DNA of 64,000 bases from NCBI GenBank assembly GCA_007693945.1, contig RECP01000068.1:1-64000 (forward strand). Direction: 5' to 3'. The notes under the pieces are model-generated. The model searched no databases, was not told the DNA's origin, and saw only the letters and a program-made list of their open reading frames with translations. The translations under genes and the position numbers were made by a program. Positions within the stretch are counted from its first letter, which is position 1. The number at the start of each line of letters is the position of its first letter. Shown here piece by piece: positions 1-64,000 of the stretch. This DNA is from Spirochaetaceae bacterium. GTDB taxonomy: Bacteria; Spirochaetota; Spirochaetia; DSM-27196; PWMO01.

Positions 1-2976
1 ACCGCGAGCTTTGCCCCCGGGGCCGGGAACTCGACGCTGCTTGATACGCACGCCAATGACTTTGCCACCGTGGCGGTCAGTAACGGGGTGAACGCGCGCT
101 TTCAGGATGCCAACACGATCGTGCTGGGGGCAATCACGGTGAGCGGAGCGCTCGAGGTGAGCTCGGGCGGAGATATCACGCAGAGCGCGGCGGTGACGGT
201 CGGGGGAACCGCAAACATCAACGCCGGGAACGGTCAGATTGACCTGGCCGGAGTCAACAACGATTTTGGCGGTGTGGTGACGCTGTCCAACGTCGGTGCG
301 GCCAACGGCATCACGATCAGGGATGTCGGCAATCTGAGTCTTGCCGGCATCAGCGCTCCACAGAACCTGACGCTGCAGGCCGGCGCAACAATCAGCCAGC
401 TGGGGGTGTTCGACGTAGCCGGCGATTTCACGATTGCCGGCGGAACGCTCGATACGGGCGGTAACGCGGTCCTCGTGGGGGGGAACTGGTTGAACAGCGG
501 GACCTTCCAGGCGGCCGGCGGCACGGTGACGTTCAACGGCGGGGTCATCCAGACGGTCAACTCCGGAGGCACCCCCGCGGGGCGCTTCAACAACGTAACC
601 GTCAGCGGCGGTGGAACCGTGCTGCGGGTTGCCGGCAGCGACTTCTACGTGGACGGTATCCTTACGGTTGCGGCGACAACTGTGGATCTTGCCGATCGGG
701 CCTTTGTGATCGATGAGCTCGCAAACAACGGTACGCTCGAGCTTGACGGTACGCAGTCCCAGACAATCAACAATCCGGATACCGCCTCCGGTCTGATCCG
801 CTACAAGGGCGCCATCGGCGGCACGCTGGGACTCTCCCAGTTTCACGATCTGGAAGTAAACCAGGCTGCACGCACCTTTACTCTGACACAGGACATCCGC
901 GTGCACCGTGACCTGATTATCACTCCAAACACAACATTGGATTCCGGAGGGTTCGACATAGCGGTCGGCCGACACTGGCGCAATCTGAACGGAAGCTTTG
1001 TTCCCGGAACCGGGACGGTGCTGTTCTTTGGCCCCGGTGGCATAGAGGTTCTGGGGCACAACGATTTCTACAACTTCTTCGCCACCATCGATGACCCGGA
1101 CCCGGATAACCGAGTCGCCACCGGCATCACCATCGAGTTTCAGGCCGCACGCGTGCAACGGGTGCTCACCGGGGGGACGTTTCGCGTCACCGGTGGTGCT
1201 GCGGGTTGGGACGGCATGGACCCGCCTGGAGGAACCGATCACATCACCCTCACCTCCACATCCCCAGGGCTGAATCGTGATACCGACTACTGGCGCTTTG
1301 ACCTTGACCCCGATCCTTCGACGTCGTTGGAACTTCTGTATGTCTACGTTGACTACAGCTGGGCCACGCCGTTCAGCATACCGATCCCTCCGGATACCGC
1401 GGTGTCGGACAGAACCGACGGTTGGACGAGCTTCATAAACGTTCTGACTGCCGAGACGGTGGATTTTTTCGGTACCGGCAAGATCGACCGCATTCTGATG
1501 ACCAGCGAGGTCGCGCTGAACATGGACTTCTCCGACGTGCCGATTGAGGTGGAGGGGTACGAACCGGTACCAAGCGGCATCCCGCCGCATCCTGCGACCC
1601 CGTTCTCGCCCGGGCCGGTGCAGACGCAGTTCTTCATCCACATCCAGCCGCGTGCGCACCTCGATACATTTTCGCGGCCACGCTGGAGGTTTGTGCGGCA
1701 GGAGACTCATTCGTTGCGTGACCAGGCTACCGGCAACTTCCTGGTAGTCATGGATGATGGGGCCGACTACGTGGAACTGGTCAACGGCGACGTCTGGGTT
1801 CGCCCGCTCGATGGGGCCGCGCCGGTTATTGGTTATACGCTGGCGGTTGCGGGACGCAATCAGGTCTTTGTGCACTTCTCCGAGCCGGTACAGCAAACCG
1901 GTGGTGGATCACTGACTGACGCCAACTTCGGCTACTCGGTGGGCGGTGTAAGTGTCACTGCGGCGGTTCCGGCACCGGGGGGTGTACTGGACCAGGATTG
2001 GCTGCTGACGCTCTCGGCTCCGGTGACCCCCGAGCACATCATCGATCAGGAAACCGTTCTGGTAAGCAATGTTGAGGACCTGGCTGAGGACTACACGCCG
2101 GATCCGGCCCCCAATGCGTTTGTGGCTCGGCCGGTCTGGCCGGCGGGACGGCACAGGGTTTCTGATCTGCTGCTCATACCGCCTGATCTGGAGTTGGTGA
2201 CCCCCGTGCTGGCGCGCGAGATCGGCATCCAGCGCGACGCGACGCGCGGCGGTATCGGGCTGATCCGCGACTTCGACGGGACGGCCTATCTGCAGCCGCG
2301 CGAGATCCTGCTGCAGGTGTTTGCCTCCGATCCCCCGATCAACCCGGCGACGCTGCGGCTGTTCTACGATTCGGCGGTCTCTCCGGCTCTGGTTCGCAAC
2401 AGACTCTGGTTGCCCGAGTTCAACCAGAGTCACTTCAGCGGTATCGTGCCGCTTCCCAACGCCGGCGGTCCCGGTGAAGCCGCCGGTGTTCCCGTTGCGG
2501 GCGGGCTGCGCGAGTACCAGTTGCTCGCGGATGATCCCAGAATCCGCAGCGGAGTAGCACTCGACTTCTTTCTGCGGGTAGTGGCAGGACCTCCGCCGCT
2601 GTACGCCGCGCGCGTCTTCAATCCCGGCTCGCCGAGCTGGTTCCGCAACGTTCGGCCGTTCTCGTTCAATATTGCCGAGGTGCTTCGTCAGCGCAGCTCG
2701 GTGAGCATCCTCAACAACGTGATCAATCCGGAGGCCGGCGAGCGCGCCTATCTGCACTACGAACTCGCGCGCGCCGGTACGGTCAGCATCAACGTCTTCA
2801 ACCTGGGCGGAGATCTCGTGGATGTTATCCATCGCGGCCGTCTGACCGCTGGTGAGCACTCTACCAGCTGGGACGGCACCAACCGCCAGGGACGCATAGT
2901 GGCGCGCGGCATATACTTCATCAGGATACGTGGTCCGGACATCGACGAGTTCCGCAAAGTGATGGTGGTGAAATGA
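1..2976 (+). CDS. Large beta-rich surface/secreted protein, 5' truncated, with FlgD-like C-terminal domain
   Basis: The reading frame is already open at base 1, so the true start lies upstream; 991 residues are visible. The first 350 or so residues are Gly/Asn/Thr/Val-rich with recurrent short strands (GNW, GGT, NNV), as in right-handed beta-helix or filamentous-haemagglutinin-like passengers. The middle resembles bacterial Ig-like modules. The last 75 residues (about 917-991) match the FlgD Ig-like / gliding-type sorting domain pattern: GTVSINVFNLGG, then SWDGTNRQG, then ARGIYFIRI and a short basic end. No autotransporter barrel is seen. Its stop overlaps the next gene's start (ATGA), so the two are co-translated. 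Likely an exported surface protein; ligand unknown. Confidence 0.75.
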   Translation, partial: TASFAPGAGNSTLLDTHANDFATVAVSNGVNARFQDANTIVLGAITVSGALEVSSGGDITQSAAVTVGGTANINAGNGQIDLAGVNNDFGGVVTLSNVGAANGITIRDVGNLSLAGISAPQNLTLQAGATISQLGVFDVAGDFTIAGGTLDTGGNAVLVGGNWLNSGTFQAAGGTVTFNGGVIQTVNSGGTPAGRFNNVTVSGGGTVLRVAGSDFYVDGILTVAATTVDLADRAFVIDELANNGTLELDGTQSQTINNPDTASGLIRYKGAIGGTLGLSQFHDLEVNQAARTFTLTQDIRVHRDLIITPNTTLDSGGFDIAVGRHWRNLNGSFVPGTGTVLFFGPGGIEVLGHNDFYNFFATIDDPDPDNRVATGITIEFQAARVQRVLTGGTFRVTGGAAGWDGMDPPGGTDHITLTSTSPGLNRDTDYWRFDLDPDPSTSLELLYVYVDYSWATPFSIPIPPDTAVSDRTDGWTSFINVLTAETVDFFGTGKIDRILMTSEVALNMDFSDVPIEVEGYEPVPSGIPPHPATPFSPGPVQTQFFIHIQPRAHLDTFSRPRWRFVRQETHSLRDQATGNFLVVMDDGADYVELVNGDVWVRPLDGAAPVIGYTLAVAGRNQVFVHFSEPVQQTGGGSLTDANFGYSVGGVSVTAAVPAPGGVLDQDWLLTLSAPVTPEHIIDQETVLVSNVEDLAEDYTPDPAPNAFVARPVWPAGRHRVSDLLLIPPDLELVTPVLAREIGIQRDATRGGIGLIRDFDGTAYLQPREILLQVFASDPPINPATLRLFYDSAVSPALVRNRLWLPEFNQSHFSGIVPLPNAGGPGEAAGVPVAGGLREYQLLADDPRIRSGVALDFFLRVVAGPPPLYAARVFNPGSPSWFRNVRPFSFNIAEVLRQRSSVSILNNVINPEAGERAYLHYELARAGTVSINVFNLGGDLVDVIHRGRLTAGEHSTSWDGTNRQGRIVARGIYFIRIRGPDIDEFRKVMVVK

Positions 2977-3437
2977 AGCAAGGCAAGAGATTCCAGCCGG
3001 TGGGGCTTGTTGCCGCGCTGGCTGCTGTGATTGCAGCCGCGGGGTTGCCGGTCATGTTGCCCGGCTGCGACGTCAACGGGGCGCTGCGTGAGGATTTCTC
3101 CTATCGTCTGACGGTCACTATTGCGGCAGCCGAGGGGGTCATACTTGATTCGCCGGCGCCGCTGGTGCGGATTCTCGATCCGCCGGTTGATCTGCCGGAA
3201 ACCGACGGCGTGTACGTGCTGGAGGAAGACCCTGATTATGCCGAGCCGCCGCGGGTTATCGAGATCCGGACGGGCAGCAGCGCGGCGCTGGTGGACGATC
3301 AGTTCTTCTCGGTTACCGTCACCTATCGCGAGCTCGGCACGCTCCCGGTTGCAAAACGCACCCTGTTCCGCGCGCGTCGCGAAGCAGGCGACGGCGCTGT
3401 CGCGGAGATCTGGACCCAGGTCGTGGTGCCGCAGTAA
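2973..3437 (+). CDS. Small predicted lipoprotein
   Basis: A 154-residue protein with a basic N-terminus, a hydrophobic stretch at about residues 10-28 and a lipobox-like LPGC at about 29-32, so it should be a lipid-anchored envelope protein. The remainder has no family I recognise; it is rich in short beta-type segments. It starts inside the stop codon of the large surface protein upstream (ATGA overlap), which suggests the two are made together and perhaps function together on the cell surface. No ribosome site is needed beyond coupling. The product is called from the signal sequence and context only. Confidence 0.7.
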   Translation: MKQGKRFQPVGLVAALAAVIAAAGLPVMLPGCDVNGALREDFSYRLTVTIAAAEGVILDSPAPLVRILDPPVDLPETDGVYVLEEDPDYAEPPRVIEIRTGSSAALVDDQFFSVTVTYRELGTLPVAKRTLFRARREAGDGAVAEIWTQVVVPQ

Positions 3438-3465
3438 CACCTCGCCGGTAACCTGGCTGATCCTG

Positions 3466-3918
3466 CTACAAAACCTCCAGGACTTCCTTTGCGTGTTCGG
3501 CCGGACTGACCTTGGGAAAGGCCTTGATCACCGTGCCGTTTTCATCGATCACAAAGGTTGAGCGCAGGATGCCTTCGTAGGTCTTGCCGTACATCTTACG
3601 CTCACCCCAGGCTCCGAAGGCCTGGATGACCTGCTTGTCCGGATCGCTCAACAGATCAAACGGCAGCTGGTACTTGCTGCGGAAGCTCGTATGGGCAGCC
3701 TGCGTGTCGGCGCTGATTCCGAGTACCACCGCACCCCTGTCGAGGATTGCCTGGTGATTATCGCGGAAGCTGCACGCCTCCTTCGTGCATCCCGGCGTGT
3801 CGTCCTTGGGGTAGAAGTAGACAACGACCTTGCGTCCGGCAAAGTCCGACAGCGAAACCTCGGTGCCGTCCTGATTCCTGAGTGTGAATGCTGGAGCCTG
3901 TGTGCCCTCGGTGATCAT
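3466..3918 (-). CDS. bcp: Thioredoxin-dependent thiol peroxidase (Bcp/PrxQ peroxiredoxin)
   Basis: A 150-residue peroxiredoxin of normal length for the Bcp family, which reduces hydroperoxides with thioredoxin as electron donor in the cytoplasm. The active-site segment YPKDDTPGCTKEACSFRD at about residues 36-53 carries the peroxidatic Cys in TPGCT and a second Cys five residues on, the pattern of atypical two-Cys Bcp enzymes. The conserved downstream RSTFVID segment is also present. The start ATG is preceded by GGAGG at good spacing. It is divergent from the glycosyltransferase gene and convergent with the lipoprotein gene. Confidence 0.95.
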   Translation of the reverse strand: MITEGTQAPAFTLRNQDGTEVSLSDFAGRKVVVYFYPKDDTPGCTKEACSFRDNHQAILDRGAVVLGISADTQAAHTSFRSKYQLPFDLLSDPDKQVIQAFGAWGERKMYGKTYEGILRSTFVIDENGTVIKAFPKVSPAEHAKEVLEVL

Positions 3919-4032
3919 CTGTTCCTCCGATCTCGATTGTGATATGTAACAAAATACCGTCGTCGGGCCGCTCTGGAAAGCAGAATCCGGTGGTGCCGAT
4001 TCTGTTGTTTGCAGCGTTATAGTGGAGGTTCG

Positions 4033-4881
4033 ATGAAAGACTCGGTCTCAGTGGTAATTCCGGTCTACAACCGTTTCGGCATGCTGTTGCAGGCGCTTGA
4101 AAGCGTATGCGGGCAGACGGCGGGCCCGCGGGAGATTGTGGTGGTCGATGACGGGTCGCGCGATATCGATGCCGGCCGCCTGACGGCGCTGCGGGCGCTT
4201 GATCCGCGTATCGATTACCTGCGCATCGCGCATTGCGGCATGCCCGGGGCGGTTCGCAACGCCGGTGCTGCGCGCTGCAGTGGTGAGTGGATTGCCCTGC
4301 TGGACTGCGACGATATCTGGCACCCGGACAAGCTGGCGCTGCAGCTGGAATGCGCCGCGGCCAACCCGTCGGCGCCGCTGGTCCACACTCGCGAGCGCTG
4401 GCTGCGAGACGGCCGCGAGATCCCGCAGACGGGCCAGAGGCATCTTCGCACTGGTTGGGTCTTCGCGGACGCGCTCGTGAAGTGCACAATCGGGCCCTCG
4501 ACGGCAATTATGCGCCGTGCGCTGTACAGCAGACTCGGCGGTTTCCGCAGCGACATGGAGGTTGCCGAGGATTACGAGTTCTGGCTGCGCGTAACGGCGC
4601 GTTATCCGGTTGCCTACGTCGACCGGCCGCTGGTGGACAAGCGCGCCGGTCACGGTGATCAGCTCTCCGAGAAACACGGTCAGATCGAGCGCTTCCGGAT
4701 CGAGGGACTGCTGCGGCTCGTGGAGCAGAACTACTTCAGTTTCGACTCCGGGCTGCAGGCGCTCGCGCGCGCCGAGTTGGCTCGCAAGTGCGCCATCTAT
4801 GCCGCGGGCGCCGCCAAACGGGGACGTCACGCGGAGGCCGATCGGTTCCGCGCACTCGCCCGTGGCTACAGCGCGCGCTGA
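4033..4881 (+). CDS. Family 2 glycosyltransferase
   Basis: A 282-residue GT-A fold transferase. The N-terminal VSVVIPVYNR, the VVVDDGSRD nucleotide-sugar site and the metal-binding DCDD near residue 97 are typical of GT2 enzymes, and VAEDYEFWLR fits the usual acceptor-site ED motif. No membrane segment is seen, so it probably acts at the inner face of the membrane on a lipid or glycan acceptor; donor and acceptor are unknown. I chose the ATG at 4033 because GGAGG lies at 4024-4028; an upstream in-frame TTG at 4009 has no site. Its 3' end overlaps the convergent gene by 16 bases. Confidence 0.88.
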   Translation: MKDSVSVVIPVYNRFGMLLQALESVCGQTAGPREIVVVDDGSRDIDAGRLTALRALDPRIDYLRIAHCGMPGAVRNAGAARCSGEWIALLDCDDIWHPDKLALQLECAAANPSAPLVHTRERWLRDGREIPQTGQRHLRTGWVFADALVKCTIGPSTAIMRRALYSRLGGFRSDMEVAEDYEFWLRVTARYPVAYVDRPLVDKRAGHGDQLSEKHGQIERFRIEGLLRLVEQNYFSFDSGLQALARAELARKCAIYAAGAAKRGRHAEADRFRALARGYSAR

Positions 4882-6023
4882 TAGACGCGGTGAGTCTTGT
4901 AGACGCGGCCGCCCAGATCACGCATGGCAGCCAGCATCAGCTCCGTAGTTTCGGCAATCTGGGTCATCTCGGCGCTGAGTACACCGCGCTCGCGCAGGCT
5001 GCGCTCGATGGTAGAGAACAGCAGCGCCGTTCCACCCTGGTTGCGGAACTCGGGCAGAATACCGACCCCGTTGATGATGAACGTGCGCGTGCGCTTCCTG
5101 GCGCGCAGAATGCGGCACAGACTCAGCGGGTTCAGCCGGCCGCCGGCGCGCTGCAGCGCACGCGTGACGTCGGGAAACCCGAGGATGAAGCCGACTATCT
5201 GGTCGTCACGCCGCATCACCTTGATCAGGCCGGGATCGGTAACCAGCAGCAGGTCATCGGTCAGCTCTTTCAGTTCGCGTTCGGTCAGCGGTACAAACTC
5301 ATCGTGGTCTTCCCACGATTGGTTGTAGATGCGGCCGATCTCCGCCGCCGCGGCGCGAAACTCGCGCCGGTTACGGAACTGCGGCACACGGAAGCGGTTG
5401 CGTTTCATCACCAGTTCCATGACCCTTTGCTGCTTCTGTGACGGTGTGAACTGTGCGGCTATCAGTTCGGCCGAGACGAAATCCTTGTATTTGCTGAAGC
5501 CGGCACCCTCGATCAGCGGGCGGTAGTAGCTGAACGTGTAGTTCATCATGGTCATGGCCGCTGGCCTTTCAAAGCCGTCGATCAGGATACCGGCCCCGGT
5601 AAAGCCGGAGAAACCTTGCGGGCCAATGAGGCGCGTCAGGCCGCGCTTGTGGGCCCACTGCGCGGCAAAATCAAAGACTGCCGTCGCCACCTGAGGATCA
5701 TTTTCGGTGTCAAAGAAGTAGAAGCGCGCGTCACGCTTGCTGCGGTACTGGTTGAAGCGCCGGGGCTCCAGAAGCGCAAACCGGGCGACGGTACGGCAGC
5801 CTGTACCGCTGCCGCGCCGTACCAGGAAACACGCACCGTCGGAGTGCTCGAAGAACGGGTGTTCCGCGGCGATGATGCGCCGCAGTCCGCGGTCAAACCA
5901 CGGTACCCAGCAGGGGCAGTTGCGGTAGAGCCGTTTGGGAAAGTCGCAGAACTCGCGAACCGCGCCGCGCTCGGATATCGAAACCTGACGGATATCGATT
6001 TGGCCTTCTGATGAGCCTTTCAT
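4866..6023 (-). CDS. GNAT-like N-acetyltransferase family protein (YghO-like)
   Basis: A 385-residue protein resembling the YghO-type group of large GNAT-fold proteins found in many environmental bacteria. Visible hallmarks are RQVSISERGAVREFCDFP at the start, a central GPQGFSGF segment, YYRPLIEGAGFSKYKD, and a C-terminal GNAT-like IINGVGILPEFRNQGGTALL, which looks like the acetyl-CoA pyrophosphate loop. The substrate is not known for the family. The ATG at 6023 is preferred over an ORF start 42 bases upstream because homology-like sequence begins soon after it, though no strong ribosome site is visible. It overlaps the convergent glycosyltransferase end. Confidence 0.75.
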   Translation of the reverse strand: MKGSSEGQIDIRQVSISERGAVREFCDFPKRLYRNCPCWVPWFDRGLRRIIAAEHPFFEHSDGACFLVRRGSGTGCRTVARFALLEPRRFNQYRSKRDARFYFFDTENDPQVATAVFDFAAQWAHKRGLTRLIGPQGFSGFTGAGILIDGFERPAAMTMMNYTFSYYRPLIEGAGFSKYKDFVSAELIAAQFTPSQKQQRVMELVMKRNRFRVPQFRNRREFRAAAAEIGRIYNQSWEDHDEFVPLTERELKELTDDLLLVTDPGLIKVMRRDDQIVGFILGFPDVTRALQRAGGRLNPLSLCRILRARKRTRTFIINGVGILPEFRNQGGTALLFSTIERSLRERGVLSAEMTQIAETTELMLAAMRDLGGRVYKTHRVYQRAL

Positions 6024-6123
6024 CACGATGTTCCAGACTATAGCGGTCAAGTGCGGCCCAGGCAAGCGGTGCGACGGGCGCGCAAGTGGATATTGCGCTC
6101 AACGCGCGCTACATTGTAGCTCA

Positions 6124-6837
6124 ATGAGGTATCATCGCGCCGTTGTGGCGCTGATTGTAGTGCTGCTCAGCGCGTGTTCGGTGCGGCAGGAAATGACGCT
6201 GTCGCGCAGTGGAGCAGGGCAGGCCACGGTGAGCGTGGAGCTGCACCGCGTTCTGGTCGAGTATCTGGCGGACCTCTCCGGGTTTACCGGCGGTTCGATG
6301 CAGATCTTCGATCTGGCCGCGCTGGAGGAGCGCTTTGCCGCCGAGCCGGGAGTGGAATTACTGTCGGCAACCGTTCCTAATGCACATCAGCTGCGGCTGC
6401 GGGTCAGGTTTGCCGATATTGCGCGCGTGTTCGACGCTCAGTCGGGCGTCGTGCGTGAGGTGTTTACCTTTTCCGAGGATGGGGAGCAGCGCCGGCTGCA
6501 GATCCGGCTTACGCCGCACAGTGTCCGTGCCCTGATGGGGTTCTCGCCGGCGTCGGATTCCATGCTGGCCGACATACTGCTGCCACCCGTCGATCAACCG
6601 ATGCGCGAAGCGGATTACGTCGATTATCTGGCCTGGGCACTGGAGGAGTACCAGCGCCAGACGCCCATCGCCACCATCATCCGCAACGCCGCAATCCGCG
6701 TGGAAATAGAACCTGAAGGGCGAATCGTGAGCCAACGCGGCGGACGCACTGAGGGCAACCGCGTCATCTTTGAGATTCCGGTTGTGCAGCTGCTTACGGT
6801 TCGCGACGCGCTCGAGTATTCGTTGACTTTCCGCTGA
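6124..6837 (+). CDS. Predicted lipoprotein of unknown function
   Basis: A 237-residue protein with N-terminal MRYHRAVVALIVVLLSAC: a short basic region, a hydrophobic core and a good lipobox (LSAC), so it is very likely an outer- or inner-membrane-anchored lipoprotein. The rest has alternating strands and helices without a family I can name. I chose the ATG at 6124 because the signal peptide begins there. No Shine-Dalgarno sequence is visible; TACATT at 6110-6115 with TGGATA 17 bases upstream could be a weak promoter placing the transcript start at the ATG. It stands alone, convergent with the aldo/keto reductase. Confidence 0.75.
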   Translation: MRYHRAVVALIVVLLSACSVRQEMTLSRSGAGQATVSVELHRVLVEYLADLSGFTGGSMQIFDLAALEERFAAEPGVELLSATVPNAHQLRLRVRFADIARVFDAQSGVVREVFTFSEDGEQRRLQIRLTPHSVRALMGFSPASDSMLADILLPPVDQPMREADYVDYLAWALEEYQRQTPIATIIRNAAIRVEIEPEGRIVSQRGGRTEGNRVIFEIPVVQLLTVRDALEYSLTFR

Positions 6838-6846
6838 TGCGGATGC

Positions 6847-7797
6847 TCAGATGACGGGCGCCACGTGCTGCTTGTACGCCTTGTCTATCAGCCCGAGCTC
6901 GTCAGGCGTGAGCTCCCATTCGCCGGCACCGGCGTTGCCGCTTGCCTGGTCGGCGTTTCTGGCGCCTACCAGGGCGCAGGTCACACCGCCGTCGCGGAGC
7001 GCCCAGTTGATTGCCACCTGGGCCACCGGGCGGTTACGTTGGGCGGCGATGCCGCGCAGGGTGTCGAGCAGTTGCTGGATTGGCGTCCAGAGCGGCTCGC
7101 GGAAGAAATCGTAGAATCTGGAGCGCTCGTCGCCGGGTGCGAACTGCGGAATCTGGCCGAACTTGCCGGTCAGCACGCCGCCGGCCAGCGAGCCGTAGCC
7201 CAGCGTGCCGATACCGTGCTCGCGGCAGTAGGGCAGCAGGTGTGACTCTATCTTGCGGTTCAACAGCGAATAGGGCGGCTGCAGACTGACCAGCTCGAAC
7301 TCGCGCCGCACCGCATCCATCAGCGCCGGCTTGAAGTTGGAGACGCCCAGGTAGCGGAACTTGCCGGCCTCATTGATGCGCTTGAGTTCCGCCAGAGTAT
7401 CCTCGATTGGCGTGGCGCTGTCGGGCCAGTGAATCTGGTAGAGATCGATGGTATCAACGCCCAGCCGATGCAGCGAGTCGTCGACCTCGCGTCGGACGGA
7501 TTCCGGCTTCAGGTTGCGAATGAACTGTCCGTCGCGGCGCACGATACCGACCTTGGTTGCCACCACCACTTCGTCGCGGCGCCCGGCAATTGCCTTCCCG
7601 ACCATCGTTTCAGCGTGGCCGGCGCCGTAGGCCGGCGCGGTGTCAATCAGGTTGATGCCGTGATCGATGGCCGCCTGAATCGCGCGGATCGACTGCTGAT
7701 CGTCAACCGCGCCCCAGAAGTCGGCCCCGGTGGCCCAGGTGCCGCAACCGACTACCGAAACCTCCAGATCGGAACTGCCTAATCGTCGTGTACGCAT
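6847..7797 (-). CDS. Aldo/keto reductase
   Basis: A 316-residue NAD(P)H-dependent aldo/keto reductase, the usual TIM-barrel length. The catalytic Asp and Tyr are in LIDTAPAYGAGHAE, the Lys in VVATKVG and the His in LYQIHWPDS; ALVGARNADQ near the C-terminus is the cofactor-phosphate segment. It should reduce a carbonyl or sugar substrate in the cytosol; specificity cannot be read. The ATG at 7797 is chosen because GGGAGG precedes it; the open frame extends 34 codons further without support. It may be co-transcribed with the cyclase gene upstream, 32 bases away. Confidence 0.93.
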   Translation of the reverse strand: MRTRRLGSSDLEVSVVGCGTWATGADFWGAVDDQQSIRAIQAAIDHGINLIDTAPAYGAGHAETMVGKAIAGRRDEVVVATKVGIVRRDGQFIRNLKPESVRREVDDSLHRLGVDTIDLYQIHWPDSATPIEDTLAELKRINEAGKFRYLGVSNFKPALMDAVRREFELVSLQPPYSLLNRKIESHLLPYCREHGIGTLGYGSLAGGVLTGKFGQIPQFAPGDERSRFYDFFREPLWTPIQQLLDTLRGIAAQRNRPVAQVAINWALRDGGVTCALVGARNADQASGNAGAGEWELTPDELGLIDKAYKQHVAPVI

Positions 7798-7829
7798 GTC
7801 TGACTCTGCCTCCCATTTCCTGGCGGTGA

Positions 7830-10544
7830 TTACTTCTGCGTCAGGTTGAACGCACCGTCCCAGTCGGCGGGCGGCTGCTTCTTGAGGAACTCGCGGCAAC
7901 GCTTGATGTACACCTGCGACGGGCCGTCCCCGGGATGCGCCTTGAGCGCCTGTTCAAACCGCTTGCCCGCGGCGTTCCAGTCCCGTTGCTCGAACAGGCG
8001 CAGTCCGTCGTGGTAGATGTCGAGTACTTCTCTGGTGCGCTCGTCGAGGTGACCGGACTCCTCGACCAGTTCAAACAGGCGCACCGGCTCAGTGACGCCA
8101 ACCACCCGCACACGGTCCATCATGCGGAACGCAAAGTCATCGCCGGCCTCCGCGCGCGTCATTTCGCTGGCCAGCAGCCAGGTTCCGTACTGTTTGTTGA
8201 CGCCCTCCAGGCGGGCGGCAAGGTTTACCGCGTGGCCCATCATCGTGTAGTCCATCTTCTGCGCCGTGCCCATGTTGCCGACAACCATCTCCCCGGTGTT
8301 GATGCCGATGCGCGTCAGAAGCGGCGCCGGACTCAAGCCCTGCTCCAGCACCTGTTCGTTGAGCCGGGCCTCGGCGCGCTTCATCAGTACCGCCGCGCGG
8401 CAGGCACGCGCTGCGTGGTCCTGGTAGGATATCGGTGCCCCGAAGAACGAGATGATGGCGTCACCCTCGTACTTGTCTATGGTACCGCGCAGGTCGAGGA
8501 TGATGTTGCTCATCTCGGTGAGATAGCTGTTCAGCAGCCTGACCAGGTCGGTTGGATCGAGCTGTTCTGAAATGCCGGAAAAACCCTTGACGTCGGTGAA
8601 GAACGCCGTCAAGTGCTTCTTCTCGCCGCCCAGCTTGAGCTTGGTCGGATCGTCGAGCAGCTCGTTGATCACATCGGTTGAGAGATAGTGCCCGAAGGCG
8701 CTGCGGATAAAGCTGCGTTCGTGGGCGGTCTGCAGGAACTTGACCAGCGTCAGCACCAGAAAGCTCAGGAACACCGTCAGCGACGGGGTGATCAGCGGCA
8801 GGTAGTTGCCGGTATAGACGAAAAACAGCGCTCCGGCGGCGGAAATCAGCAGCACGAACAGCAGGCCGACGATAATCGACCACAGTGGCTCGAGCCTGCG
8901 CACCAGGAATGTAACCAACAGCGCCAGCACAAAGGCCGCGGCAACCGAGTACCACGGCGACAGCACGGTCAGGAAGCGCCGCTGCAGGATGGTGTTGGCC
9001 ACCGAGGCGTGCGTCCCGACGTTCATGTACTGCTCTTCAAACGGGTTTACTCCGATATCGGTGGTACCGGTGCCGGTGAAGCCGATAAACGCGAACGCCC
9101 CGGGCAGCTCTTGCCGCAGCGTCTCGCGTGACTGCATCAGCAGGCGGTAATTGGCGCGTGCTGCCGCAAACAGCTCCGGCACCTCGTCCAGCAGCGGGGC
9201 ATAGTCCTCACGCAGGCCGGCCGGCAGGTCCTCAACCGCCAGGATGCGGTTAATCTCGTCCAGGATGGCCTGCTCGGTGGTGTCATCCAGGAAACGTCCG
9301 GTCTCCACAAGCATCATATCCCGGACAAAGCGGTACTCCTCGATCAGGTCGCGGTCGGCACCCTCCATGACCTCTTCCTTTATCTGCTCGGCGTAGTCGT
9401 AGGCCTGCAAAATGTCGAACTCGGCATCGTAGAACGAAAGATAGCCGGCATCAGCCATCGCGCGCAGGTTGTGCAGCAGGTTCTCCTCCAGCCGCGTGTT
9501 GCGCGTTAACTCCCAGAACGAGACGTGGCGGAAGCTGTCGTCAAAGGTAGCCCGCGGCCAGTTGATCAGAATGCGGCTGTTGTCGACCATCGGAATGCGC
9601 ACGGTGTGAACCTCGCCGTCGGGATACTCGGCGTCAATCAGCACCAGCTGCCCTTCGCGAACCTGCAGCTCGGGTTGCCCCAGCCAGTGCAGCAGCGGTG
9701 CGAGCGCCAGCTGGCCAAAGAAGTCTCCGTTGTGTTCGAACAGCAGCTCGACTCTGCGCCTTACGCCGTCACGGTCAATGACCACGTTGGGGAATCCCGC
9801 ACCGATACCGTGGCGGATGATGGGCAAGATGGTCGGGCGGATGCCGCCTGCGCTGCGGAACGGAACGTTGGTGTCCAGTTCGGTGGTGGTGTTCGGCACG
9901 GTGAATCGTTCACGGGTGTACCGCAGCAGCTCTTCGGACACCGCCGGGTCGGTCTGCGGCAGCATGTTGACCGTGAAGAAGGTCCTGCCGTTGAAACGTG
10001 CCGCCTTGCCGAAGTATTCGTCATTATCGCGCGCGATGTCGCGCACGGTAGCCAGCAGCCGATCCTGCGTCTGGTCGGTGATGTCGGCCAGATCGAATAC
10101 GAAGTCCTGCGCGTCTTCAACCGAGATGGCTCCGGATGCCAGCGCTGAGAACAGATCGAGAATACTCTGCCGGATTCCGGCGAACTCTCGGGTGAACAGA
10201 CCCGGGATCTCGCGTTGCAGCAGTTCCGAGTCCACGCCGAGCGGGCTTCGCTCGACATACTCGATATCCAGAATGGCGTATCCCGTCTCGAACTCCCGCA
10301 TCAGAATCAGCCCGTCGGCGACCACGTCACGGCTCCACGGCCAGATGCCAACGTTGGCAATAGCGTCGTCGTCGATATTGAGCAGCACCAGCGACTGGTG
10401 CTGCTCAATCGGCGGCTTGACGTGCAGCAGCGTGTCGTACAACCGCATCTCCATCACATCAAGCGCTCCCAGCGCGTTGAGCAGCGCGAATAGCGCCGCT
10501 ATGACCAGGGGAACAACGAAGAGTATCCGCTCGCCTTTTTTCAT
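7830..10544 (-). CDS. CHASE2-domain adenylate/guanylate cyclase
   Basis: A 904-residue membrane receptor cyclase. An N-terminal membrane segment is followed by a long extracytoplasmic CHASE2 sensor (VLLNIDDDAIANVGIWPW is its signature start), then about three membrane segments near residues 520-605, a class III cyclase domain and one TPR-like repeat at the end. The cyclase is intact: metal-binding Asp in FFTDVKGFS and in KYEGDAIISFFG, and DYTMMGHAVNLAARLE with the transition-state Asn and Arg. The DYT arrangement resembles the class IIIb type, so cAMP is the likelier product. Start ATG follows GGGAGG. It is divergent from a second cyclase gene. Confidence 0.93.
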   Translation of the reverse strand: MKKGERILFVVPLVIAALFALLNALGALDVMEMRLYDTLLHVKPPIEQHQSLVLLNIDDDAIANVGIWPWSRDVVADGLILMREFETGYAILDIEYVERSPLGVDSELLQREIPGLFTREFAGIRQSILDLFSALASGAISVEDAQDFVFDLADITDQTQDRLLATVRDIARDNDEYFGKAARFNGRTFFTVNMLPQTDPAVSEELLRYTRERFTVPNTTTELDTNVPFRSAGGIRPTILPIIRHGIGAGFPNVVIDRDGVRRRVELLFEHNGDFFGQLALAPLLHWLGQPELQVREGQLVLIDAEYPDGEVHTVRIPMVDNSRILINWPRATFDDSFRHVSFWELTRNTRLEENLLHNLRAMADAGYLSFYDAEFDILQAYDYAEQIKEEVMEGADRDLIEEYRFVRDMMLVETGRFLDDTTEQAILDEINRILAVEDLPAGLREDYAPLLDEVPELFAAARANYRLLMQSRETLRQELPGAFAFIGFTGTGTTDIGVNPFEEQYMNVGTHASVANTILQRRFLTVLSPWYSVAAAFVLALLVTFLVRRLEPLWSIIVGLLFVLLISAAGALFFVYTGNYLPLITPSLTVFLSFLVLTLVKFLQTAHERSFIRSAFGHYLSTDVINELLDDPTKLKLGGEKKHLTAFFTDVKGFSGISEQLDPTDLVRLLNSYLTEMSNIILDLRGTIDKYEGDAIISFFGAPISYQDHAARACRAAVLMKRAEARLNEQVLEQGLSPAPLLTRIGINTGEMVVGNMGTAQKMDYTMMGHAVNLAARLEGVNKQYGTWLLASEMTRAEAGDDFAFRMMDRVRVVGVTEPVRLFELVEESGHLDERTREVLDIYHDGLRLFEQRDWNAAGKRFEQALKAHPGDGPSQVYIKRCREFLKKQPPADWDGAFNLTQK

Positions 10545-10676
10545 GCGGCCTCCCGGACGGGTTTGTGTTGCATGATCATACTACAGTCTGGCACATTTTT
10601 CTCAATTGTCCAGCACCCCGGTAATATATCGTTCACTATTCTCATGATCGCGCAAAACATGATACGGTACAAGCAT

Positions 10677-11600
10677 ATGCGTGTGCGTTCCCGTCTGCGC
10701 AACATCCTGATCCGCGCGCTCACTCACTCGATGGATGTCCAGACCATGGTGGAAATCGCGCGCCGCATAATCGGCAACGAGTACGATCTGCACAAGCGCT
10801 GCGGCTTTCCCGAGAGCGTTCCAATTCCTGATCACGACGCTGCACGCCAGATCGTGATCGACTTGATTGACGCTGCGCTGGCGCTGCCGTTTGTGACGCT
10901 GCTGGTGTCGATCGACCGCAACGGCTTTGTCGGTCGCAAGCTGCACATTCACCGCATCGACGATATTCTTGGTGAGATGCTGGAGCTCGGTCTGACCTAC
11001 GATCCCGAGAACCAGATCTTTGTCGAAAACGCCAACCGTCAGCAGACGCCCAACTGGGGTGTGATTCGCGAGGGTGATGTGCACAGTTTTGCCTTTCTGC
11101 GTTTCGATGTGGTGGGCAACTCACGGCTTGTGCGCAAGTACAATGAAGAGACGGTGATGCAGGCCTACGGGGATCTGCGCCGACTGATCCAGGCGATCCT
11201 CTTCCGGCGGAACGGCCGGCTCTGGTCGTGGGAGGGGGACGGCGGTCTGGCGGCGTTCTACACCGACGATGTAAACGCCGCAGCCGTATACACCGGGATG
11301 GAGATTCTGCGCGAGCTCTATCTCTACAACCGGCTCAGATGTCCGCTGGAGGAGCCGATTCGGCTGCGGTTGGCGGTACACAGCGGTCCTAGTGAATATC
11401 GCAACAATGTGGACGATATTGGTAGTATGGCAATCAAGAAAGTGTACCATATCGAGTCCAACCTGACGCTGCCGGATACGCTGACGGTTTCGGACACGGT
11501 GTACTTCAATCTCGATCCGTTACTGGAATCGTGGTTCAGTCCGCTGGCCGGCAACGGCGATTCAACCTGTTATCGTTACGCGCTGGCGTTCGAGAAGTAG
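10677..11600 (+). CDS. Class III nucleotide cyclase-like protein, catalytic type
   Basis: About 307 residues: an N-terminal helical region of roughly 130 residues and a C-terminal cyclase-like domain. Both metal-binding acidic positions are kept, in FLRFDVVGNS and in WEGDGGLAAF, and LRLAVHSGPSEY matches the usual GIHTG strand. The late VNLAAR-type segment is replaced by SMAIKKVYHIESN, so base specificity and even activity are uncertain. Several starts are possible; ATG 10677 is chosen because charged sequence begins there, but ATG 10644 is equally open. The next gene, a degenerate paralogue, starts 9 bases after its stop, so they form an operon. Confidence 0.75.
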   Translation: MRVRSRLRNILIRALTHSMDVQTMVEIARRIIGNEYDLHKRCGFPESVPIPDHDAARQIVIDLIDAALALPFVTLLVSIDRNGFVGRKLHIHRIDDILGEMLELGLTYDPENQIFVENANRQQTPNWGVIREGDVHSFAFLRFDVVGNSRLVRKYNEETVMQAYGDLRRLIQAILFRRNGRLWSWEGDGGLAAFYTDDVNAAAVYTGMEILRELYLYNRLRCPLEEPIRLRLAVHSGPSEYRNNVDDIGSMAIKKVYHIESNLTLPDTLTVSDTVYFNLDPLLESWFSPLAGNGDSTCYRYALAFEK

Positions 11601-11609
11601 TCGCAGACG

Positions 11610-12626
11610 ATGGAAGTGGTGGTCTTTTCGGACAGCAACACGATGCGCAGCTGTTTCGGCGCGGTTGAACGCAGCCGCAAGCACGCTGTGCGCTACGAGT
11701 CGCTGCAGGACCTGTCGCAGTGGTTACGCAACGGTCACCACCGGGGGCTGGTCTACGTGGACGTGACCGGCATGAGCGCCGCGGCGCGCACGCGCCTGCT
11801 GCGACGGCTGTCGCGGCACGATCGCGTGGTCTACAGCGTAATCGATCCCCGCAATCAGGTCATTGATCCGGCCGCTCTGCTGCGCAACGGCGCCGTGGAC
11901 TACGTCAACCGGTCGGTGTACTCGGCCGGCATCACCTGCAAACGGGTTGACGAGATCAGCGCGTTTGTCAAGAGCGCCCATCCCGATCTGCCGGCTCCGG
12001 CGGCCGCCAAAGAAGCCGGTCCCTTGCCCGGCAGCGCTGACGGCCGCCGCCTGATTGTTTCCGGTGAAGACTGGAACCGGGTGCAGCTGTCCAGGGAGTA
12101 CACCTTCCTGATGCTTTTCGCCGAGCTCGACAACGCCTTTGACTACACCAATCGCACCAGCGAACGCTACACCACGTCGCTGGTCAATTCGTTCCAGCGC
12201 CTGCTTGAGGAGGCGACTGCAGCCTACCACGGCCGGGTTTGGATGTGGCGTGAATTCGGCGGCATTATGCTGTTTCCCTTCAGTGGCGGGTCGTGCCCGG
12301 CGGTTCTAGCGTGCGTGCGCATGATCCTCAGCCGACCGCTTGACAACATCGAGAAGTTCGATCTCAAGACAGGCTTGTCCTACCGGTTGTCGCTGCATCT
12401 GGGCAACACCGTATACCGGCCCAAGGGTGATACCGGCTACATCGTCTCGGACTCGGTCAACTTCATCCACCATCTGGGACAAAGATTCACCATGCCGGGC
12501 AACTTCACGCTTACCGGTCCCGTCTACCACATGACGGACAAGAGTCTGCGCCCGCTGTTCAAGCCCGCCGGCGAGTTCGAAGGGCGCTCGGTCTACCGAA
12601 TGCGGTTGCCGGTCAAGCCTAAGTGA
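11610..12626 (+). CDS. Receiver-like domain plus degenerate cyclase domain (pseudocyclase)
   Basis: A 338-residue protein. Residues 1-125 look like a response-regulator-type alpha/beta fold (VVVFSDSNTMRSCFGAVE, GLVYVDVTG, NGAVDYVNRSV), but not a canonical phosphorylated receiver. Residues about 165-335 align by eye along their whole length with the cyclase domain of the gene just upstream: FLMLFAELDN, WMWREFGGIML, YRLSLHLGNTVY, SDSVNFIHHLG. The second metal Asp position (EGDGG in the partner) reads REFGG here, so catalysis is unlikely. I infer a regulatory or heterodimer partner of the upstream cyclase. Its 3' end overlaps the convergent monooxygenase gene by 8 bases. Confidence 0.7.
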   Translation: MEVVVFSDSNTMRSCFGAVERSRKHAVRYESLQDLSQWLRNGHHRGLVYVDVTGMSAAARTRLLRRLSRHDRVVYSVIDPRNQVIDPAALLRNGAVDYVNRSVYSAGITCKRVDEISAFVKSAHPDLPAPAAAKEAGPLPGSADGRRLIVSGEDWNRVQLSREYTFLMLFAELDNAFDYTNRTSERYTTSLVNSFQRLLEEATAAYHGRVWMWREFGGIMLFPFSGGSCPAVLACVRMILSRPLDNIEKFDLKTGLSYRLSLHLGNTVYRPKGDTGYIVSDSVNFIHHLGQRFTMPGNFTLTGPVYHMTDKSLRPLFKPAGEFEGRSVYRMRLPVKPK

Positions 12627-12936
12627 CGCGCCAGGCGCGCTCATCAACCGGGGCTACCACTTCCAGGACCTCGCTTTCGCGCGGTGCTGCCATCATCGCC
12701 TCGACGGTGGACTTCCACTCGGTATAGTGTGCGGTTTCCTTGTGCGCCACAGTAGCCTCGTGTGTGGCGTAGACCTCGTAGAGGACGTATTGGCCGGGGT
12801 CCGACGGGCTGCGCAGCACGTCGAAACGCAGTACGCCCGGTTCGGCAATCGATCCCTGGTGGTTAAGCCGCGTGGCCTCCTCGAAAGCCTCGACTGCATC
12901 GGGTCTTACGTGAACGCGTATCAGGCGTACAATCAT
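12619..12936 (-). CDS. Antibiotic biosynthesis monooxygenase (ABM) family protein
   Basis: A 105-residue single ABM ferredoxin-like domain: MIVRLIRVHVRPDAVEAFEEAT, then EPGVLRFDVLRSP, YVLYEVYATHEATVAHKET and HYTEWK. These small dimeric proteins include LsrG (autoinducer-2 phosphate breakdown), YgiN-type quinol oxidases and haem-degrading enzymes; the sequence alone does not decide between them, and no lsr genes are near. The ATG at 12936 is preceded by AGGAGGA, which settles the start over an open frame 16 codons longer. It stands alone on this strand. Confidence 0.88.
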   Translation of the reverse strand: MIVRLIRVHVRPDAVEAFEEATRLNHQGSIAEPGVLRFDVLRSPSDPGQYVLYEVYATHEATVAHKETAHYTEWKSTVEAMMAAPRESEVLEVVAPVDERAWRVT

Positions 12937-13022
12937 CGCTTTCCTCCTGCGGTGCAGTGTACCCGGTCCTGCATCGAGCGGCAATTCGCGGTTCGGCGGC
13001 TTGCCTCACACCCGGTTGAATC

Positions 13023-13031
13023 TGTTATACT
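13023..13031 (+). promoter_or_regulatory. Extended -10 promoter for the gene at 13095
   Basis: TGTTATACT reads as an extended -10 element (TG, one base, TATACT). The only -35 candidate, TTGCCT at 13001-13006, has a 19-base spacer, so recognition probably depends on the extended element. The predicted transcript start near 13038 leaves a leader of about 57 bases. Confidence 0.5.
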
Positions 13032-13094
13032 GTCAGTGCGTCGTTTGGCGCCTATTCAGATTGCAGACCCGCAGAGCAGGACAGGGAAGAGCGT

Positions 13095-13619
13095 ATGGGA
13101 CAGAGAAGTCCGCGGAGGGGGCGTTCACGCGGTGGAAGACAGAGCGGGCGCTCACGTCGTTCAGGTAAGAGCACGTTCGATCCCAACAAAGCGTGGATGC
13201 CGGATCCGCCGCCACACCGCGAGTATCCTCCCTGCGTGGTGTCCGGTGAACCGATCGACGACATATATTCGGCCATTGCTGATCCGCGCTCGGGAGAGCC
13301 GACGCGGCTGGACAGCGTGATTCGCAAGCTCTCCGAGCAGGAGCAGCCGGCTGAGGACGAGCGAATCTGCTATATCGGTGACGGACAGTTTGGCGTGGTG
13401 CGCGACGTCAAGCGCAACGGCAAGAACACGGTTGAGATCGTCAGACGGATTCCCTACGAAGACCGCCACGCCAGGCAGCCGTGGCGCAGGGAACTGAGTC
13501 CGGGCATCAGCCGCGACTACGTACCGGAGCCGCAGCCCATTGATCAGCTCTACACTGCCGAGCAGGAGCGCACGTTTCCGCGCTTCGGGCGAAGCGGCAG
13601 TGGCTACATGCCGCGCTGA
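13095..13619 (+). CDS. Conserved-looking protein with basic RG-rich N-terminus
   Basis: A 174-residue soluble protein with no family I recognise. Residues 1-27 are almost wholly Arg, Gly, Ser and Lys (GQRSPRRGRSRGGRQSGRSRR), a typical nucleic-acid-binding extension. The next part contains PPCVVSGEPIDDIYSAI, with a Cys in a Pro-rich turn, and RICYIGDGQFGVVR, suggestive of a compact beta fold. The tail ends in aromatic/Gly sequence. The ATG follows GGGAAG. It has its own promoter and lies just before the NfeD operon. I would guess an RNA- or DNA-associated small protein, but this is inference from composition. Confidence 0.7.
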   Translation: MGQRSPRRGRSRGGRQSGRSRRSGKSTFDPNKAWMPDPPPHREYPPCVVSGEPIDDIYSAIADPRSGEPTRLDSVIRKLSEQEQPAEDERICYIGDGQFGVVRDVKRNGKNTVEIVRRIPYEDRHARQPWRRELSPGISRDYVPEPQPIDQLYTAEQERTFPRFGRSGSGYMPR

Positions 13620-13640
13620 GGGTGCGGCACGCGGTTTTGC

Positions 13641-13670
13641 TTGACAAACCGTGGTGCGCGGACGTAGCTT
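13641..13670 (+). promoter_or_regulatory. Candidate promoter of the NfeD-FloA operon
   Basis: TTGACA at 13641-13646 is a perfect -35 box; 18 bases on, TAGCTT at 13665-13670 is a weak -10. The gap between the two genes is short, so a promoter is expected here. The -10 box is the doubtful part. Confidence 0.4.
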
Positions 13671-13705
13671 AGCGTCAGGATAATAAAAGATTGCAGATAC
13701 GTGTC

Positions 13706-15250
13706 ATGGGAAAAAGGCGTTGGCTGTCTCTTGCAATAGTCGCATTCATCGTGTTGGTAGCCGGCACCGCAGGTGCGCAGCAGCAGGACGGTGATGCCGC
13801 GGAGCGCGATCTGCCCGCCGGCGCGTCACGGTCGCCCGCAGAGGTAACCGAGGCTGAGGCCGTCATTATTCCGATCTACGGTGATATCGACGCGCCGCTG
13901 TACGTGTTCATCCGGCGCAGCATAGAGAAGGCCGGCCGGCTGGGTGCCGGCACGATAATACTCGACATCGACACTTTTGGCGGACGCGTCGACTCGGCGC
14001 TGCAGATTGCCAACCTGATCGGATCGCAGACCGATATGCGGACGGTGGCGTACGTGCGTCTGCGGCCGGACGGAATTGGCGTCAGCTGGTCGGCCGGGGC
14101 GCTGATCTCCATGGCCAGTGACACTATCTTCATGGCTCCGGGTACCTCTATGGGTGCTGCCGCGCCCGTGCTGCAGACGCCCGAGGGTGCGCAGGCTGCT
14201 GACGAGAAGGCAGTCAGTGCCGTGCGAACCCAGATGGCCGCGCTGGCGGAGAAGAACGGATACCCGGTCCCGATAGCGCTGGCAATGGTCGATTCGGCCG
14301 TCGAGGTGCATGAGGTTTTTGTCGACGGTGAAATGCGGATTCTTACGCGTGACGAGCTGGAGGCACTCGAGCGGCGCGCGGAACAGGACGGGCGGACCGT
14401 TGAGCGCGGGATAGTGATCTCGGAGCCCGGCAAACTGCTGTCACTGACCGCCGGAGAGATGGCGCGCTTCGGGGTTTCCTCCGGAACGCCGCAAACCTTT
14501 GAGGAGCTGTACGACGTACTGGGGATCGGCGCTGACGGCGTCGTGCTGCTCGAGCGTGATGCCGCCGATCAGTTGGTCGCGTTCCTGACCGGAGCCGCGT
14601 TTACCAGCCTGCTGGTGATGGTGGGCCTGGGGGCCCTGTTCTTCGAGATCACCAGCCCCGGCTTCGGCATTCCGGGAACGATCGCGATCCTCTGTTTCAG
14701 CGTGCTGTTCAGCGGCAATTTCCTGCTGGGGCAAGTCGGCTCCGTGGAGCTGATCCTGTTCCTGGTGGGGCTGGTGCTGCTGATCCTGGAGATCTTCGTG
14801 ATACCTGGTTTCGGGGTGGCCGGCATCTCGGGAATTGTGCTGATGCTGTCGTCGCTGGTGCTGGCGCAACAGGACTTCATCGTGCCGGATTTTGACTGGC
14901 AGTGGAGCATTCTGCAGCGTAATCTGCTGATCGTGCTGGCCAGCGCGGTCGGGGCGTTTGTAGTTTTCGGCATTGCCGCGGCGGCGCTCAAGCGCGCACC
15001 CGGTTTCAACCGCCTGGCGCTGCAGACGACCCAGGATGTTGCCCTCGGATACACGGTACAGGGTTCTGAGGTCTCCGAGCGCTACCTCGGCAAGCGCGGC
15101 TTCACGGTAACCGCTCTGCGACCGGTGGGCAACATCGAGATAGACGATGAACTGCTGCAGGCCGAGGCCGACGGAGAGTATCTTGACCGCGGCGTGGAAG
15201 TCGAGGTGACCGAGGTCAGCGGGAACCACATGGTGGTGAGGAAGGTATAA
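13706..15250 (+). CDS. nfeD: NfeD-family membrane serine protease (long form)
   Basis: About 514 residues: signal peptide at the start (MGKRRWLSLAIVAFIVLVAGTAGA), a ClpP/SppA-like protease domain at about 40-235, four or five membrane segments at about 290-420 and a C-terminal OB-fold NfeD domain. The Ser of SWSAGALISMASD and the Lys of ADEKAVSAV fit the Ser-Lys dyad described for stomatin-operon proteases. It should cut membrane or secreted substrates and work with the flotillin encoded two genes on. ATG 13706 starts a normal signal peptide; a TTG at 13691 with AGGA ten bases before it is the alternative. Followed one base later by the short NfeD gene. Confidence 0.92.
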   Translation: MGKRRWLSLAIVAFIVLVAGTAGAQQQDGDAAERDLPAGASRSPAEVTEAEAVIIPIYGDIDAPLYVFIRRSIEKAGRLGAGTIILDIDTFGGRVDSALQIANLIGSQTDMRTVAYVRLRPDGIGVSWSAGALISMASDTIFMAPGTSMGAAAPVLQTPEGAQAADEKAVSAVRTQMAALAEKNGYPVPIALAMVDSAVEVHEVFVDGEMRILTRDELEALERRAEQDGRTVERGIVISEPGKLLSLTAGEMARFGVSSGTPQTFEELYDVLGIGADGVVLLERDAADQLVAFLTGAAFTSLLVMVGLGALFFEITSPGFGIPGTIAILCFSVLFSGNFLLGQVGSVELILFLVGLVLLILEIFVIPGFGVAGISGIVLMLSSLVLAQQDFIVPDFDWQWSILQRNLLIVLASAVGAFVVFGIAAAALKRAPGFNRLALQTTQDVALGYTVQGSEVSERYLGKRGFTVTALRPVGNIEIDDELLQAEADGEYLDRGVEVEVTEVSGNHMVVRKV

Positions 15251-15251
15251 C

Positions 15252-15782
15252 GTGCCGCTGTGGGTTGCGTATGCGCTGATACTGGTGGGTGTCGTTGCGA
15301 TTCTGATTGAGACCGTGGTGCCGGCGTTCGGCATGATAGCCGCCCTGGGCGGCGGGGGCAGTATCGTGGCTGCCATCGCGCTGACCTACGCCCGGCGCGG
15401 ACCGGTTGACGGAACCATCGTTCTGTTTTCCGCAATGCTGATTGTGCCACTCGCGCTCTATACGGCGTTCAAGTTATTCCCCGCTTCTCCAGTCGGCAGG
15501 CTGTTGATCAACAGGTCCAGTCAGACTGCGGACCGCGGGTACACCTCTTATACGGAGCAGGATTACGCCGATTTAATGGGCGCCGAAGGGGTGACGGCAA
15601 CCGACTTGCGTCCGGTGGGGGTGGCCATAATCAACGGAAAGAAGTACAGTGTGGTCAGCGCAAGCGAGTACATGAATAAGGATACCCGGGTCCGCATCAT
15701 CAGGGTGGAAGGCAGCCGAGTTGTGGTTCGCCGCGTAGTAGAGCCGGCAGTTGGCCGGACGCCGGACGAGACAAGGAGTTAG
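15252..15782 (+). CDS. Short NfeD-like membrane protein
   Basis: A 176-residue protein with two or three membrane segments in the first 75 residues ([20 protein letters not shown] and the next two) and a C-terminal OB-like NfeD domain with [23 protein letters not shown]. It lacks the protease domain. GTG start one base after the previous stop, with GAGGAAGG just before it. It probably acts as an assembly partner of FloA, whose gene begins two bases downstream; an NfeD-short and FloA pairing is known in many bacteria. Confidence 0.85.
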
Positions 15783-15783
15783 C

Positions 15784-16785
15784 ATGGAAGTTCTGATTCT
15801 CTACGTAGTTGTTGGTGTTCTTGGGCTCAGTCTCTTGTTCCTGTTTCTCAAATTCTTCGGACTCTGGTTCCGCGCATTGCTTTCTGGAGCTCCGGTCGGC
15901 CCTGCGCGGCTGATCGGTATGTGGCTGCGCAAGGTTCCCGCCGGGGTGATTGTCGATTCGCGTATCATGCTGGTGAAAGCCGGGATTCCGATAGATACGG
16001 ACGCACTCGAAACCCACTACCTGGCGCTTGGTAACGTCAAACGGGTCAGCATGGCGCTGGTGGCGGCCAACAAGGCCAGCATCCCGCTTGGTTTCCAGCG
16101 CGCCGCAGCCATCGATCTTGCCGGACGCGACGTACTCGAGGCGGTCAAGACCAGTGTCAACCCGAAGGTGATCGACTGCCCGGATCCGGAGAAGGGCAAG
16201 GCCGCCATAGAAGCGGTGGCCAAGGACGGCATTCAGCTGAGCGTCAAGGCGCGTGTTACCGTGCGTGCCAACCTGGAGCGGTTGGTTGGTGGAGCCCGCG
16301 AAGAGACCATTATCGCGCGCGTTGGTGAAGGCATAGTTACTACGATCGGCTCCTCGGAGACCTACAAGGTTGTGATGGAGAATCCCGATAATATCTCCAA
16401 GGGCGTGCTGGCCAAGGGGCTTGACGCTGGTACCGCCTTCGAGATTCTTTCAATAGATATCGCCGACATCGACGTCGGCGAGAACGTCGGCGCCAAGTTA
16501 CAGGCCGACCAGGCCGAAGCCGACAAGCGGCGCTTCCAGGCCGAAGCCGAGAAACGGCGCGCTGCGGCTCAGGCATTCGAGCAGGAGATGAAGGCCCAGG
16601 TGCAGGAAAACCGCGCCAAGGTCGTGTTGGCCGAAGCCGAGATACCCAAGGCAATCGCCGAGGCGTTCCGCAGCGGCAATCTGGGAATCATGGATTACTA
16701 CCGCCTGCGCAACATCCAGGCCGATACGGACATGCGAAACAGCATCAGTGCTGAAGACCAGCCGTCCTCGCAGAAGCCGGAATAA
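15784..16785 (+). CDS. floA: Flotillin-like protein FloA
   Basis: A 333-residue membrane scaffold of the FloA (YqfA) family, normal length. The N-terminal hairpin membrane anchor is at about residues 3-28, followed by [19 protein letters not shown], the SPFH-type domain with [17 protein letters not shown], and a C-terminal Ala/Glu/Lys-rich coiled coil (about 238-295) whose EA repeats drive oligomerisation. It should organise membrane microdomains with the two NfeD proteins. The start at 15784 follows AAGGAG; the open frame upstream is in the preceding gene. Confidence 0.96.
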
Positions 16786-16803
16786 TTGCCGGTTGGAACA
16801 GCC

Positions 16804-17559
16804 ATGGCGGTCGCGGACGAGCTGATTAACCTGATCATCACCTTTGCATTTGTGCTGGCGCCGTTGTGGATCCTGATGTCACGGCGGCGTCGCATGCAGC
16901 AGGAACGCCGGGAGCGTGCCGAGACGCCGCCGCCCGGGCAGCGGCAATCGGGCAGCCGGCCCGCCAAGCCGCCGGTTGCGCCGCAGCCCCGGCAGCCGGA
17001 AACGGCCAAAGGCGATGACTACCGTGACCGTACGCGGGACGACCAGAGCTACAAACGTGAACAGGGCAAGCGTTCGCATCCGGAGTCGGTTGCCGACGCG
17101 CCTCGTCCCAGGGAGCCCGGACGCCTCGAAAAGATGCTGCGCGAGCTACTCGGCGTTCCCGAGGAAGAGGTGCTGCGCCGCCGCAAGCAGGCACGCGAAG
17201 AGGAGCGACGTCGCGAGATCGAGCGGCGGCGGGCGCAGCGTGAGGCACGCCAGCGCGCAGAACTCAAGGGCCGGCGGCGTGAACCTGAGGTTCCGGTGCA
17301 CGCCGACGTCAAGATCCGCGCGGTCATGGCGGAGAGCCGGTCACTGTCGCTCTCTCCCGGCGGTATGGGCCCGCAGCATATGCGCACCGCCGCCGGTAAC
17401 CTGAGTTCAACCAGCAGCGCCGAGAAGAGACCTCCGGCAACCGCCGATTTGGGGCGCGGGTGGCAGCGCATACGGCGGCTGCCCGATTTCAAGCGCGCAG
17501 TACTGATTGCCGAGCTTCTGGGCAAGCCTCATTCATTGAAGGATGAGAGCCAGTTCTGA
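16804..17559 (+). CDS. Membrane-anchored, highly charged coiled-coil protein of the floA operon
   Basis: A 251-residue protein: one membrane segment at about residues 7-25 (LINLIITFAFVLAPLWILM), a Pro/Gln/Arg linker, then a strongly charged helix (about residues 115-162, runs of REE, RRR and EIERRRAQREAR) likely to be a coiled coil. The C-terminus, RIRRLPDFKRAVLIAELLGKP, looks like a conserved short binding motif. I recognise no family. Position directly after floA suggests a cytoplasmic partner of the microdomain. An in-frame TTG at 16786 is an alternative start; neither has a strong ribosome site. Confidence 0.72.
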   Translation: MAVADELINLIITFAFVLAPLWILMSRRRRMQQERRERAETPPPGQRQSGSRPAKPPVAPQPRQPETAKGDDYRDRTRDDQSYKREQGKRSHPESVADAPRPREPGRLEKMLRELLGVPEEEVLRRRKQAREEERRREIERRRAQREARQRAELKGRRREPEVPVHADVKIRAVMAESRSLSLSPGGMGPQHMRTAAGNLSSTSSAEKRPPATADLGRGWQRIRRLPDFKRAVLIAELLGKPHSLKDESQF

Positions 17560-17639
17560 CGGCCCGATGTGGGCTGCCCGGCACCGCGGCCCGCGGCTGC
17601 AACTTTACCATTGCACTCATGTTTAGTATCCTAACAGCT

Positions 17640-19112
17640 ATGAGAGTCAACTGGAGGCGCGCCTGGGGCGCTGTGCTGGCGGGTGTCGCGGCGTTGGTGC
17701 TTGGCAGCTGTGCTGCACCGGAACAGTTGCTGCGGGTCGGTACGGCGCAATCACACCGCGATTATGTCTTTGGGCTCAACAGCCACGGCCTGTCGCGCAC
17801 CAGCGCCGGGGCGCGCTGGATCGAGGCGTCATCGGCGGTCTTCTCCAACGCGACCAGGGTGATGCCGCCCTTTGTGGAATCGGTGTTGCTGGACCCTCTC
17901 GAATACCCGGCGCTGGGATACGAGTTTCCCGCTACGCTGGGTCAGCGCGTCGACATCGAAATCGACACCGAAATGGAGGGGTTCTTTGTCGACGTATTCC
18001 TGCTGCACGGCGAGAGCAGCGGTACACTGATGAGCAGCAATCCACGCGTGCCCGAAGCGCTGCACTCGTGGATCAGTGATCACGGCACACTGTCTTTCGA
18101 GCCGCAGGAGACCGGGCGCTATCTGCTGCGCATCCAGCCGCAGCCGATGCGCGGAGGCGAGATGACGGTCAGGCTGTTGCCGGATGCGGCGCTGCAATGG
18201 CCGGTACCGGGCACCGACCGCCGGCAGGTGTGGAGTTACTTTGGCGATTCACGCGCCGGTGGTGCGCGGGTGCACCACGGGCTGGACATCTTTGCGCCGC
18301 GCGGTACGCCGCTGGTGGCGGTATCGCCTTCAGCGGTGATGCGTGTCGGAGAACGAAGACTGGGCGGGAACATCGTCACACTCAGTGACCGTGAGCGCAA
18401 CCTGCGGATCTATTACGCCCATCTCGACGAGCAGCTGACGACCGAAGGTTCACAGGTCCGGCCGGGGGATGTGATCGGCACGGTCGGCAATACCGGCAAC
18501 GCGTTCACCACCCCGCCGCACCTGCATATCGGGATCTACCAGGCCAACTGGCGCCGGCCGGTAGATCCATGGTACTTCTTTGTGTCTCCGGATCGTACCC
18601 TGCACCCGGCGCTGTCGCCGCAATACCGGATCGGTACCTGGCTGCGAACAACGGCCGAAGTTGTGCCGGTACGTTACCCGGCGGCACGCTCGGGCGTGAT
18701 CCAGTCGCCGGCGCGCTTTGACGCGATCGGCCGGCCAATAGACGTGGAGCAGATTGCCCCCAGCCGCCAATCGGTCGGCGAGCCGGTGAGTGATCCGCTG
18801 GCAGCCGGATCCGCGCTGCGTCTCAAGGGCGCGCGGCGTGGGTTTTACCGGGTCGCGTTGCCGAGCGGCGAGCAAGGATACGTGCCGCGAGCCTCGGTGA
18901 CTGCCGCTGCCGATGCGTTGGAGGTTATTACCGTCCAGCAGCCGCGGGCCGCGTACGTCGCCCCGGAACCCGGCAGCGATATTGTGGCACAGTTCAGCCC
19001 CGGGGAAGAGGTGGCGGTTGTGGCGCGCTTTGGTGAACGGTTCGGACTGGTATTGCGGCCCGGCGGGCGGGCCGCGTGGATCGATATGGTCAATGCGGAG
19101 CGCTCAGGATAG
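17640..19112 (+). CDS. M23 (LytM-type) metallopeptidase lipoprotein with SH3-like repeats
   Basis: About 490 residues. MRVNWRRAWGAVLAGVAALVLGSC is a lipoprotein signal (lipobox VLGSC). A beta-sandwich region precedes the M23 domain at about residues 205-315: ARVHHGLDIFAPRGTPL holds the first zinc His and Asp, and PPHLHIGIY the HxH pair. Two bacterial SH3-like modules follow, ending GEQGYVPRASV and GRAAWIDMV. It should cut or bind peptidoglycan cross-bridges in the periplasm; zinc ligands are all present, so activity is expected. ATG 17640 is preferred to 17619 for the compact signal peptide; no Shine-Dalgarno site is seen. Overlaps the convergent gene by 9 bases. Confidence 0.92.
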   Translation: MRVNWRRAWGAVLAGVAALVLGSCAAPEQLLRVGTAQSHRDYVFGLNSHGLSRTSAGARWIEASSAVFSNATRVMPPFVESVLLDPLEYPALGYEFPATLGQRVDIEIDTEMEGFFVDVFLLHGESSGTLMSSNPRVPEALHSWISDHGTLSFEPQETGRYLLRIQPQPMRGGEMTVRLLPDAALQWPVPGTDRRQVWSYFGDSRAGGARVHHGLDIFAPRGTPLVAVSPSAVMRVGERRLGGNIVTLSDRERNLRIYYAHLDEQLTTEGSQVRPGDVIGTVGNTGNAFTTPPHLHIGIYQANWRRPVDPWYFFVSPDRTLHPALSPQYRIGTWLRTTAEVVPVRYPAARSGVIQSPARFDAIGRPIDVEQIAPSRQSVGEPVSDPLAAGSALRLKGARRGFYRVALPSGEQGYVPRASVTAAADALEVITVQQPRAAYVAPEPGSDIVAQFSPGEEVAVVARFGERFGLVLRPGGRAAWIDMVNAERSG

Positions 19113-19433
19113 GTCCTGCTGCTGGTGCATCTTCTGCAGCGCGTCGTAGATCTGGTTGACGGCCACGCCCCCGGACTGCCGGATCACCGGTTTGCCCTTG
19201 AAGTACACGATGACCGCCGGTGTATCGAATACCAGGTAACGCCCCGCGGCTGCGGGATCGTCATCTATGTTGAACCTGCAGCCGACCACGTCGCTGAATC
19301 TCTTGAGCATCCTGCTCACGCGCGGTAGTGCATCCGCGCTGACTGCGCAGTCGGTTCGCAGGAAGAAGATGCAGACCCAGGTGTGTGCCAGAACAACGTT
19401 TTCCATATCGCGTACGGACTGAATCGACGTCAT
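19104..19433 (-). CDS. Thioredoxin-like protein with a single active-site cysteine
   Basis: A 109-residue thioredoxin-fold protein. TWVCIFFLRTDCAVSADALPRV is where thioredoxins carry WCGPC; here only the Cys of RTDCAVS sits at the loop, with a different Cys in the strand before it, so the CXXC pair is absent. FNIDDDPAAAGRYLVFDTPAVIVYFKG keeps the cis-Pro strand. It is therefore likely a monothiol, binding or scaffold protein and not a normal reductase. The ATG at 19433 follows GAGGG. It starts 13 bases after the dehydrogenase gene upstream, so they form an operon. Confidence 0.82.
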   Translation of the reverse strand: MTSIQSVRDMENVVLAHTWVCIFFLRTDCAVSADALPRVSRMLKRFSDVVGCRFNIDDDPAAAGRYLVFDTPAVIVYFKGKPVIRQSGGVAVNQIYDALQKMHQQQDLS

Positions 19434-19446
19434 CACCGGTTCCCTC

Positions 19447-20313
19447 TCATGCGAACAGCCGGTAGAGGGCCTGCGTGCCCAGGTCGCCGTGTCCCTGGTC
19501 CGCGAGGCGCTGGTACAGCTGCTTCGCGAGCCCCAGTCCCGGAAGATCGAGCCGCATCTCCTCGGCGGCTTCAATGGCAATTGACATGTCCTTGATGAAG
19601 TGTTTGATGTAGAATCCCGCTGCGTAGTCGCCCTGCAGAAAGCGCGGCGCAATATTCGACAGCAGCCAGCTGGCCGCGGCCCCGTGCGCAATGCTCTGCA
19701 GTACCGTGTCGGGGTCGAGACCGGCGTGCACCGCGTACGCCATTGATTCACACACGCCGATCATCACGCCGGCCACCGCTATCTGGTTGCACATCTTGGT
19801 GTGCTGACCGGATCCCGCGGGTCCCTGGTAGACTGCGTTGCCGAGCACGGCCAAGAGCTCTTTCAGATCGGCGAACGCCTCGCGGCTGCCTCCAACCATG
19901 ATCGAGAGCGTTGCCTCGCGCGCCCCGCGGTCACCTCCGGATACCGGCGCATCGAGGGCGTGGACGCCGCGCTGCTGCGCCTGTTGATAGATCTGCTGCG
20001 CGAGTGCCGGTTTGGAGGTGGTGAAGTCAATCAGGAAGGTTCCCGGCGCGCTGTTTTCGATCAGGCCCCGGGATCCGAAGTAGATCTCCTCGACGTCCCC
20101 GGGGAAGCCCAGCATGGTGCAGATCACCTCCGACTGCTCGGCTACCTGACGCGCGCCCGGCTGCCAACAGGCACCGGCTTCAATCAGCGACTCAGCCCGG
20201 GCTCTGGTCCGATTGTAGACGTGAAGAGTGTGTCCGGCGGTCAGAAAATGCCGCGCCATGCCGGCTCCCATGACCCCGGTGCCGATGAACCCTATCGATG
20301 CTCTCCGTTTCAC
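19447..20313 (-). CDS. NAD(P)-dependent beta-hydroxyacid dehydrogenase (3-hydroxyisobutyrate dehydrogenase family)
   Basis: A 288-residue enzyme of the usual family length. GFIGTGVMGAGMARHF is the Rossmann nucleotide loop, VYNRTRARA follows at the second strand (Arg suggests NADP preference), DAPVSGGDRGARE is the substrate-binding signature and GSGQHTKMCNQI carries the catalytic Lys. Substrate could be 3-hydroxyisobutyrate, tartronate semialdehyde or a short aldehyde (glyoxylate-reductase-like); it cannot be told from sequence alone. GTG start with GGAGG about eight bases upstream. Confidence 0.92.
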   Translation of the reverse strand: MKRRASIGFIGTGVMGAGMARHFLTAGHTLHVYNRTRARAESLIEAGACWQPGARQVAEQSEVICTMLGFPGDVEEIYFGSRGLIENSAPGTFLIDFTTSKPALAQQIYQQAQQRGVHALDAPVSGGDRGAREATLSIMVGGSREAFADLKELLAVLGNAVYQGPAGSGQHTKMCNQIAVAGVMIGVCESMAYAVHAGLDPDTVLQSIAHGAAASWLLSNIAPRFLQGDYAAGFYIKHFIKDMSIAIEAAEEMRLDLPGLGLAKQLYQRLADQGHGDLGTQALYRLFA

Positions 20314-20398
20314 TCGGTTGCCTCCGCAGCCATTCTACACCACGGCGGCAACAGGGTCACGGGCGAAGCCGGGCGCGTGGTGTGAAGAACGTGAGGTA

Positions 20399-21844
20399 TC
20401 AACGCACGCTGCACCGGTTTCGGCCGCCATCTTTGGACCGGTAGAGCGCCGTGTCGGCACGCCGCAAGGCGTCGTCGATTGTCTGTTCGGTCTCGAGCCG
20501 CACGGATGATATCCCGATGCTGACGGTGACGGGCAGCCGCACTTCAGGAATGCGCAGCCGTGAGATCGCCACGCGGACCCTTTCGGCAATCCGCAGCGCT
20601 TCGTCCACCTCGGTCTCGGGAAGCAGGGCCGCGAACTCTTCTCCGCCGTAGCGGCACAGAACATCGGACCTGCGCAGCGCGCGGCGCGCGGCGGCCGACA
20701 GCATCACCAACACCGTGTCACCGGCCGTATGGCCATGGGTATCGTTGATCTGCTTGAAGCGATCAACGTCCAGCATGAACACCGCCAGCGGGTGCTTGTA
20801 GCGCACGGACTGTTCGGTCAGTGCGTTGGCGTGCACCATGAACGCGCGCCGCGTCGCCAGGCCGGTGAGGTGATCGGTCATCGCGAGGTGACGAGTCTCG
20901 GCGTAGAGCCGGGCGTTGTTGAGTGCCACGGCCACGTGATCGGCAAACGAAGCGGTGAGGCGGACGTGGTCTTCGGCGAAGAAACCTCGCTGTCTCTTGT
21001 GCAGCGTCAGCAGGCCGAGTACCTTGTTGTGCGTGATCAGCGGTACTCCAATCCAGGAACGGACCGACTCCTCGGAGATCACCCGGAAATCCGGGTAGCG
21101 CGACCGTACATCATCCAGGCGCAGCGGAGTTCGGCGCGCGAGCACTTCGCTGTGCGGATTGTCAGCCGGTACCGGCAGGCGCATCCCGACAACCTGCCCC
21201 ATGTTGGCCCATCCGTTGCCGCCGATGATTTCGACGGACTCTTCGTGCAACAGCATCACGGACGCGGTGTCGTAGGTGACGACTTCGGACAGCTGCTCGA
21301 GCACCAGCTTGACGGTTCTCTCTATCTCGAGACTCGAAGCCACGATCGCTCCCGCCCGGCGCAGGGTTTCGGCTTCGCGAGCCACCTGCTCGGCGGTTGC
21401 CTTGGCGTGGCTGAGCTCCTGCTCGGACTGCTTACGGTCGCTGATGTCCATTTCGGAGCCGAGGTAACGGAGCGGATTGCCGGCCTGGTCACGTTCAACT
21501 ACCTGGCCACGGCTGATAATCCAGCGCCAGCGGCCGTCGGGCGCACGGGTACGGTACTCCTGACGGAATTGCGATTGATTGCCGCACAGTACCTGCGAAT
21601 AGGCGTGCACCACACGTTCCACATCCGCGGGATGAACCAGTGCGAGCCACAGGCCGGCCTGATGATCGGCATCGGTATAGCCCCAGGATCGCCACAGTGA
21701 GCTGGAGAACCCCGAGTTGCCGTTGAAGCTGCGTTCAAAAACGCCGAGCTCAGAGAGCGCTTTGCGGGCACTCTGCCTTGACAGGGCTCCGCTCATCAAT
21801 TCCGCCACCGAGTGCGGCCCGTAACTCTCAGGTTGATTGTCCAC
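20399..21844 (-). CDS. PAS-GAF-GGDEF diguanylate cyclase
   Basis: A 481-residue soluble signalling enzyme. A PAS/PAC domain spans about 40-140 (ending YLGSEMDISDRKQSE), a short coiled linker leads to a GAF domain at about 165-310 and a GGDEF domain fills the rest. The active-site motif is GGEEF, and RRSD lies exactly five residues before it, which is the RxxD inhibitory site, so product feedback is expected. It should make cyclic di-GMP from GTP in response to a small-molecule signal. The GTG at 21844 is four bases past the upstream stop; ATG 21796 is an alternative start with GGCGGA before it. Confidence 0.92.
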   Translation of the reverse strand: MDNQPESYGPHSVAELMSGALSRQSARKALSELGVFERSFNGNSGFSSSLWRSWGYTDADHQAGLWLALVHPADVERVVHAYSQVLCGNQSQFRQEYRTRAPDGRWRWIISRGQVVERDQAGNPLRYLGSEMDISDRKQSEQELSHAKATAEQVAREAETLRRAGAIVASSLEIERTVKLVLEQLSEVVTYDTASVMLLHEESVEIIGGNGWANMGQVVGMRLPVPADNPHSEVLARRTPLRLDDVRSRYPDFRVISEESVRSWIGVPLITHNKVLGLLTLHKRQRGFFAEDHVRLTASFADHVAVALNNARLYAETRHLAMTDHLTGLATRRAFMVHANALTEQSVRYKHPLAVFMLDVDRFKQINDTHGHTAGDTVLVMLSAAARRALRRSDVLCRYGGEEFAALLPETEVDEALRIAERVRVAISRLRIPEVRLPVTVSIGISSVRLETEQTIDDALRRADTALYRSKDGGRNRCSVR

Positions 21845-21848
21845 GGCG

Positions 21849-22793
21849 CTAATCGATCACAACGGGATCCCTCCGTGCAGGCTCGGTCACAAAACGGATG
21901 GCGGGCCCGACCAGGTTGACCGTCACCTCGCGGTCGGCGACCTCCTCGATATCACCGACACGCCAGTAGGTGAGAAAGAGATCGATGTTGCCGAAGTCGC
22001 CCGGCAGCCGCAGGCCCAGTTCACCGTAGAAATCGAGATCGGCGCCGCCGTCACGCAGGAACAGCAGCTCCGGCTGCAGGTAGATGAACGCGTGCGGCCC
22101 CGCGGAAGCACCGCCCGCCCGACGTTGAAGGCGCGCCTGCTCCCGCAGCGGCAGATCAACCCAGGCCCCGAGGGTGGTCTTCCACACAGCGCGTGGCGGA
22201 TCGTAGTCCGCACCCCAGGCGTCGTAGAGATCGAGCCATCCGCTGCGCAGGTACGCTTCGCCTTCCAGAGCGGCATACCGCAGCGGCGGCGGCATGACGG
22301 CTGCTCGCAGGTAATCGGTGGTGATGATCCGGTAGTTCTCCTCGGCTTTGTCACGGAACGGGTGAAAGCTGGAGCGTGAATACTCGAGCATCACATCGAC
22401 GCCGCGCAAGCGGTACCCAAGGTTGAGGCCATACTCGAACTGCACCGCATCCATGCGCCACCCGACGCGCGTCGGTGTATCCCAGTCCTCCGGCCCGGGC
22501 CCCGAGTCAAGGATCGAGCTGAAGAAGAGACCCAGACCGAACCGCGCGTCGTGCTGGAAGACGGTCGCCGCGCCCTGGGTGCGCATCTCGAACAGGTTGT
22601 ACTTGCTGCGCCTGATGTCATAGCGCCAGTGGCCGAGGGAGAAATAGCCGGCCGGTATCCAGGGTGAGGACTCCGTAGTCACCGACCGCAACGGATTGAC
22701 CATGGCAGGCGGTTTGCTGTATTCGCGCGCCGCCGCCGACGCGCAGGCTACCAGTATGCCGGCCGTGGCCACAGCGACAATCTTGCGTACCAT
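21849..22793 (-). CDS. Predicted outer-membrane protein of unknown family
   Basis: A 314-residue exported protein: signal peptide MVRKIVAVATAGILVACASAAA with cleavage near residue 22, then amphipathic aromatic strands (YFSLGHWRYDIRR, LNLGYRLRGVDVMLEYSRSSF, FYGELGLRLPG, IDLFLTYWRVG) like a beta barrel. I recognise no named family. GAGGAG lies about nine bases before the ATG. It sits between a second barrel-type gene upstream and a diguanylate cyclase gene four bases downstream, so the three are likely one transcript and may belong to an envelope or capsule function. Confidence 0.78.
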   Translation of the reverse strand: MVRKIVAVATAGILVACASAAAREYSKPPAMVNPLRSVTTESSPWIPAGYFSLGHWRYDIRRSKYNLFEMRTQGAATVFQHDARFGLGLFFSSILDSGPGPEDWDTPTRVGWRMDAVQFEYGLNLGYRLRGVDVMLEYSRSSFHPFRDKAEENYRIITTDYLRAAVMPPPLRYAALEGEAYLRSGWLDLYDAWGADYDPPRAVWKTTLGAWVDLPLREQARLQRRAGGASAGPHAFIYLQPELLFLRDGGADLDFYGELGLRLPGDFGNIDLFLTYWRVGDIEEVADREVTVNLVGPAIRFVTEPARRDPVVID

Positions 22794-22861
22794 AGGGCTC
22801 AGTCTCCTCTACCACGCGGGAATCGTCAACCAACCGCGCGCTGCCCGCGGGGTGCCGCCGG

Positions 22862-24451
22862 TCAATCGGGCCGGTAGCTTCCAACACGGCTGCTGCCGGC
22901 GATACCGGTGCCCGCGCCAATCGACAGGCGCCAGTCGGCCCCGTCCGAGTCAATGGTGACCGACGGGGAGAGCGTCACGTAGCTGCGTTCGGCAAGCCGA
23001 TACCGCAGGTCGATCTCGGTACGAAACGACGTCGCGCGGTCGGCGTCCCGCGACTGTCCGCCGTACGACGTGGCGTAGAGATCGACCTCTGTATTGCGGT
23101 TCAGCAGCAGCAGGCGCAGCGCACTGCTGAAGCCGGGGGCCGTCTCGATCTCTCCGCCCAGGCTGGCCCACACCACACCGGGACCGTACGGTGACGTCAG
23201 CGGCATGGCGCGGTTGGGTCCCACCAGGTCCATGCGGTAGATGGCGCGCGACAAGCGTTCATCGTCGTCGAAGTTTCCCCACAGATCGTGGGTCGTGCCG
23301 ACTTCAGCTTCCGCGGTCACGCGCAGCCCCGCGCGGTGTGTCCGGTAGACCGCGCCTGCAACGTAGGCGTCGATGGTGGGAATAGGGCCGTCACCGTACC
23401 CGATTATTCCGGCGTCCATGTCGTCAAAACCGACCAGCGCGTAGGTCTCCAGACCGGGCGCCACGGCGTACGACAGATCGAGCATTACGCTGAGGTTGTT
23501 GGGTGCGATGTTGGCGTTGTGGCGGCTGAACACCGGAAAGAGGTCCGCCAGATGGAACTCGTTCATCTCGCGCACAATGATGGTACTGGCCCCGATTCCG
23601 GCTCGCAGCCGGCCGAAGGCCCACTCGAAACGATGAATGCTGTTCAGGATGATGTTACGGTCCCAGTCGTACAGCTCGCCGCGGTCGAGCTTATCCAGGC
23701 CGTTCCGCTCGGCCTGCCGCTCCTCGATTGTACGGCGGTTCTCCATGGTGGCCCAGATCATCGTCATGGTCAGCGGGCCGAGCGGTAGCTTGACGCGCAG
23801 AGCGTCCAGAAAAGGCACTTCGTGCGAAACGTAGAGCGAAGTGGCGGGCGCCGGACCGATATGGAGGTTCTGGCGGCCGAAAACGGTCTCGAGCGGGCCG
23901 ATGAAGTACTGCAGGTAGCCCTCGCGCACAAAGTTGTATTCGGCCGAGAACGGGCGGCGTTCGCGGTAGGTCGGGTAGTTGGTATAGCCGCTCTGGTTGT
24001 ACTCGGAAATCGCGTCAGCGCGGATGAAGAGCGAGCCCAGCGCGTCGTGGGAGTACCCCAATCCCAGGACGGCAAACGGGTCGAGCTCGCGCACCTTCTC
24101 CGAGAAGTCATCGTAGTTGCGTATGTCGATGTTGCGGTTGAACACCTGAAAGCGGAAGTCGAGTGCGGCTGAGACGGTGATATCCTCTTCGTTGTAGCCC
24201 AGTCGCTGCAGGTAGTCGTCGATCTCCTCGCTCAGGACTGCTCCGTGAGCAGAGGCGCTCAATTCAAGCGCGCGCCGCTGCAGATCGCGGCGCGAAACCG
24301 GGAACGATGTCTCGGGAAAGCTCAGGCGTGCAAGACTGTAGAGGTAGCGCAGATCCTGAACCTCGCGGGCGTGCGGCTGGTAGACGTTTTGTGTCCACGC
24401 ACCGGACGCCGTGAACAGTAGCACAAGTGCAATCGTTCGTATTGACATCAC
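22862..24451 (-). CDS. Outer-membrane barrel protein, possibly capsule-assembly Wzi-like
   Basis: A 529-residue exported protein with signal peptide at 1-20 (MSIRTIALVLLFTASGAWTQ), a short helical N-terminal part (LYSLARLSFPETSFPVSRRDL) and then many alternating strands. The order of a plug-like N-terminus, a 'GPLETVFGRQNLHIGPAP' strand and long barrel strands resembles Wzi-type capsule assembly proteins, but this is a weak fold-level resemblance. The start is GTG 24451 or ATG 24448; there is no Shine-Dalgarno site and an extended -10 lies just upstream, so the mRNA may be leaderless. First gene of the operon with 21849 and 20399. Confidence 0.78.
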   Translation of the reverse strand: MMSIRTIALVLLFTASGAWTQNVYQPHAREVQDLRYLYSLARLSFPETSFPVSRRDLQRRALELSASAHGAVLSEEIDDYLQRLGYNEEDITVSAALDFRFQVFNRNIDIRNYDDFSEKVRELDPFAVLGLGYSHDALGSLFIRADAISEYNQSGYTNYPTYRERRPFSAEYNFVREGYLQYFIGPLETVFGRQNLHIGPAPATSLYVSHEVPFLDALRVKLPLGPLTMTMIWATMENRRTIEERQAERNGLDKLDRGELYDWDRNIILNSIHRFEWAFGRLRAGIGASTIIVREMNEFHLADLFPVFSRHNANIAPNNLSVMLDLSYAVAPGLETYALVGFDDMDAGIIGYGDGPIPTIDAYVAGAVYRTHRAGLRVTAEAEVGTTHDLWGNFDDDERLSRAIYRMDLVGPNRAMPLTSPYGPGVVWASLGGEIETAPGFSSALRLLLLNRNTEVDLYATSYGGQSRDADRATSFRTEIDLRYRLAERSYVTLSPSVTIDSDGADWRLSIGAGTGIAGSSRVGSYRPD

Positions 24452-24457
24452 AAGGCT

Positions 24458-24466
24458 ATTCTACCA
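24458..24466 (-). promoter_or_regulatory. Extended -10 promoter, leaderless configuration
   Basis: On the minus strand TGG precedes TAGAAT (24463-24458), a TGn extended -10 with five of six consensus bases. Six bases later comes GTG (24451) followed at once by ATG. The expected transcript start coincides with the start codon. No -35 box of note. Confidence 0.5.
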
Positions 24467-24542
24467 CATGACCGGCAATACCAGAAAGAAATAGAGCGGC
24501 AGCGTTGAAGGGTAGAGCACGTTGGTCGTCGGTGCCGGCGGC

Positions 24543-25955
24543 TTACACTTCAATCCCGAAGTAGCTGACCGCATTGTTCCAGCAGATGTCTTCCACCATC
24601 CGTCCGAGCAGCGTCATATCGTTGGGAGCTTCGCCGTTCTCCACCCAGCCGCCGATCAGGTCGCACAGGATGCGACGGAAGTATTCGTGACGCGGGTACG
24701 AGAGAAAACTGCGCGAGTCGGTCAGCATCCCGATGAAGCGGCTCAACAGGCCCATGTTGGCCAGTACCGTCATCTGGCGCTGCATACCGTCCTTCTGATC
24801 GTTGAACCACCAGCCGGAACCGAACTGCATCCTGCCGGGAACCGACCCATCCTGGAAGTTGCCGATCATGGTGGCTATCAGCTCGTTGTCACGCGGGTTG
24901 AGATTGTACAGTACGGTGCGCGGTAACCGCCCGGTCTGGTCGAGCATATCGAGCAGCCGGCCCAGCGGCGCCGCCACCTCGCCGTCGGCCATTGAGTCGT
25001 ATCCGGTGTCGGGGCCGAGCACTTTGAGCATGCGGCTGTTGACGTTACGCAGTGCGCCGATGTGCAACTGGAAGGCCCAGTCGAGCTCGTGGTATACGCT
25101 TCCCAGGAACAGCAGCATGTGCGTACGGAACTTCTCGGCCGCTTCGCAATCGGGTGCAGTTCCTCCCAGCGCGCGCTTGAACACCGACCTGATCTCCGAT
25201 TCGCTGTGCGGTCGCGCGATGGGCAGGGTGAGGGCGTGATCACTGATGCGCGAGCCCAACGAGTGGAAATAGTCGATTCGTTGACGCAGCGCCTGTTTGA
25301 GGTCTTCCAGTGAATCGATTGAAACTCCGGCCGCGTTGCCGAGGCGCTCCAGGTAACTGCGCCAGGCAACCGGGCTTTCGATTGCCAGCGCTTTGTCCGG
25401 ACGGAATCCCGGAACCACCCTGGTGCTGATTGAGGGGTTTTCGGCAATTGCCCTGTGGTGCTCAAGGTCATCCGCGGGATCGTCGGTAGTACAGATGAAG
25501 CGGACGTTCATCTGTCTGAGAATGCCGTTGGTGGAAAACTCCGGTCGCGCCAGCATTGTGTTGGTCTGTTCCCAGACCCGCGCGGCGGTCGAACCGTCCA
25601 GCAGTGCATCAAAGATGCCGAACGGTTTGCGCAGCTCGAGGTGGGTCCAGTGATAGAGCGGATTGCCGATGGTGCACGGAACCGTCTCGGCCCACGCCTG
25701 GAACTTCTGGTGATCGGGGGCGTCACCGGTGATCAGGCGTTCCGGTACACCGTTTGCGCGCATCGCGCGCCATTTGTAGTGATCGCCGGCCAGCCATATC
25801 TCGGTGATGTTGGCAAACTGGTGATTGTCGGCGATCCTGTCCGGCGGTATGTGGCAGTGGTAATCGTAAATCGGCATCGGTTCCGCGTGCTCCGCGTAGA
25901 GCCGGCGGGCGGTTTCGCTGCCGAGCAGAAAATCGTAACCCAGGAATTGCTTCAT
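24543..25955 (-). CDS. uxaC: Uronate isomerase (glucuronate/galacturonate isomerase)
   Basis: A 470-residue enzyme, the exact UxaC size. IYDYHCHIPPDRIADNHQF at about residues 28-46 carries the metal-binding His pair, NPLYHWTHLELRKPFGI and CTTDDPADDLEHH are family hallmarks, and PGFRPDKAL and HIGALRNVNSRM follow as in known UxaC proteins. It converts D-glucuronate to D-fructuronate and D-galacturonate to D-tagaturonate in the cytoplasm. It lies 23 bases after an SDR mannonate oxidoreductase gene, giving two consecutive pathway steps on one transcript. The mannonate dehydratase and KDG steps are not in the window. Confidence 0.97.
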   Translation of the reverse strand: MKQFLGYDFLLGSETARRLYAEHAEPMPIYDYHCHIPPDRIADNHQFANITEIWLAGDHYKWRAMRANGVPERLITGDAPDHQKFQAWAETVPCTIGNPLYHWTHLELRKPFGIFDALLDGSTAARVWEQTNTMLARPEFSTNGILRQMNVRFICTTDDPADDLEHHRAIAENPSISTRVVPGFRPDKALAIESPVAWRSYLERLGNAAGVSIDSLEDLKQALRQRIDYFHSLGSRISDHALTLPIARPHSESEIRSVFKRALGGTAPDCEAAEKFRTHMLLFLGSVYHELDWAFQLHIGALRNVNSRMLKVLGPDTGYDSMADGEVAAPLGRLLDMLDQTGRLPRTVLYNLNPRDNELIATMIGNFQDGSVPGRMQFGSGWWFNDQKDGMQRQMTVLANMGLLSRFIGMLTDSRSFLSYPRHEYFRRILCDLIGGWVENGEAPNDMTLLGRMVEDICWNNAVSYFGIEV

Positions 25956-25978
25956 TGTGTCTTGCCCCCACTGCCGGT

Positions 25979-26800
25979 CTACACGTTATGAGTCAGGTAA
26001 CCGCCATCGATCGGTACGGTAACCCCGGTGATGAAGCCGGAGGCCTTTTGGCTCACAAGATAGACCGTCGTGCCCTTGAGGTCGTCAACGTTGCCGAAGC
26101 GACCAAACGGGGTGTGGGCGATGATTGCCTTACCGCGGTCGGTCAGTTCTCCGGTTGCGTCGTCCTTGATCAGCAGCGATCTGTTCTGGTATCCCAGGAA
26201 GAACCCCGGTGCAATGGCGTTGACGCGAATGCCGTGCTGTGCGAACTCGCGCGCATTGGCAAGTGTCAGGTTCATGACCGCCGCCTTCGCGGCTCCGTAG
26301 GCAGCGACTCCCGAGAGCGGGATATAGGATGCCATCGAAGCCAGGTTGATGATCGAAGCCTGCAGCTTGTTGGCGATCCAGTATCGCGAGAATATCTTGG
26401 TCGGAACGACCAGACCGGCCATGACGTTCATCACCAGTACTTCTTCAAACAGCGGCACGTCGGTTTCGGGAAACGCGGACTTGGTCTTGTTGCCGCCGAC
26501 ACCGTTTATCAGTGCCGTTGGCGGCCCCATCTGCGCGACGGTCTGCTGCAGTGCGGCCTCTACCGAGGACTCGTCTCCGGTATCGACGGTCACCCCGAAT
26601 ACGCGCCCGGCGGCGCCGGTACTCTCAACCAAACGGTCCACCGCCTCCTGCACCGGGTGCCCGGTGCCGCGGCCCCAGAGACAGACTTCAGCGCCGGCGC
26701 CCAGCAGCGCTTCGGCCATTGCCCCGGGAATCACACCGGCGCCACCGGTGATTACGACCTTGACACCTTGCAGCCCAAACAACTCATCCGTGTAACTCAT
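25979..26800 (-). CDS. uxuB: SDR-type D-mannonate oxidoreductase (fructuronate reductase)
   Basis: A 273-residue short-chain dehydrogenase. VVITGGAGVIPGAMAEALL is the nucleotide loop, LINGVGGN the NNAG-like strand, and SMASYIPLSGVAAYGAAKAAV holds the Ser-Tyr-Lys active site. The long substrate-loop segment APGFFLGYQNRSLLIKDD, then TPFGRFG, is typical of the Bacillus YjmF/UxuB group that reduces D-fructuronate to D-mannonate with NADH. The neighbour uxaC makes that fructuronate, which supports the call. A promoter lies 120 bases upstream. Confidence 0.92.
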   Translation of the reverse strand: MSYTDELFGLQGVKVVITGGAGVIPGAMAEALLGAGAEVCLWGRGTGHPVQEAVDRLVESTGAAGRVFGVTVDTGDESSVEAALQQTVAQMGPPTALINGVGGNKTKSAFPETDVPLFEEVLVMNVMAGLVVPTKIFSRYWIANKLQASIINLASMASYIPLSGVAAYGAAKAAVMNLTLANAREFAQHGIRVNAIAPGFFLGYQNRSLLIKDDATGELTDRGKAIIAHTPFGRFGNVDDLKGTTVYLVSQKASGFITGVTVPIDGGYLTHNV

Positions 26801-26916
26801 CTGTACTCCCTCGATCCCTGCTGATCAATGCGGCCGCGTTGCCGAACGGCCGGTATGGCGGCAACGGTGTCGTGGTCCGCATCACGCGGCATGCTTCGTT
26901 TGCTTTCAAAAGGTAT

Positions 26917-26944
26917 CCTATATCGTGAGTCTCCAAACTGTCAA
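26917..26944 (-). promoter_or_regulatory. Promoter of the uxuB-uxaC operon
   Basis: On the minus strand TTGACA (26944-26939, perfect -35) overlaps the stop codon of the MFS gene; 16 bases on is TATAGG (26922-26917). The predicted start near 26910 leaves a leader of about 110 bases before uxuB, in which I see no defined structure. Confidence 0.5.
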
Positions 26945-28212
26945 TTCACCGTTGTGCGCGGGGCGTCGAAGGCCGCGGATTTGGACGGGATGTTGAAGCG
27001 CAGGGCTCCGAGCAGCAGCCCGCCCGCCAGCGGAAGGCTGCCCAGAACCACCATCCAGATGCGGAATGCGCCCAACGTCCCACCCAGCGCATCGAGCACC
27101 GCGCCGGACAGCAGCGGGCCCATCGCTCCCAGACCGATCCCGGCGGTTACAAAGACGCCGAAAACCAGTCCGCGATTGCGTTCGCTGGTGCTGTCGGCGA
27201 CAATTGCCTCAATTGACGGGATGGTGGCCGACTGGCCGACCCCCATCAGCAGGTAGATGGGTATCAGCGCGGCGGGTCCGGCAATTGCGGTTGCCGCAAT
27301 CGTGAGCCCGTAGAAGACCAGTGCCGTGGAGGCCAGCTGCTTACGGCCCAAACGGTCTGAAAGACTCCCCACCAGCGGCTTGACGAAGACACCCGGCAGG
27401 TAGATCAGGAACAGGTAGAAACCGGTCCTCGTGCCGTCCCGCAGCAGGGCTGTAAGAAAGAAGTCGGAGATGTCGAGGATGCTCCACATTGCAATCTCGC
27501 GCAGGCATGCGATTGCAATCACCAGTCCCAACATCACTGCGCCGAGCGAACGCGCGCTGCGGTGTACAGGCCGCGGAACGCTGAGCACGGCCCCGGCGGT
27601 GGCGGTCATGCTCGGAATACAGAACCAGGCCAGAACGCCAACGCCCGTGCCCGCGACCCCGAACAGCAGTGCGATCTGCTGCCACTGCAGGCCAAAGGTA
27701 GCCGTGAGGATCGCGGTTGACAACGGAGCAAACGCAAACCCCACCGCCGCGCCCAGGCCGGTGATGCCGAGTACGGTGCCCTTGCGCTCGGGGTAGAGCC
27801 GTGTGATCAGCACGTTGGCAATTGGATGGTAGACGCTGCCGCCAATGGCCGCCAGCGCCCACAGCAGGTGCATCTGTGCGATTCCGTCGGGTCCGACGCG
27901 GCTGAAGGACGCCACCGCCAGGCCGTTTACGACCATGCCCGCCGCCAGCGTATTGCGGGCCGAGAGCCGGTTGGTAAGCGCTCCAAACACCAGATTTCCC
28001 AGGGCGTAGACGGCCAGGTAAGTCGACTTCATGGCGGTGATGGCGGTTATGGTGTCGACCGCAAAGAAACGGCGCAGCTGATCATTGAGCGGGCTGAGGA
28101 AGATGCTGTAGCCGTGGATCATGCCATGCAGCACGGTGACCGCTATCAGGGCTGTGATGGCCGAACCGGCGCCCGTGGGTTCTGTTCGTGCGTGCTGCCG
28201 TGGCCGTAGCAT
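26941..28212 (-). CDS. Major facilitator superfamily transporter
   Basis: About 423 residues with twelve predicted membrane segments (first SAITALIAVTVLHGMIHGYSIF, last region PLLSGAVLDALGGTLGAFRIWMV). The loop GNLVFGALTNRLSARN between segments 2 and 3 and GSLSDRLGRKQ between 8 and 9 are the two MFS A-motifs. It should move a small solute across the inner membrane; location upstream of uronate genes suggests an organic acid or uronate, which is inference only. The start is uncertain: ATG 28212 (chosen) or ATG 28248. It is probably transcribed apart from uxuB, which has its own promoter. Confidence 0.88.
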   Translation of the reverse strand: MLRPRQHARTEPTGAGSAITALIAVTVLHGMIHGYSIFLSPLNDQLRRFFAVDTITAITAMKSTYLAVYALGNLVFGALTNRLSARNTLAAGMVVNGLAVASFSRVGPDGIAQMHLLWALAAIGGSVYHPIANVLITRLYPERKGTVLGITGLGAAVGFAFAPLSTAILTATFGLQWQQIALLFGVAGTGVGVLAWFCIPSMTATAGAVLSVPRPVHRSARSLGAVMLGLVIAIACLREIAMWSILDISDFFLTALLRDGTRTGFYLFLIYLPGVFVKPLVGSLSDRLGRKQLASTALVFYGLTIAATAIAGPAALIPIYLLMGVGQSATIPSIEAIVADSTSERNRGLVFGVFVTAGIGLGAMGPLLSGAVLDALGGTLGAFRIWMVVLGSLPLAGGLLLGALRFNIPSKSAAFDAPRTTVN

Positions 28213-28269
28213 CGTGTTGCCGGTCCGTCCTTCTGATCGCGCCGCCATACCGTGCACCGTTTGCGGATC

Positions 28270-28296
28270 ATGACGCGCGGAGTCGTTATGACGCGC
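28270..28296. repeat. 9-base direct repeat ATGACGCGC, two copies
   Basis: ATGACGCGC occurs at 28270-28278 and 28288-28296, start to start 18 bases, in the divergent gap between the MFS gene and gnd. Copies about two helical turns apart on one face of DNA can be regulator sites; nothing else here supports a specific regulator. Confidence 0.4.
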
Positions 28297-28461
28297 CGGG
28301 GTTTGAAACCGTTGCACATAACGCAGGAATCTGAAACACTGTACACGAGGGAAGCGGAAAAGTCACAGGCTGCAGTCGCGCCGTACGAGTGCGTCTCCAA
28401 CGCGGTTTTCTGCGACGCGCTCGAATCCGGGCCCCTGCGTTATTCATAAGGAGACGGAGCA

Positions 28462-29913
28462 ATGCAGGCTGATATCGGACTGATCGGGCTGGCCGTGATG
28501 GGACAGAACCTGGTACTGAACATGAACGACCACGGCTATAGCGTGGCAGTCTTCAATCGTACCGCCGCCAGGACCGAGGAGTTTCTTGAGGGCCCGGCAA
28601 AGGGGCGTGATGCCATCATTGGTACCACCACAATCGAGGGTTTTGCGGTGGCACTGAAGAGGCCGCGGCGCGTGATGCTGATGGTAAAAGCAGGTGAAGT
28701 CGTCGATGTCTTCATCGAGATGGTGCTGCCGTATCTCGAAGCCGGCGATGTCATCATCGACGGCGGCAATTCGCATTTCCCCGACAGCGTGCGGCGAACC
28801 AGGGAGCTGCAGGAGAAGGGCATCCTGTTTATCGGAACCGGCGTCTCGGGCGGCGAAGAGGGCGCCCGATTCGGCCCCTCCATCATGCCCGGCGGAAACG
28901 TCGAGGCGTGGCCGGCGGTCAAGGAGATATTCCAGGCCATCGCGGCCAAGGCCCCCGACGGGCAGCCGTGCTGCGACTGGGTTGGCGACGACGGCGCGGG
29001 CCATTTTGTCAAGATGGTGCACAACGGCATCGAGTACGGCGATATGCAGCTTATCGCAGAGGCGTACCACCTGATGCAGAGTGGACTGGCGATGTCCGCC
29101 GAAGAGATGCATGCGGTGTTTGCCGAGTGGAACCAGACTGAGCTTGACAGCTACCTGATCGAGATCACGCGCGACATTCTGGGGTTCCAGGATACCGACG
29201 GGACCCCGATGGTTGAAAAGATACTCGACGCGGCGGGGCAGAAAGGGACCGGCAAGTGGACCGGAATCAACGCCCTGGAACTCGGTGTTCCGGTTACCCT
29301 GATCGTGGAAGCGGTGTTTGCGCGGGCGCTCTCGGCACGTAAGGCCGAGCGTGTCAAGGCGGCGGAGTTGCTCAGCGGACCGCAGCGCAGCTTTAACGCG
29401 GACCAGGCGGCATTTGTGGAAAGCATCCGCAAAGCGCTGCTGGCGAGCAAGATTATCTCATACACGCAAGGCTTCATGCAGATAGCGGAAGCAGCCAGAG
29501 CGTACGACTGGAAGATCAACATGGGTGACGTGGCCAACATGTGGCGCGGCGGCTGCATTATCCGCAGTGCATTCCTCGGCGATATCAAGCGGGCTTTCGA
29601 CAGGGACGCGGAGCTCGACAGCCTGATTCTGGATGACTTCTTCCGCGATCTGATTGATTCATGCCAGGAGTCGTGGCGCACGGTGGTAGCCGAAGCCGCA
29701 CTGCTCGGAATTCCGGTACCGGCCTTTTCCACCGCGCTGGCATTCTACGACGGCTACCGCACCGCACGCCTTCCGGCCAACCTGATTCAGGCCCAGCGCG
29801 ATTACTTTGGAGCTCACACCTACGAACGCGTTGATCGACCGCGCGGGGAGTTCCATCACACCAACTGGACCGGCAGCGGCGGAAACGTTGCGGCCGGGAC
29901 CTACAACGTCTGA
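28462..29913 (+). CDS. gnd: 6-phosphogluconate dehydrogenase, decarboxylating
   Basis: A 483-residue enzyme of the classical long dimeric type. GLIGLAVMGQNLVLNMNDHG is the NADP-binding loop, with VFNRTAARTEEF after it; GVSGGEEGARFGPSIMPGG and HFVKMVHNGIEYGDMQLI (catalytic Lys) are signature segments, and the C-terminal HTNW tail is complete. It oxidises and decarboxylates 6-phosphogluconate to ribulose-5-phosphate with NADP in the oxidative pentose phosphate pathway. AAGGAGACGGAGCA precedes the ATG. Its stop abuts that of the convergent chemotaxis receptor with no gap. Confidence 0.98.
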   Translation: MQADIGLIGLAVMGQNLVLNMNDHGYSVAVFNRTAARTEEFLEGPAKGRDAIIGTTTIEGFAVALKRPRRVMLMVKAGEVVDVFIEMVLPYLEAGDVIIDGGNSHFPDSVRRTRELQEKGILFIGTGVSGGEEGARFGPSIMPGGNVEAWPAVKEIFQAIAAKAPDGQPCCDWVGDDGAGHFVKMVHNGIEYGDMQLIAEAYHLMQSGLAMSAEEMHAVFAEWNQTELDSYLIEITRDILGFQDTDGTPMVEKILDAAGQKGTGKWTGINALELGVPVTLIVEAVFARALSARKAERVKAAELLSGPQRSFNADQAAFVESIRKALLASKIISYTQGFMQIAEAARAYDWKINMGDVANMWRGGCIIRSAFLGDIKRAFDRDAELDSLILDDFFRDLIDSCQESWRTVVAEAALLGIPVPAFSTALAFYDGYRTARLPANLIQAQRDYFGAHTYERVDRPRGEFHHTNWTGSGGNVAAGTYNV

Positions 29914-31674
29914 TCAGTTGCGCTTCAGCGTCGAGTCCGCCGAAGGCGGTGACTTCGGTCCACCGAAGGCGTCTGCGGTCGTGAAAGTCTCCAGAAGCCG
30001 CCTGAGTTCCTCTATCTGTTGTGTGCTTTCGCCGGCGGCGCCGCTGACCGCCGCCAGCGAATCCAGAATCGCGCGCGTGCCACCGTCAATCCTGTTGATC
30101 CCCTGAACAAGGCGCAGCGACATACTGCGGATTCGCTGCACGGCGCCGCTAATCTCGTTTGAACGCCTGCTCGCAGCCTGTGAGCCGTCACGAATCTCCC
30201 CGCTGATGCGCTCAACGTCGATCGAGCTCCGCGACACCTCGCCGCCGGCCAGGGAGAGCTCCTGCATGCCGGCCGCAATCTGGTCCATCGCACCGGCAAG
30301 ATAATCGGCGTCGCGCGAGATGCGCTCATAGGCCTTGTGGCTGCTGTCGCTCGACTGCAGCGCCTCACGAATCTGACCGGTGATGGCCTGCAGTGACCTG
30401 CCGATGCGTTTGGCGTTCTCGGACGTCGATTGCGAGAGCTTGCGAATCTCTTCGGCAACAACGGCAAAGCCGCGGCCGGCCTCTCCCGCGTGGGCGCTCT
30501 CGATGGCGGCATTCATCGACAGCAGATTGATCTGGCTGGAGATCGAGTTGATCACCTCGTTCACCTGCAGGATTTCGTCGATCTTGCCGGCTATTGCCCG
30601 TACGGTCTCGTTGCTGGCCGCGATGCGTTCGCCGCCGTTCTGGACCGCCATTCTCAGCTTTTCGGTACCCTGCGTGCGCTCGGTTGCAGTATGCTCAACG
30701 CTTCGTATCGACGTGTTCAGCTGCGCAACGGACGCCGAGGAGTGCCTGATCGCGTCGGTCTGTTGCTCCAGGCCGCCGCTGAGGCAATTCAGCCGTTCAG
30801 CGATGGTCCGGATGGCGCTGGCCGAACCGGCGATACCGCGGTCCAGGGCCTCGAACTGCTGCTTGATCGATCCGATGCTTCTGGTGATCTGGTTGAGTGC
30901 GGTCACGGACTTGCTGGAACCGGCGGTCACGGTATGCTCGTGTCGGGACATTCGGCGCATTGCCGCGTTGGCGTCGGCGAAGAACCGCTCCAGATCACGC
31001 GCAACGCTACGCGCCAGCACCAATGCCAGCGTCAGCACGATGAGCACCGCCACAACCGCGGCGCCGACTACGGTACGCTGCAGCGTGGCCGCCTGCGCCG
31101 CTATCTCACCGCTTGCCTGCTCGGTTTGCTCGACCAGCGTAGTCATCAGGCTTTCGTTTACGGCCAGTAGCGTCGCGTGCGCGCTGTTCAGCGCGGCCAG
31201 GGTATCATCCGGAAGGCCTTCTGACAGCGCGTACTGCATGGTCGGGTTAATGCCCCGCAGGGCGCTTTGGGGGATCCGCGGCGTGGCCAGAATAGCGTCA
31301 ATTGCCTCTTCGAGTCTGCCGAGTCGGGGGCCGCTGTAGGACCAGAGCCGGGCGATGTCCTCGGCACGTTCGCGGGCTTCGGCACTCAGCATACGCAGGC
31401 CACGATGATCGGCTACCCGATTCACCGAATCGTGCAGCTCTCCCGCAGCCTCTCGCCATGACTGATAGAGCGTCTCAAGCCGGCCGGAGGAAGCCAGTAC
31501 GTTATTGGTCTCCAGCGATAGTCGGTATGCCGCCCGGGAAAGCCTCATCATCTGCAATTGCAGATTGCTGAAGGCACTCACGTTGACCGCCGCCACACCG
31601 GCACCGATGAGAATCACCAGGAATCCTGATACTACCAGCGCAACCATCCCGTTGATCCTGGTAGAGATCCTCAT
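29914..31674 (-). CDS. Methyl-accepting chemotaxis protein
   Basis: A 586-residue receptor with one membrane segment at about residues 8-30, a helical periplasmic domain of about 170 residues, a second membrane segment near 203-222 and a cytoplasmic signalling domain. The hairpin tip is [33 protein letters not shown], the most conserved MCP stretch. A weak HAMP-like region follows the second membrane segment. It should signal through CheW/CheA to the flagella; the ligand is unknown. GGAGGAGGG lies just before the ATG. No other chemotaxis genes are in the window, so it is an orphan receptor. Confidence 0.96.
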
Positions 31675-31776
31675 CTTCCCTCCTCCAAGCTACACGCGCG
31701 CCTGCTGTAGAGACTTCCCGACCGGTCGTCTGCGCGAATCAAGCGCCAGCCTACCACGCGACTGTTGATTCCGCAA

Positions 31777-31806
31777 GCATTTGGCGGCTCAGCATTTGGC
31801 GGCTCA
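31777..31806. repeat. Perfect 15-base tandem duplication
   Basis: GCATTTGGCGGCTCA is present twice without a gap, at 31777-31791 and 31792-31806, in the short non-coding stretch between the MCP and AlgH genes. It looks like a recent replication-slippage duplication; no function is evident. Confidence 0.8.
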
Positions 31807-31824
31807 GGCGCGGAGGGGATCCTG

Positions 31825-32466
31825 TCAGTTGGTCGACGGGCGGTATCCGGTTTCGGCGATGATGCGGTAGATCTCACCCTTGCGGCTGAGTGCTTCCGTC
31901 CAGCCTTGCTCGGGCTCGGGGTGAAACACGATGTCGGCGGTTGCCTTGTGAAAGTACCATGCTCCGTGGCGGATTTCGGCCTCCAGTTGCCCGGGACCCC
32001 ATCCCGAGTATCCGGCGTAGAGGTGCAGCTTGGGCCGATCATCGTGGGGAATCGCCGGCCAGTTCCGTTGCAGGTACTCCACCAGCGGCTCGGTTGCCGG
32101 TTCAAAGATCACGCCCGGTGCCGGCTTCTCGGCGTGCTCATTCTGTGTCCCGTGCGGTAGTCCGGAATGCAGCACGAAGAGATACTCCTGTTGAACCGGT
32201 CCGCCGACGTATATCGGGATGACTCCGGCATCGTGCTCGGAGAAGCCCGGCAGCACGTCAAGAAGCTGCGCGGTGGATTTGCGGTTGACTACCAGGCCGA
32301 ACGCGCCTTGCTCGTTGTGGTCGGTGATCAGCACCACGGATCGAAAGAAATTGGGATCCATCAGGTCGGTTTCGGAGATCAGGAAGTAGCCTTCGAGCGA
32401 AGCAGGAATCTGCTGGCGGGCGGGGTCAATTGGATCCGGGGCGTCACGGTCACTCATCACGGCCAC
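31825..32466 (-). CDS. YqgE/AlgH family protein
   Basis: A 213-residue member of the AlgH (YqgE) family: SLEGYFLISETDLMDPNFFRSVVLITDHNEQGAFGLVVNR is the family's signature N-terminal half, and VYVGGPVQ and YAGYSGWGPGQLEAEI follow in the usual order. The biochemical role of the family is not known; a link to transcription and redox regulation has been suggested. The GTG start shares its G with the stop codon of the upstream aminotransferase gene (TAGTG), so translation is likely coupled; ATG 32457 is the alternative start. Confidence 0.93.
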   Translation of the reverse strand: MAVMSDRDAPDPIDPARQQIPASLEGYFLISETDLMDPNFFRSVVLITDHNEQGAFGLVVNRKSTAQLLDVLPGFSEHDAGVIPIYVGGPVQQEYLFVLHSGLPHGTQNEHAEKPAPGVIFEPATEPLVEYLQRNWPAIPHDDRPKLHLYAGYSGWGPGQLEAEIRHGAWYFHKATADIVFHPEPEQGWTEALSRKGEIYRIIAETGYRPSTN

Positions 32467-33752
32467 TATAGCGTGCTATTGCGGTCTTCTCCAACCCGTT
32501 CCGCCTGCACACGGCGTACTTCGTCGGCAATCAGCCCGATACCCATGCGTACGTCGGAATCGTCCATGGCGTAGTTCAGACGGATGCACTGATCCTGGTG
32601 CTCCCACGGTTGATCGAGGCCGAAAAAGAAGTACCGTCCGGGAACCACGATGGTGTTGCGCCGTTTCAGACGCCGATAAAGCTCCAGCGTGCTGACCGGC
32701 AGGTTACGGAACCATACCCACAGGAACAGCGACCCTTCGCACCGGTGCACGCGGTAATCTATATCGCTGCTGAATGCCTCGCGTATCCAGCCGATTGCCT
32801 GTTGTGATTTGCGCTGGTAATACGGCCGAATGATCTGCTCCGACGCGCGCAGAATCTCACCGGACTCCAGCAGCGGCGTAACCACAGTCTGACCGATGCT
32901 GCCGTTGGCCAGACTCAGCACCGCGTTGCATGCGGTTACCGCGTTGATCACCTCGGAAGCCGCAATAATGATTCCGGTTCGCGTGGCCGGTAGTCCCAGT
33001 TTGGACAGGCTCATAGCGACGATTATGTTCTCGTTCCACAGCGGGGTGGCGGGTTCGAAAATCATGCCCGGAAACGGAACTCCGTAGGCGTTGTCGATAA
33101 TCAGCGGGACCTCCGCCTGTCGCGCGATTGCGTCGAGGTACGTCAGTTCTTCGTCGGTCAGGACGTTGCCGGTTGGATTTGTGGGGCGCGAGACGCACAG
33201 CGCTGCGATGTCGGCGTCGACAGCGATGGCCTGCAGATCGACGTGATACTTGAACGTGTGCCGGTCCAGCTCTTCAATTACCGGCCTGTGTGCGGTGAAG
33301 ACTGCCGGGTCGATTGCCTGGTCGGCGTACCCGATGTACTCAGGCATCATCGGAAACAGGATTCGGCCGTGTGATCCGTCGGATCGTGTGCCGCCGAGCA
33401 TGTTGAACAGCAGGAAAAATGAGGTCTGGCTGCCGTTGGTGACGGCGATGTTTCCGGGCTCGACCGGCCAGCCCAGGCGTCGGTTGAGCAGGCGCGCCAG
33501 CGCTTCGATGAAGGCGGGGTTGCCCTGCGGCGGATCGTAGTTTGACAGCATGCGCTCAAACGCGCCCGGGGTGTCGAGTATACGCTGCATCCGATCGCGC
33601 CAGAGGGCGTTCATCTGCGGGATGTGCGCCGGATTGCCGCCGCCGAGCATGTACTTCTTCCGGTCGCCCGCCAATGCCTTGCCGAGATCGTCCATCAGCG
33701 CCAGGATGCCGGATTCAGTGGTAAGCTTCTCTCCGAAGCGCGACAGTCTCAT
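32466..33752 (-). CDS. avtA: Valine-pyruvate aminotransferase-like PLP enzyme
   Basis: A 428-residue fold type I aminotransferase of AvtA type. The N-terminal MRLSRFGEKLTTESGILALMDDLG and KYMLGGGNPAHIP are characteristic; SRPTNPTGNVLTDEE, DNAYGVPFPG (cofactor Asp and Tyr) and SLSKLGLPATRTG (Schiff-base Lys) form the active site, and RLNYAM holds the carboxylate-binding Arg region. It exchanges the amino groups of valine, alanine and related amino acids with pyruvate. Start ATG; no strong ribosome site, but TATGCT lies 8 bases before it. Runs directly into the AlgH gene. Confidence 0.88.
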   Translation of the reverse strand: MRLSRFGEKLTTESGILALMDDLGKALAGDRKKYMLGGGNPAHIPQMNALWRDRMQRILDTPGAFERMLSNYDPPQGNPAFIEALARLLNRRLGWPVEPGNIAVTNGSQTSFFLLFNMLGGTRSDGSHGRILFPMMPEYIGYADQAIDPAVFTAHRPVIEELDRHTFKYHVDLQAIAVDADIAALCVSRPTNPTGNVLTDEELTYLDAIARQAEVPLIIDNAYGVPFPGMIFEPATPLWNENIIVAMSLSKLGLPATRTGIIIAASEVINAVTACNAVLSLANGSIGQTVVTPLLESGEILRASEQIIRPYYQRKSQQAIGWIREAFSSDIDYRVHRCEGSLFLWVWFRNLPVSTLELYRRLKRRNTIVVPGRYFFFGLDQPWEHQDQCIRLNYAMDDSDVRMGIGLIADEVRRVQAERVGEDRNSTL

Positions 33753-33892
33753 GGCTGCTCAGCATACAACAGCCGGCGCGTAAGGGAAAGCGGGCACAAC
33801 CAACTCCGTGCAGACAAGCGCGGCGCTACACGGTCAAAACGCAATTGCTGAACCAACTCAGCCTGGCGGTCGCCAAATGGCGTGTCCTGATG

Positions 33893-33912
33893 TATAATGC
33901 ATCGACTTCGAT
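33893..33912 (+). promoter_or_regulatory. -10 box and adjoining palindrome at the head of the sugar cluster
   Basis: TATAAT at 33893-33898 is a perfect -10 box without a clear -35. Just after it, 33901-33912 reads ATCGACTTCGAT, a perfect inverted repeat of ATCGA about a two-base centre, covering the expected transcript start. A regulator bound here would block initiation. No regulator gene is present in the cluster. Confidence 0.45.
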
Positions 33913-33967
33913 CAGGGCGTGGTGGATGTCCACGCGATTCGGGCCTGGAAGAGAGAGGAGGTGCGGT

Positions 33968-34999
33968 GTGGAGGCGCTCAAAGCTGGGGTATTCGGTGTT
34001 GGTGATGTTGCGATTGAGTATATCAAGTCGATCAACGCCAACCTGGGCTCTGAAGTCGTGGCGGTTGTCGGCCGGGACAAGAATAAGACAAAGGCGAGGG
34101 TCGCCGCCCACGGGTTCACCTGTGAGGTACTGGACGCCTATGATGATCTTGTACGCCGCAGCGATATCGACATGATTGTCATCACCAGTCCGCATTTCAT
34201 GCACGCCGATGAAACGATACGGGCCGCCCAGGCGGGAAAGCACGTGATCTGCGAGAAGCCGATCGGGATGGACTCCGCAGAGGTCGGAAGGGTATACCGT
34301 GCAGTCAAAGCCGCGGGGGTGAAGTTCCAGTGCGGTATGGTGCTGCGGTGGAATCCCTTTGTGATCAATCTCAAGCACATGATCGAGACCGGCGTCTTCG
34401 GCAGGCTGTTCTATATCGAGATCGACTATTTCCACAAACTCAGTCCGGTCTGGAACGGATTCTCCTGGGGCGGACAGAAGAGAAGCGGCGGCCCGTCGGC
34501 ATCACTGGTAGCCGGTATCCATGCAGTTGACCTGGTTCGTTACCTCTGCGGTGAAGTCGAGAGTGTTCATGCGGAGTGTGTCCGGGGGCATCGTGAAGAC
34601 TTCGAGTATCCTCCTACCTATCTTTCGGCGGTCAAGTTTGCCAATGGTGCAGTGGGCAAGACAAGCTGCAGTTTCGAGATAGAGTCCCCGTACCTGGTTA
34701 ATGTATTGCTTCACGGTTCAAAAGGCTCTGTAGTGCAGAACAGATTCTACTTCAAGGAATCGTTTCCCGGCCAGACCGGATGGCAGACCTTCGAGACCGT
34801 CATGCCTGACAGTGGGGCCGTAAGCCACCATCCCTTTCAGTTCCTTGTTGATGACTTTGTAGGTTCAATCCGGGACAATCGTGAGCCTGAACTCAACATA
34901 GAGGAGAGCTTTCTCACACATGAACTGTGTATGGCAATAGACCAGTCGATGGAATCCGGGGAGACCGTTCGACTGCCTTTCATATCGCGCCAGGAGTAG
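33968..34999 (+). CDS. Gfo/Idh/MocA-family sugar dehydrogenase (first of two)
   Basis: A 343-residue oxidoreductase of normal family length. AGVFGVGDVAIEYIKSI is the nucleotide-binding N-terminus, ITSPHFMHADETIRAAQAGKHVICEKPIG holds the Glu-Lys-Pro motif with the catalytic Lys, and GGPSASLVAGIHAVDLVRYLCG carries the family's late His. It probably oxidises a sugar or sugar derivative with NAD(P). Start GTG at 33968 has GGAGG seven bases upstream; the longer open frame crosses the promoter. It is separated from the ABC importer genes by 334 bases containing another promoter, so it may be expressed apart from them. Confidence 0.9.
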   Translation: MEALKAGVFGVGDVAIEYIKSINANLGSEVVAVVGRDKNKTKARVAAHGFTCEVLDAYDDLVRRSDIDMIVITSPHFMHADETIRAAQAGKHVICEKPIGMDSAEVGRVYRAVKAAGVKFQCGMVLRWNPFVINLKHMIETGVFGRLFYIEIDYFHKLSPVWNGFSWGGQKRSGGPSASLVAGIHAVDLVRYLCGEVESVHAECVRGHREDFEYPPTYLSAVKFANGAVGKTSCSFEIESPYLVNVLLHGSKGSVVQNRFYFKESFPGQTGWQTFETVMPDSGAVSHHPFQFLVDDFVGSIRDNREPELNIEESFLTHELCMAIDQSMESGETVRLPFISRQE

Positions 35000-35110
35000 C
35001 CTGCGGAATCGCAGTCTGGCACAGGGTCGGGCGCAGTGACTTCGCGTCCTGTTCCCGGCACTGCTTCTGAACGGTGACCGTGCGGTTCCATAAGGATTTC
35101 GAGCGGAAAA

Positions 35111-35140
35111 TTGACACCGTGCAGATTTGCCACCTATAAT
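35111..35140 (+). promoter_or_regulatory. Consensus promoter of the sugar importer operon
   Basis: TTGACA (35111-35116), an 18-base spacer and TATAAT (35135-35140) match both consensus boxes perfectly, the best promoter in the window. The transcript start near 35147 leaves a leader of about 185 bases before the binding-protein ATG. The gap 35000-35333 otherwise holds a small reading frame (35263-35337) and no riboswitch that I recognise. Confidence 0.8.
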
Positions 35141-35262
35141 GTCGGGTGCTGAAGAAATCACACATGAGTGGTCAGCAAACGGTGATATGTGCTGTTGCTA
35201 TTCAGCGTGGCAGCATACCCTGCGGCCAGGGGAATCAGAGAAACCCAAGGAGGTAGCCGACA

Positions 35263-35337
35263 CTGACAGAGTATGCCGAACTGTACGGTCCTAGAACGCA
35301 ATATTCCAGTGACAGAAAAGGAAGGAATCTGCTATGA
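35263..35337 (+). CDS. Possible CTG-started leader peptide before the binding-protein gene
   Basis: A perfect Shine-Dalgarno AAGGAGG at 35247-35253 has no ATG or GTG at working distance, but CTG at 35263 is nine bases beyond it. From there a 24-codon frame (LTEYAELYGPRTQYSSDRKG and four more) ends in a TGA that overlaps the binding-protein ATG as ATGA. The overlap suggests coupling. The rare start codon makes this speculative; the site could also be a relic. Confidence 0.25.
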   Translation: MTEYAELYGPRTQYSSDRKGRNLL

Positions 35338-36359
35338 AGAAGAAACTTGGTCTTGTCTTTGTACTGCTTGTAGTATTCGCGGTGCTGGTGTCACCTGTCT
35401 ATGCACGAGGGGCGGCAGAACGGGAAGAGCTGACAATCGGTGTGGTTATTCCTTATGAGATAGGATGGTTCGCGGCCTTCCATGAAGGCTTCAAACTGGT
35501 GGCGGAACAGGAGAACGTGCGCCTGGTATGGCAGTATCACGAGTATCGGCCGGATGAGGAGACGCGGGCGATCGAGAACCTGATCGCCATGGGTGTTGAT
35601 GCTATCAACGTAACATCGGCAACACCTGAGAGCGCTGAGTACTCTGCACGTCTCGCCAACCAGGCAGGTATCCCGATTCAGCTGACCGAGAGCGGCATCG
35701 CCCCTGGAGCGGGCAAACCGTTCGCCGATATCGACTTCGATTGGTACGAGATCTATCAGAAGCTCGCCAGGGAGCTGAGAGCCGCGGAGTCCGGCGACCT
35801 CAGAATTCTCTGGTTGCAGGGATTTCTGGGCAGCCCGCCGGTAATGCTGGGAATTCAAGGATTCACGGATGCAATTGCGCGGATTGACGGAATGAGCCTT
35901 GCAACGGATCCCCAGGACGGACAATACGCCACTGAACCGTCACTGAACATTACCAAAGGAATGGTCCAGGGAGGGCTCGAGTTCAACGTCGCGATGGGAG
36001 CCAGCCAGGAGATCACGGAAGGGATCATCCAGGGACTGAAGGAAGAAGGAGTCAATCTGGATGATGTGGTCGTCATCACTGTCAATGGTGGTCCCACGGA
36101 TATCGTCAATCTCCGCAATGGCGATATCGACTACGCCATGAGCCTGTCGCCCGGGCTTCACGGCATGATCTGTGCGCAGAACCTGATAAACAAGATGACC
36201 GACAGGCCCTTTCAGGAGAGGGCGTATTCACCGATCGTCTGGACCACCCGGGATGACTGGGAAGAGAAGCTGATCCCCTGGGACGTGAACGAAGACTGGA
36301 TGCCCCTGGTGCAGGAGTTCGTGACCACCGGCAACTACAGGCCGGAACTTCGTCCATGA
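35334..36359 (+). CDS. Ribose-type sugar ABC transporter substrate-binding protein
   Basis: A 341-residue periplasmic protein. The signal peptide is residues 1-24 (MKKKLGLVFVLLVVFAVLVSPVYA), with no lipobox Cys; the mature start RGAAE is of a type common in spirochaete binding proteins. The mature part is a Peripla_BP_4 fold: TIGVVIPYEIGWFAAFHEGFK, then NLIAMGVDAINVTSATPES and VVVITVNGGPTDIV. It should capture a sugar or polyol for the ATPase and permease encoded downstream. GGAAGGAA precedes the ATG. A rho-independent terminator right after it means it can be made in excess over the membrane parts. Confidence 0.92.
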   Translation: MKKKLGLVFVLLVVFAVLVSPVYARGAAEREELTIGVVIPYEIGWFAAFHEGFKLVAEQENVRLVWQYHEYRPDEETRAIENLIAMGVDAINVTSATPESAEYSARLANQAGIPIQLTESGIAPGAGKPFADIDFDWYEIYQKLARELRAAESGDLRILWLQGFLGSPPVMLGIQGFTDAIARIDGMSLATDPQDGQYATEPSLNITKGMVQGGLEFNVAMGASQEITEGIIQGLKEEGVNLDDVVVITVNGGPTDIVNLRNGDIDYAMSLSPGLHGMICAQNLINKMTDRPFQERAYSPIVWTTRDDWEEKLIPWDVNEDWMPLVQEFVTTGNYRPELRP

Positions 36360-36405
36360 GCGTGATGGCCGGTACTGAGATTCTCTGATCGGACAGCGTA
36401 TCTGG

Positions 36406-36435
36406 AAGGGTTCCTTGCCCAAAGGAACCCTTTTT
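36406..36435 (+). terminator. Rho-independent terminator after the binding-protein gene
   Basis: AAGGGTTCCTT (36406-36416), a five-base loop and its exact complement AAGGAACCCTT (36422-36432) are followed by further T residues to 36435. An 11-base-pair stem with a T run is a convincing terminator; some read-through is needed to express the ATPase gene, which has no evident promoter of its own. Confidence 0.88.
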
Positions 36436-36508
36436 GCGTATCGGGTACGGATAGAGCGCGCGCACGTCAAGGCGGCGTGAGCGCGGGTTTGCAGGAGAGG
36501 AGAATACC

Positions 36509-38044
36509 GTGGTTACTGGTATGGCCCTGCGTGCCGAAAGGATCGTGAAGAACTACCCAGGCGTGCAGGCATTGAAATCCGTGGATTTCGACTTGCGACG
36601 CGGAGAAGTGCACGCGCTGGTTGGTCAGAACGGGGCAGGAAAATCAACTCTGGTCGAGATCATTGCGGGGTCGGTTTCCTATGATTCGGGGGACATCCAT
36701 ATTGGCGATCAGAAGCATACGTATCTGGATCCGTCGCGATCGATAGAGCTCGGTATCCAGACTGTTCACCAGGAGAACCAGCTGGTCGAAGAGATCACCG
36801 TTGCGGAGAATATCTTTCTGTACGATCTGCCGAGAACCAGGTACGGATTTGTCAATCTCCGCTCATGCATTCAGGCCGCCGACGTCCTGCTGCAGGAGCT
36901 GGGAATTGACGTAGAACCAGGCAAGAAGATCAGCTCACTGAGTTTTGTAGACAAAAAGCTCATCAGTATTGCCAAGGCGTTCTCAAGAAAGGCCAGAATT
37001 CTGATCCTGGATGAACCAACGGCTTCTCTTGATGAGCAGGGAAGGAACGCCCTTTTCTCGCTTATACGTCGTTACACGTCGCTCGGGTTGAGTACTATCT
37101 ATATCTCTCATCACTTGAGCGAGATATTCGAGATAGCCGATCGCGTGACTGTCTTAAAGGACGGGCAACGGGTTAGTACAAAAGCGATAGGTGAGACCAG
37201 CTTGCACACAATCGTCCCGGAAATGATCGGGCGATCCTCCCAGTCGCTCTATGTGCGTGACAAAAAGGGCAGGCAGACCCTGGAGCAAGGCTCTCTGCTG
37301 CAAATCGTTGATTTCCACCGCGAGGGAGTGGTAGATCATGTTTCGTTTTCTGTGCGGGCAGGAGAAGTATACGGCATCGCGGGTCTGGTTGGTGCCGGTA
37401 GAACAGAACTCGCTCAGCTTGTCTTTGGGGTTGACCGCAGCGATCACGGCAGCCTGCTGCTCGATGGAAAGGATATCACCGCCGGTTCTCCTTTCAATGC
37501 GGTCGACGAGGGAATCGGGTTTCTGACCGAGGACCGCAAGGATAGCGGACTTGTGCTCATACAGCCCGTGTACGAGAATATCACGCTGGTCCGGTTTGTG
37601 AAAGAAATCAAGAAGAAGGTGAAGAGCCTGCTGAATCTGGCCAAGGAGCAGGATGATGCCAGGACAGTGGTTCAGCAACTGGATATCAGGACCCCGACGG
37701 TTTCTCAGAAGGTAATCAACCTGAGCGGGGGCAATCAGCAGAAGGTGGTTCTCGGAAAATGGCTCTTTGCTGATTCGGAAATCATCATATTCGATGAACC
37801 CACGGTAGGGATTGATGTGGGCAGCAAGAGCGAGATCTACAAACTGATCGAAAAGCTGGCTGATGATGGGAAGTTCATCATCATTATCTCTTCGGACAAT
37901 CCGGAATTGGTCTCTGTCTGTGATACCGTTGGCGTCATGAGGTTCGGCCGGCTGGTTGCTGAGCTGCGGGGCGACCAGATGACGGAAGAGCAGATCGTGA
38001 AGCATTCCCTCGGGGTGAGTGTGATAAAGGAACCGGAACTATGA
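36509..38044 (+). CDS. Sugar ABC transporter ATPase, duplicated (RbsA/MglA type)
   Basis: A 511-residue protein of two fused ATPase domains. The first has Walker A GQNGAGKST, a degenerate signature (LSFVDKK in place of LSGGQ) and ILILDEPTASL. The second has the reduced Walker A GLVGAGRTEL, a good signature LSGGNQQKVVLGKWL and IIIFDEPTVGIDVG. This asymmetric pattern is normal for monosaccharide importers such as RbsA. It powers uptake with the permease whose ATG overlaps its stop. GTG 36509 is chosen because GAGGAG lies just before it. GC is clearly lower than in flanking regions. Confidence 0.95.
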   Translation: MVTGMALRAERIVKNYPGVQALKSVDFDLRRGEVHALVGQNGAGKSTLVEIIAGSVSYDSGDIHIGDQKHTYLDPSRSIELGIQTVHQENQLVEEITVAENIFLYDLPRTRYGFVNLRSCIQAADVLLQELGIDVEPGKKISSLSFVDKKLISIAKAFSRKARILILDEPTASLDEQGRNALFSLIRRYTSLGLSTIYISHHLSEIFEIADRVTVLKDGQRVSTKAIGETSLHTIVPEMIGRSSQSLYVRDKKGRQTLEQGSLLQIVDFHREGVVDHVSFSVRAGEVYGIAGLVGAGRTELAQLVFGVDRSDHGSLLLDGKDITAGSPFNAVDEGIGFLTEDRKDSGLVLIQPVYENITLVRFVKEIKKKVKSLLNLAKEQDDARTVVQQLDIRTPTVSQKVINLSGGNQQKVVLGKWLFADSEIIIFDEPTVGIDVGSKSEIYKLIEKLADDGKFIIIISSDNPELVSVCDTVGVMRFGRLVAELRGDQMTEEQIVKHSLGVSVIKEPEL

Positions 38045-39048
38045 AGCCGTCGGCAAAACGTGTTGAAGCAAGAGGGCGCGAGCTCAACCTGTCCGTGCTG
38101 TTGTCGATTACCATCCTGGCCGTCTGTATCGTGGCAACCGTAGTCAATCCGCGATTCATCAGAATAACTAACCTCGTCAACATTCTGCAGCAGATTTCGG
38201 TGCTTGGCATCATTGCCTGCGGGGTCGGGATGCTTCTGATCTCGGGCCAGATCGATATCTCCGTGGGGAACCAGGTATCACTCATGGGGATCATTATGGC
38301 GTTGATCATCCAGCGGGGCGGCGAGATATCGCCCGATGCCGCACATGCGTGGATGATACAGTGGTCGATCCCGTTTGCCGTGGTTGTAACCTTTGCCGTG
38401 GGGACGGTATTGGGAGCGCTGACCGGCCTGGTTGTTATCAAGTCACGGGCGCACTCCTTCATCGTTACCCTGGCACTCGGTTCGGTATACAGAGGAATCG
38501 CCTTGCTGATAAGTCGCGGAGGTTCTTTCACGCTCTACGGCCGGTTCGAGACCCTGGGCCGGACCAGGATCGCGAATTTTCTGCCGGTCTCAATCATCTT
38601 CCTGGTCTTCGTGGTACTGGTTACCCTCGTGCTGCTGAAATACACCCGCTACGGCAGGTTCCTGTATTCGATCGGCGGCAACAGGAAAGCTGCGTACGTC
38701 TCCGGGATCAAGACCACTGCGGTAACCATGCGCGCGTTCATCACGGTGGGTGTGCTGAACGCTCTTGCAGCTCTGATTCTCATCTCGCGAGTTGGTACCG
38801 CGTTGGCAGGCACCGCCGACGCCTACTCGCTGGATGCCCTGGCGGCAATTGTCGTCGGTGGCGTAGCGATTACCGGGGGGAAGGGCAACGCGTTGAGCAT
38901 ATTTCTCGGGGTTCTGCTGATCGGCATCGTCGGGAACGCCCTGGTGGTGATGAATGTGAATCCTCATCTGCGCGGAATATTCATCGGAGTCATCATTATC
39001 GGTTCGGTGACGTTCAGCGGTCTTTCCGAACAGAGAAGCAGGATGTAG
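38041..39048 (+). CDS. Sugar ABC transporter permease (RbsC type)
   Basis: A 335-residue permease with eight to ten membrane segments. GIIACGVGMLLISGQIDISVGNQVSLMGI is the family's conserved block, and the cytoplasmic loop TRYGRFLYSIGGNRKAAYVSGIKT is the coupling helix region. ALAAIVVGGVAITGGKGN and GNALVVMNVNPHLRGIFIGVIII complete the pattern. The start overlaps the ATPase stop (ATGA). It forms, probably as a homodimer, the inner-membrane channel for the sugar bound by the 35334 product. Confidence 0.94.
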   Translation: MKPSAKRVEARGRELNLSVLLSITILAVCIVATVVNPRFIRITNLVNILQQISVLGIIACGVGMLLISGQIDISVGNQVSLMGIIMALIIQRGGEISPDAAHAWMIQWSIPFAVVVTFAVGTVLGALTGLVVIKSRAHSFIVTLALGSVYRGIALLISRGGSFTLYGRFETLGRTRIANFLPVSIIFLVFVVLVTLVLLKYTRYGRFLYSIGGNRKAAYVSGIKTTAVTMRAFITVGVLNALAALILISRVGTALAGTADAYSLDALAAIVVGGVAITGGKGNALSIFLGVLLIGIVGNALVVMNVNPHLRGIFIGVIIIGSVTFSGLSEQRSRM

Positions 39049-39057
39049 GAGGCATAC

Positions 39058-40029
39058 ATGGGGTCAGCCGGAAGGGTCGATCTGCTCTCAACATACACGG
39101 GCTCCAGATTTGAAGGCTTTTTTCCGGAGCAATGGGATCTGAGCCGGATTGACTACTGCTGCGGCAGGCCGCCCGAGGAGGTCTACAAGCGGGAGTCGTG
39201 GTGGCACCAGGATTTCACGCCCGTTGGTGCTGATTCGCTCGAGGACTTCAATACCATAATGGGTCACGAAATCGCGCTGCAGATAAAGCAGGCCAAGGAT
39301 GAGGGGCGGGAGCTCGTCATGATCTGGTCCGTGGGACCCATGGGTATGTATCGGTGGGCAGTTGAGTTCCTCATCCGCTGGAATGTCGACTGCTCCCACG
39401 TCCACGGGTTCAATATGGATGAATGGTGCGACAATGACGGCAATACCCTGCCGGCAACTGATCCGGGCGCGTTCAGCAATGCTATGCAGCAGGCTCTCTA
39501 CGGGCCCCTGGGAACTCTGACAATACCGGAATCCCGGCGCCATTTTGCAACCAGGAGCGAGCTGCCCAACTACGCTGACCAGATCGGGGAACTGCGATCA
39601 CGAGGAGCGAAGTTTGTGGTTGTCTACGGCATCGGCTGGGTGTTTCACATTGCGTTCTGGGAGCCGCATTTTGCCGAGGACTACGCGGGCGAGGCGGAAT
39701 GGATGCAGGCTACGCATCGTGTTGCCGCAAAGCTGCACCCGCTGACGATCATACAGAACTCCATCACCAGCTTTCGCAGCAGGATCACCCTGGTCCCGGC
39801 CAGGGCCAATACCATCGGTCCCGGGCTGTATATGAATGCGGACTACACAATTGGAGGCGTGGACGGATACTTGCCTTCAAGAAACATGATCTATCAAGGA
39901 CAATCCCTTTGGGTGACTCTGAAGTACGGACCAACCATGTGGATTCCTTCCACCTACATGCCGGGCCTCCCGGGAAAGCTCATGTTCATACATGCCCTGG
40001 CCGGACCGCTGGAAGCCGAAGTGAACTGA
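39058..40029 (+). CDS. NagB-like sugar (glucosamine-6-phosphate type) isomerase
   Basis: A 323-residue protein of the NagB/RpiA-like fold, longer than standard Nag[20 protein letters not shown] corresponds to the phosphate-loop region and [17 protein letters not shown] to the NagB motif FNMDEY with its catalytic Asp and Glu. [16 protein letters not shown] replaces the usual GIGxDGHIAFNEP segment, keeping [22 protein letters not shown] and LPSRNMI end the protein. I infer isomerisation/deamination of an amino sugar or a relative, next step after the NagA-like enzyme. The ATG lies nine bases after the permease stop, with AGGAGG within it. Confidence 0.82.
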
Positions 40030-40053
40030 TGCCGCATGCGCACGGGAGGAAGT

Positions 40054-41262
40054 ATGGATTCTGATCTGCTGCTCTATAACGGAACTGTGCTTGGCGAGAC
40101 GCAGACTATAGCGAACGGTTATGTACTGGTCCGCGACGGGAGAATCTGCCGTATCGGCTCGGGGGTGCCTGAGCAGGAGGCTGCCGAGAAGATCGACGTC
40201 AAGGGACTTACCATCTCTCCCGGCTTCATTGACATGCACACCCACGGGATCGGGAACGTCGACTTCATGGAAAGCTCGATTGAAGACATGGAGCAGGCGT
40301 TATCCGAGTACGCGCGTTACGGGGCTACCCGAGTGGTTCCAACGACCATTTCCAACACGATTGACGCCACCATTTCCCAAATGAAGCAGATCCGGAAACT
40401 GCGGGAGAACAGCCCGCTGGGAGCAATGATACCCGGTACCCACATGGAGGGGCCATGGCTTTCTGCGCGTTGCCGCGGAGGCCATGCGCTGGAGTACCTG
40501 AAGTCTCCAACCGCTGAAGATGTCAGGCGAGTCATCGGAGAAGTCGGTGATATCATCATTACGCTGACCTACGCTCCGGAGGTGCAGAATGCGGTATGGC
40601 TGACCGAGCAACTCTGCTATCACGGAATCATTCCCTCGCTGGGGCACACCGAGGCAACCTTTGAGCAGGCAGAGCAGGCAATTCTGGCTGGCGCCAGGCA
40701 TGTAACCCACATGTATGACACTACTCTCGGGTACAAAGAGAATCCCGAAGAGGCCCTCGTGATGATGCCCGGCATGGAGACTGCGGTGCTCATGGATGAC
40801 CACGTGAGCATCGAGCTCATCGGATGTCCGGTGCACGTACCCAGGCCGTTCTTCCGGTTCATCAACAAGATCAAGCCGCGTGACAAGAAGGTTCTGGTCA
40901 CTGATTCGCTGGTGGGAACCGGTTTGCCCGAGCAAACCCGGCTGACCTACAAGGACGGGCGCAGGCTGTACGTGGAACAAGGGGTGCTGAGAATGATTGA
41001 CGAAGATCCCGCGGTCAACGGTAACCTTACCGGGAGTGCGGTAACCATCAACGTTGCTCTCAGCAGACTGAAAGAGTACGCTGAGCTGACCATCCGGGAT
41101 GCGGTTTCGTGGGTCTCTCTGAACCCCGCAACAACCCTGGGAATATCGAAGCAGACCGGCAGCATAGCGATAGGCAAGTACGCCGATATTGTGGTGATGG
41201 ACGAATCGTGCAACGTGAAGATGACTCTGCTCAAGGGCAATAGAGTCTTCAAGGCTGAATGA
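40054..41262 (+). CDS. N-acetylglucosamine-6-phosphate deacetylase family (NagA-like) amidohydrolase
   Basis: A 402-residue amidohydrolase. GFIDMHTHGIGN carries the metal-binding HxH region, GTHMEGPWLSARCRGGH the metal Glu, SLGHTEATFEQAEQAILAGARHVTHMYD two His ligands and VTDSLVGTGLP the catalytic Asp; NGNLTGSAVTINVAL and GSIAIGKYADIVVMD end it as in NagA. It should remove an N-acetyl group from an amino sugar derivative. GGGAGGAAGT before ATG 40054 decides the start over ATG 40036. It lies between the NagB-like gene and the second dehydrogenase. Confidence 0.9.
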   Translation: MDSDLLLYNGTVLGETQTIANGYVLVRDGRICRIGSGVPEQEAAEKIDVKGLTISPGFIDMHTHGIGNVDFMESSIEDMEQALSEYARYGATRVVPTTISNTIDATISQMKQIRKLRENSPLGAMIPGTHMEGPWLSARCRGGHALEYLKSPTAEDVRRVIGEVGDIIITLTYAPEVQNAVWLTEQLCYHGIIPSLGHTEATFEQAEQAILAGARHVTHMYDTTLGYKENPEEALVMMPGMETAVLMDDHVSIELIGCPVHVPRPFFRFINKIKPRDKKVLVTDSLVGTGLPEQTRLTYKDGRRLYVEQGVLRMIDEDPAVNGNLTGSAVTINVALSRLKEYAELTIRDAVSWVSLNPATTLGISKQTGSIAIGKYADIVVMDESCNVKMTLLKGNRVFKAE

Positions 41263-41276
41263 AGAGGTGATGCGCC

Positions 41277-42308
41277 ATGAACAAGTACCGTGTTGGAATC
41301 GTCGGGTTAGGCTGGGTCGGCGGAGCTCACCTGGACACGTTTGTCAAATCGGAACGGTTCGAACCAACCGCGATCATGTCCACCCGGAACCTTGATCCTG
41401 CCTGGATACGAGAGCAGCACGGGGCAGAAGTCACGGTCTATACCGACTACGAGCAGTTCCTCCAGGATGACTCGATTGACGTCGTGGATATCTGTACTCC
41501 CCACTCGCTCCACCCGGAGCAGACCATTGCGGCGAGTGATGCGGGCAAGCACCTGATAATTGAGAAACCGCTGGCACTGAATTTCCCGGATACCAGGAGG
41601 ATGCTGGAGACGGTCACAAAGAACGATACCAGGACCTCCGTCTGTTTTGAGGTGCGGTTTGCCTCCTCCGTCATTGCGACAAAGGCGCTGATGGACAAGG
41701 GGTTGATCGGTGACCTCTACTATGCGGAGGCAGACTACTATCACGGGATCGGCCCCTGGTATGCGAACCAGAGATGGGAAGTGAAGAAGGTAAACGGCGG
41801 CAGCTCCCTGCTACGGGCAGGCTGCCATGCCCTGGACGCGCTGCTCTACCTGGCGGAAGCGCAGGTCGAGGAAGTCTTTACCTACGGGAACAAGAATCCC
41901 AACAAGATATTCGAACCCTACGATTACCCACTCAACACGGTCACCCTGCTCAAGTTCCGGCAGAGCAGCATTATCGGCAAGGTAGCCTCGGTAACGGATT
42001 GCAGACAACCGTATGTCTTCAACATCAATATGGTGGGAAGTGATGGTACGATCAGGAACAACCAGTTCTGCAGCAAGCTGATCGACGGATTGAAGGGATG
42101 GAGTACGCTCGACGTCACACTGGTAGACAGCGGCGACGTCTCTGACCATCCTTACCTCAACCAGTTCGATCACTTCGCCGAGTGCCTGGATCTTGGTGTG
42201 GATCCCCACAACAATCTCGAGAACGCCTATCAAACCCACCGAGTGATCTTTGCTGCAGACAAATCGGCTGAGACAGGCAAACCGGTTCGGATAGACGAGT
42301 TTGTATAG
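41277..42308 (+). CDS. Gfo/Idh/MocA-family sugar dehydrogenase (second of two)
   Basis: A 343-residue paralogue, by family, of the dehydrogenase at the head of the cluster. GIVGLGWVGGAHLDTFV is the nucleotide loop, TPHSLHPEQTIAASDAGKHLIIEKPLAL holds the EKP catalytic Lys, and GGSSLLRAGCHALDALLYL the late His. GAGGTG lies 10 bases before the ATG. The presence of two such enzymes in one cluster suggests an oxidation and a reduction on the same sugar skeleton (oxidise, deacetylate, re-reduce), as known for some other Gfo/Idh pathways; that is inference. Confidence 0.9.
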   Translation: MNKYRVGIVGLGWVGGAHLDTFVKSERFEPTAIMSTRNLDPAWIREQHGAEVTVYTDYEQFLQDDSIDVVDICTPHSLHPEQTIAASDAGKHLIIEKPLALNFPDTRRMLETVTKNDTRTSVCFEVRFASSVIATKALMDKGLIGDLYYAEADYYHGIGPWYANQRWEVKKVNGGSSLLRAGCHALDALLYLAEAQVEEVFTYGNKNPNKIFEPYDYPLNTVTLLKFRQSSIIGKVASVTDCRQPYVFNINMVGSDGTIRNNQFCSKLIDGLKGWSTLDVTLVDSGDVSDHPYLNQFDHFAECLDLGVDPHNNLENAYQTHRVIFAADKSAETGKPVRIDEFV

Positions 42309-42331
42309 GTCTGGAACCCGCTGTGAGACCT

Positions 42332-43384
42332 TCAGACTCTCCCGGGCCGCAGAAGCCCTTTTGCATACAGGGTTTCATGCAGCTGGAGATGGGCATACTC
42401 ATCGTACCCCGGTTCCAGGTGGTAATTCAGGCCCAACGGTCCGCCACTGTTCTCTTCAAGCACCGCGTCCACCCAGTCTGCTACAGCGCGGCACTCCGCG
42501 CCTTCAATCAGCAATTCTACCGGCGGCATGAGATCGATGGCAAACTGCGGTCCGAACACGTTCCTGATCTCGCGGACGCTGGTCCCCGAGCCGGTGTCCA
42601 GGCTTTCCAGGCCCCCGATACGCGCTATCTCGTTGAGAAGATGAGTACAGTTTCCGCAATGATGCAGTCGCAGGGGAGCAATTCGCCTGGCAAGAGCCTC
42701 TGTCGGTGCGACCAGATGCTGACGATAATCGCGGGGGCCTAGCATGGTTCCCGAACACTCGCCGACATGAAGCGATCGAATGGTGATGCCGGCAGAGTGC
42801 GCAAACGCCCTGACCAGCAGGACGCACGCGTCTGCGTACCACCGGTAGAACGAGACAAGCAACTGCGGATTATCGTAGATTGCCAGCAGAATACCCTGGC
42901 CGAACAGCTTGAGTGCAGTAGTAATGCACCCGTGGATGGTAGCCCGCCCGCCGGTATCCCAGAAGAACGGAGGGATAACCGCATCAGACTCCGTCTTGCG
43001 CAGCAGCTCGATCTCTCTCAGCCATCGCCTGATCAACGGGGCTTCGAGAAAGGAATGCGGGTCAGGCAAATCGGCGATTGACGAGAGGTTGGCCAACGGC
43101 GGTTCCGAGATGTCAGCGTCCTGATGCGTATACGGGACAAAATCGGCTCCCAACAGCATCCCGAATATGAGATTCGGCTGAATGCCCCCTACGTACAGGC
43201 ACGAAGGATCATAGTGGCGCAGAACCACAAGGTTGGATTCCAGATTGTGGATACGGTAGCGGGGAAAAGCCTCATCAAGAAAGGCCGCGATCATCAGATC
43301 CCGGTTCCTGCGCTCCAATGAATCGAAGTAGTAACCTTCCCCGAACGCCAGTCCGGTCTTCTGGTGTACCCAGCCCTTTGACAC
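42332..43384 (-). CDS. URO-D-fold (uroporphyrinogen decarboxylase-like) protein of sugar clusters
   Basis: About 350 residues, a TIM-barrel of the URO-D/MtaA/CmuA superfamily. GGIQPNLIFGMLLGADFVPY, PFFWDTGGRATIHGCITTALKLFG and LHHCGNCTHLLNEIARIGGLESLDTGSG are recognisable; HxGN with a Cys near a His suggests a metal-thiol site, as in methyltransferase relatives. True porphyrinogen decarboxylation is unlikely because haem genes are absent. The GTG at 43384 has no ribosome site; a strong AGGAGG lies 30 bases upstream and an out-of-frame ATG at 43430 encodes a plausible N-terminus, so the annotated start or even the frame may be wrong. Confidence 0.75.
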   Translation of the reverse strand: MSKGWVHQKTGLAFGEGYYFDSLERRNRDLMIAAFLDEAFPRYRIHNLESNLVVLRHYDPSCLYVGGIQPNLIFGMLLGADFVPYTHQDADISEPPLANLSSIADLPDPHSFLEAPLIRRWLREIELLRKTESDAVIPPFFWDTGGRATIHGCITTALKLFGQGILLAIYDNPQLLVSFYRWYADACVLLVRAFAHSAGITIRSLHVGECSGTMLGPRDYRQHLVAPTEALARRIAPLRLHHCGNCTHLLNEIARIGGLESLDTGSGTSVREIRNVFGPQFAIDLMPPVELLIEGAECRAVADWVDAVLEENSGGPLGLNYHLEPGYDEYAHLQLHETLYAKGLLRPGRV

Positions 43385-43456
43385 GCTGGCCTGAATCGTT
43401 ACGATACACGGCCTCCTGATTCAGTGACATGCCCCGCTGTGCCTGTGCCGCGCCGT

Positions 43457-43530
43457 TACCCCGGAGGCGACTCGAACGCCTGACCTGCTGCTTAGGAGGC
43501 AGCTGCTCTATCCACCTGAGCTACCGGGGC
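43457..43530 (-). tRNA. tRNA-Arg (anticodon CCU)
   Basis: A 74-base cloverleaf on the minus strand: acceptor GCCCCGG with CCGGGGT, D arm GCTC/GAGC, anticodon stem GCTGC/GCAGC around the loop CTCCTAA (anticodon CCT, reads AGG), T arm AGGCG/CGCCT with TTCGAGT. The discriminator base is A and CCA is not encoded. Its 3' end faces the low-GC sugar cluster. Confidence 0.96.
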
Positions 43531-43617
43531 GCAATAACCATGGCGTTGAGTCTACTTTGGTGCTGACGGGCTGTCAACATCGAGCGCATTCGGTAGAATG
43601 CGATCGAGGAGAACGTG

Positions 43618-44454
43618 ATGGCGGACAGGAAGACGGAGGCTGCAGGCGGGAACGCAAAACGGATACTGGTTACCGGGAGCACCGACGGCATCGGGCTGGC
43701 TACCGCTGTCGAGCTGGCCAGGCAGGGCCACGAGGTGATCATCCACGGCCGCAACGAAGAACGCGTCCGTCACGCTACGCAGCAACTGTGGGAGCGCGCC
43801 CCCGAGGCTGCGGTAGAAGCGGTCATCGGAGACTTTTCCAGTCTGCAGCAGGTCCGTCGAGTGGCCGAGGCGGTGCTGGCCAACAGTGACCGCCTGGACG
43901 CGCTGATCAACAACGCCGCGGTACTCACCAGAGAGCGGCGTGCCAGTCATGACGGTTATGAACTGACCTGGGCCGTAAACCATCTGGCGCCCTTTCTGCT
44001 TACCAACCTGTTGCTCGGCATGCTCAAGCAGAGCGCCCCGTCGCGGGTGATAAACGTCAGTTCGATGTCGCACACCAGCGGCCGTATCAACTTCGAAGAT
44101 CTCAATATGGAAGAGAGCTACGACGGCTATGAAGCCTACGCGGCCTCCAAGCTTGCCAATATCGTCTTCACCTATGAACTGGCCCGACGCACCACGCGCC
44201 TGGGAGTCAGCGCCAATGCACTCACACCCGGCGTGGTGCGTACCAAGCTGCTGCACGTCTACTTCTCGGGCGGCGTATCAACCGAGGAAGGCGCCGTAAC
44301 CTGCGTCTACCTCGCGGCCAGCCCCGATGTCGAGAACGTCTCGGGCGCCTATTTCTCTGACTGCAAGCGAGTCAAGTCTTCACCGTTGAGTCACGATCAG
44401 GGGCTTGCCGAGCAGTTGTGGGACGCCAGCAGCAAGATGGTCGGTTTGCGATAG
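43618..44454 (+). CDS. Short-chain dehydrogenase, retinol-dehydrogenase-like
   Basis: A 278-residue SDR. ILVTGSTDGIGLATAVELA is the nucleotide loop, VIIHGRNEERV suggests NADP use, LINNAAVLT is the NNAG strand, INVSSMSH holds the Ser and YEAYAASKLANIVF the Tyr-Lys pair. The NEALTPG-type segment reads NALTPGVVRTKL. The layout resembles retinol dehydrogenase and WW-domain oxidoreductase relatives, which in bacteria have unknown, often lipid-like carbonyl substrates. ATG 43618 is preferred over GTG 43615 since GAGGAG is six bases before it. Confidence 0.9.
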   Translation: MADRKTEAAGGNAKRILVTGSTDGIGLATAVELARQGHEVIIHGRNEERVRHATQQLWERAPEAAVEAVIGDFSSLQQVRRVAEAVLANSDRLDALINNAAVLTRERRASHDGYELTWAVNHLAPFLLTNLLLGMLKQSAPSRVINVSSMSHTSGRINFEDLNMEESYDGYEAYAASKLANIVFTYELARRTTRLGVSANALTPGVVRTKLLHVYFSGGVSTEEGAVTCVYLAASPDVENVSGAYFSDCKRVKSSPLSHDQGLAEQLWDASSKMVGLR

Positions 44455-44464
44455 GGTTGGCTGA

Positions 44465-46216
44465 TCAGTTCTCGGAGACCAGCAGCAGCACTTCGCACGC
44501 CTGCAGTGTCGGCAGCCCTACGGCGTTGCCCGCGTCCCGATGGGTTCCGAACAGCACGGTCCAGTTCCGCTCCGCAAACCGCTCACGTTCGGAGGGATGC
44601 AGGTAGCGCTGGAAATCGAGTACCCTGCGCAGGCCGAAGTTGAGAAACACCGCAATTGACGGCGAACCATCGTCGTGCTGCACGTCGCGGCGATAGGCCA
44701 GGATGTTGCGGGTGCCGGGTATCAGGAACGTGATTTCGCCAATCTGCAGCACGGCGTGCTTCTTGCGTGCGGCGATCAACGCCCGGTAGAAGTTCAGCAG
44801 CGAGCGCGGGTCTTCACGCTGTACTTCGACATTCCTGCGCACGCTGTTGCGCGGGATCGGCAGCCATGGACGGCGCCCGTGCTCGGTGAATCCGGCAAAC
44901 GGACTGGAGTCCCACTGCATCGGGGTCCGCTCGGGGTCACGGCCGAACTTGCGGATCGGCCAGGTCTTCTTGCCAAACGGATCCTGCAGATCCGAGCGTC
45001 TGATCGGCAGATTGTCCATACCGATCTCCTCGCCGTAGTAGAGAAACGGGGTGCCCTTGAGCGTCAGCAGCATCGCTGCCGCCACGCGTGCGCGCGCCTC
45101 GGTAAACAGCGGCTTCCTGTAGCGCCCGTAGTGGCGCGGCTGGTCGTGGTTGCTGAGCGTAAAATTGGGCCACGCGCCCGCGGGAATCGCGTCGTACCAG
45201 CGCATGATTGACTGATGAAATGCGCGTGCGCTCCACGGCTGATAGAGGAAGTCAAAATTGAATGCCATGTGCAGCTCGTCGTTGTTGTATCCGTGGAACT
45301 CGGCGGCAAGGCCGGCGTTCCTGCTGAAGACTTCGCCGACCAGAATACGCTCGTCGTTCGGCCTGCGGCGCGCATCCGGGGCGTACTCGTCGGTCAGGGT
45401 ACGCATCCGGCGGCAGATATCGTGGGTTTCGGGACGGTTGCGGTCGTAAATGTGTTCCTGGAACAGGTCGGGGCTCATGACCATACTCCACGGGTTCGAC
45501 CGGAACTGGTCGTCCTTGATGAACCAGTTGACAACGTCCAGCCGATAGCCGTCCACACCCAGATCGAGCCAGAAGCGCATCACGTCGTACATCGCCTCCC
45601 GCAGCTCGAGATTGCGCCAGTTGACTTCCGGCTGCGAGCGGGTGAAGGTGCCCAGGTAGTACTCGCGTGTCTGCCTGTGCCACCACCATGCACCCTTGAG
45701 TTCGAAGATGGCCAACCAGTTGTTGGGCTTGCGCGGGCGGCGGCGTTGGCCCAGCAGCCATCCGAACCGCGGAGGCCTGCCCGGGTGCCACAGGTACCAG
45801 TCGCGCCGCGGGCTATCTCTGCTGCTGCTGGCCTCGATGAACCACGGGTGCTGGTCGGAGGTGTGGTTGAGCACCAGGTCGATTATCACGCGTATGTTGC
45901 GCTTGTGGGCCTCCGTGAGCAGTGTCTTGAAGTCCTGGAGTGACCCGAACATCGCGTCGACGTCAGTGTAGTCCTTGATGTCGTAACCGAAATCGGTCAT
46001 CGGTGACGGGTAGAACGGCGATATCCACAGGGCGTCCACGCCAAGCGAGGCCGCATTCTGAGCGCCGTCGTTGAGATAGTCCAGGCGGCGGATGATGCCG
46101 GGCAGATCGCCGATGCCGTCACCGTTAGTGTCCTGGAAACTGCGCGGGTAGATCTGATAGAACACCGCCCGCTGCCACCACGGTACCTTGTGCAGATCAC
46201 GGATCCGGTTGCTCAT
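44465..46216 (-). CDS. GH13 alpha-glucosidase / oligo-1,6-glucosidase
   Basis: A 583-residue glycoside hydrolase of family 13. [21 protein letters not shown] is the classic alpha-glucosidase start; [28 protein letters not shown] (nucleophile Asp), ILVGEVFS (acid/base Glu) and LSNHDQPR (third Asp) form the catalytic set. No signal peptide, so it acts in the cytoplasm on imported maltose, isomaltose or similar. ATG 46216 is chosen over an open frame 35 codons longer, since a promoter lies in between. There is no Shine-Dalgarno site. Trehalose-type activity cannot be excluded. Confidence 0.93.
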
Positions 46217-46223
46217 GTACCGT

Positions 46224-46252
46224 ACTATACTGCCGGTGAACGGTTGTGTCAC
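46224..46252 (-). promoter_or_regulatory. Promoter of the GH13 gene, leaderless configuration
   Basis: On the minus strand GTGACA (46252-46247, five of six), a 17-base spacer and TATAGT (46229-46224, five of six). Seven bases separate the -10 from the ATG at 46216, so the transcript should start at or one base before the A of the ATG. Confidence 0.65.
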
Positions 46253-46305
46253 CAGCGCCGATGATCGTTGTTTTACAGTAGTACGAACCGGAGGACAATA
46301 GAACG

Positions 46306-46731
46306 ATGAAGTCGATTGCATTCATCGCGGTACTGGCGGCAGTGAGTGCCGCGGTGCTGAGTGCCGACGTGATGGCGCGCGGCGATATGCGAGCACGTAC
46401 GGTTGACGGGCGCGAGGTGATTCTGCGTGCCGACCGAACCTGGCACTTCGCCGGAGAGTCTCCAACGCGGCGTCGGGTTAACCTGGTGCTGGACGAGCTT
46501 CCGGCGGATCTGCGGCACCTGGTCGATCTGCCGCCGTGGCTGCTCGAGGACAGCCTGCGCTCTTATGCGTTGCTGCTTGATTCGGCTCTGCCGGGCGGCG
46601 AAATGACGGAGCTGGTCCGCTACCTGGGCGCGCTCACGCCGCAGGCCGCCGAGGAGGTGCGCCTTCAGAGTGGCGGCAACCGGGACACCGAAAGTCTCGC
46701 GGTCCTCCTCGGGCGGTTGACGCGACTATAG
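46306..46731 (+). CDS. Small secreted protein
   Basis: A 141-residue protein with a signal peptide at 1-25 (MKSIAFIAVLAAVSAAVLSADVMA). The mature start RARTVDGREVILRADRTWHF is a short beta motif (TVDGREV-x-DRTW) seen in many small exported proteins of unknown role; the rest is helical and Leu-rich. GGAGG lies 13 bases before the ATG, a little far. Divergent from the GH13 gene; its end overlaps the convergent outer-membrane gene by six bases. Confidence 0.72.
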   Translation: MKSIAFIAVLAAVSAAVLSADVMARGDMRARTVDGREVILRADRTWHFAGESPTRRRVNLVLDELPADLRHLVDLPPWLLEDSLRSYALLLDSALPGGEMTELVRYLGALTPQAAEEVRLQSGGNRDTESLAVLLGRLTRL

Positions 46732-47712
46732 CTGGACCCGTGCTCCCACGGTTCCCACAAAGTTCTCACCGAGAATATCGTAGCCCAGACCCAGATCCAG
46801 CCGCAGCAGCATGATGTTGACCGACGTGCCGCCGAACAGCCTGAACGACCAGCCGCTCACATTGCTGGTGACGCTGATTTCCTTGCCGTCAACGTCAATG
46901 CCGGCGTCCTCGAGCTCGTCGGTGTTACTGAAGTTGCCCTTGAGACCGCCACCAGCGCTCGAGACTCCATAGGCTGCCCCGAATCCGGCGTAGGGCGTCA
47001 GGATGATGAAGCTCTTGGAGATCTGGGCCTTGAGGTCGATGACGCTGGTCTCCCACTCCAGGAAGGCGTCCGCGCTGCCGGTCAATTCGGCATCGTCGAC
47101 TCCGTCAACCTCGATCACGTAGCTGTCCTTGACCACTTCCGGCACCAGGATTCGTCCGCGCATGTAGTTGTAGCCGACGCCCAGCGAGATATTCGGCAGC
47201 AGCACACTCTGTTGAACAAGCGCGTAGCGGACGTCGCCGCCTGCCAGCAGATAGTCCATTTTGAGGTCGCCGGCGTTGAGGCCGCCGCTGCCGAGAGTTC
47301 CAAACTTCACTCCGAAGTCAAACGGAAACACGATGCCACCGATACGGGCGTCGATGGTATAGGCCGGATTGGGAACGCCGAAGCTATCGAAGTTCCTGAT
47401 CTCGCCTGGTACGCTGATTTCCAGTTGGTCAAACAGCGACTCCACGGTCCCGTACGGAATAGTCGCCGCTCCGACGGTCAGGCCCAGACCGATATTGGGG
47501 GGCACCCGCAGAAGCTGCCCGATGTAGGCGTCCGAGGTGTTGTTGCCGATTGTAGTGGTCAGCGGCAGCGAACTCGCCATGTCGTCGGCGAAATCCCGAA
47601 ACGCTTTCTTGAACTCGCCTGATGTGATGTCGGCCTGCGCCGGCGCAACGGCTGCGGCGAAGACCAGCAGCAGTCCGGTTGCAAGGACTACGGCTAATGT
47701 TCTGTTCTTCAT
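46726..47712 (-). CDS. Predicted outer-membrane beta-barrel protein (first of a pair)
   Basis: A 328-residue exported protein with signal peptide MKNRTLAVVLATGLLLVFAAAVAPAQA, a helical segment (FKKAFRDFADDMASSLPL) and about ten amphipathic strands (IGLGLTVGAATIP, YMRGRILVPEV, LDLGLGYDIL, VGTVGARVQL), ending in a strand as outer-membrane proteins do. ATG 47712 follows AAGGAGAG at eight bases. It resembles in layout the next gene upstream (47892-48995), from which it is separated by a terminator, so the two look like diverged copies under separate control. Function unknown. Confidence 0.78.
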   Translation of the reverse strand: MKNRTLAVVLATGLLLVFAAAVAPAQADITSGEFKKAFRDFADDMASSLPLTTTIGNNTSDAYIGQLLRVPPNIGLGLTVGAATIPYGTVESLFDQLEISVPGEIRNFDSFGVPNPAYTIDARIGGIVFPFDFGVKFGTLGSGGLNAGDLKMDYLLAGGDVRYALVQQSVLLPNISLGVGYNYMRGRILVPEVVKDSYVIEVDGVDDAELTGSADAFLEWETSVIDLKAQISKSFIILTPYAGFGAAYGVSSAGGGLKGNFSNTDELEDAGIDVDGKEISVTSNVSGWSFRLFGGTSVNIMLLRLDLGLGYDILGENFVGTVGARVQL

Positions 47713-47800
47713 CGTCAACTCTCCTTCAACAAGAGTACGGAACGCGCACTGAGAACGCTACCAAAGGTAGCACGCCGCCGCCTGTTTCACCGTTATGGGC

Positions 47801-47828
47801 AAAAAAACAGCCCGCCGAAGCGAGCTGT
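47801..47828 (-). terminator. Rho-independent terminator with UUCG tetraloop
   Basis: On the minus strand ACAGCTCGC, loop TTCG, GCGGGCTGT, then seven T residues (47807-47801): a nine-pair stem with one G-U pair. It ends the transcript of the 47892-48995 gene and stops it from reaching the next outer-membrane gene. Confidence 0.92.
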
Positions 47829-47891
47829 ACGTCCGCGTCCATCGATCCGGAGCGGTCGGCGTTGGCGGTCTTGCCGCCACGCCTCGGGCGC

Positions 47892-48995
47892 TCAGAACAC
47901 CAGCCCGACGTTGACGCCGGCCATCAGGCTGTTGCCCTCTTTGTCAAAATAGTACATCAGCGGGAAGTCGATCTTGACCGGTCCCAGATTGAGTCCCAGG
48001 CCGGCGGTCAACCGCGGCCTCACGAGCTCGGGCCCGTCGCCCTTGGTACCGGCATCCACGGATGCCGATCCGGGGATTACTTCGACGTCCGTTGTATCGC
48101 CATCCAGTGTTACCGGACTCTCGATACCGAGTGTGATCTCGGAGTTGCCGAAGCTGAGGTCAACACCGCCGCCGACGTTGACGTCCAACAGCCAGAGCAG
48201 ACGCAGGCCGGTGGTTGCTTCCAGCGGAACGACAATTGCGTCCGACGTGATCCTGGCGGTAATCACGGGCTCCACCGTCATTTCGAACTCCGGAGACCCT
48301 CCGCCCTGAACCGTCTCAGTGACCTGATCGAAGTCCAGATCGAGCGACAGTTCGTTGCGCTGATACATGACCCCCGTTCCCACCGATAGACCGCGCCATC
48401 TCAGGAAGCCGACGCGCGTGGCCCGGCTCTCTATCAGGCGGTAGTTGGCCAGCAGCCCGACACTCAGCGCGTTGTACGTCACGCCGTCGGCAATCACGCC
48501 GTCGGCCACATCGGCGTAGCCGATCTTGACGTTGGCATACAGGCGGTCGGAGATGAACCGCGGCCGGAAGCCGAACGAGGCCACTATCGGCTGCAGCGCT
48601 GCGCCGGCGTACAGGTCGCCTTCTTCGACCTGGTCGGTAATCTCTCTGATGATCGCCGGATCGGTTGTGTACAGCGAAGCCGCCACTCCCGCACCAATCA
48701 CAACCGCAAACCGCTGGTAATCGATGAAGGACCGCTGGGTGCCGATGTGCGTTGCGGTTGCCCCCGCATCCGACAGGCCCTGCGCCAGCAGCGGCAGATC
48801 GTAGTATTGCCCGATCTCCGCGTCTATGTCCTGCTCGAAATCCGCTATGGCAGCGTCGATGTCAGCCTGCAAAGCGTCGATCCAGGGTGCAGTTCCAATG
48901 ACCCTCGGCGCCACAATCGTCACCTGACTCCAGGCCGGTACCGCCGCCGTCATCAGCATCAGTGCCAGCACGCCACAGCTCACTCGCTTCTTCAT
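47892..48995 (-). CDS. Predicted outer-membrane beta-barrel protein (second of a pair)
   Basis: A 367-residue exported protein: signal peptide MKKRVSCGVLALMLMTAAVPAWS, a helical N-terminal part (ALQADIDAAIADFEQDIDAEIGQYYDLPLLAQGL) and many strands ending MAGVNVGLVF. The short helical plug before the barrel and the LPLL..GLS..A segment parallel the neighbouring protein. GGGAGGACGGG before ATG 48995 decides the start; the open frame runs 69 codons further. A good terminator follows it. Transport or adhesion role unknown. Confidence 0.78.
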   Translation of the reverse strand: MKKRVSCGVLALMLMTAAVPAWSQVTIVAPRVIGTAPWIDALQADIDAAIADFEQDIDAEIGQYYDLPLLAQGLSDAGATATHIGTQRSFIDYQRFAVVIGAGVAASLYTTDPAIIREITDQVEEGDLYAGAALQPIVASFGFRPRFISDRLYANVKIGYADVADGVIADGVTYNALSVGLLANYRLIESRATRVGFLRWRGLSVGTGVMYQRNELSLDLDFDQVTETVQGGGSPEFEMTVEPVITARITSDAIVVPLEATTGLRLLWLLDVNVGGGVDLSFGNSEITLGIESPVTLDGDTTDVEVIPGSASVDAGTKGDGPELVRPRLTAGLGLNLGPVKIDFPLMYYFDKEGNSLMAGVNVGLVF

Positions 48996-49086
48996 CCCGT
49001 CCTCCCGTTCTGCTATCGTTTTTTTACTTTCCCGGTGACGCTGCGAGTATACCACGCTCTGCTCCAAAAACCGCAATGCATCACCA

Positions 49087-49118
49087 CAAAAGAAAGCCCC
49101 GGCAGGAGAAACCGGGGC
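49087..49118 (-). terminator. Rho-independent terminator after glnA
   Basis: On the minus strand GCCCCGG (49118-49112), a nine-base loop, CCGGGGC (49102-49096), then TTTCTTTT. It lies about 120 bases past the glnA stop and serves that gene. Confidence 0.85.
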
Positions 49119-49235
49119 AAGAGGGTTGACTGAAGCGCTGCGCAGCGTGCGCTCCCGCAACGCGTCAGCCTGCAGGGTATAAACGGCGGCAGGAGGCAAC
49201 AACCGCCATATCTACACCGCGGCGGGGCCGCGATG

Positions 49236-50660
49236 TCAGATATCGTAATAGAGTGCGAACTCCCACGGATGGGGCCGCAGATCGAGCGCCAGGACTTCGT
49301 TGGTCAGCTTGTAGTCTATCCAGGTCTCGATTACGTCGGGAGTGAAGACGTCTCCCTTCAGCAGGAAGTCGTGGTCTCGCTCCAGGCTTTCCAGCGCTCC
49401 GCGCAGCGTTCCGGGTGTCTTTTCGACCTTGGCGGCTTCCTGCGGCGGCAGATCGTAGATGTCCTTGTCCAGCGGCTCGCCGGGCTGGATCTTGTTCTGG
49501 ATGCCGTCGATAGCGGCCATCATCATGGCCGAGAACGCCAGGTACGGGTTGCACGACGGGTCGGGACAGCGGAACTCAAAGCGCTTGGCCTTCTCGGAGT
49601 TGGAATACATCGGGATGCGGACCGCGGCGCTGCGGTTGCGGCGCGAGTAGGCCAGATTGACCGGAGCCTCGAATCCGGGGACCAGCCGCTTGTAGCTGTT
49701 GGTGGTCGGGTTGGTGAACGCCAGAACCGCCGGCGCGTGCTTCAGCAGCCCGCCGATTGCGTACAGTGCGGTTTCCGAGAGACCCGCATAGCCGTCGCCG
49801 TAGAACAGGTTCTTGCCGCCTTTCCAGAACGACATGTGTACGTGCATACCGCTGCCGTTGTCATTCCACAGCGGCTTGGGCATGAACGTGACGGTCTTGC
49901 CGTGCTTGCGCGCCGTGTTCTTGACGATGTACTTGTACTTCAGCATGCTGTCGGCCATCATCACCATCGGCGCAAAGCGCATATCGATTTCGCACTGTCC
50001 GCCGGTGGCGACCTCGTGGTGATGCGCTTCGACCGGTATGCCGATGGACTGCATTGCCAGTACCATCTCGCTGCGGATGTCCTGCATGCTGTCGCTCGGA
50101 GCTACCGGAAAGTAGCCTTCCTTGTAGCGCGGTTTGTAGCCCAGATTGGGTCCCTCATCGCGGCCGGTGTTCCAGCGTCCTTCGGTGGAATCGACAAAAT
50201 AGAAGCCGGAGTGTTCGTTCTGTTCAAAACGCACATCGTCAAAGATGAAAAACTCGGCTTCCGGCCCGACGAAGACGGTATCTGCCACACCCACTGATTT
50301 GATGTAGTTCTCGGCCTTGCGCGCGATATTGCGCGGATCGCGGGTGTAGTCTTCGCCGGTGATGGGATCGCAGATGTTGCAGGTCAGCACGATAGTCCTG
50401 TGGGCCGTGAAGGGGTCAATGAAGGCGGTTTCGGGCACCGGTTTGACCAGCATGTCGGACTCGTTGATTGCCTGCCAGCCGCGGATACTCGACCCGTCGA
50501 AACCAAGACCTTCGGCGAACATGTCCTCGCTGAACTCGGTAGCGGGAATCGAGAAGTGCTGCCACATCCCCGGGAAATCCATAAACCGGAAGTCGACAAT
50601 TTCGACTTTCTCTCTCTCCATCAGTGCCATTACGTCTTTGGCTGTTCTTTCAGTACTCAC
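49236..50660 (-). CDS. glnA: Type I glutamine synthetase
   Basis: A 474-residue GSI enzyme, joining ammonia to glutamate with ATP as a cytoplasmic dodecamer. [46 protein letters not shown] and [23 protein letters not shown] are active-site segments. [11 protein letters not shown] holds the Tyr that is adenylylated in the GSI-beta type, so control by adenylyltransferase GlnE is expected. GTG start with AAGGAG nine bases before it. A sigma-54-like promoter lies about 85 bases upstream and a terminator follows. Confidence 0.98.
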
Positions 50661-50744
50661 TTCGCTGTCTCCTTGACTCGTGTTGTTGCGCGGGATGCTC
50701 TCCTCTCAATTCCCGCAGAATGAGTGTCAAACTACGGCTTACTA

Positions 50745-50760
50745 TACAAATTGTGTGCCA
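50745..50760 (-). promoter_or_regulatory. Sigma-54-like promoter upstream of glnA
   Basis: The minus strand reads TGGCACACAATTTGTA, which matches the -24/-12 consensus TGGCACR-N4-TTGCW in sequence and spacing with one mismatch (GT for GC at -12). The start would be near 50732, about 70 bases before glnA. An overlapping TATAGT could be a sigma-70 -10 box. The rest of the gap 50661-51033 holds the pepT promoter and no other recognisable element. Confidence 0.5.
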
Positions 50761-50996
50761 TCAATGCGAGATGGTCTGTAAGAGGCGCTATGTAAAGGAA
50801 TTACCATTCCCGGATCGTGATTCTGTCCCACGAATGCCGCAACATACCGGTTCTCAAGGTACATAAACGTAGGATTTATCCTTCAGTATTTACGATGATG
50901 TAGGATTGATTTGCCCGGCAAACGAAGCAGCAGGTTTGCATCACGCATAGTACGTGGATGACAGCGCTGCACGGCCGGCCGCGCTGCGGACGATCT

Positions 50997-51025
50997 TTGA
51001 CAGCCGCTCCGCTTTGCCGTAGTAT
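50997..51025 (+). promoter_or_regulatory. Promoter of pepT, leaderless configuration
   Basis: TTGACA (50997-51002, perfect), a 17-base spacer and TAGTAT (51020-51025, four of six). The ATG at 51034 is eight bases after the -10 box, so transcription should start within a base or two of it. The upstream GTG at 51028 falls before the expected transcript start and cannot be used. Confidence 0.65.
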
Positions 51026-51033
51026 CGGTGTCC

Positions 51034-52335
51034 ATGGAAACAGTGCACGATATGCAGCGTGACCGCGCCTGGTTCGAGGCTGAGCTGCTGCAGCGCTTTC
51101 TGCGCTACGCTTCGATTCATACGACCTCCGACCGGCACAGCACCAACCGGCCGTCGAGCGCAGGTCAGCTCGATCTGTGCGACGTTCTGGCCGCCGAACT
51201 GGCCGAGCTTGGTGCAGGCGACGTTTACCGCGACGCTTCCACCGGCTGCATTGTGGCACGCATTCCCGCCCGGCGTGCCGGCGCACCCGGTCCCGGCCGC
51301 GATCCGCACAACGACTGCGACACAACCATCGGCTTCATGGCCCACGTCGATACGGCGCCTGACTTCCCGGGTCAAGGCGTCAAGCCGCAGGTAATCCGCG
51401 ACTATGACGGTGGCGATGTAACGCTGACCGGTTCCGGGCACATGCTGCGCCCGGCCGACTACCCGGCGCTGAGTGACTACGTCGGCGACACGCTCATCAC
51501 CAGTGACGGAACCACACTGCTCGGTGCCGATGACAAGGCCGGCGTCGCCGAGATCATGACGGCGCTGGCGTGGTTTACCGCTCACCCCGACGCGGAGCAC
51601 GGGCCGCTGGAGATCATCTTCACCACTGATGAAGAAGTTGGCCGGGGCATGGACAACTTCCCCGTCGAGCAGTCCCGGGCGCGCTACTGCTACACGGTGG
51701 ACGGCGGCGATGAAGGCAGCGTGGAAGCTGAATGCTTTACGGCCTATCACGCCAGGGTGACCTTCTGCGGCTACGCCATTCACCCCGGTCAGGCGCGCGG
51801 CAAGATGGTCAACCCGGTCAGCATGGCAGCCAGGTTTGTGACAATGCTGCCGCAGAGCGAGAGCCCCGAAGCCACCGACGGCCGTTACGGCTTCTACTGT
51901 CCTATAGAACTGAGCGCCGGACTCTCAGACGCCACGCTGCAGCTGCTGCTGCGCGATTTTGAGCTGGAGGAAATCGAACGGCGAATTGCCGCGCTCAAGG
52001 CAATTGCCGCGGCGGTCGAGGCCGCCTACCCCGGAGGCAGCGTACGCGTTGAGGCGGAGCAGCAATACCTCAATATGCGTGACATCGTGCGCGACCATCC
52101 GCTGGTGACCGATATGCTCGACCGCGCCATCCGCGCCACCGGTATTGAACCCCGGTGGCACAGCATCCGTGGTGGTACCGACGGGTCGCGATTCACGCAG
52201 ATGGGCGTGCCGACTCCCAACATATTCAGCGGGGCGCAGAACATGCACAGCCGTTATGAGTGGATTGCGCTTCGATCGATGGTGCGCGCGGCCAAGACGG
52301 TGATCAACCTGGCACAGTACTGGTCTCAGACGTAG
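51034..52335 (+). CDS. pepT: Peptidase T (tripeptide aminopeptidase)
   Basis: A 433-residue M20 metallopeptidase that removes N-terminal residues from tripeptides in the cytoplasm. GFMAHVDTAPD and LLGADDKAGVAE carry zinc ligands His and Asp, TTDEEVGRGMD the catalytic and bridging Glu, VDGGDEG another ligand region, and NIFSGAQNMHSRYEW the last His. IRGGTDGSRFTQMGVPTPN is also typical of PepT. Length is normal. The start is set by the promoter position. Its end overlaps the convergent alr gene by ten bases. Confidence 0.96.
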   Translation: METVHDMQRDRAWFEAELLQRFLRYASIHTTSDRHSTNRPSSAGQLDLCDVLAAELAELGAGDVYRDASTGCIVARIPARRAGAPGPGRDPHNDCDTTIGFMAHVDTAPDFPGQGVKPQVIRDYDGGDVTLTGSGHMLRPADYPALSDYVGDTLITSDGTTLLGADDKAGVAEIMTALAWFTAHPDAEHGPLEIIFTTDEEVGRGMDNFPVEQSRARYCYTVDGGDEGSVEAECFTAYHARVTFCGYAIHPGQARGKMVNPVSMAARFVTMLPQSESPEATDGRYGFYCPIELSAGLSDATLQLLLRDFELEEIERRIAALKAIAAAVEAAYPGGSVRVEAEQQYLNMRDIVRDHPLVTDMLDRAIRATGIEPRWHSIRGGTDGSRFTQMGVPTPNIFSGAQNMHSRYEWIALRSMVRAAKTVINLAQYWSQT

Positions 52336-53474
52336 ATCCGCGGCACGCGTTTGCTGACCCAGCAGGTAACCTCGTAGGGAATGGTACCCAGCAGCCCGGC
52401 GATTTCTTCGGCGTCCGGCCCCGCCGGGTCGGGGCCGAAGAGCACCACCTCGTCCTCGCGTTGAACCCTGGCATCCGGGCCGACGTCAATCATGAACTGG
52501 TCCATGCAGACGCGTCCGGCAATTGGCGCGCGGTAGCTGCGGCCGCTCGCACGCTCATGCACAAGTACCTGGCCGCGATTGGAAAGCAGGCGGTTGTAGC
52601 CGTCGGCGTAGCCCAGCGGCAGCGTGGCGATGGTAGTGGCGCGCTGTGCGCGGTAGGTCATACCGTACGAAATAGGGGCTCCGGCCTCCACTTTCTTGAC
52701 AAACGAGATCCGTGAGCGCAGTTCCATGACCGGCTTCAGCTCGAGGCTGCGCGGCTGTTCATCGGAGGGATAGTACCCGTAGACCGAGATGCCCGGCCGC
52801 AGCATGTCGAACCAGGATTCCGGGTGGCCGATCACGGCGCCCGAATTGGCTGCGTGCACGATCCCCGGCTCAATGCCTGCCGAGCGAATGGCGGCTACAG
52901 CCGCGGCAAAGCGCGCGGTCTGCTCACGAGTGGGGCCATTATCGGCGCCGTCCGCCAGCGGGAAGTGCGTCGCGACGCCCGCCAGCGTTACCCCGCGCAT
53001 AGCGATAATTTCACGGGCGACGGCGGCGGCGTCCGCCGGACGACAACCGATCCTGCCCATACCGCTGTCGATTTTGAGGTGCACCGCGACCGACGCTCCG
53101 AGGCGATGGGCGGCATCGGACAGCAGCTCGGTGTAGTGCCGGTCGGCCACAAACGGTGTAAGCCGGTTGCGTACCAGCGCTTCGATCTCCTCGTCGGCGG
53201 CCAGGCCGTACAGCAGAATGGGCGCTTCGATGCCGCCCGCCCGCAGCGTTGCGCCTTCCTCCACCGTGGCGACCCCCAGGTGCGTGCAGCCCTCCTGCAG
53301 AGCGACGGCCGCCACCTGGACGCTTCCGTGACCGTAGGCGTCGGCCTTGACCGCGACGCACATCTGCGGCGCGGTGCCGTGGGCGGCAGTCGAGGCCCGC
53401 TCAACGTGCCCGCGCAGCCGGCGCAGGTTGAAGCGCAGGTTTTCCAGGTGCACAATCGCTCGTGTGGCTCTCAT
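52326..53474 (-). CDS. alr: Alanine racemase
   Basis: A 382-residue PLP enzyme that makes D-alanine for peptidoglycan. CVAVKADAYGHG holds the cofactor Lys, ISYGMTYRA the opposite-face Tyr, HLKIDSGMGRIGCRP and PLGYADGYNR the conserved barrel segments, and GRVCMDQFMIDV the late motif. Normal length. The ATG at 53474 has no Shine-Dalgarno site; TACTAT lies six bases upstream. Divergent from the DMT transporter gene. Confidence 0.97.
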   Translation of the reverse strand: MRATRAIVHLENLRFNLRRLRGHVERASTAAHGTAPQMCVAVKADAYGHGSVQVAAVALQEGCTHLGVATVEEGATLRAGGIEAPILLYGLAADEEIEALVRNRLTPFVADRHYTELLSDAAHRLGASVAVHLKIDSGMGRIGCRPADAAAVAREIIAMRGVTLAGVATHFPLADGADNGPTREQTARFAAAVAAIRSAGIEPGIVHAANSGAVIGHPESWFDMLRPGISVYGYYPSDEQPRSLELKPVMELRSRISFVKKVEAGAPISYGMTYRAQRATTIATLPLGYADGYNRLLSNRGQVLVHERASGRSYRAPIAGRVCMDQFMIDVGPDARVQREDEVVLFGPDPAGPDAEEIAGLLGTIPYEVTCWVSKRVPRIYV

Positions 53475-53480
53475 GCACCC

Positions 53481-53509
53481 ATAGTACGGCGCGACAGCCG
53501 ATACCGCAA
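53481..53509 (-). promoter_or_regulatory. Promoter of alr, leaderless configuration
   Basis: On the minus strand TTGCGG (53509-53504, three of six), a 17-base spacer and TACTAT (53486-53481, four or five of six by register) are followed by six bases and the ATG. The transcript should begin at the start codon. Confidence 0.5.
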
Positions 53510-53711
53510 GCGCATTTGGTCACCGACAGCAATTCTGATTCTGGCCGTACGGGGTCGGTTGGCATGGAGCTGCTGCGCGCCTGCCTCGAGAGCACCCCCG
53601 TGCACCATATGGCGACGGCTGCCGCTCGCCTGGGGGTAAGGACAACGTCGGCGCGTGCGGCTCCGTACGGCCACAACGAGAATTGCTGGATCAGCGATCG
53701 TTTGATTGTAT

Positions 53712-53741
53712 TTGCACACAACGGCGTCGAACAGCTATACT
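53712..53741 (+). promoter_or_regulatory. Promoter of the DMT transporter gene
   Basis: TTGCAC (53712-53717), an 18-base spacer and TATACT (53736-53741). The start near 53748 leaves a leader of about 55 bases before the GTG at 53802, which has its own Shine-Dalgarno site. Confidence 0.6.
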
Positions 53742-53801
53742 GCTGAGAGACCGGCGTTCCTGTCTCACCGGGGCGCGGGCGGTGTTGAACCGGGAGGCAG
53801 A

Positions 53802-54716
53802 GTGACATCAACGGCAGGCATAGCGATCGCGATGCTGATCGGCATTGCCGGTACCTCGATCATTCACCTTTCCAAGGGAGTGATGAAGCACGGCGTGGAG
53901 CGGCTGCGCGCCTGCACAATTGCGGCGAGCGCCTCCGGCGACAGTGCGACCGGGGCTCCCGTGCCGCCCGGCGGGCTTCGCCGACGAGCGCGCGTCATCT
54001 ATGCCGCCGGGGTTGCGATGAACTTCACCAACCCGCTCTGGGTAATCGTTGCCAACCGCTTTGCGCCGACGGTCTACTATACGTCGATGTATGGCGCCGG
54101 TCTGGTGTCGTTGCTGTTGTTCTCGCGCCTGGTGCTGCACGAGCGCCTTGACCGGCGGCGGCTGTTCGGGGCGATGGTGGTGATCGCGGGGACGCTGCTT
54201 GTGGGTTTCAGCCGGATCGTGACCCCGGTTCCCGCAATGTACTTCGCCAACCGCACGCGGGTGCTGCTGGCAGCCGGCTGCTGGGCACTGGCCGCCCCGC
54301 TGGTGGGGCTGCTCAGCAGGCGCGGTTCGCTCACGCTGCAGGAGCTGCTGTTCGGACTGTTCGGCGGCGGTCTGGCATCGCTGGAGGCGGTGCTCAAGGG
54401 GGTGGCGCAATCCGGCGCGGCCGGCAGCACCTTCCTGCCGCAGACCGGTGCCAACTGGTGGGTATTCGCAGTCAGTTTTGCGGGCGCCGCCGGCGCGTTC
54501 GGGATGATACAGTGGTCGTACCTGCGGCGCTGTCGCGTCTCGATCATGGCGGCGGCGTACGATGTCTCCTACGTGGCGTTGCCGCTGCTGCTGGTGCCGC
54601 TGGCCTTCTCCGGAGAGCGGCTCGGGATGCTTCCGGTTGCAGGGCTGGTCGTGCTGGGTATTGGTGCGTTTGTCATCCAGAGCGGCCCCGCGGCGTCGGT
54701 GCCGCCCGTAGCGTAG
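53802..54716 (+). CDS. DMT-superfamily (EamA-like) membrane transporter
   Basis: A 304-residue protein with about ten hydrophobic segments (first AGIAIAMLIGIAGTSIIHL, last MLPVAGLVVLGIGAFVIQS). YTSMYGAGLVSLLLFSRLVLHERLDRRRLFGAMVVIAGTLLVGF is the recurrent EamA half-repeat end, with the Glu-Arg pair after helix 4. It probably exports a small metabolite; substrate unknown. GTG 53802 is set by GGGAGG five bases before it. It ends two bases before the convergent ATPase gene. Confidence 0.82.
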   Translation: MTSTAGIAIAMLIGIAGTSIIHLSKGVMKHGVERLRACTIAASASGDSATGAPVPPGGLRRRARVIYAAGVAMNFTNPLWVIVANRFAPTVYYTSMYGAGLVSLLLFSRLVLHERLDRRRLFGAMVVIAGTLLVGFSRIVTPVPAMYFANRTRVLLAAGCWALAAPLVGLLSRRGSLTLQELLFGLFGGGLASLEAVLKGVAQSGAAGSTFLPQTGANWWVFAVSFAGAAGAFGMIQWSYLRRCRVSIMAAAYDVSYVALPLLLVPLAFSGERLGMLPVAGLVVLGIGAFVIQSGPAASVPPVA

Positions 54717-54718
54717 GC

Positions 54719-55477
54719 TCAGGTCCACACGTAGCGCAGCACGTGCTCGCGCAGGGCGACGAACTCGGGATCGGACTTCACCTCGCGCGGGTCCCGCGGG
54801 TTTGAAGCACTGCTGAAGGGTGCCGGGATGTCGGCAACGATGCGTGCGGGGCGGTGCGACACGACCAGGATTCGCGTTGCCAGGTAGACCGCCTCCTCCA
54901 CGCTGTGAGTAACCAGCACAACCGCTCCGTGGATCCGTCTCCAGATCGCCAGCAGTTCGTCCTGCATGTGTTCGCGCGTAAGAGCGTCCAGAGCCGCAAA
55001 CGGCTCATCCATCAGCAATGTGTGCGGCTCGTTGGCCAGCACCCGCGCCAGCGCCGTGCGTTGCTGCATGCCGCCCGATAGCTCATAGGGCCGCGCGTCG
55101 CGGAACTCCCACAGTTTGACCATCCGCACGTAACGCTCGGCAATCTGGCGCCTGCGCGTTTTGTCGATGCCGCGCATGCGCGGTCCGAACTCGACGTTAC
55201 CCCGCACCGACAACCACGGATAGAGCTGCGGCTTCTGGAATACCATGCCGCGGCGCCAGTCCGGGCCGCTGACCGGCTGACCCTGGTCGAGTACGACGCC
55301 GGTGGCCGGTTTCAGAAAGCCGGCCATCAGGCGCAGCAGAGTGGTCTTGCCGCAGCCGGAGGGCCCCACGATACAGACCAGCTCACCCTGCCGGATTGAC
55401 AGTGATGTGGCGGCAACCGCATCTACAACGCCGTTCGCGCCATGGTACGAGAAGGTTACGTCTCTGAGTTCAAGCAT
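54719..55477 (-). CDS. tauB: Taurine-type ABC transporter ATPase
   Basis: A 252-residue ATPase of the nitrate/sulfonate/taurine group. Walker A is GPSGCGKTT, Q-loop VFQKPQLYPWL, signature YELSGGMQQRTALARVLA, Walker B LLMDEPFAALDALTRE and the H-loop VTHSVEEAV. ATG 55477 follows GAGGGGG; ATG 55561, one base after the tauA stop, is an alternative that would add 28 residues. It energises uptake through the 56644 permease. Last gene of the operon. Confidence 0.93.
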   Translation of the reverse strand: MLELRDVTFSYHGANGVVDAVAATSLSIRQGELVCIVGPSGCGKTTLLRLMAGFLKPATGVVLDQGQPVSGPDWRRGMVFQKPQLYPWLSVRGNVEFGPRMRGIDKTRRRQIAERYVRMVKLWEFRDARPYELSGGMQQRTALARVLANEPHTLLMDEPFAALDALTREHMQDELLAIWRRIHGAVVLVTHSVEEAVYLATRILVVSHRPARIVADIPAPFSSASNPRDPREVKSDPEFVALREHVLRYVWT

Positions 55478-55562
55478 CGGGACGCCCCCTCGACCGTTGC
55501 GGTCGAGAGCGGCGAGGGGCGCGTGGAGCTGCTGCACTGGAACTCTGCCTCCGGGGTTCATC

Positions 55563-56615
55563 TTAGTTCCGGTTGAGCGCCTGTTCAAGATAGCCCGGGT
55601 TGATGGCGCGCTCGAACACATCGCGCGCCGGTGCCTCGCGAATGGCGCCCTGGTCGGCCAGGAACTGCCCCGTTTCGACAAACACATCGGCGAGTTCGCC
55701 GATGCGGCCGGTTCTGCCCAGGTACGACGCCGTTGTCTGCTGTTCGCCGGAGAGAAACACCAGCGTGCTCATCTGCCGCAGCGCCTCTTGCGCCTCGATG
55801 CCGAACTCTTCGGCAATCGACTGCGCCGCCTGCTCGGGGTCGTCGCGGATGAAGTCGACCGCGCGCATCTGGTTTTTCAGGTAACGCACGACCAGCTCGG
55901 GATGGCGTTCGGCAAAGCCGGAGCGGACGATACCGATGTCACCGGTCAGAAAACCCTGTGCGGCAAGCTCTCCACTGGTGATCAGTACGCGACCGCCGAG
56001 CTCCAGCATCGCCGCCAGTGTCGGTTCCCAGACAAAGCCGGCGTCGATATCGCCCCGTTGCCACGCGGCGCGCATGTCGCCGGGAGACATGTCGAGAATC
56101 GTAAGCGAATTGGGATCGACGCCGGCCAGCTCGAGTGCCGCCAGCAGGTGATAGTGCGTGGTGGCGCCAAACGGGGCGGCCACCCGTCTCCCCGCGAGGT
56201 CCGCAACCTGCCGCACGTCACCGTCGGCGCGGACCACCAGCGCCTCGTTGTCACCGATGATGTTGTAGATCCAGATCACCTCGGCCGGTACACCCTGTGT
56301 AATCGCGGCGACCGTTGTCGAGCTGCCGCCGAGTCCCAGGTCTACGCTTCCGGCGGCAACCGCGGCATTCAGCTCGCTGCCGGAATTGAACTGCACCCAT
56401 CGTACGCCGACACCGAAGGACTCTTCGTGCCAGCCGAGATTCTTGGCAATCATCTCACCGTTGGGAATAGCCTGGTAACCGATGACAACCTCGCGCAAAT
56501 CGCGCTCCGCGCGGCCAGCGCTGAAGACCGGCTGCGCGGCGATCAGCATGGCCAGAACACCGGTCAGAAGCATTTGCGGCAGCGTTGCGCCGCTTGTTTG
56601 GGTTCTTCTGTTCAT
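55563..56615 (-). CDS. tauA: TauA-like sulfonate/taurine-binding protein
   Basis: A 350-residue periplasmic protein with a signal peptide at 1-33 and a mature start AGRAERD. VIGYQAIPNGEMIAKNLGWHEE, GSVDLGLGGSSTTVAAITQGVP, NEALVVRADGDV, VAAPFGATTHYHLLAALE and AAWQRGDIDAGFVWEPTLAAML follow E. coli TauA segment by segment from memory (SEALVV, PFISTTHY, AAWQRGDIDGAYVW). I therefore prefer taurine over alkane sulfonates, but binding is not proven. AAGGAGG precedes the ATG. There is no tauD or ssuD oxygenase gene in the window. Confidence 0.88.
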   Translation of the reverse strand: MNRRTQTSGATLPQMLLTGVLAMLIAAQPVFSAGRAERDLREVVIGYQAIPNGEMIAKNLGWHEESFGVGVRWVQFNSGSELNAAVAAGSVDLGLGGSSTTVAAITQGVPAEVIWIYNIIGDNEALVVRADGDVRQVADLAGRRVAAPFGATTHYHLLAALELAGVDPNSLTILDMSPGDMRAAWQRGDIDAGFVWEPTLAAMLELGGRVLITSGELAAQGFLTGDIGIVRSGFAERHPELVVRYLKNQMRAVDFIRDDPEQAAQSIAEEFGIEAQEALRQMSTLVFLSGEQQTTASYLGRTGRIGELADVFVETGQFLADQGAIREAPARDVFERAINPGYLEQALNRN

Positions 56616-56643
56616 CTCGCAATCCTCCTTGCGGAATCGGGAT

Positions 56644-57432
56644 CTATTCGCGCCCTTTCCAGGGCACGAAGCGGGTTTCGGCCAAACGAATCAGCCCGTC
56701 CAGAGCCAGTCCGGTCAGCCCCATGACAATAATCGCTACAAAGATGATATCGGTTCTCAGGAAACGTCCGGCGTCGAGCACCATCCAGCCGATGCCGTTG
56801 GCGGCCGCCACGATCTCGGATGAAACCAGGGTGGTGTAGGTAAACCCTATGCTGACGCGCAGCCCGGTGAAGATCTGCGGCAGACAGGACGGGAAGATGA
56901 CCCGGCGGAACACCTGACTGCGGGAGGCGCCCAGACTGAGCGCACTCTCGACTCGCTCGCAGTTAACCGCCTTGACCGCCGACATGGCGTTGATTGAAAG
57001 GGGAGGGAAGGCGGCCAGATAGAGCAGTGCGATCTTCGACTCATCGCCGATTCCCAGCCACACGATCAACAGTGTGTAGTAAGCCAGCGGCGGCAGCGGT
57101 CGATAGAACTCGATCACCGGATCAAGCAGCGCCTGTACGCGTCGGCTGTGCCCCATCAGAAGGCCCAGCGGGATTGCCGTGGCCACCGCCAGCAGGTAAC
57201 CGACCGCAACGCGGGTCATGCTGCCGGCAAGGTGTTGGCTCAGCGTGCCGCCGCGGTAGCCGGCAGAGGTGACCTCGCGAAAAGCCGACCAGACGCTCGA
57301 CGGTCGGGGAATGAAGAGCTCGGGAACCACCTCGAGGTGCGCGATCAGCGTCCATCCGGCGAGCAGCAGTACCACCGTCGCGAGGCTCAACAGGTGGTGC
57401 GAGCCGCGCAGGCGATCAAACGGCAAACGCAT
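56644..57432 (-). CDS. tauC: Taurine-type ABC transporter permease
   Basis: A 262-residue inner-membrane protein with six membrane segments. The ABC permease EAA loop is SALSLGASRSQVFRRVIFPSCLPQIFTGLRVSIG; PFWPLPPLAY-type sequence reads FYRPLPPLAYYTLLIVWLG as in TauC/SsuC. Its first 17 bases overlap the end of the acyltransferase-like gene before it, with AGGA at nine bases, so it belongs to the same transcript. Confidence 0.94.
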   Translation of the reverse strand: MRLPFDRLRGSHHLLSLATVVLLLAGWTLIAHLEVVPELFIPRPSSVWSAFREVTSAGYRGGTLSQHLAGSMTRVAVGYLLAVATAIPLGLLMGHSRRVQALLDPVIEFYRPLPPLAYYTLLIVWLGIGDESKIALLYLAAFPPLSINAMSAVKAVNCERVESALSLGASRSQVFRRVIFPSCLPQIFTGLRVSIGFTYTTLVSSEIVAAANGIGWMVLDAGRFLRTDIIFVAIIVMGLTGLALDGLIRLAETRFVPWKGRE

Positions 57433-58402
57433 CCGGGTTTATCCTGCGGTAGGTGTCGATGAAACGCTTGCGCGTCTTGTCGGTGATGCTGTCAACGTTG
57501 AGTACCAGCGCGGTCTCCAGAGCACCGCCGAAGTCGGTATCGATTACGGTGTCGAAGGTCCGCACATCGGTGGCAGCCCGCAGGTACGACACCAGAATCG
57601 GCGGGACGCCCAGCCCGTAGCCCGCCAGCCGGTCCGTCAACTGCTGATAGGCGGTGTCGTAATCTGCCGGCCGTTGTGCAGTGTCTCCGACGACCGGCGG
57701 CGGCTCGCCGGCCGGGGTGTAGCGGCAACTCGGGTCGGCAATCAGCAGTGACTCGGTTCCCCGATGATAGCGGTCGAGGAAGCAGACCACCGCGTCACGC
57801 GCGGCATCCGGCCAGTTGGCATAAATCGAGACGTTGCCGAAGAAGTAGCGCAGCCACGGATACTCGCACACCAGCGCGGCGAACCCGCACCAGACCACAA
57901 AGAGCCCGACAACTGCCCGTTTGGCACTGCTGTTGACCACCGAGCGACCGACCTCCGCCGCGTGAGGAAGGTAATCCGACACAAACAGCGGCGAGAAGTG
58001 AAACAGGCCGGCGGTACGCAGCACAGCGAGCCGGCCGTGCTCGGCGACCGGGCGACCGAGCATGTAGCGATACATAGCCACGATCTCGGCCGTCTCGGGA
58101 TCCCATGCTACCAGCTGCGTGTAGCCGTCGTCGTCGGTATCGTGGTGGTCGATGTCACGCGCCACGTTACGGCCGGCTCCGACGGTGCGGTACTCGACCT
58201 CGCGGATACGACCGATTTCGTCCATGATCGGGGCCGACTGGGCGGCCCGCAGCACATAGACCTCCAACCCTTTGTACTCGCGCACCGGTTTGAGGCGCGC
58301 GAACTCCTCGCGCAGCAGCTCCGGCTCAACAGCCGGCGCCACGGAAACCGTCGCAGTAACGGATACTGCGCGGGCCGCCGATGGAGCGTCATTGGGGTTC
58401 AT
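57416..58402 (-). CDS. OlsB/GlsB-like N-acyltransferase (hemolysin-type GNAT)
   Basis: A 328-residue protein resembling the 'putative hemolysin' acyl-ACP-dependent N-acyltransferases (OlsB for ornithine, GlsB for glycine lipids). Hallmarks are YEVRVLRAAQ-like start (LEVYVLRAAQSAPIMDEIGRIREVEYR), YTQLVAWDPETAEIVAMYRYMLG, FHFSPLF, EVGRSVV and, later, VPPILVSYLRAATDVRTFDTVIDTDFG. It would attach a 3-hydroxyacyl chain to an amino group. AAGGAGG precedes the ATG, which overlaps the stop of the O-acyltransferase gene (ATGA). It is followed directly by taurine-importer genes, which is the main clue to its acceptor. Confidence 0.82.
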   Translation of the reverse strand: MNPNDAPSAARAVSVTATVSVAPAVEPELLREEFARLKPVREYKGLEVYVLRAAQSAPIMDEIGRIREVEYRTVGAGRNVARDIDHHDTDDDGYTQLVAWDPETAEIVAMYRYMLGRPVAEHGRLAVLRTAGLFHFSPLFVSDYLPHAAEVGRSVVNSSAKRAVVGLFVVWCGFAALVCEYPWLRYFFGNVSIYANWPDAARDAVVCFLDRYHRGTESLLIADPSCRYTPAGEPPPVVGDTAQRPADYDTAYQQLTDRLAGYGLGVPPILVSYLRAATDVRTFDTVIDTDFGGALETALVLNVDSITDKTRKRFIDTYRRINPDAFAV

Positions 58403-59292
58403 TGATGGGCCTCCTTGCTGCTGCGGACGGACGAGGCGGTACCGGCGGGCGCCTCGGTGCCCGCTGCGCCACCGCGACCCAACCGATGCACCTGCATCCG
58501 CAGGTGTGCCGCCAGGCTCAGGTCACTGTGGCTGTTGCCGGCGAACACGCGAAGCGGTGTCCCGACGGTCAGCTCAATCCGCCGGCCGCGCTGCCTGAAC
58601 AACTCATCGACCAGGTAGAGCATCTCGAGATTGGCGTCCACGCGCAGTGCACGCCGCAATCGCCACAGGGCATAGAAGAAACGCGAGTTGCGCCCGGCAA
58701 TGTACAGTGGCACGATGATGCGATCGTGTTCCCGGGCCTTGCGAATGAAGGTCTTTGACCACGGGTAGTCGAGCAACCCTCGTGGTCCCGGGCGCGCGGT
58801 GCGTCCGGCCGGGAATACCAGCACCGGATGCTCGCACGCGAACAGGCGGTCATACTGCCGCACCTGCCCCGCGTTTGACCCGTACTTGTCCACCGGAACG
58901 ATGAACTCCCGCAGACCCGGGAGGGTCGTCAGCAGGTCGTTGGCCGGCACCCGCAGGCTGCCGTAGCGCCGGCAGAGAAGCTGCATCGCACAGAGGCCGT
59001 CGGCGCCGCCGGTGGGATGATTGGCGCACAGCACGATCCGCGGGTCGTCGGGCAGGCGCCCGTCGTAATGCGTGACGGTGCCGATATCGAGAAATTGCAG
59101 CGCCTGCATGACAAACGCGCAGCCCGAGAGCGCGGCGTTGGCGGTCAGGAACGCGTTGATCTGCCGCTCGTGGACAATGCGGCGCAGGTAGCGATAGCCG
59201 ACCGCCGGTATGCGCGCCGCAAGTCGCGGGTTCTTGGCGTAAAACAGCGCCTGAACGTCTATATGGAGCGGTTGAGGATCACCGTGCGGCAT
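58399..59292 (-). CDS. OlsA/GlsA-like 1-acyl O-acyltransferase (hemolysin-type)
   Basis: A 297-residue membrane-associated acyltransferase of the PlsC fold. VLCANHPTGGADGLCAM is the family's NHP-x-GG-x-DG variant of the HX4D motif, FIVPVDKYG and VFPAGRTARPGPRGLLDYPW correspond to the later acyl- and phosphate-binding blocks. In known aminolipid pathways this enzyme adds the second fatty acid to the hydroxyl of the N-acyl amino acid. AAGGAGAC precedes the ATG, which overlaps the stop region of the 59279 gene by 14 bases. Confidence 0.83.
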   Translation of the reverse strand: MPHGDPQPLHIDVQALFYAKNPRLAARIPAVGYRYLRRIVHERQINAFLTANAALSGCAFVMQALQFLDIGTVTHYDGRLPDDPRIVLCANHPTGGADGLCAMQLLCRRYGSLRVPANDLLTTLPGLREFIVPVDKYGSNAGQVRQYDRLFACEHPVLVFPAGRTARPGPRGLLDYPWSKTFIRKAREHDRIIVPLYIAGRNSRFFYALWRLRRALRVDANLEMLYLVDELFRQRGRRIELTVGTPLRVFAGNSHSDLSLAAHLRMQVHRLGRGGAAGTEAPAGTASSVRSSKEAHQ

Positions 59293-60517
59293 TGACCGGG
59301 TCTCCTTGCAGCGCGGCGGCCGGATAGCGCTGCGTCATGCGGTTCACGAACAACCGCCACCCCGCGATCTCAGCCAGCTGTGACCGGGCCGCTGCGGTGA
59401 GTGTCACACCGCTCGCCAGCGCCATCGCAATACCCATCAAAGTGCGCCCGTTCTCGACGTCGCTTCCGACCTCCTGCACGTTGCGGCTGTGATACCACGC
59501 CAGGCGAATTGCACGATCTGAGTCACCCGGCCGCTGGTAGAGGCAGACCAGGTAGGAAAGCGCATAGCCGTAGTATCCTTTGGCTTTCAGCTGCCGCAGC
59601 AGCTTGAGTGAGTCTTTGAGGTACTCGAGCGCTTTACGGTTATCGTGCATCTTGAAACAGGTGGCCCCGATACTGAAGAGGGTGTATGCCACCGCCAGTT
59701 GCTCTTCAATTGCCTCGGCAATGCGGCGCGCCTGTACAAAATACTCGATTGCCGCGTCACAATCGCCCGTGCGGTCCTTGAGCACCCCGAGATTCAGCAG
59801 GGCCTGGATCAAGTCGGCCCGCAGCGCGACCACCGTCCGGGTTGATTCGATCTCGCGGCGGAAGTGGTTGATCAACAGGCTCTTGCCGATCCCCGCTTCT
59901 CCGCTGAGCTGCAGCACGCCGGCGGACCGGCCGTTGTCAGAGCGCTGCAGCCATTGATGCAGCGACTGCATCGCCGCTTCGCGGCCGAATATCGGCTGGT
60001 CGGGCGGTGCCTCAACAGCGGCAGCTCCTTCAGCCGGGCCGCGGAAGCAGTAGGTCCGCCTGTGCTGGCCGGCGTCAACTATCGACCAGTGCACCAATCC
60101 GCTGCCGATGCCGATTCTGGCGTCTATAGCAAACTCGCCGTATGCGGTTCGCTGCAGGTGCAGTCCGTTGAGCAGGGACAGCAGGTGCAGCGCAACGTGT
60201 GCGACAGTGGTCTGCGAATTCGAAGGGTAGGGGAAGATGGCCGTCAGCGCGTCTCCGGCGAACCCGGCCACAAATCCGCCCGATTGCTCGACTGCCTCAA
60301 CAAGCGGCTCGAAGACGCGGTTGATGATGCGCGCAACCGTCCCCGCACCGTCGTCTTTGTGCTGCATCAGCGCCGACGTCATGCGGGTGAAGCCCGAAAG
60401 GTCCAGGAACAGCGGCTCGCCGTTGAAGTCCCCATCGGTCTTGGCGCTACGGAGTTGGTCTGCAATAAACCGCGGTACCAAAAGCGGCCCGCCACTGCTG
60501 CCCGGGTCTTGTTTCAC
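59279..60517 (-). CDS. Shrunken cyclase/NTPase/TPR signalling protein
   Basis: A 412-residue protein that reads like a much larger family (two cyclase domains, an AAA ATPase and TPRs, usually above 1000 residues) with pieces missing. Residues 30-145 are the front of a cyclase-like domain (LFLDLSGFTRM, GFVAGFAGDALTAIFPY, DARIGIGSG); it stops near FRGPAEG. PIFGREAAM and GEAGIGKSLLINHF are the ATPase start with Walker A, but the rest of that domain is absent and TPR-like helices (NLGVLKDRTGDCDAAIEYF, YTLFSIGATCFKMHDNRKALEYLKDSL) begin at once. GTG start, no clear ribosome site. First gene of the acyltransferase operon. Confidence 0.72.
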   Translation of the reverse strand: MKQDPGSSGGPLLVPRFIADQLRSAKTDGDFNGEPLFLDLSGFTRMTSALMQHKDDGAGTVARIINRVFEPLVEAVEQSGGFVAGFAGDALTAIFPYPSNSQTTVAHVALHLLSLLNGLHLQRTAYGEFAIDARIGIGSGLVHWSIVDAGQHRRTYCFRGPAEGAAAVEAPPDQPIFGREAAMQSLHQWLQRSDNGRSAGVLQLSGEAGIGKSLLINHFRREIESTRTVVALRADLIQALLNLGVLKDRTGDCDAAIEYFVQARRIAEAIEEQLAVAYTLFSIGATCFKMHDNRKALEYLKDSLKLLRQLKAKGYYGYALSYLVCLYQRPGDSDRAIRLAWYHSRNVQEVGSDVENGRTLMGIAMALASGVTLTAAARSQLAEIAGWRLFVNRMTQRYPAAALQGDPVNAAR

Positions 60518-60683
60518 TGAATATTACAATACTAAAAATTCATTGTAGATACAACCAGTAAGAAGTGGCGCGCAGCCATACGATGCCAACCGACTCCGGG
60601 CGGTCAAAATGCGGCTTTTTGTTTTCCGCGGCTTTACTGGTGTTCGGCCCCGCAACGTGTTATTTTTTGTACAGGAGCCTGTA

Positions 60684-62570
60684 GTGCGACGCATGGCGCT
60701 GTTTCTGGTGGGTTTGGCGCTATTCTCAGCGTGCGGAGACGGTGGGCTGGTTATGCCTTCGCTGCCCGACCACGGTGAAGTCGGGCTGCAGACGGTTGCC
60801 GACGGCGCGGTAGTAACGTACGGCGAACGGATTGACGCCTCGCTGCAGGCCGGGCCCGACGAACGAGCCCCGGATCGCATCGAGGTTACTTTTCGCGACG
60901 CAGCCGGTGAGGTGGCAGCTTCCCGGACCATTGTGGCTGCCGAGATCGACCGCTCCCGGCTGCCCCCGCTGGCAATTGATGAGCTTCCGACCGGCTACTA
61001 TACGCTGCGGTTTGAGCTGTTCAGGGACGGACGCAGGATCGGCGACCATCAGCGCCGCTTGTTCATCAGTACGGCGCCATTTGCCGTGGCCGGCATTTCG
61101 GCGTATCCGCCGACCTTCATGACCGATTCCAGGGGCATTCTGCGCGCCGATCTCAACCTTCCGCCGCAGGCTGATCCCTACATCCGTTGGAGCTTCAATG
61201 GGCGCCCGATTTCACGAGGGCTGTTATCCGCGGGCGCTGGTGAGCTTCTGCTGCGTTCGCCGGCCGCGGAAGGGGTCTATTCGGTTGAGCTGGAGCTCTT
61301 TCCGGAGGCGCCGCGCGATGCCGATTGGGGCTTCGCGTCGCAGGTTCTGCAACGCACTGATCTGGTGGTCAAGGAGTCTCCCGGATCGGCCGATCGCGGT
61401 TTCGGGCCGCCGGAGTCGTACTACGTACTGCTGCATTTCGCCGGCAACACGCGTGACAGCGGGATGCGGACCAAACTGCTCGGCGGGCAGGCCGCGGAGG
61501 CACGCGAGAGCGGCGAGGTCGACCTGCGTATCGCGCACGATCTATTCGGCTACTACCTGGACGGCAGTAGCGGAATCGAGTTCAACGAGGTCATCGTCCC
61601 GTACCGCGCCGGCGGCTTTGCCCCGTTTTCGGTGGCACTGCGCCTGGTTCTGACGGAGCCGCAGTCTGACCGGGTGCTGTTCCAGAGCGAGTCTGCTGAT
61701 TCATCCTTCGGTCTGCAGTTGCTGCTGGCCGGCGAGGGAGAATTGCAGGCACGGCTGTACGCTGGTGAGCTCATGACCGCGGTCACCACCAGCGGCGCGG
61801 GCGTACGAGCCGGGCGGCCGTTCGACGTCAACCTGTCACTGGTCCCGCGGGTTACCGATACGGTGCTGGAGCTGTTTGTGGACGGGGAGCCGGCTTCCGG
61901 CGCCGATACGGCGCTGAGGTTGCCACAGCCGGCCGAAGGCGTTGACGGGCAGTGGCAGCGGCTGGCCGGGCACTCGGTGATCGGCGGCCGGAACGGCTTT
62001 GCGGGCGTGATCGACGAGTTCGGCGTGTTCTTTCGCGATGAACGCAACCGCCCGGCCGCCAACACCGCTCCGTTTCGTGCCGCCCAGGTCCGGCGTTACG
62101 GTGACGCCCTGATCTTTGCCGAAGGTTTTGAATCCGGCCGACTGCCGGCAGCCTTGGCCACCCGCGGTACGGTCCGGGTCGGCAAGGGCGGCGTCTTCCT
62201 TGACCCCAAAGGGGTGCTTGTCGGGCCGCAATTCGCGCACGACATCGGCGCGGTGACACTTGAGCTCAGCGTGGCGGCTGACCGTGAGGCCACGTACCGT
62301 ATCGACGTGCGCAGTGTCGCGGACGGCGCCCTGATGCTGAGCCGGCACAGGCGCGGCACGGAGACTGTTGTACTGCACCTGGATCGCTCGCACGAGGGGC
62401 TGACCTTTGTGATCCCGGAACACGAGGAATATGAGATCGCGCTGCCGGTCGGGTTTAGCGCCGCGCGGCTTGAGATCGTGAACGATTCGGCTGAGCGCGA
62501 GGTAGCGGTGGAGTCACTGCTGGCGTACCTCGGTACGCGCCAGGTTCGGCAATCAATGAATGTACCGTGA
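60684..62570 (+). CDS. Large lipoprotein with LamG/concanavalin-like domain
   Basis: A 628-residue exported protein. MRRMALFLVGLALFSAC is a lipoprotein signal with a loose lipobox (FSAC). Residues about 30-250 are beta-rich modules (FYTLRFELFRDGRR-type repeats). Residues about 270-460 look like a LamG/pentraxin fold: EFNEVIVPYRAGGFAPFSVALRLVL, LVPRVTDTVLELFVDGEPAS and GGRNGFAGVIDEFGVFF are typical. A second similar region closes the protein. Likely a sugar- or surface-binding lipoprotein. GTG 60684 is chosen because AGGAG lies six bases before it. The next gene begins 26 bases later. Confidence 0.78.
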   Translation: MRRMALFLVGLALFSACGDGGLVMPSLPDHGEVGLQTVADGAVVTYGERIDASLQAGPDERAPDRIEVTFRDAAGEVAASRTIVAAEIDRSRLPPLAIDELPTGYYTLRFELFRDGRRIGDHQRRLFISTAPFAVAGISAYPPTFMTDSRGILRADLNLPPQADPYIRWSFNGRPISRGLLSAGAGELLLRSPAAEGVYSVELELFPEAPRDADWGFASQVLQRTDLVVKESPGSADRGFGPPESYYVLLHFAGNTRDSGMRTKLLGGQAAEARESGEVDLRIAHDLFGYYLDGSSGIEFNEVIVPYRAGGFAPFSVALRLVLTEPQSDRVLFQSESADSSFGLQLLLAGEGELQARLYAGELMTAVTTSGAGVRAGRPFDVNLSLVPRVTDTVLELFVDGEPASGADTALRLPQPAEGVDGQWQRLAGHSVIGGRNGFAGVIDEFGVFFRDERNRPAANTAPFRAAQVRRYGDALIFAEGFESGRLPAALATRGTVRVGKGGVFLDPKGVLVGPQFAHDIGAVTLELSVAADREATYRIDVRSVADGALMLSRHRRGTETVVLHLDRSHEGLTFVIPEHEEYEIALPVGFSAARLEIVNDSAEREVAVESLLAYLGTRQVRQSMNVP

Positions 62571-62580
62571 TGCGCGTTTC

Positions 62581-62589
62581 TGCTATACT
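62581..62589 (+). promoter_or_regulatory. Extended -10 promoter, leaderless configuration
   Basis: TGCTATACT is a TGn extended -10 with TATACT (five of six). Seven bases separate it from the ATG at 62597, and no Shine-Dalgarno sequence is present, so transcription probably begins at the start codon. No convincing -35 box. Confidence 0.55.
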
Positions 62590-62596
62590 GCGTGCG

Positions 62597-64000
62597 ATGA
62601 ACGGATCGTTGCGGCGACTTCTGGTCGCGTTCTTGCTGGGCCTGGCGATGGTTTCGCCGATTACCGCGCAGTATTTCTCTCAGCGGCAGGAAATCGCGAT
62701 CTTCCGCCTCAGCTACTACGGCGAGCCGCGTGACCCGGTTCCCGAGCGTCAGACCGTGGTGCAGCTCGGCCGCGTGTTTCGCTACGAGCGGCGTGTCGAG
62801 TCCCGCACGTCGGAGATTTTCCGTCAGGCCGTCGGGGCCGTGGACGAGCAGATCCGCAGCGTATTCATCAATCTGGGGCGGTTTGACGTCATAGGTTTGA
62901 CTCACCGGCTCGACTATGAGAATGTCGGGGCGTTTGCCGATGCGCTGCGCCGCTATCGGGAAGACACGGCTGTGTTTCCCGAGGCAGTTCTGCTGGGACA
63001 GGAGGCGTTTACCGCCGAGGAGCTCGAGCGCATCGGCGGCGGTTTCATTGTGGTGATCCCGTCGGTGTCGTTCTACAACCTGGCTCAGGAGCGCGACGGG
63101 GACTACCGGGCGACCATCGAAACCTCGTTCACCTTTCTGGATGTAGAGAACCTGTCCACCGTCGGTCAGTTCTTTGTGGAGACTTCGGGGTCGCACCGTG
63201 ATGCGGTAAGCGCAATGCGCGCGGCGGTCAACGGCATTGCACCGCAGTTGGTGTACCGTATTCGCGACATGGACGTCTTTCGTATCCGGACCGGAATTCT
63301 GGAAGTCAGCCGGCGCAGCGTGATCATCGAGTTCGGCCACAACATGGGCATCCGGCGCGGTGACGAGTACGCCATTGTTGCGCCGCGCATCACGGCCCTG
63401 GGACACCAGACGGTTGACGAGACCGGGGTGATCGTCGTGCGCGAGGTGCGCGAAGAGTACTCGGTCGGACACCTGCTCTACGCGCGTGAGGGGCCCTACG
63501 TGGGTGACCAGCTGCGCGAGGTACCGCGTCTGGGCGCCGACATCATGATCTACGGCAACACGTTTGTCGACCTCGCCGAACAGCGTACGGTTTTTGCCGC
63601 GGGCCTCAAGGCGGTGCTCAGTCGCGGGTACTTCAACTTTCGCCCGTTGATCGGTATGGAGATACCGTTCACCGGAACGGTGCTCGGGCTGCTGTTCCCG
63701 ATGAACATCTACCTCGGGGGTGAGTTCAACCAGTACCTCGGCCGGGTCAAACTGACGCCGAGCTTCGGCTTCGGTCTGGGGGGCGGGGTGCCGTTCAACC
63801 CGGGTCTCTTTGGAGATGATTTCTTCGCCAGTCACTTCGGCGGCAGTGCTCGTCTTACCCTCAACGTACTGCTGAACCGCGACACACTGCTCTTCCTCGA
63901 GGGCGGCTATGCGCGCTGGGTCGGCTTCTACGACGGATTGGTGCCGTCCGAGCTTACGCGCTTTTTCGACGGATACGGTGGAATTCTGATCGGGGCAGGG
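62597..64000 (+). CDS. Exported envelope protein, 3' truncated by the window
   Basis: A frame of 468 codons without stop to the last base. MNGSLRRLLVAFLLGLAMVSPITA is a signal peptide. The mature part begins YFSQRQEIAIFRLSYYGEPRD, then DEQIRSVFINLGRFDVIGL, the kind of sequence seen in CsgG-like and TolB-like periplasmic proteins that build a name-value activity from many factors. The visible end (FRPLIGMEIPFTGTVLGLLFPMNIYLGGEFNQYLG) turns into amphipathic strands of an outer-membrane barrel. Possibly a periplasmic module fused to a barrel; function not known. Partner of the lipoprotein just upstream. Confidence 0.75.
   Translation, partial: MNGSLRRLLVAFLLGLAMVSPITAQYFSQRQEIAIFRLSYYGEPRDPVPERQTVVQLGRVFRYERRVESRTSEIFRQAVGAVDEQIRSVFINLGRFDVIGLTHRLDYENVGAFADALRRYREDTAVFPEAVLLGQEAFTAEELERIGGGFIVVIPSVSFYNLAQERDGDYRATIETSFTFLDVENLSTVGQFFVETSGSHRDAVSAMRAAVNGIAPQLVYRIRDMDVFRIRTGILEVSRRSVIIEFGHNMGIRRGDEYAIVAPRITALGHQTVDETGVIVVREVREEYSVGHLLYAREGPYVGDQLREVPRLGADIMIYGNTFVDLAEQRTVFAAGLKAVLSRGYFNFRPLIGMEIPFTGTVLGLLFPMNIYLGGEFNQYLGRVKLTPSFGFGLGGGVPFNPGLFGDDFFASHFGGSARLTLNVLLNRDTLLFLEGGYARWVGFYDGLVPSELTRFFDGYGGILIGAG

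Follow-up and report, generated by a model that had tools for sequence, protein, structure and literature searches.

Does the tandem gene pair at 10677 to 12626 of this DNA encode a working nucleotidyl cyclase and a dead copy of it, or do the two products share out one active site between them? The window, by which we mean the whole stretch of 64,000 nucleotides that was analysed (contig RECP01000068.1 of a Spirochaetaceae bacterium), carries the two genes, called A and B here, with the following features:

10677..11600, + strand: gene A, 307 aa; a helical N-terminal domain (about aa 1-120) and a cyclase domain with both metal-binding Asp and without the transition-state Asn/Arg
11106..11108, + strand: codon of A Asp144, first metal-binding Asp; Asp in 113/113 A domains
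11238..11240, + strand: codon of A Asp188 (in EGDGG), second metal-binding Asp; Asp in 113/113 A domains
11436..11450, + strand: A Lys254 to His258, the positions of the transition-state Asn and Arg; Asn in 5/113 A domains
11598..11609, + strand: TAG stop codon of A and the 9-base gap after it; B is in the same frame as A
11610..12626, + strand: gene B, 338 aa; a receiver-like N-terminal domain, a low-confidence linker and a cyclase domain without both metal-binding Asp and with Asn and His
12123..12125, + strand: codon of B Glu172, first metal position; Asp in 2/109 B domains
12255..12257, + strand: codon of B Phe216 (in REFGG), second metal position; Asp in 17/109 B domains, both Asp in 0/109
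12459..12461, + strand: codon of B Asn284, transition-state Asn; Asn in 106/106 readable B domains, 3/109 being gapped there
12471..12473, + strand: codon of B His288, at the position of the transition-state Arg; His in 105/106 readable B domains and in 19/20 single-gene paralogues (C)

Two diverged class III cyclase domains

The start Met of A at 10677 is supported by the homologue alignments, which begin there. As an earlier note on this DNA had claimed, the cyclase domains of A and B align with each other (180 residues, 22% identity, BLASTP E 2e-12), and the second metal site, WEGDGG in A against WREFGG in B, differs just as that note had quoted it (EGDGG, REFGG). At the first metal site, LRFDVVG in A against LFAELDN in B, a Glu of B is aligned to the Asp of A, so that this site is lost in B too. 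The transition-state segment reads AIKKVYH in A and SVNFIHH in B, where the Asn is kept; in ordinary members of the class, for example the neighbouring CHASE2 cyclase, it reads VNLAARLE.

Both domains are diverged class III cyclase domains that Pfam misses: A and B of the window match no Pfam family even at an E-value of 10, and NCBIfam names neither. Among their homologues the cyclase family PF00211 is matched by 6 of 28 A proteins (best E 0.0063), by none of 28 B proteins, and, at E up to 1, by all 15 of 15 single-gene paralogues C; the C protein of the window's own genome (L085) scores 26.4 bits and so lies above the family cut-off of 21.9 bits. A single-sequence phmmer search of solved structures gives A a weak match to class III cyclases (E 0.0013) and with B reached no cyclase. 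A profile built from the 28 A proteins finds the Silicibacter cyclase 3mr7 at E 2.3e-8, and one built from the 28 B proteins finds the cyclase Ma1120 at E 0.011-0.015 over residues 159-262 or so of B. A thus belongs to class III by fold and homology, and B does so on weaker evidence; of the residues that define the class, A has the two metal-binding Asp per chain (113/113 domains) and lacks the transition-state Asn and Arg, and B lacks the former and has the Asn with a His for the Arg.

Distribution of catalytic residues over the two chains

Residues were counted in a MAFFT alignment of 242 distinct domains from 303 hits (identical or contained sequences merged, three B stubs without the domain dropped), in which classes A, B and C had been assigned by profile and adjacency, independently of the catalytic residues; the rows share descent, and the counts are thus not independent trials. 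The first and the second metal position are each Asp in 113/113 A domains; the Asn position of A holds Asn in 5 and Lys or Arg in 81 of the 113, and its Arg position holds Glu or Asp in 65, Arg in 3 and His in 3, the window protein being one of these last. In the 109 B domains the first metal position is mostly Glu, with Asp in 2, and the second is Asp in 17; the two never occur together, so that B homologues with both Asp, which the earlier note had said would tell against its idea of a heterodimer, number 0/109. The Asn is kept in 106/106 readable B rows, and His stands at the Arg position in 105/106. When only rows readable at all four positions are taken, A has both Asp in 112/112 and neither Asn nor His/Arg in 101/112, and the Asn of B is accompanied by His or Arg in 104/105. 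All four residues (Asp, Asp, Asn, His) occur together in 19 of 20 C chains, the lone exception, a short row from L189, being placed among the ordinary cyclases by the tree. Behind the first Asp, 94/113 A and 14/20 C domains retain the loop D...N[ST], as against 0/109 B domains. The B domain otherwise diverges fast, yet its Asn and His belong to the four best-conserved columns; the position of the base-specifying Lys shows no conservation in A, B or C.

Metal-binding and transition-state residues are thus split in complementary fashion over two chains in more than 100 A-B pairs, and a pattern held over that many homologous pairs is more than chance. The picture of A as the working copy and B as the dead one has to be given up, since both are half-enzymes: without the transition-state Asn and His/Arg, a homodimer of A should not work either. 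What stands of the earlier proposal is its comparison with a C1/C2-like heterodimer, for which the complementary losses conserved over more than 100 pairs argue. A homodimer is the expected form of C, in which all four positions lie in one chain.

On this pattern, A and B probably make up an obligately heterodimeric class III nucleotidyl cyclase, as its two subunits, and form one composite active site between them. A would supply the two metal-binding Asp and the phosphate/metal loop, and B would supply the Asn together with a His in place of the usual Arg, orienting the ribose and stabilising the transition state; the second, pseudo-symmetric pocket, where the lost metal site of B would face the lost Asn/Arg site of A, would be dead and may be regulatory. 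We infer from the sequences that A and B would pair physically and turn over a nucleotide to cAMP, cGMP or another product, under control exerted via their unlike N-terminal domains. Since the base-specifying Lys is not conserved and the Arg is a His, catalysis is not assured, and for the first of these reasons the product cannot be named from sequence.

The same two features would suit a nucleotide-binding sensor without catalysis, in which A-B would hold an NTP at the composite site and pass a signal to a partner, and the fold matches include 6yii, by its title a class III-like ATP-binding protein with two domains from Pseudomonas aeruginosa. We consider such a sensor unlikely: the metal Asp of A and the Asn of B are kept essentially without exception, the single-gene C proteins keep the full set with the same His (19/20), and published class III-like families vary at the transition-state positions, one of them being given as His, His in a passage of PMC4886424. 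Still less probable is that B is a decaying pseudoenzyme which modulates A, with A working alone by another mechanism. The metal positions of B do vary freely, and the Lys or Arg at the Asn position of A (81/113) and the Glu or Asp at its Arg position (65/113) might point to new chemistry in A; decay, however, would not spare exactly the Asn (106/106) and the His (105/106 readable) of B, and the pattern in A is non-uniform, unlike that expected of new catalytic residues.

Structure prediction bears on the arrangement of the heterodimer that we favour. An artificial A-B chain was obtained by reading through the single in-frame TAG (NCBI table 27), and two AlphaFold2 single-chain models were made. 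Model 1 comprises A and B (649 aa; 62 rows, of which 18 were fused, 22 A and 22 B; pLDDT 92.0, pTM 0.73), and model 2 comprises A 121-307 and B (529 aa; 108 rows, of which 20 were fused, 44 A and 44 B; pLDDT 92.6, pTM 0.86); the unpaired rows of model 2 come from 44 of the 47 pairs that are not in frame, L142, L174 and L176 being left out. In both models A and B have the same class III order of strands and helices, and A superposes on Ma1120 with Z 22.7-22.9 and an rmsd of 1.8. The best Foldseek matches of the models are the two-domain cyclases sAC and AC9, in lists filled by the A cyclase domain that hardly probe the N-terminal domains. The head-to-tail wreath was not seen in either model under this single-chain protocol with mostly unpaired rows, two-domain fits to AC9 and AC5 giving about 21 A rmsd and those to sAC, AC9 and AC5 together ranging roughly from 21 to 36 A; the pTM of 0.86 indicates that the program is confident of some predicted arrangement other than the wreath. 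The misfit, which bears on the other condition that the earlier note had set against its idea (a model with no shared dimer face), is an unfavourable but weak result against a wreath dimer, the test being weak because the chains were single, only 17-19 paired rows stood beside the window's and the receiver domain lay in between. Covariation between A and B, scored as mutual information with APC over 106 pairs (effective number about 71), reached a maximal z of 6.3 against 5.0-6.8 in five shuffles, so that it does not rise above shuffled pairings and counts against the heterodimer rather than for it.

Pairing, neighbourhood and descent of the genes

A search with A in 100 related genomes gave matches in 53, and in a sample of the phylum 97 of 392 genomes matched at 1e-10, single-gene paralogues being included in both figures; a pattern-based scan of 84,980 species returned 178 relatives, and the best 80 of the 178 loci are all from Spirochaetota. 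The gene pair, for which the earlier note had suggested looking in other spirochaetes, was found there in more than 100 distinct homologous pairs. In the first set, B lies directly downstream of A on the same strand at 43/43 loci, with estimated gaps of -8 to +24 nt; the second set, of 66 pairs, includes two wider gaps (about 90 nt at L118 and about 70 nt at L151). For all loci together, B follows immediately after 106 of 113 distinct A domains, a figure that counts as B by position four partners scoring slightly better with the C profile (L190, L193, L194 and the second of L195). Of the seven A domains without a partner, five lie on contigs ending at or in B (L105, L149, L150, L173, L175), and a partial B is visible at the contig end in L105, L173 and L175; the other two are at L094 and L136. 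The two genes are likely to be translationally coupled. Against an obligate pair stands one A in a finished genome, at L136, without an adjoining B.

Several loci depart from the usual layout. The finished genome CP070841 has the second A copy (L136) alone and another copy (L130) with its B. At L094 (G079:C49, 6411-9072) weak A-like and B-like genes are divergent rather than tandem, and the A-like gene keeps both metal Asp and has an Asn at the transition-state position as well. The B frame beside an A at L178 (6917-7878) is in two pieces, one of which is counted among the 106 partners; L099 is a B at a contig end; and L195 has two A-B pairs (2876-5082 and 9048-10894) within one 14-kb stretch. 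Long frames over B in L110/L185 and L198, which could suggest that B is a fusion protein, run under A in another frame and were rejected, and none of the A/B loci was confirmed as a viral contig.

Two features of the window lie directly upstream of A:

7830..10544, - strand: CHASE2-type membrane cyclase with ordinary catalytic motifs; a divergent, genus-limited neighbour outside the conserved unit
10545..10676, no strand: intergenic region of 132 bases separating A from the CHASE2 cyclase; a promoter scan gave a single weak match here, on the minus strand

The divergent position of this cyclase, 132 bases from A, agrees with the earlier description. The further suggestion, that one short region switches both the CHASE2 gene and the pair, does not hold in general: the CHASE2 gene neighbours A at only 6 of 105 loci, 84 of the 105 extending 2 kb or more upstream of the A frame. 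The six are that of the window and five others from its genus, and in two cases a small open frame intervenes. Within this genus the pair and the CHASE2 gene may share a divergent switch, but the latter is not part of the A-B system. The own genome has nine PF00211 matches, the C paralogue and the CHASE2 enzyme among them, and A could in principle pair with one of these while B acted as a separate regulator, but this is the least probable reading of all and a very remote one, given that constant adjacency is seen for B only (106/113 A; the CHASE2 gene at 6/105 loci) and that pairing of A with C would give no reason for the conservation of Asn and His in B.

At the 105 loci no neighbouring gene holds a constant position in more than a handful of cases. 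A conserved third partner was considered and rejected: the largest neighbour cluster (A, B and C excluded) is a loose single-linkage set of 38 ORFs from 29/105 loci in scattered places, 8 of its ORFs lying directly after B, and the next clusters cover 12, 11 and 9 loci. Related proteins of about 660-790 aa follow B on the same strand at 8 loci (L120:7940-10048, L133, L134, L141, L146, L160, L164 and L166); the one at L120:7940-10048, the sole one scanned of the eight, has a histidine-kinase-type ATPase domain.

The heterodimer that we favour would have arisen by duplication of a C-type homodimeric cyclase, with the receiver-like domain replacing the helical one in B. Two trees, both of spirochaete rows with no eukaryotic ones, bear on this. 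The first, a quick search with SH-aLRT values only, holds 104 domains (38 of 113 A, 38 of 109 B, 20 C and 8 ordinary), and the second 76 rows (25 A, 25 B, 19 C and 7 ordinary, with L008, L189_C2 and the second L195 pair left out). In the first tree the ordinary cyclases of the same genome are separate (SH-aLRT 100) and C is paraphyletic at the base, with A and B inside it; an unresolved fork joins A and B with three C rows. A is one clade in both trees (SH-aLRT 90 and 89); B is one clade in the first (81) and not in the second, where it needs two changes. In the first tree the same subgroups, three in number with 8, 4 and 26 rows, are found in both A and B, as expected for a pair inherited together.

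On these trees A and B descend from within C, itself a diverged class III subfamily in Spirochaetota, and one duplication of a C-type homodimeric cyclase followed by complementary loss would be the simplest account. The nesting of A and B in spirochaete C, apart from the ordinary cyclases of their own genome, suggests a duplication separate from the eukaryotic one. We lean towards an obligate heterodimer of separately encoded half-enzymes, widespread in Spirochaetota and evolved independently of eukaryotic C1/C2 and alpha/beta, with a His-based transition-state site and with C as its pre-split state. Neither tree supports A and B as sister clades, yet in the second an A+B clade is not rejected either (p-AU 0.583, likelihood 2.31 higher). 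A natural one-gene reference, with all catalytic positions but a His for the Arg, is the single-gene C of the window's own genome (L085:6954-7937, C93).

N-terminal domains and relation to known cyclases

A phosphorylatable receiver has an acidic pair after strand 1, an Asp after strand 3, a Thr or Ser after strand 4 and a Lys after strand 5. For residues 2-103 of B the best PDB match of the 28-protein profile is a response regulator (E 0.0015), and the AlphaFold2 model has the alternating beta/alpha order there. The earlier description of this N-terminus as receiver-like is thus weakly borne out as regards fold, and most of the phosphorylation residues are missing: the Asp after strand 3 is present in 25/28 proteins, the acidic pair is mostly missing (Asp in 11/28 at residue 8 and in 3/28 at residue 9), the Thr/Ser place is Asp79 in 28/28, and Lys occurs at residue 101 in 11/28 and is not constant. 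The domain is at most a pseudo-receiver. A has nearly its whole length in common with C, the helical N-terminal domain included, and B carries the receiver-like domain instead. We do not propose a death-like or effector-associated nature for the A N-terminus (10677-11040 of the window), the matches among 45 proteins being isolated and insignificant (EAD7 1/45, E 0.015; bDLD3 1/45, E 0.026; GAAD 1/45, E 0.12) and unrelated families such as Ivy scoring equally (3/45, E 0.018). Cyclase domains making cNMP are known beside such adaptor domains in conflict systems, according to a passage of PMC8195603.

The division of labour in A-B resembles that of the mammalian enzymes, in which, according to an excerpt of PMC4174876, the Asps come from C1 and the transition-state residues from C2: A would take the role of C1 and B that of C2, and by analogy with the transmembrane adenylyl cyclases one active and one dead pocket would be expected. 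A-B differs from C1/C2 in consisting of two separate bacterial genes with different N-terminal domains and no matched membrane domains, in the His at the Arg position, in the base-specifying Lys, which is not conserved, and in that the models did not reproduce the wreath dimer. In soluble guanylate cyclase, as a passage of PMC3591389 has it, neither homodimer is active and the residues are spread over two subunits; its alpha and beta chains are, like A and B, homologous subunits sharing out the catalytic residues, but A and B have no Pfam sensor domain, have a helical (A) and a receiver-like (B) N-terminus, and are far from it in sequence.

Closer at hand are the C cyclases, of the same subfamily as A and with the same helical N-terminal domain; they have the Asn and His in common with B but hold all four positions in one chain. 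The nearest solved structures by profile or fold, Ma1120 and Silicibacter 3mr7, are likewise one gene and one chain each, whereas A and B have one half each of the catalytic residues. A gives a weak match to a profile of Pycsar PycC (E 2.8e-6, some 70 residues around the metal sites) and C an equally weak one (1.5e-6); the A-B loci differ from Pycsar in that B has no match and in that any one neighbouring gene keeps the same position in a few of them at most.

A recent review (PMC9552081) describes the class III adenylyl cyclases of bacteria as monomers that form homodimers, and places the duplication behind the pseudoheterodimer of the membrane adenylyl cyclases in early eukaryotes. The matches listed in licensed PMC text, a scope outside which the subscription literature lies, include no bacterial heterodimeric class III pair. 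The fold and the division of labour are already known; new is the place in which they occur, with one-gene relatives still present, and B and C are unusual in having a His for the Arg. If A-B works as proposed, bacteria would have taken a C1/C2-like step independently, and one phylum, indeed one and the same genome, would contain the split heterodimer as well as the full homodimer type; with both states surviving, the evolution of obligate heterodimers by complementary loss would be directly testable. The analysis also brings to light a cyclase pair in the window that escapes both Pfam and NCBIfam. The window's own genome holds 18 matches to cNMP-binding domains, so that possible cyclic nucleotide receptors are at hand.
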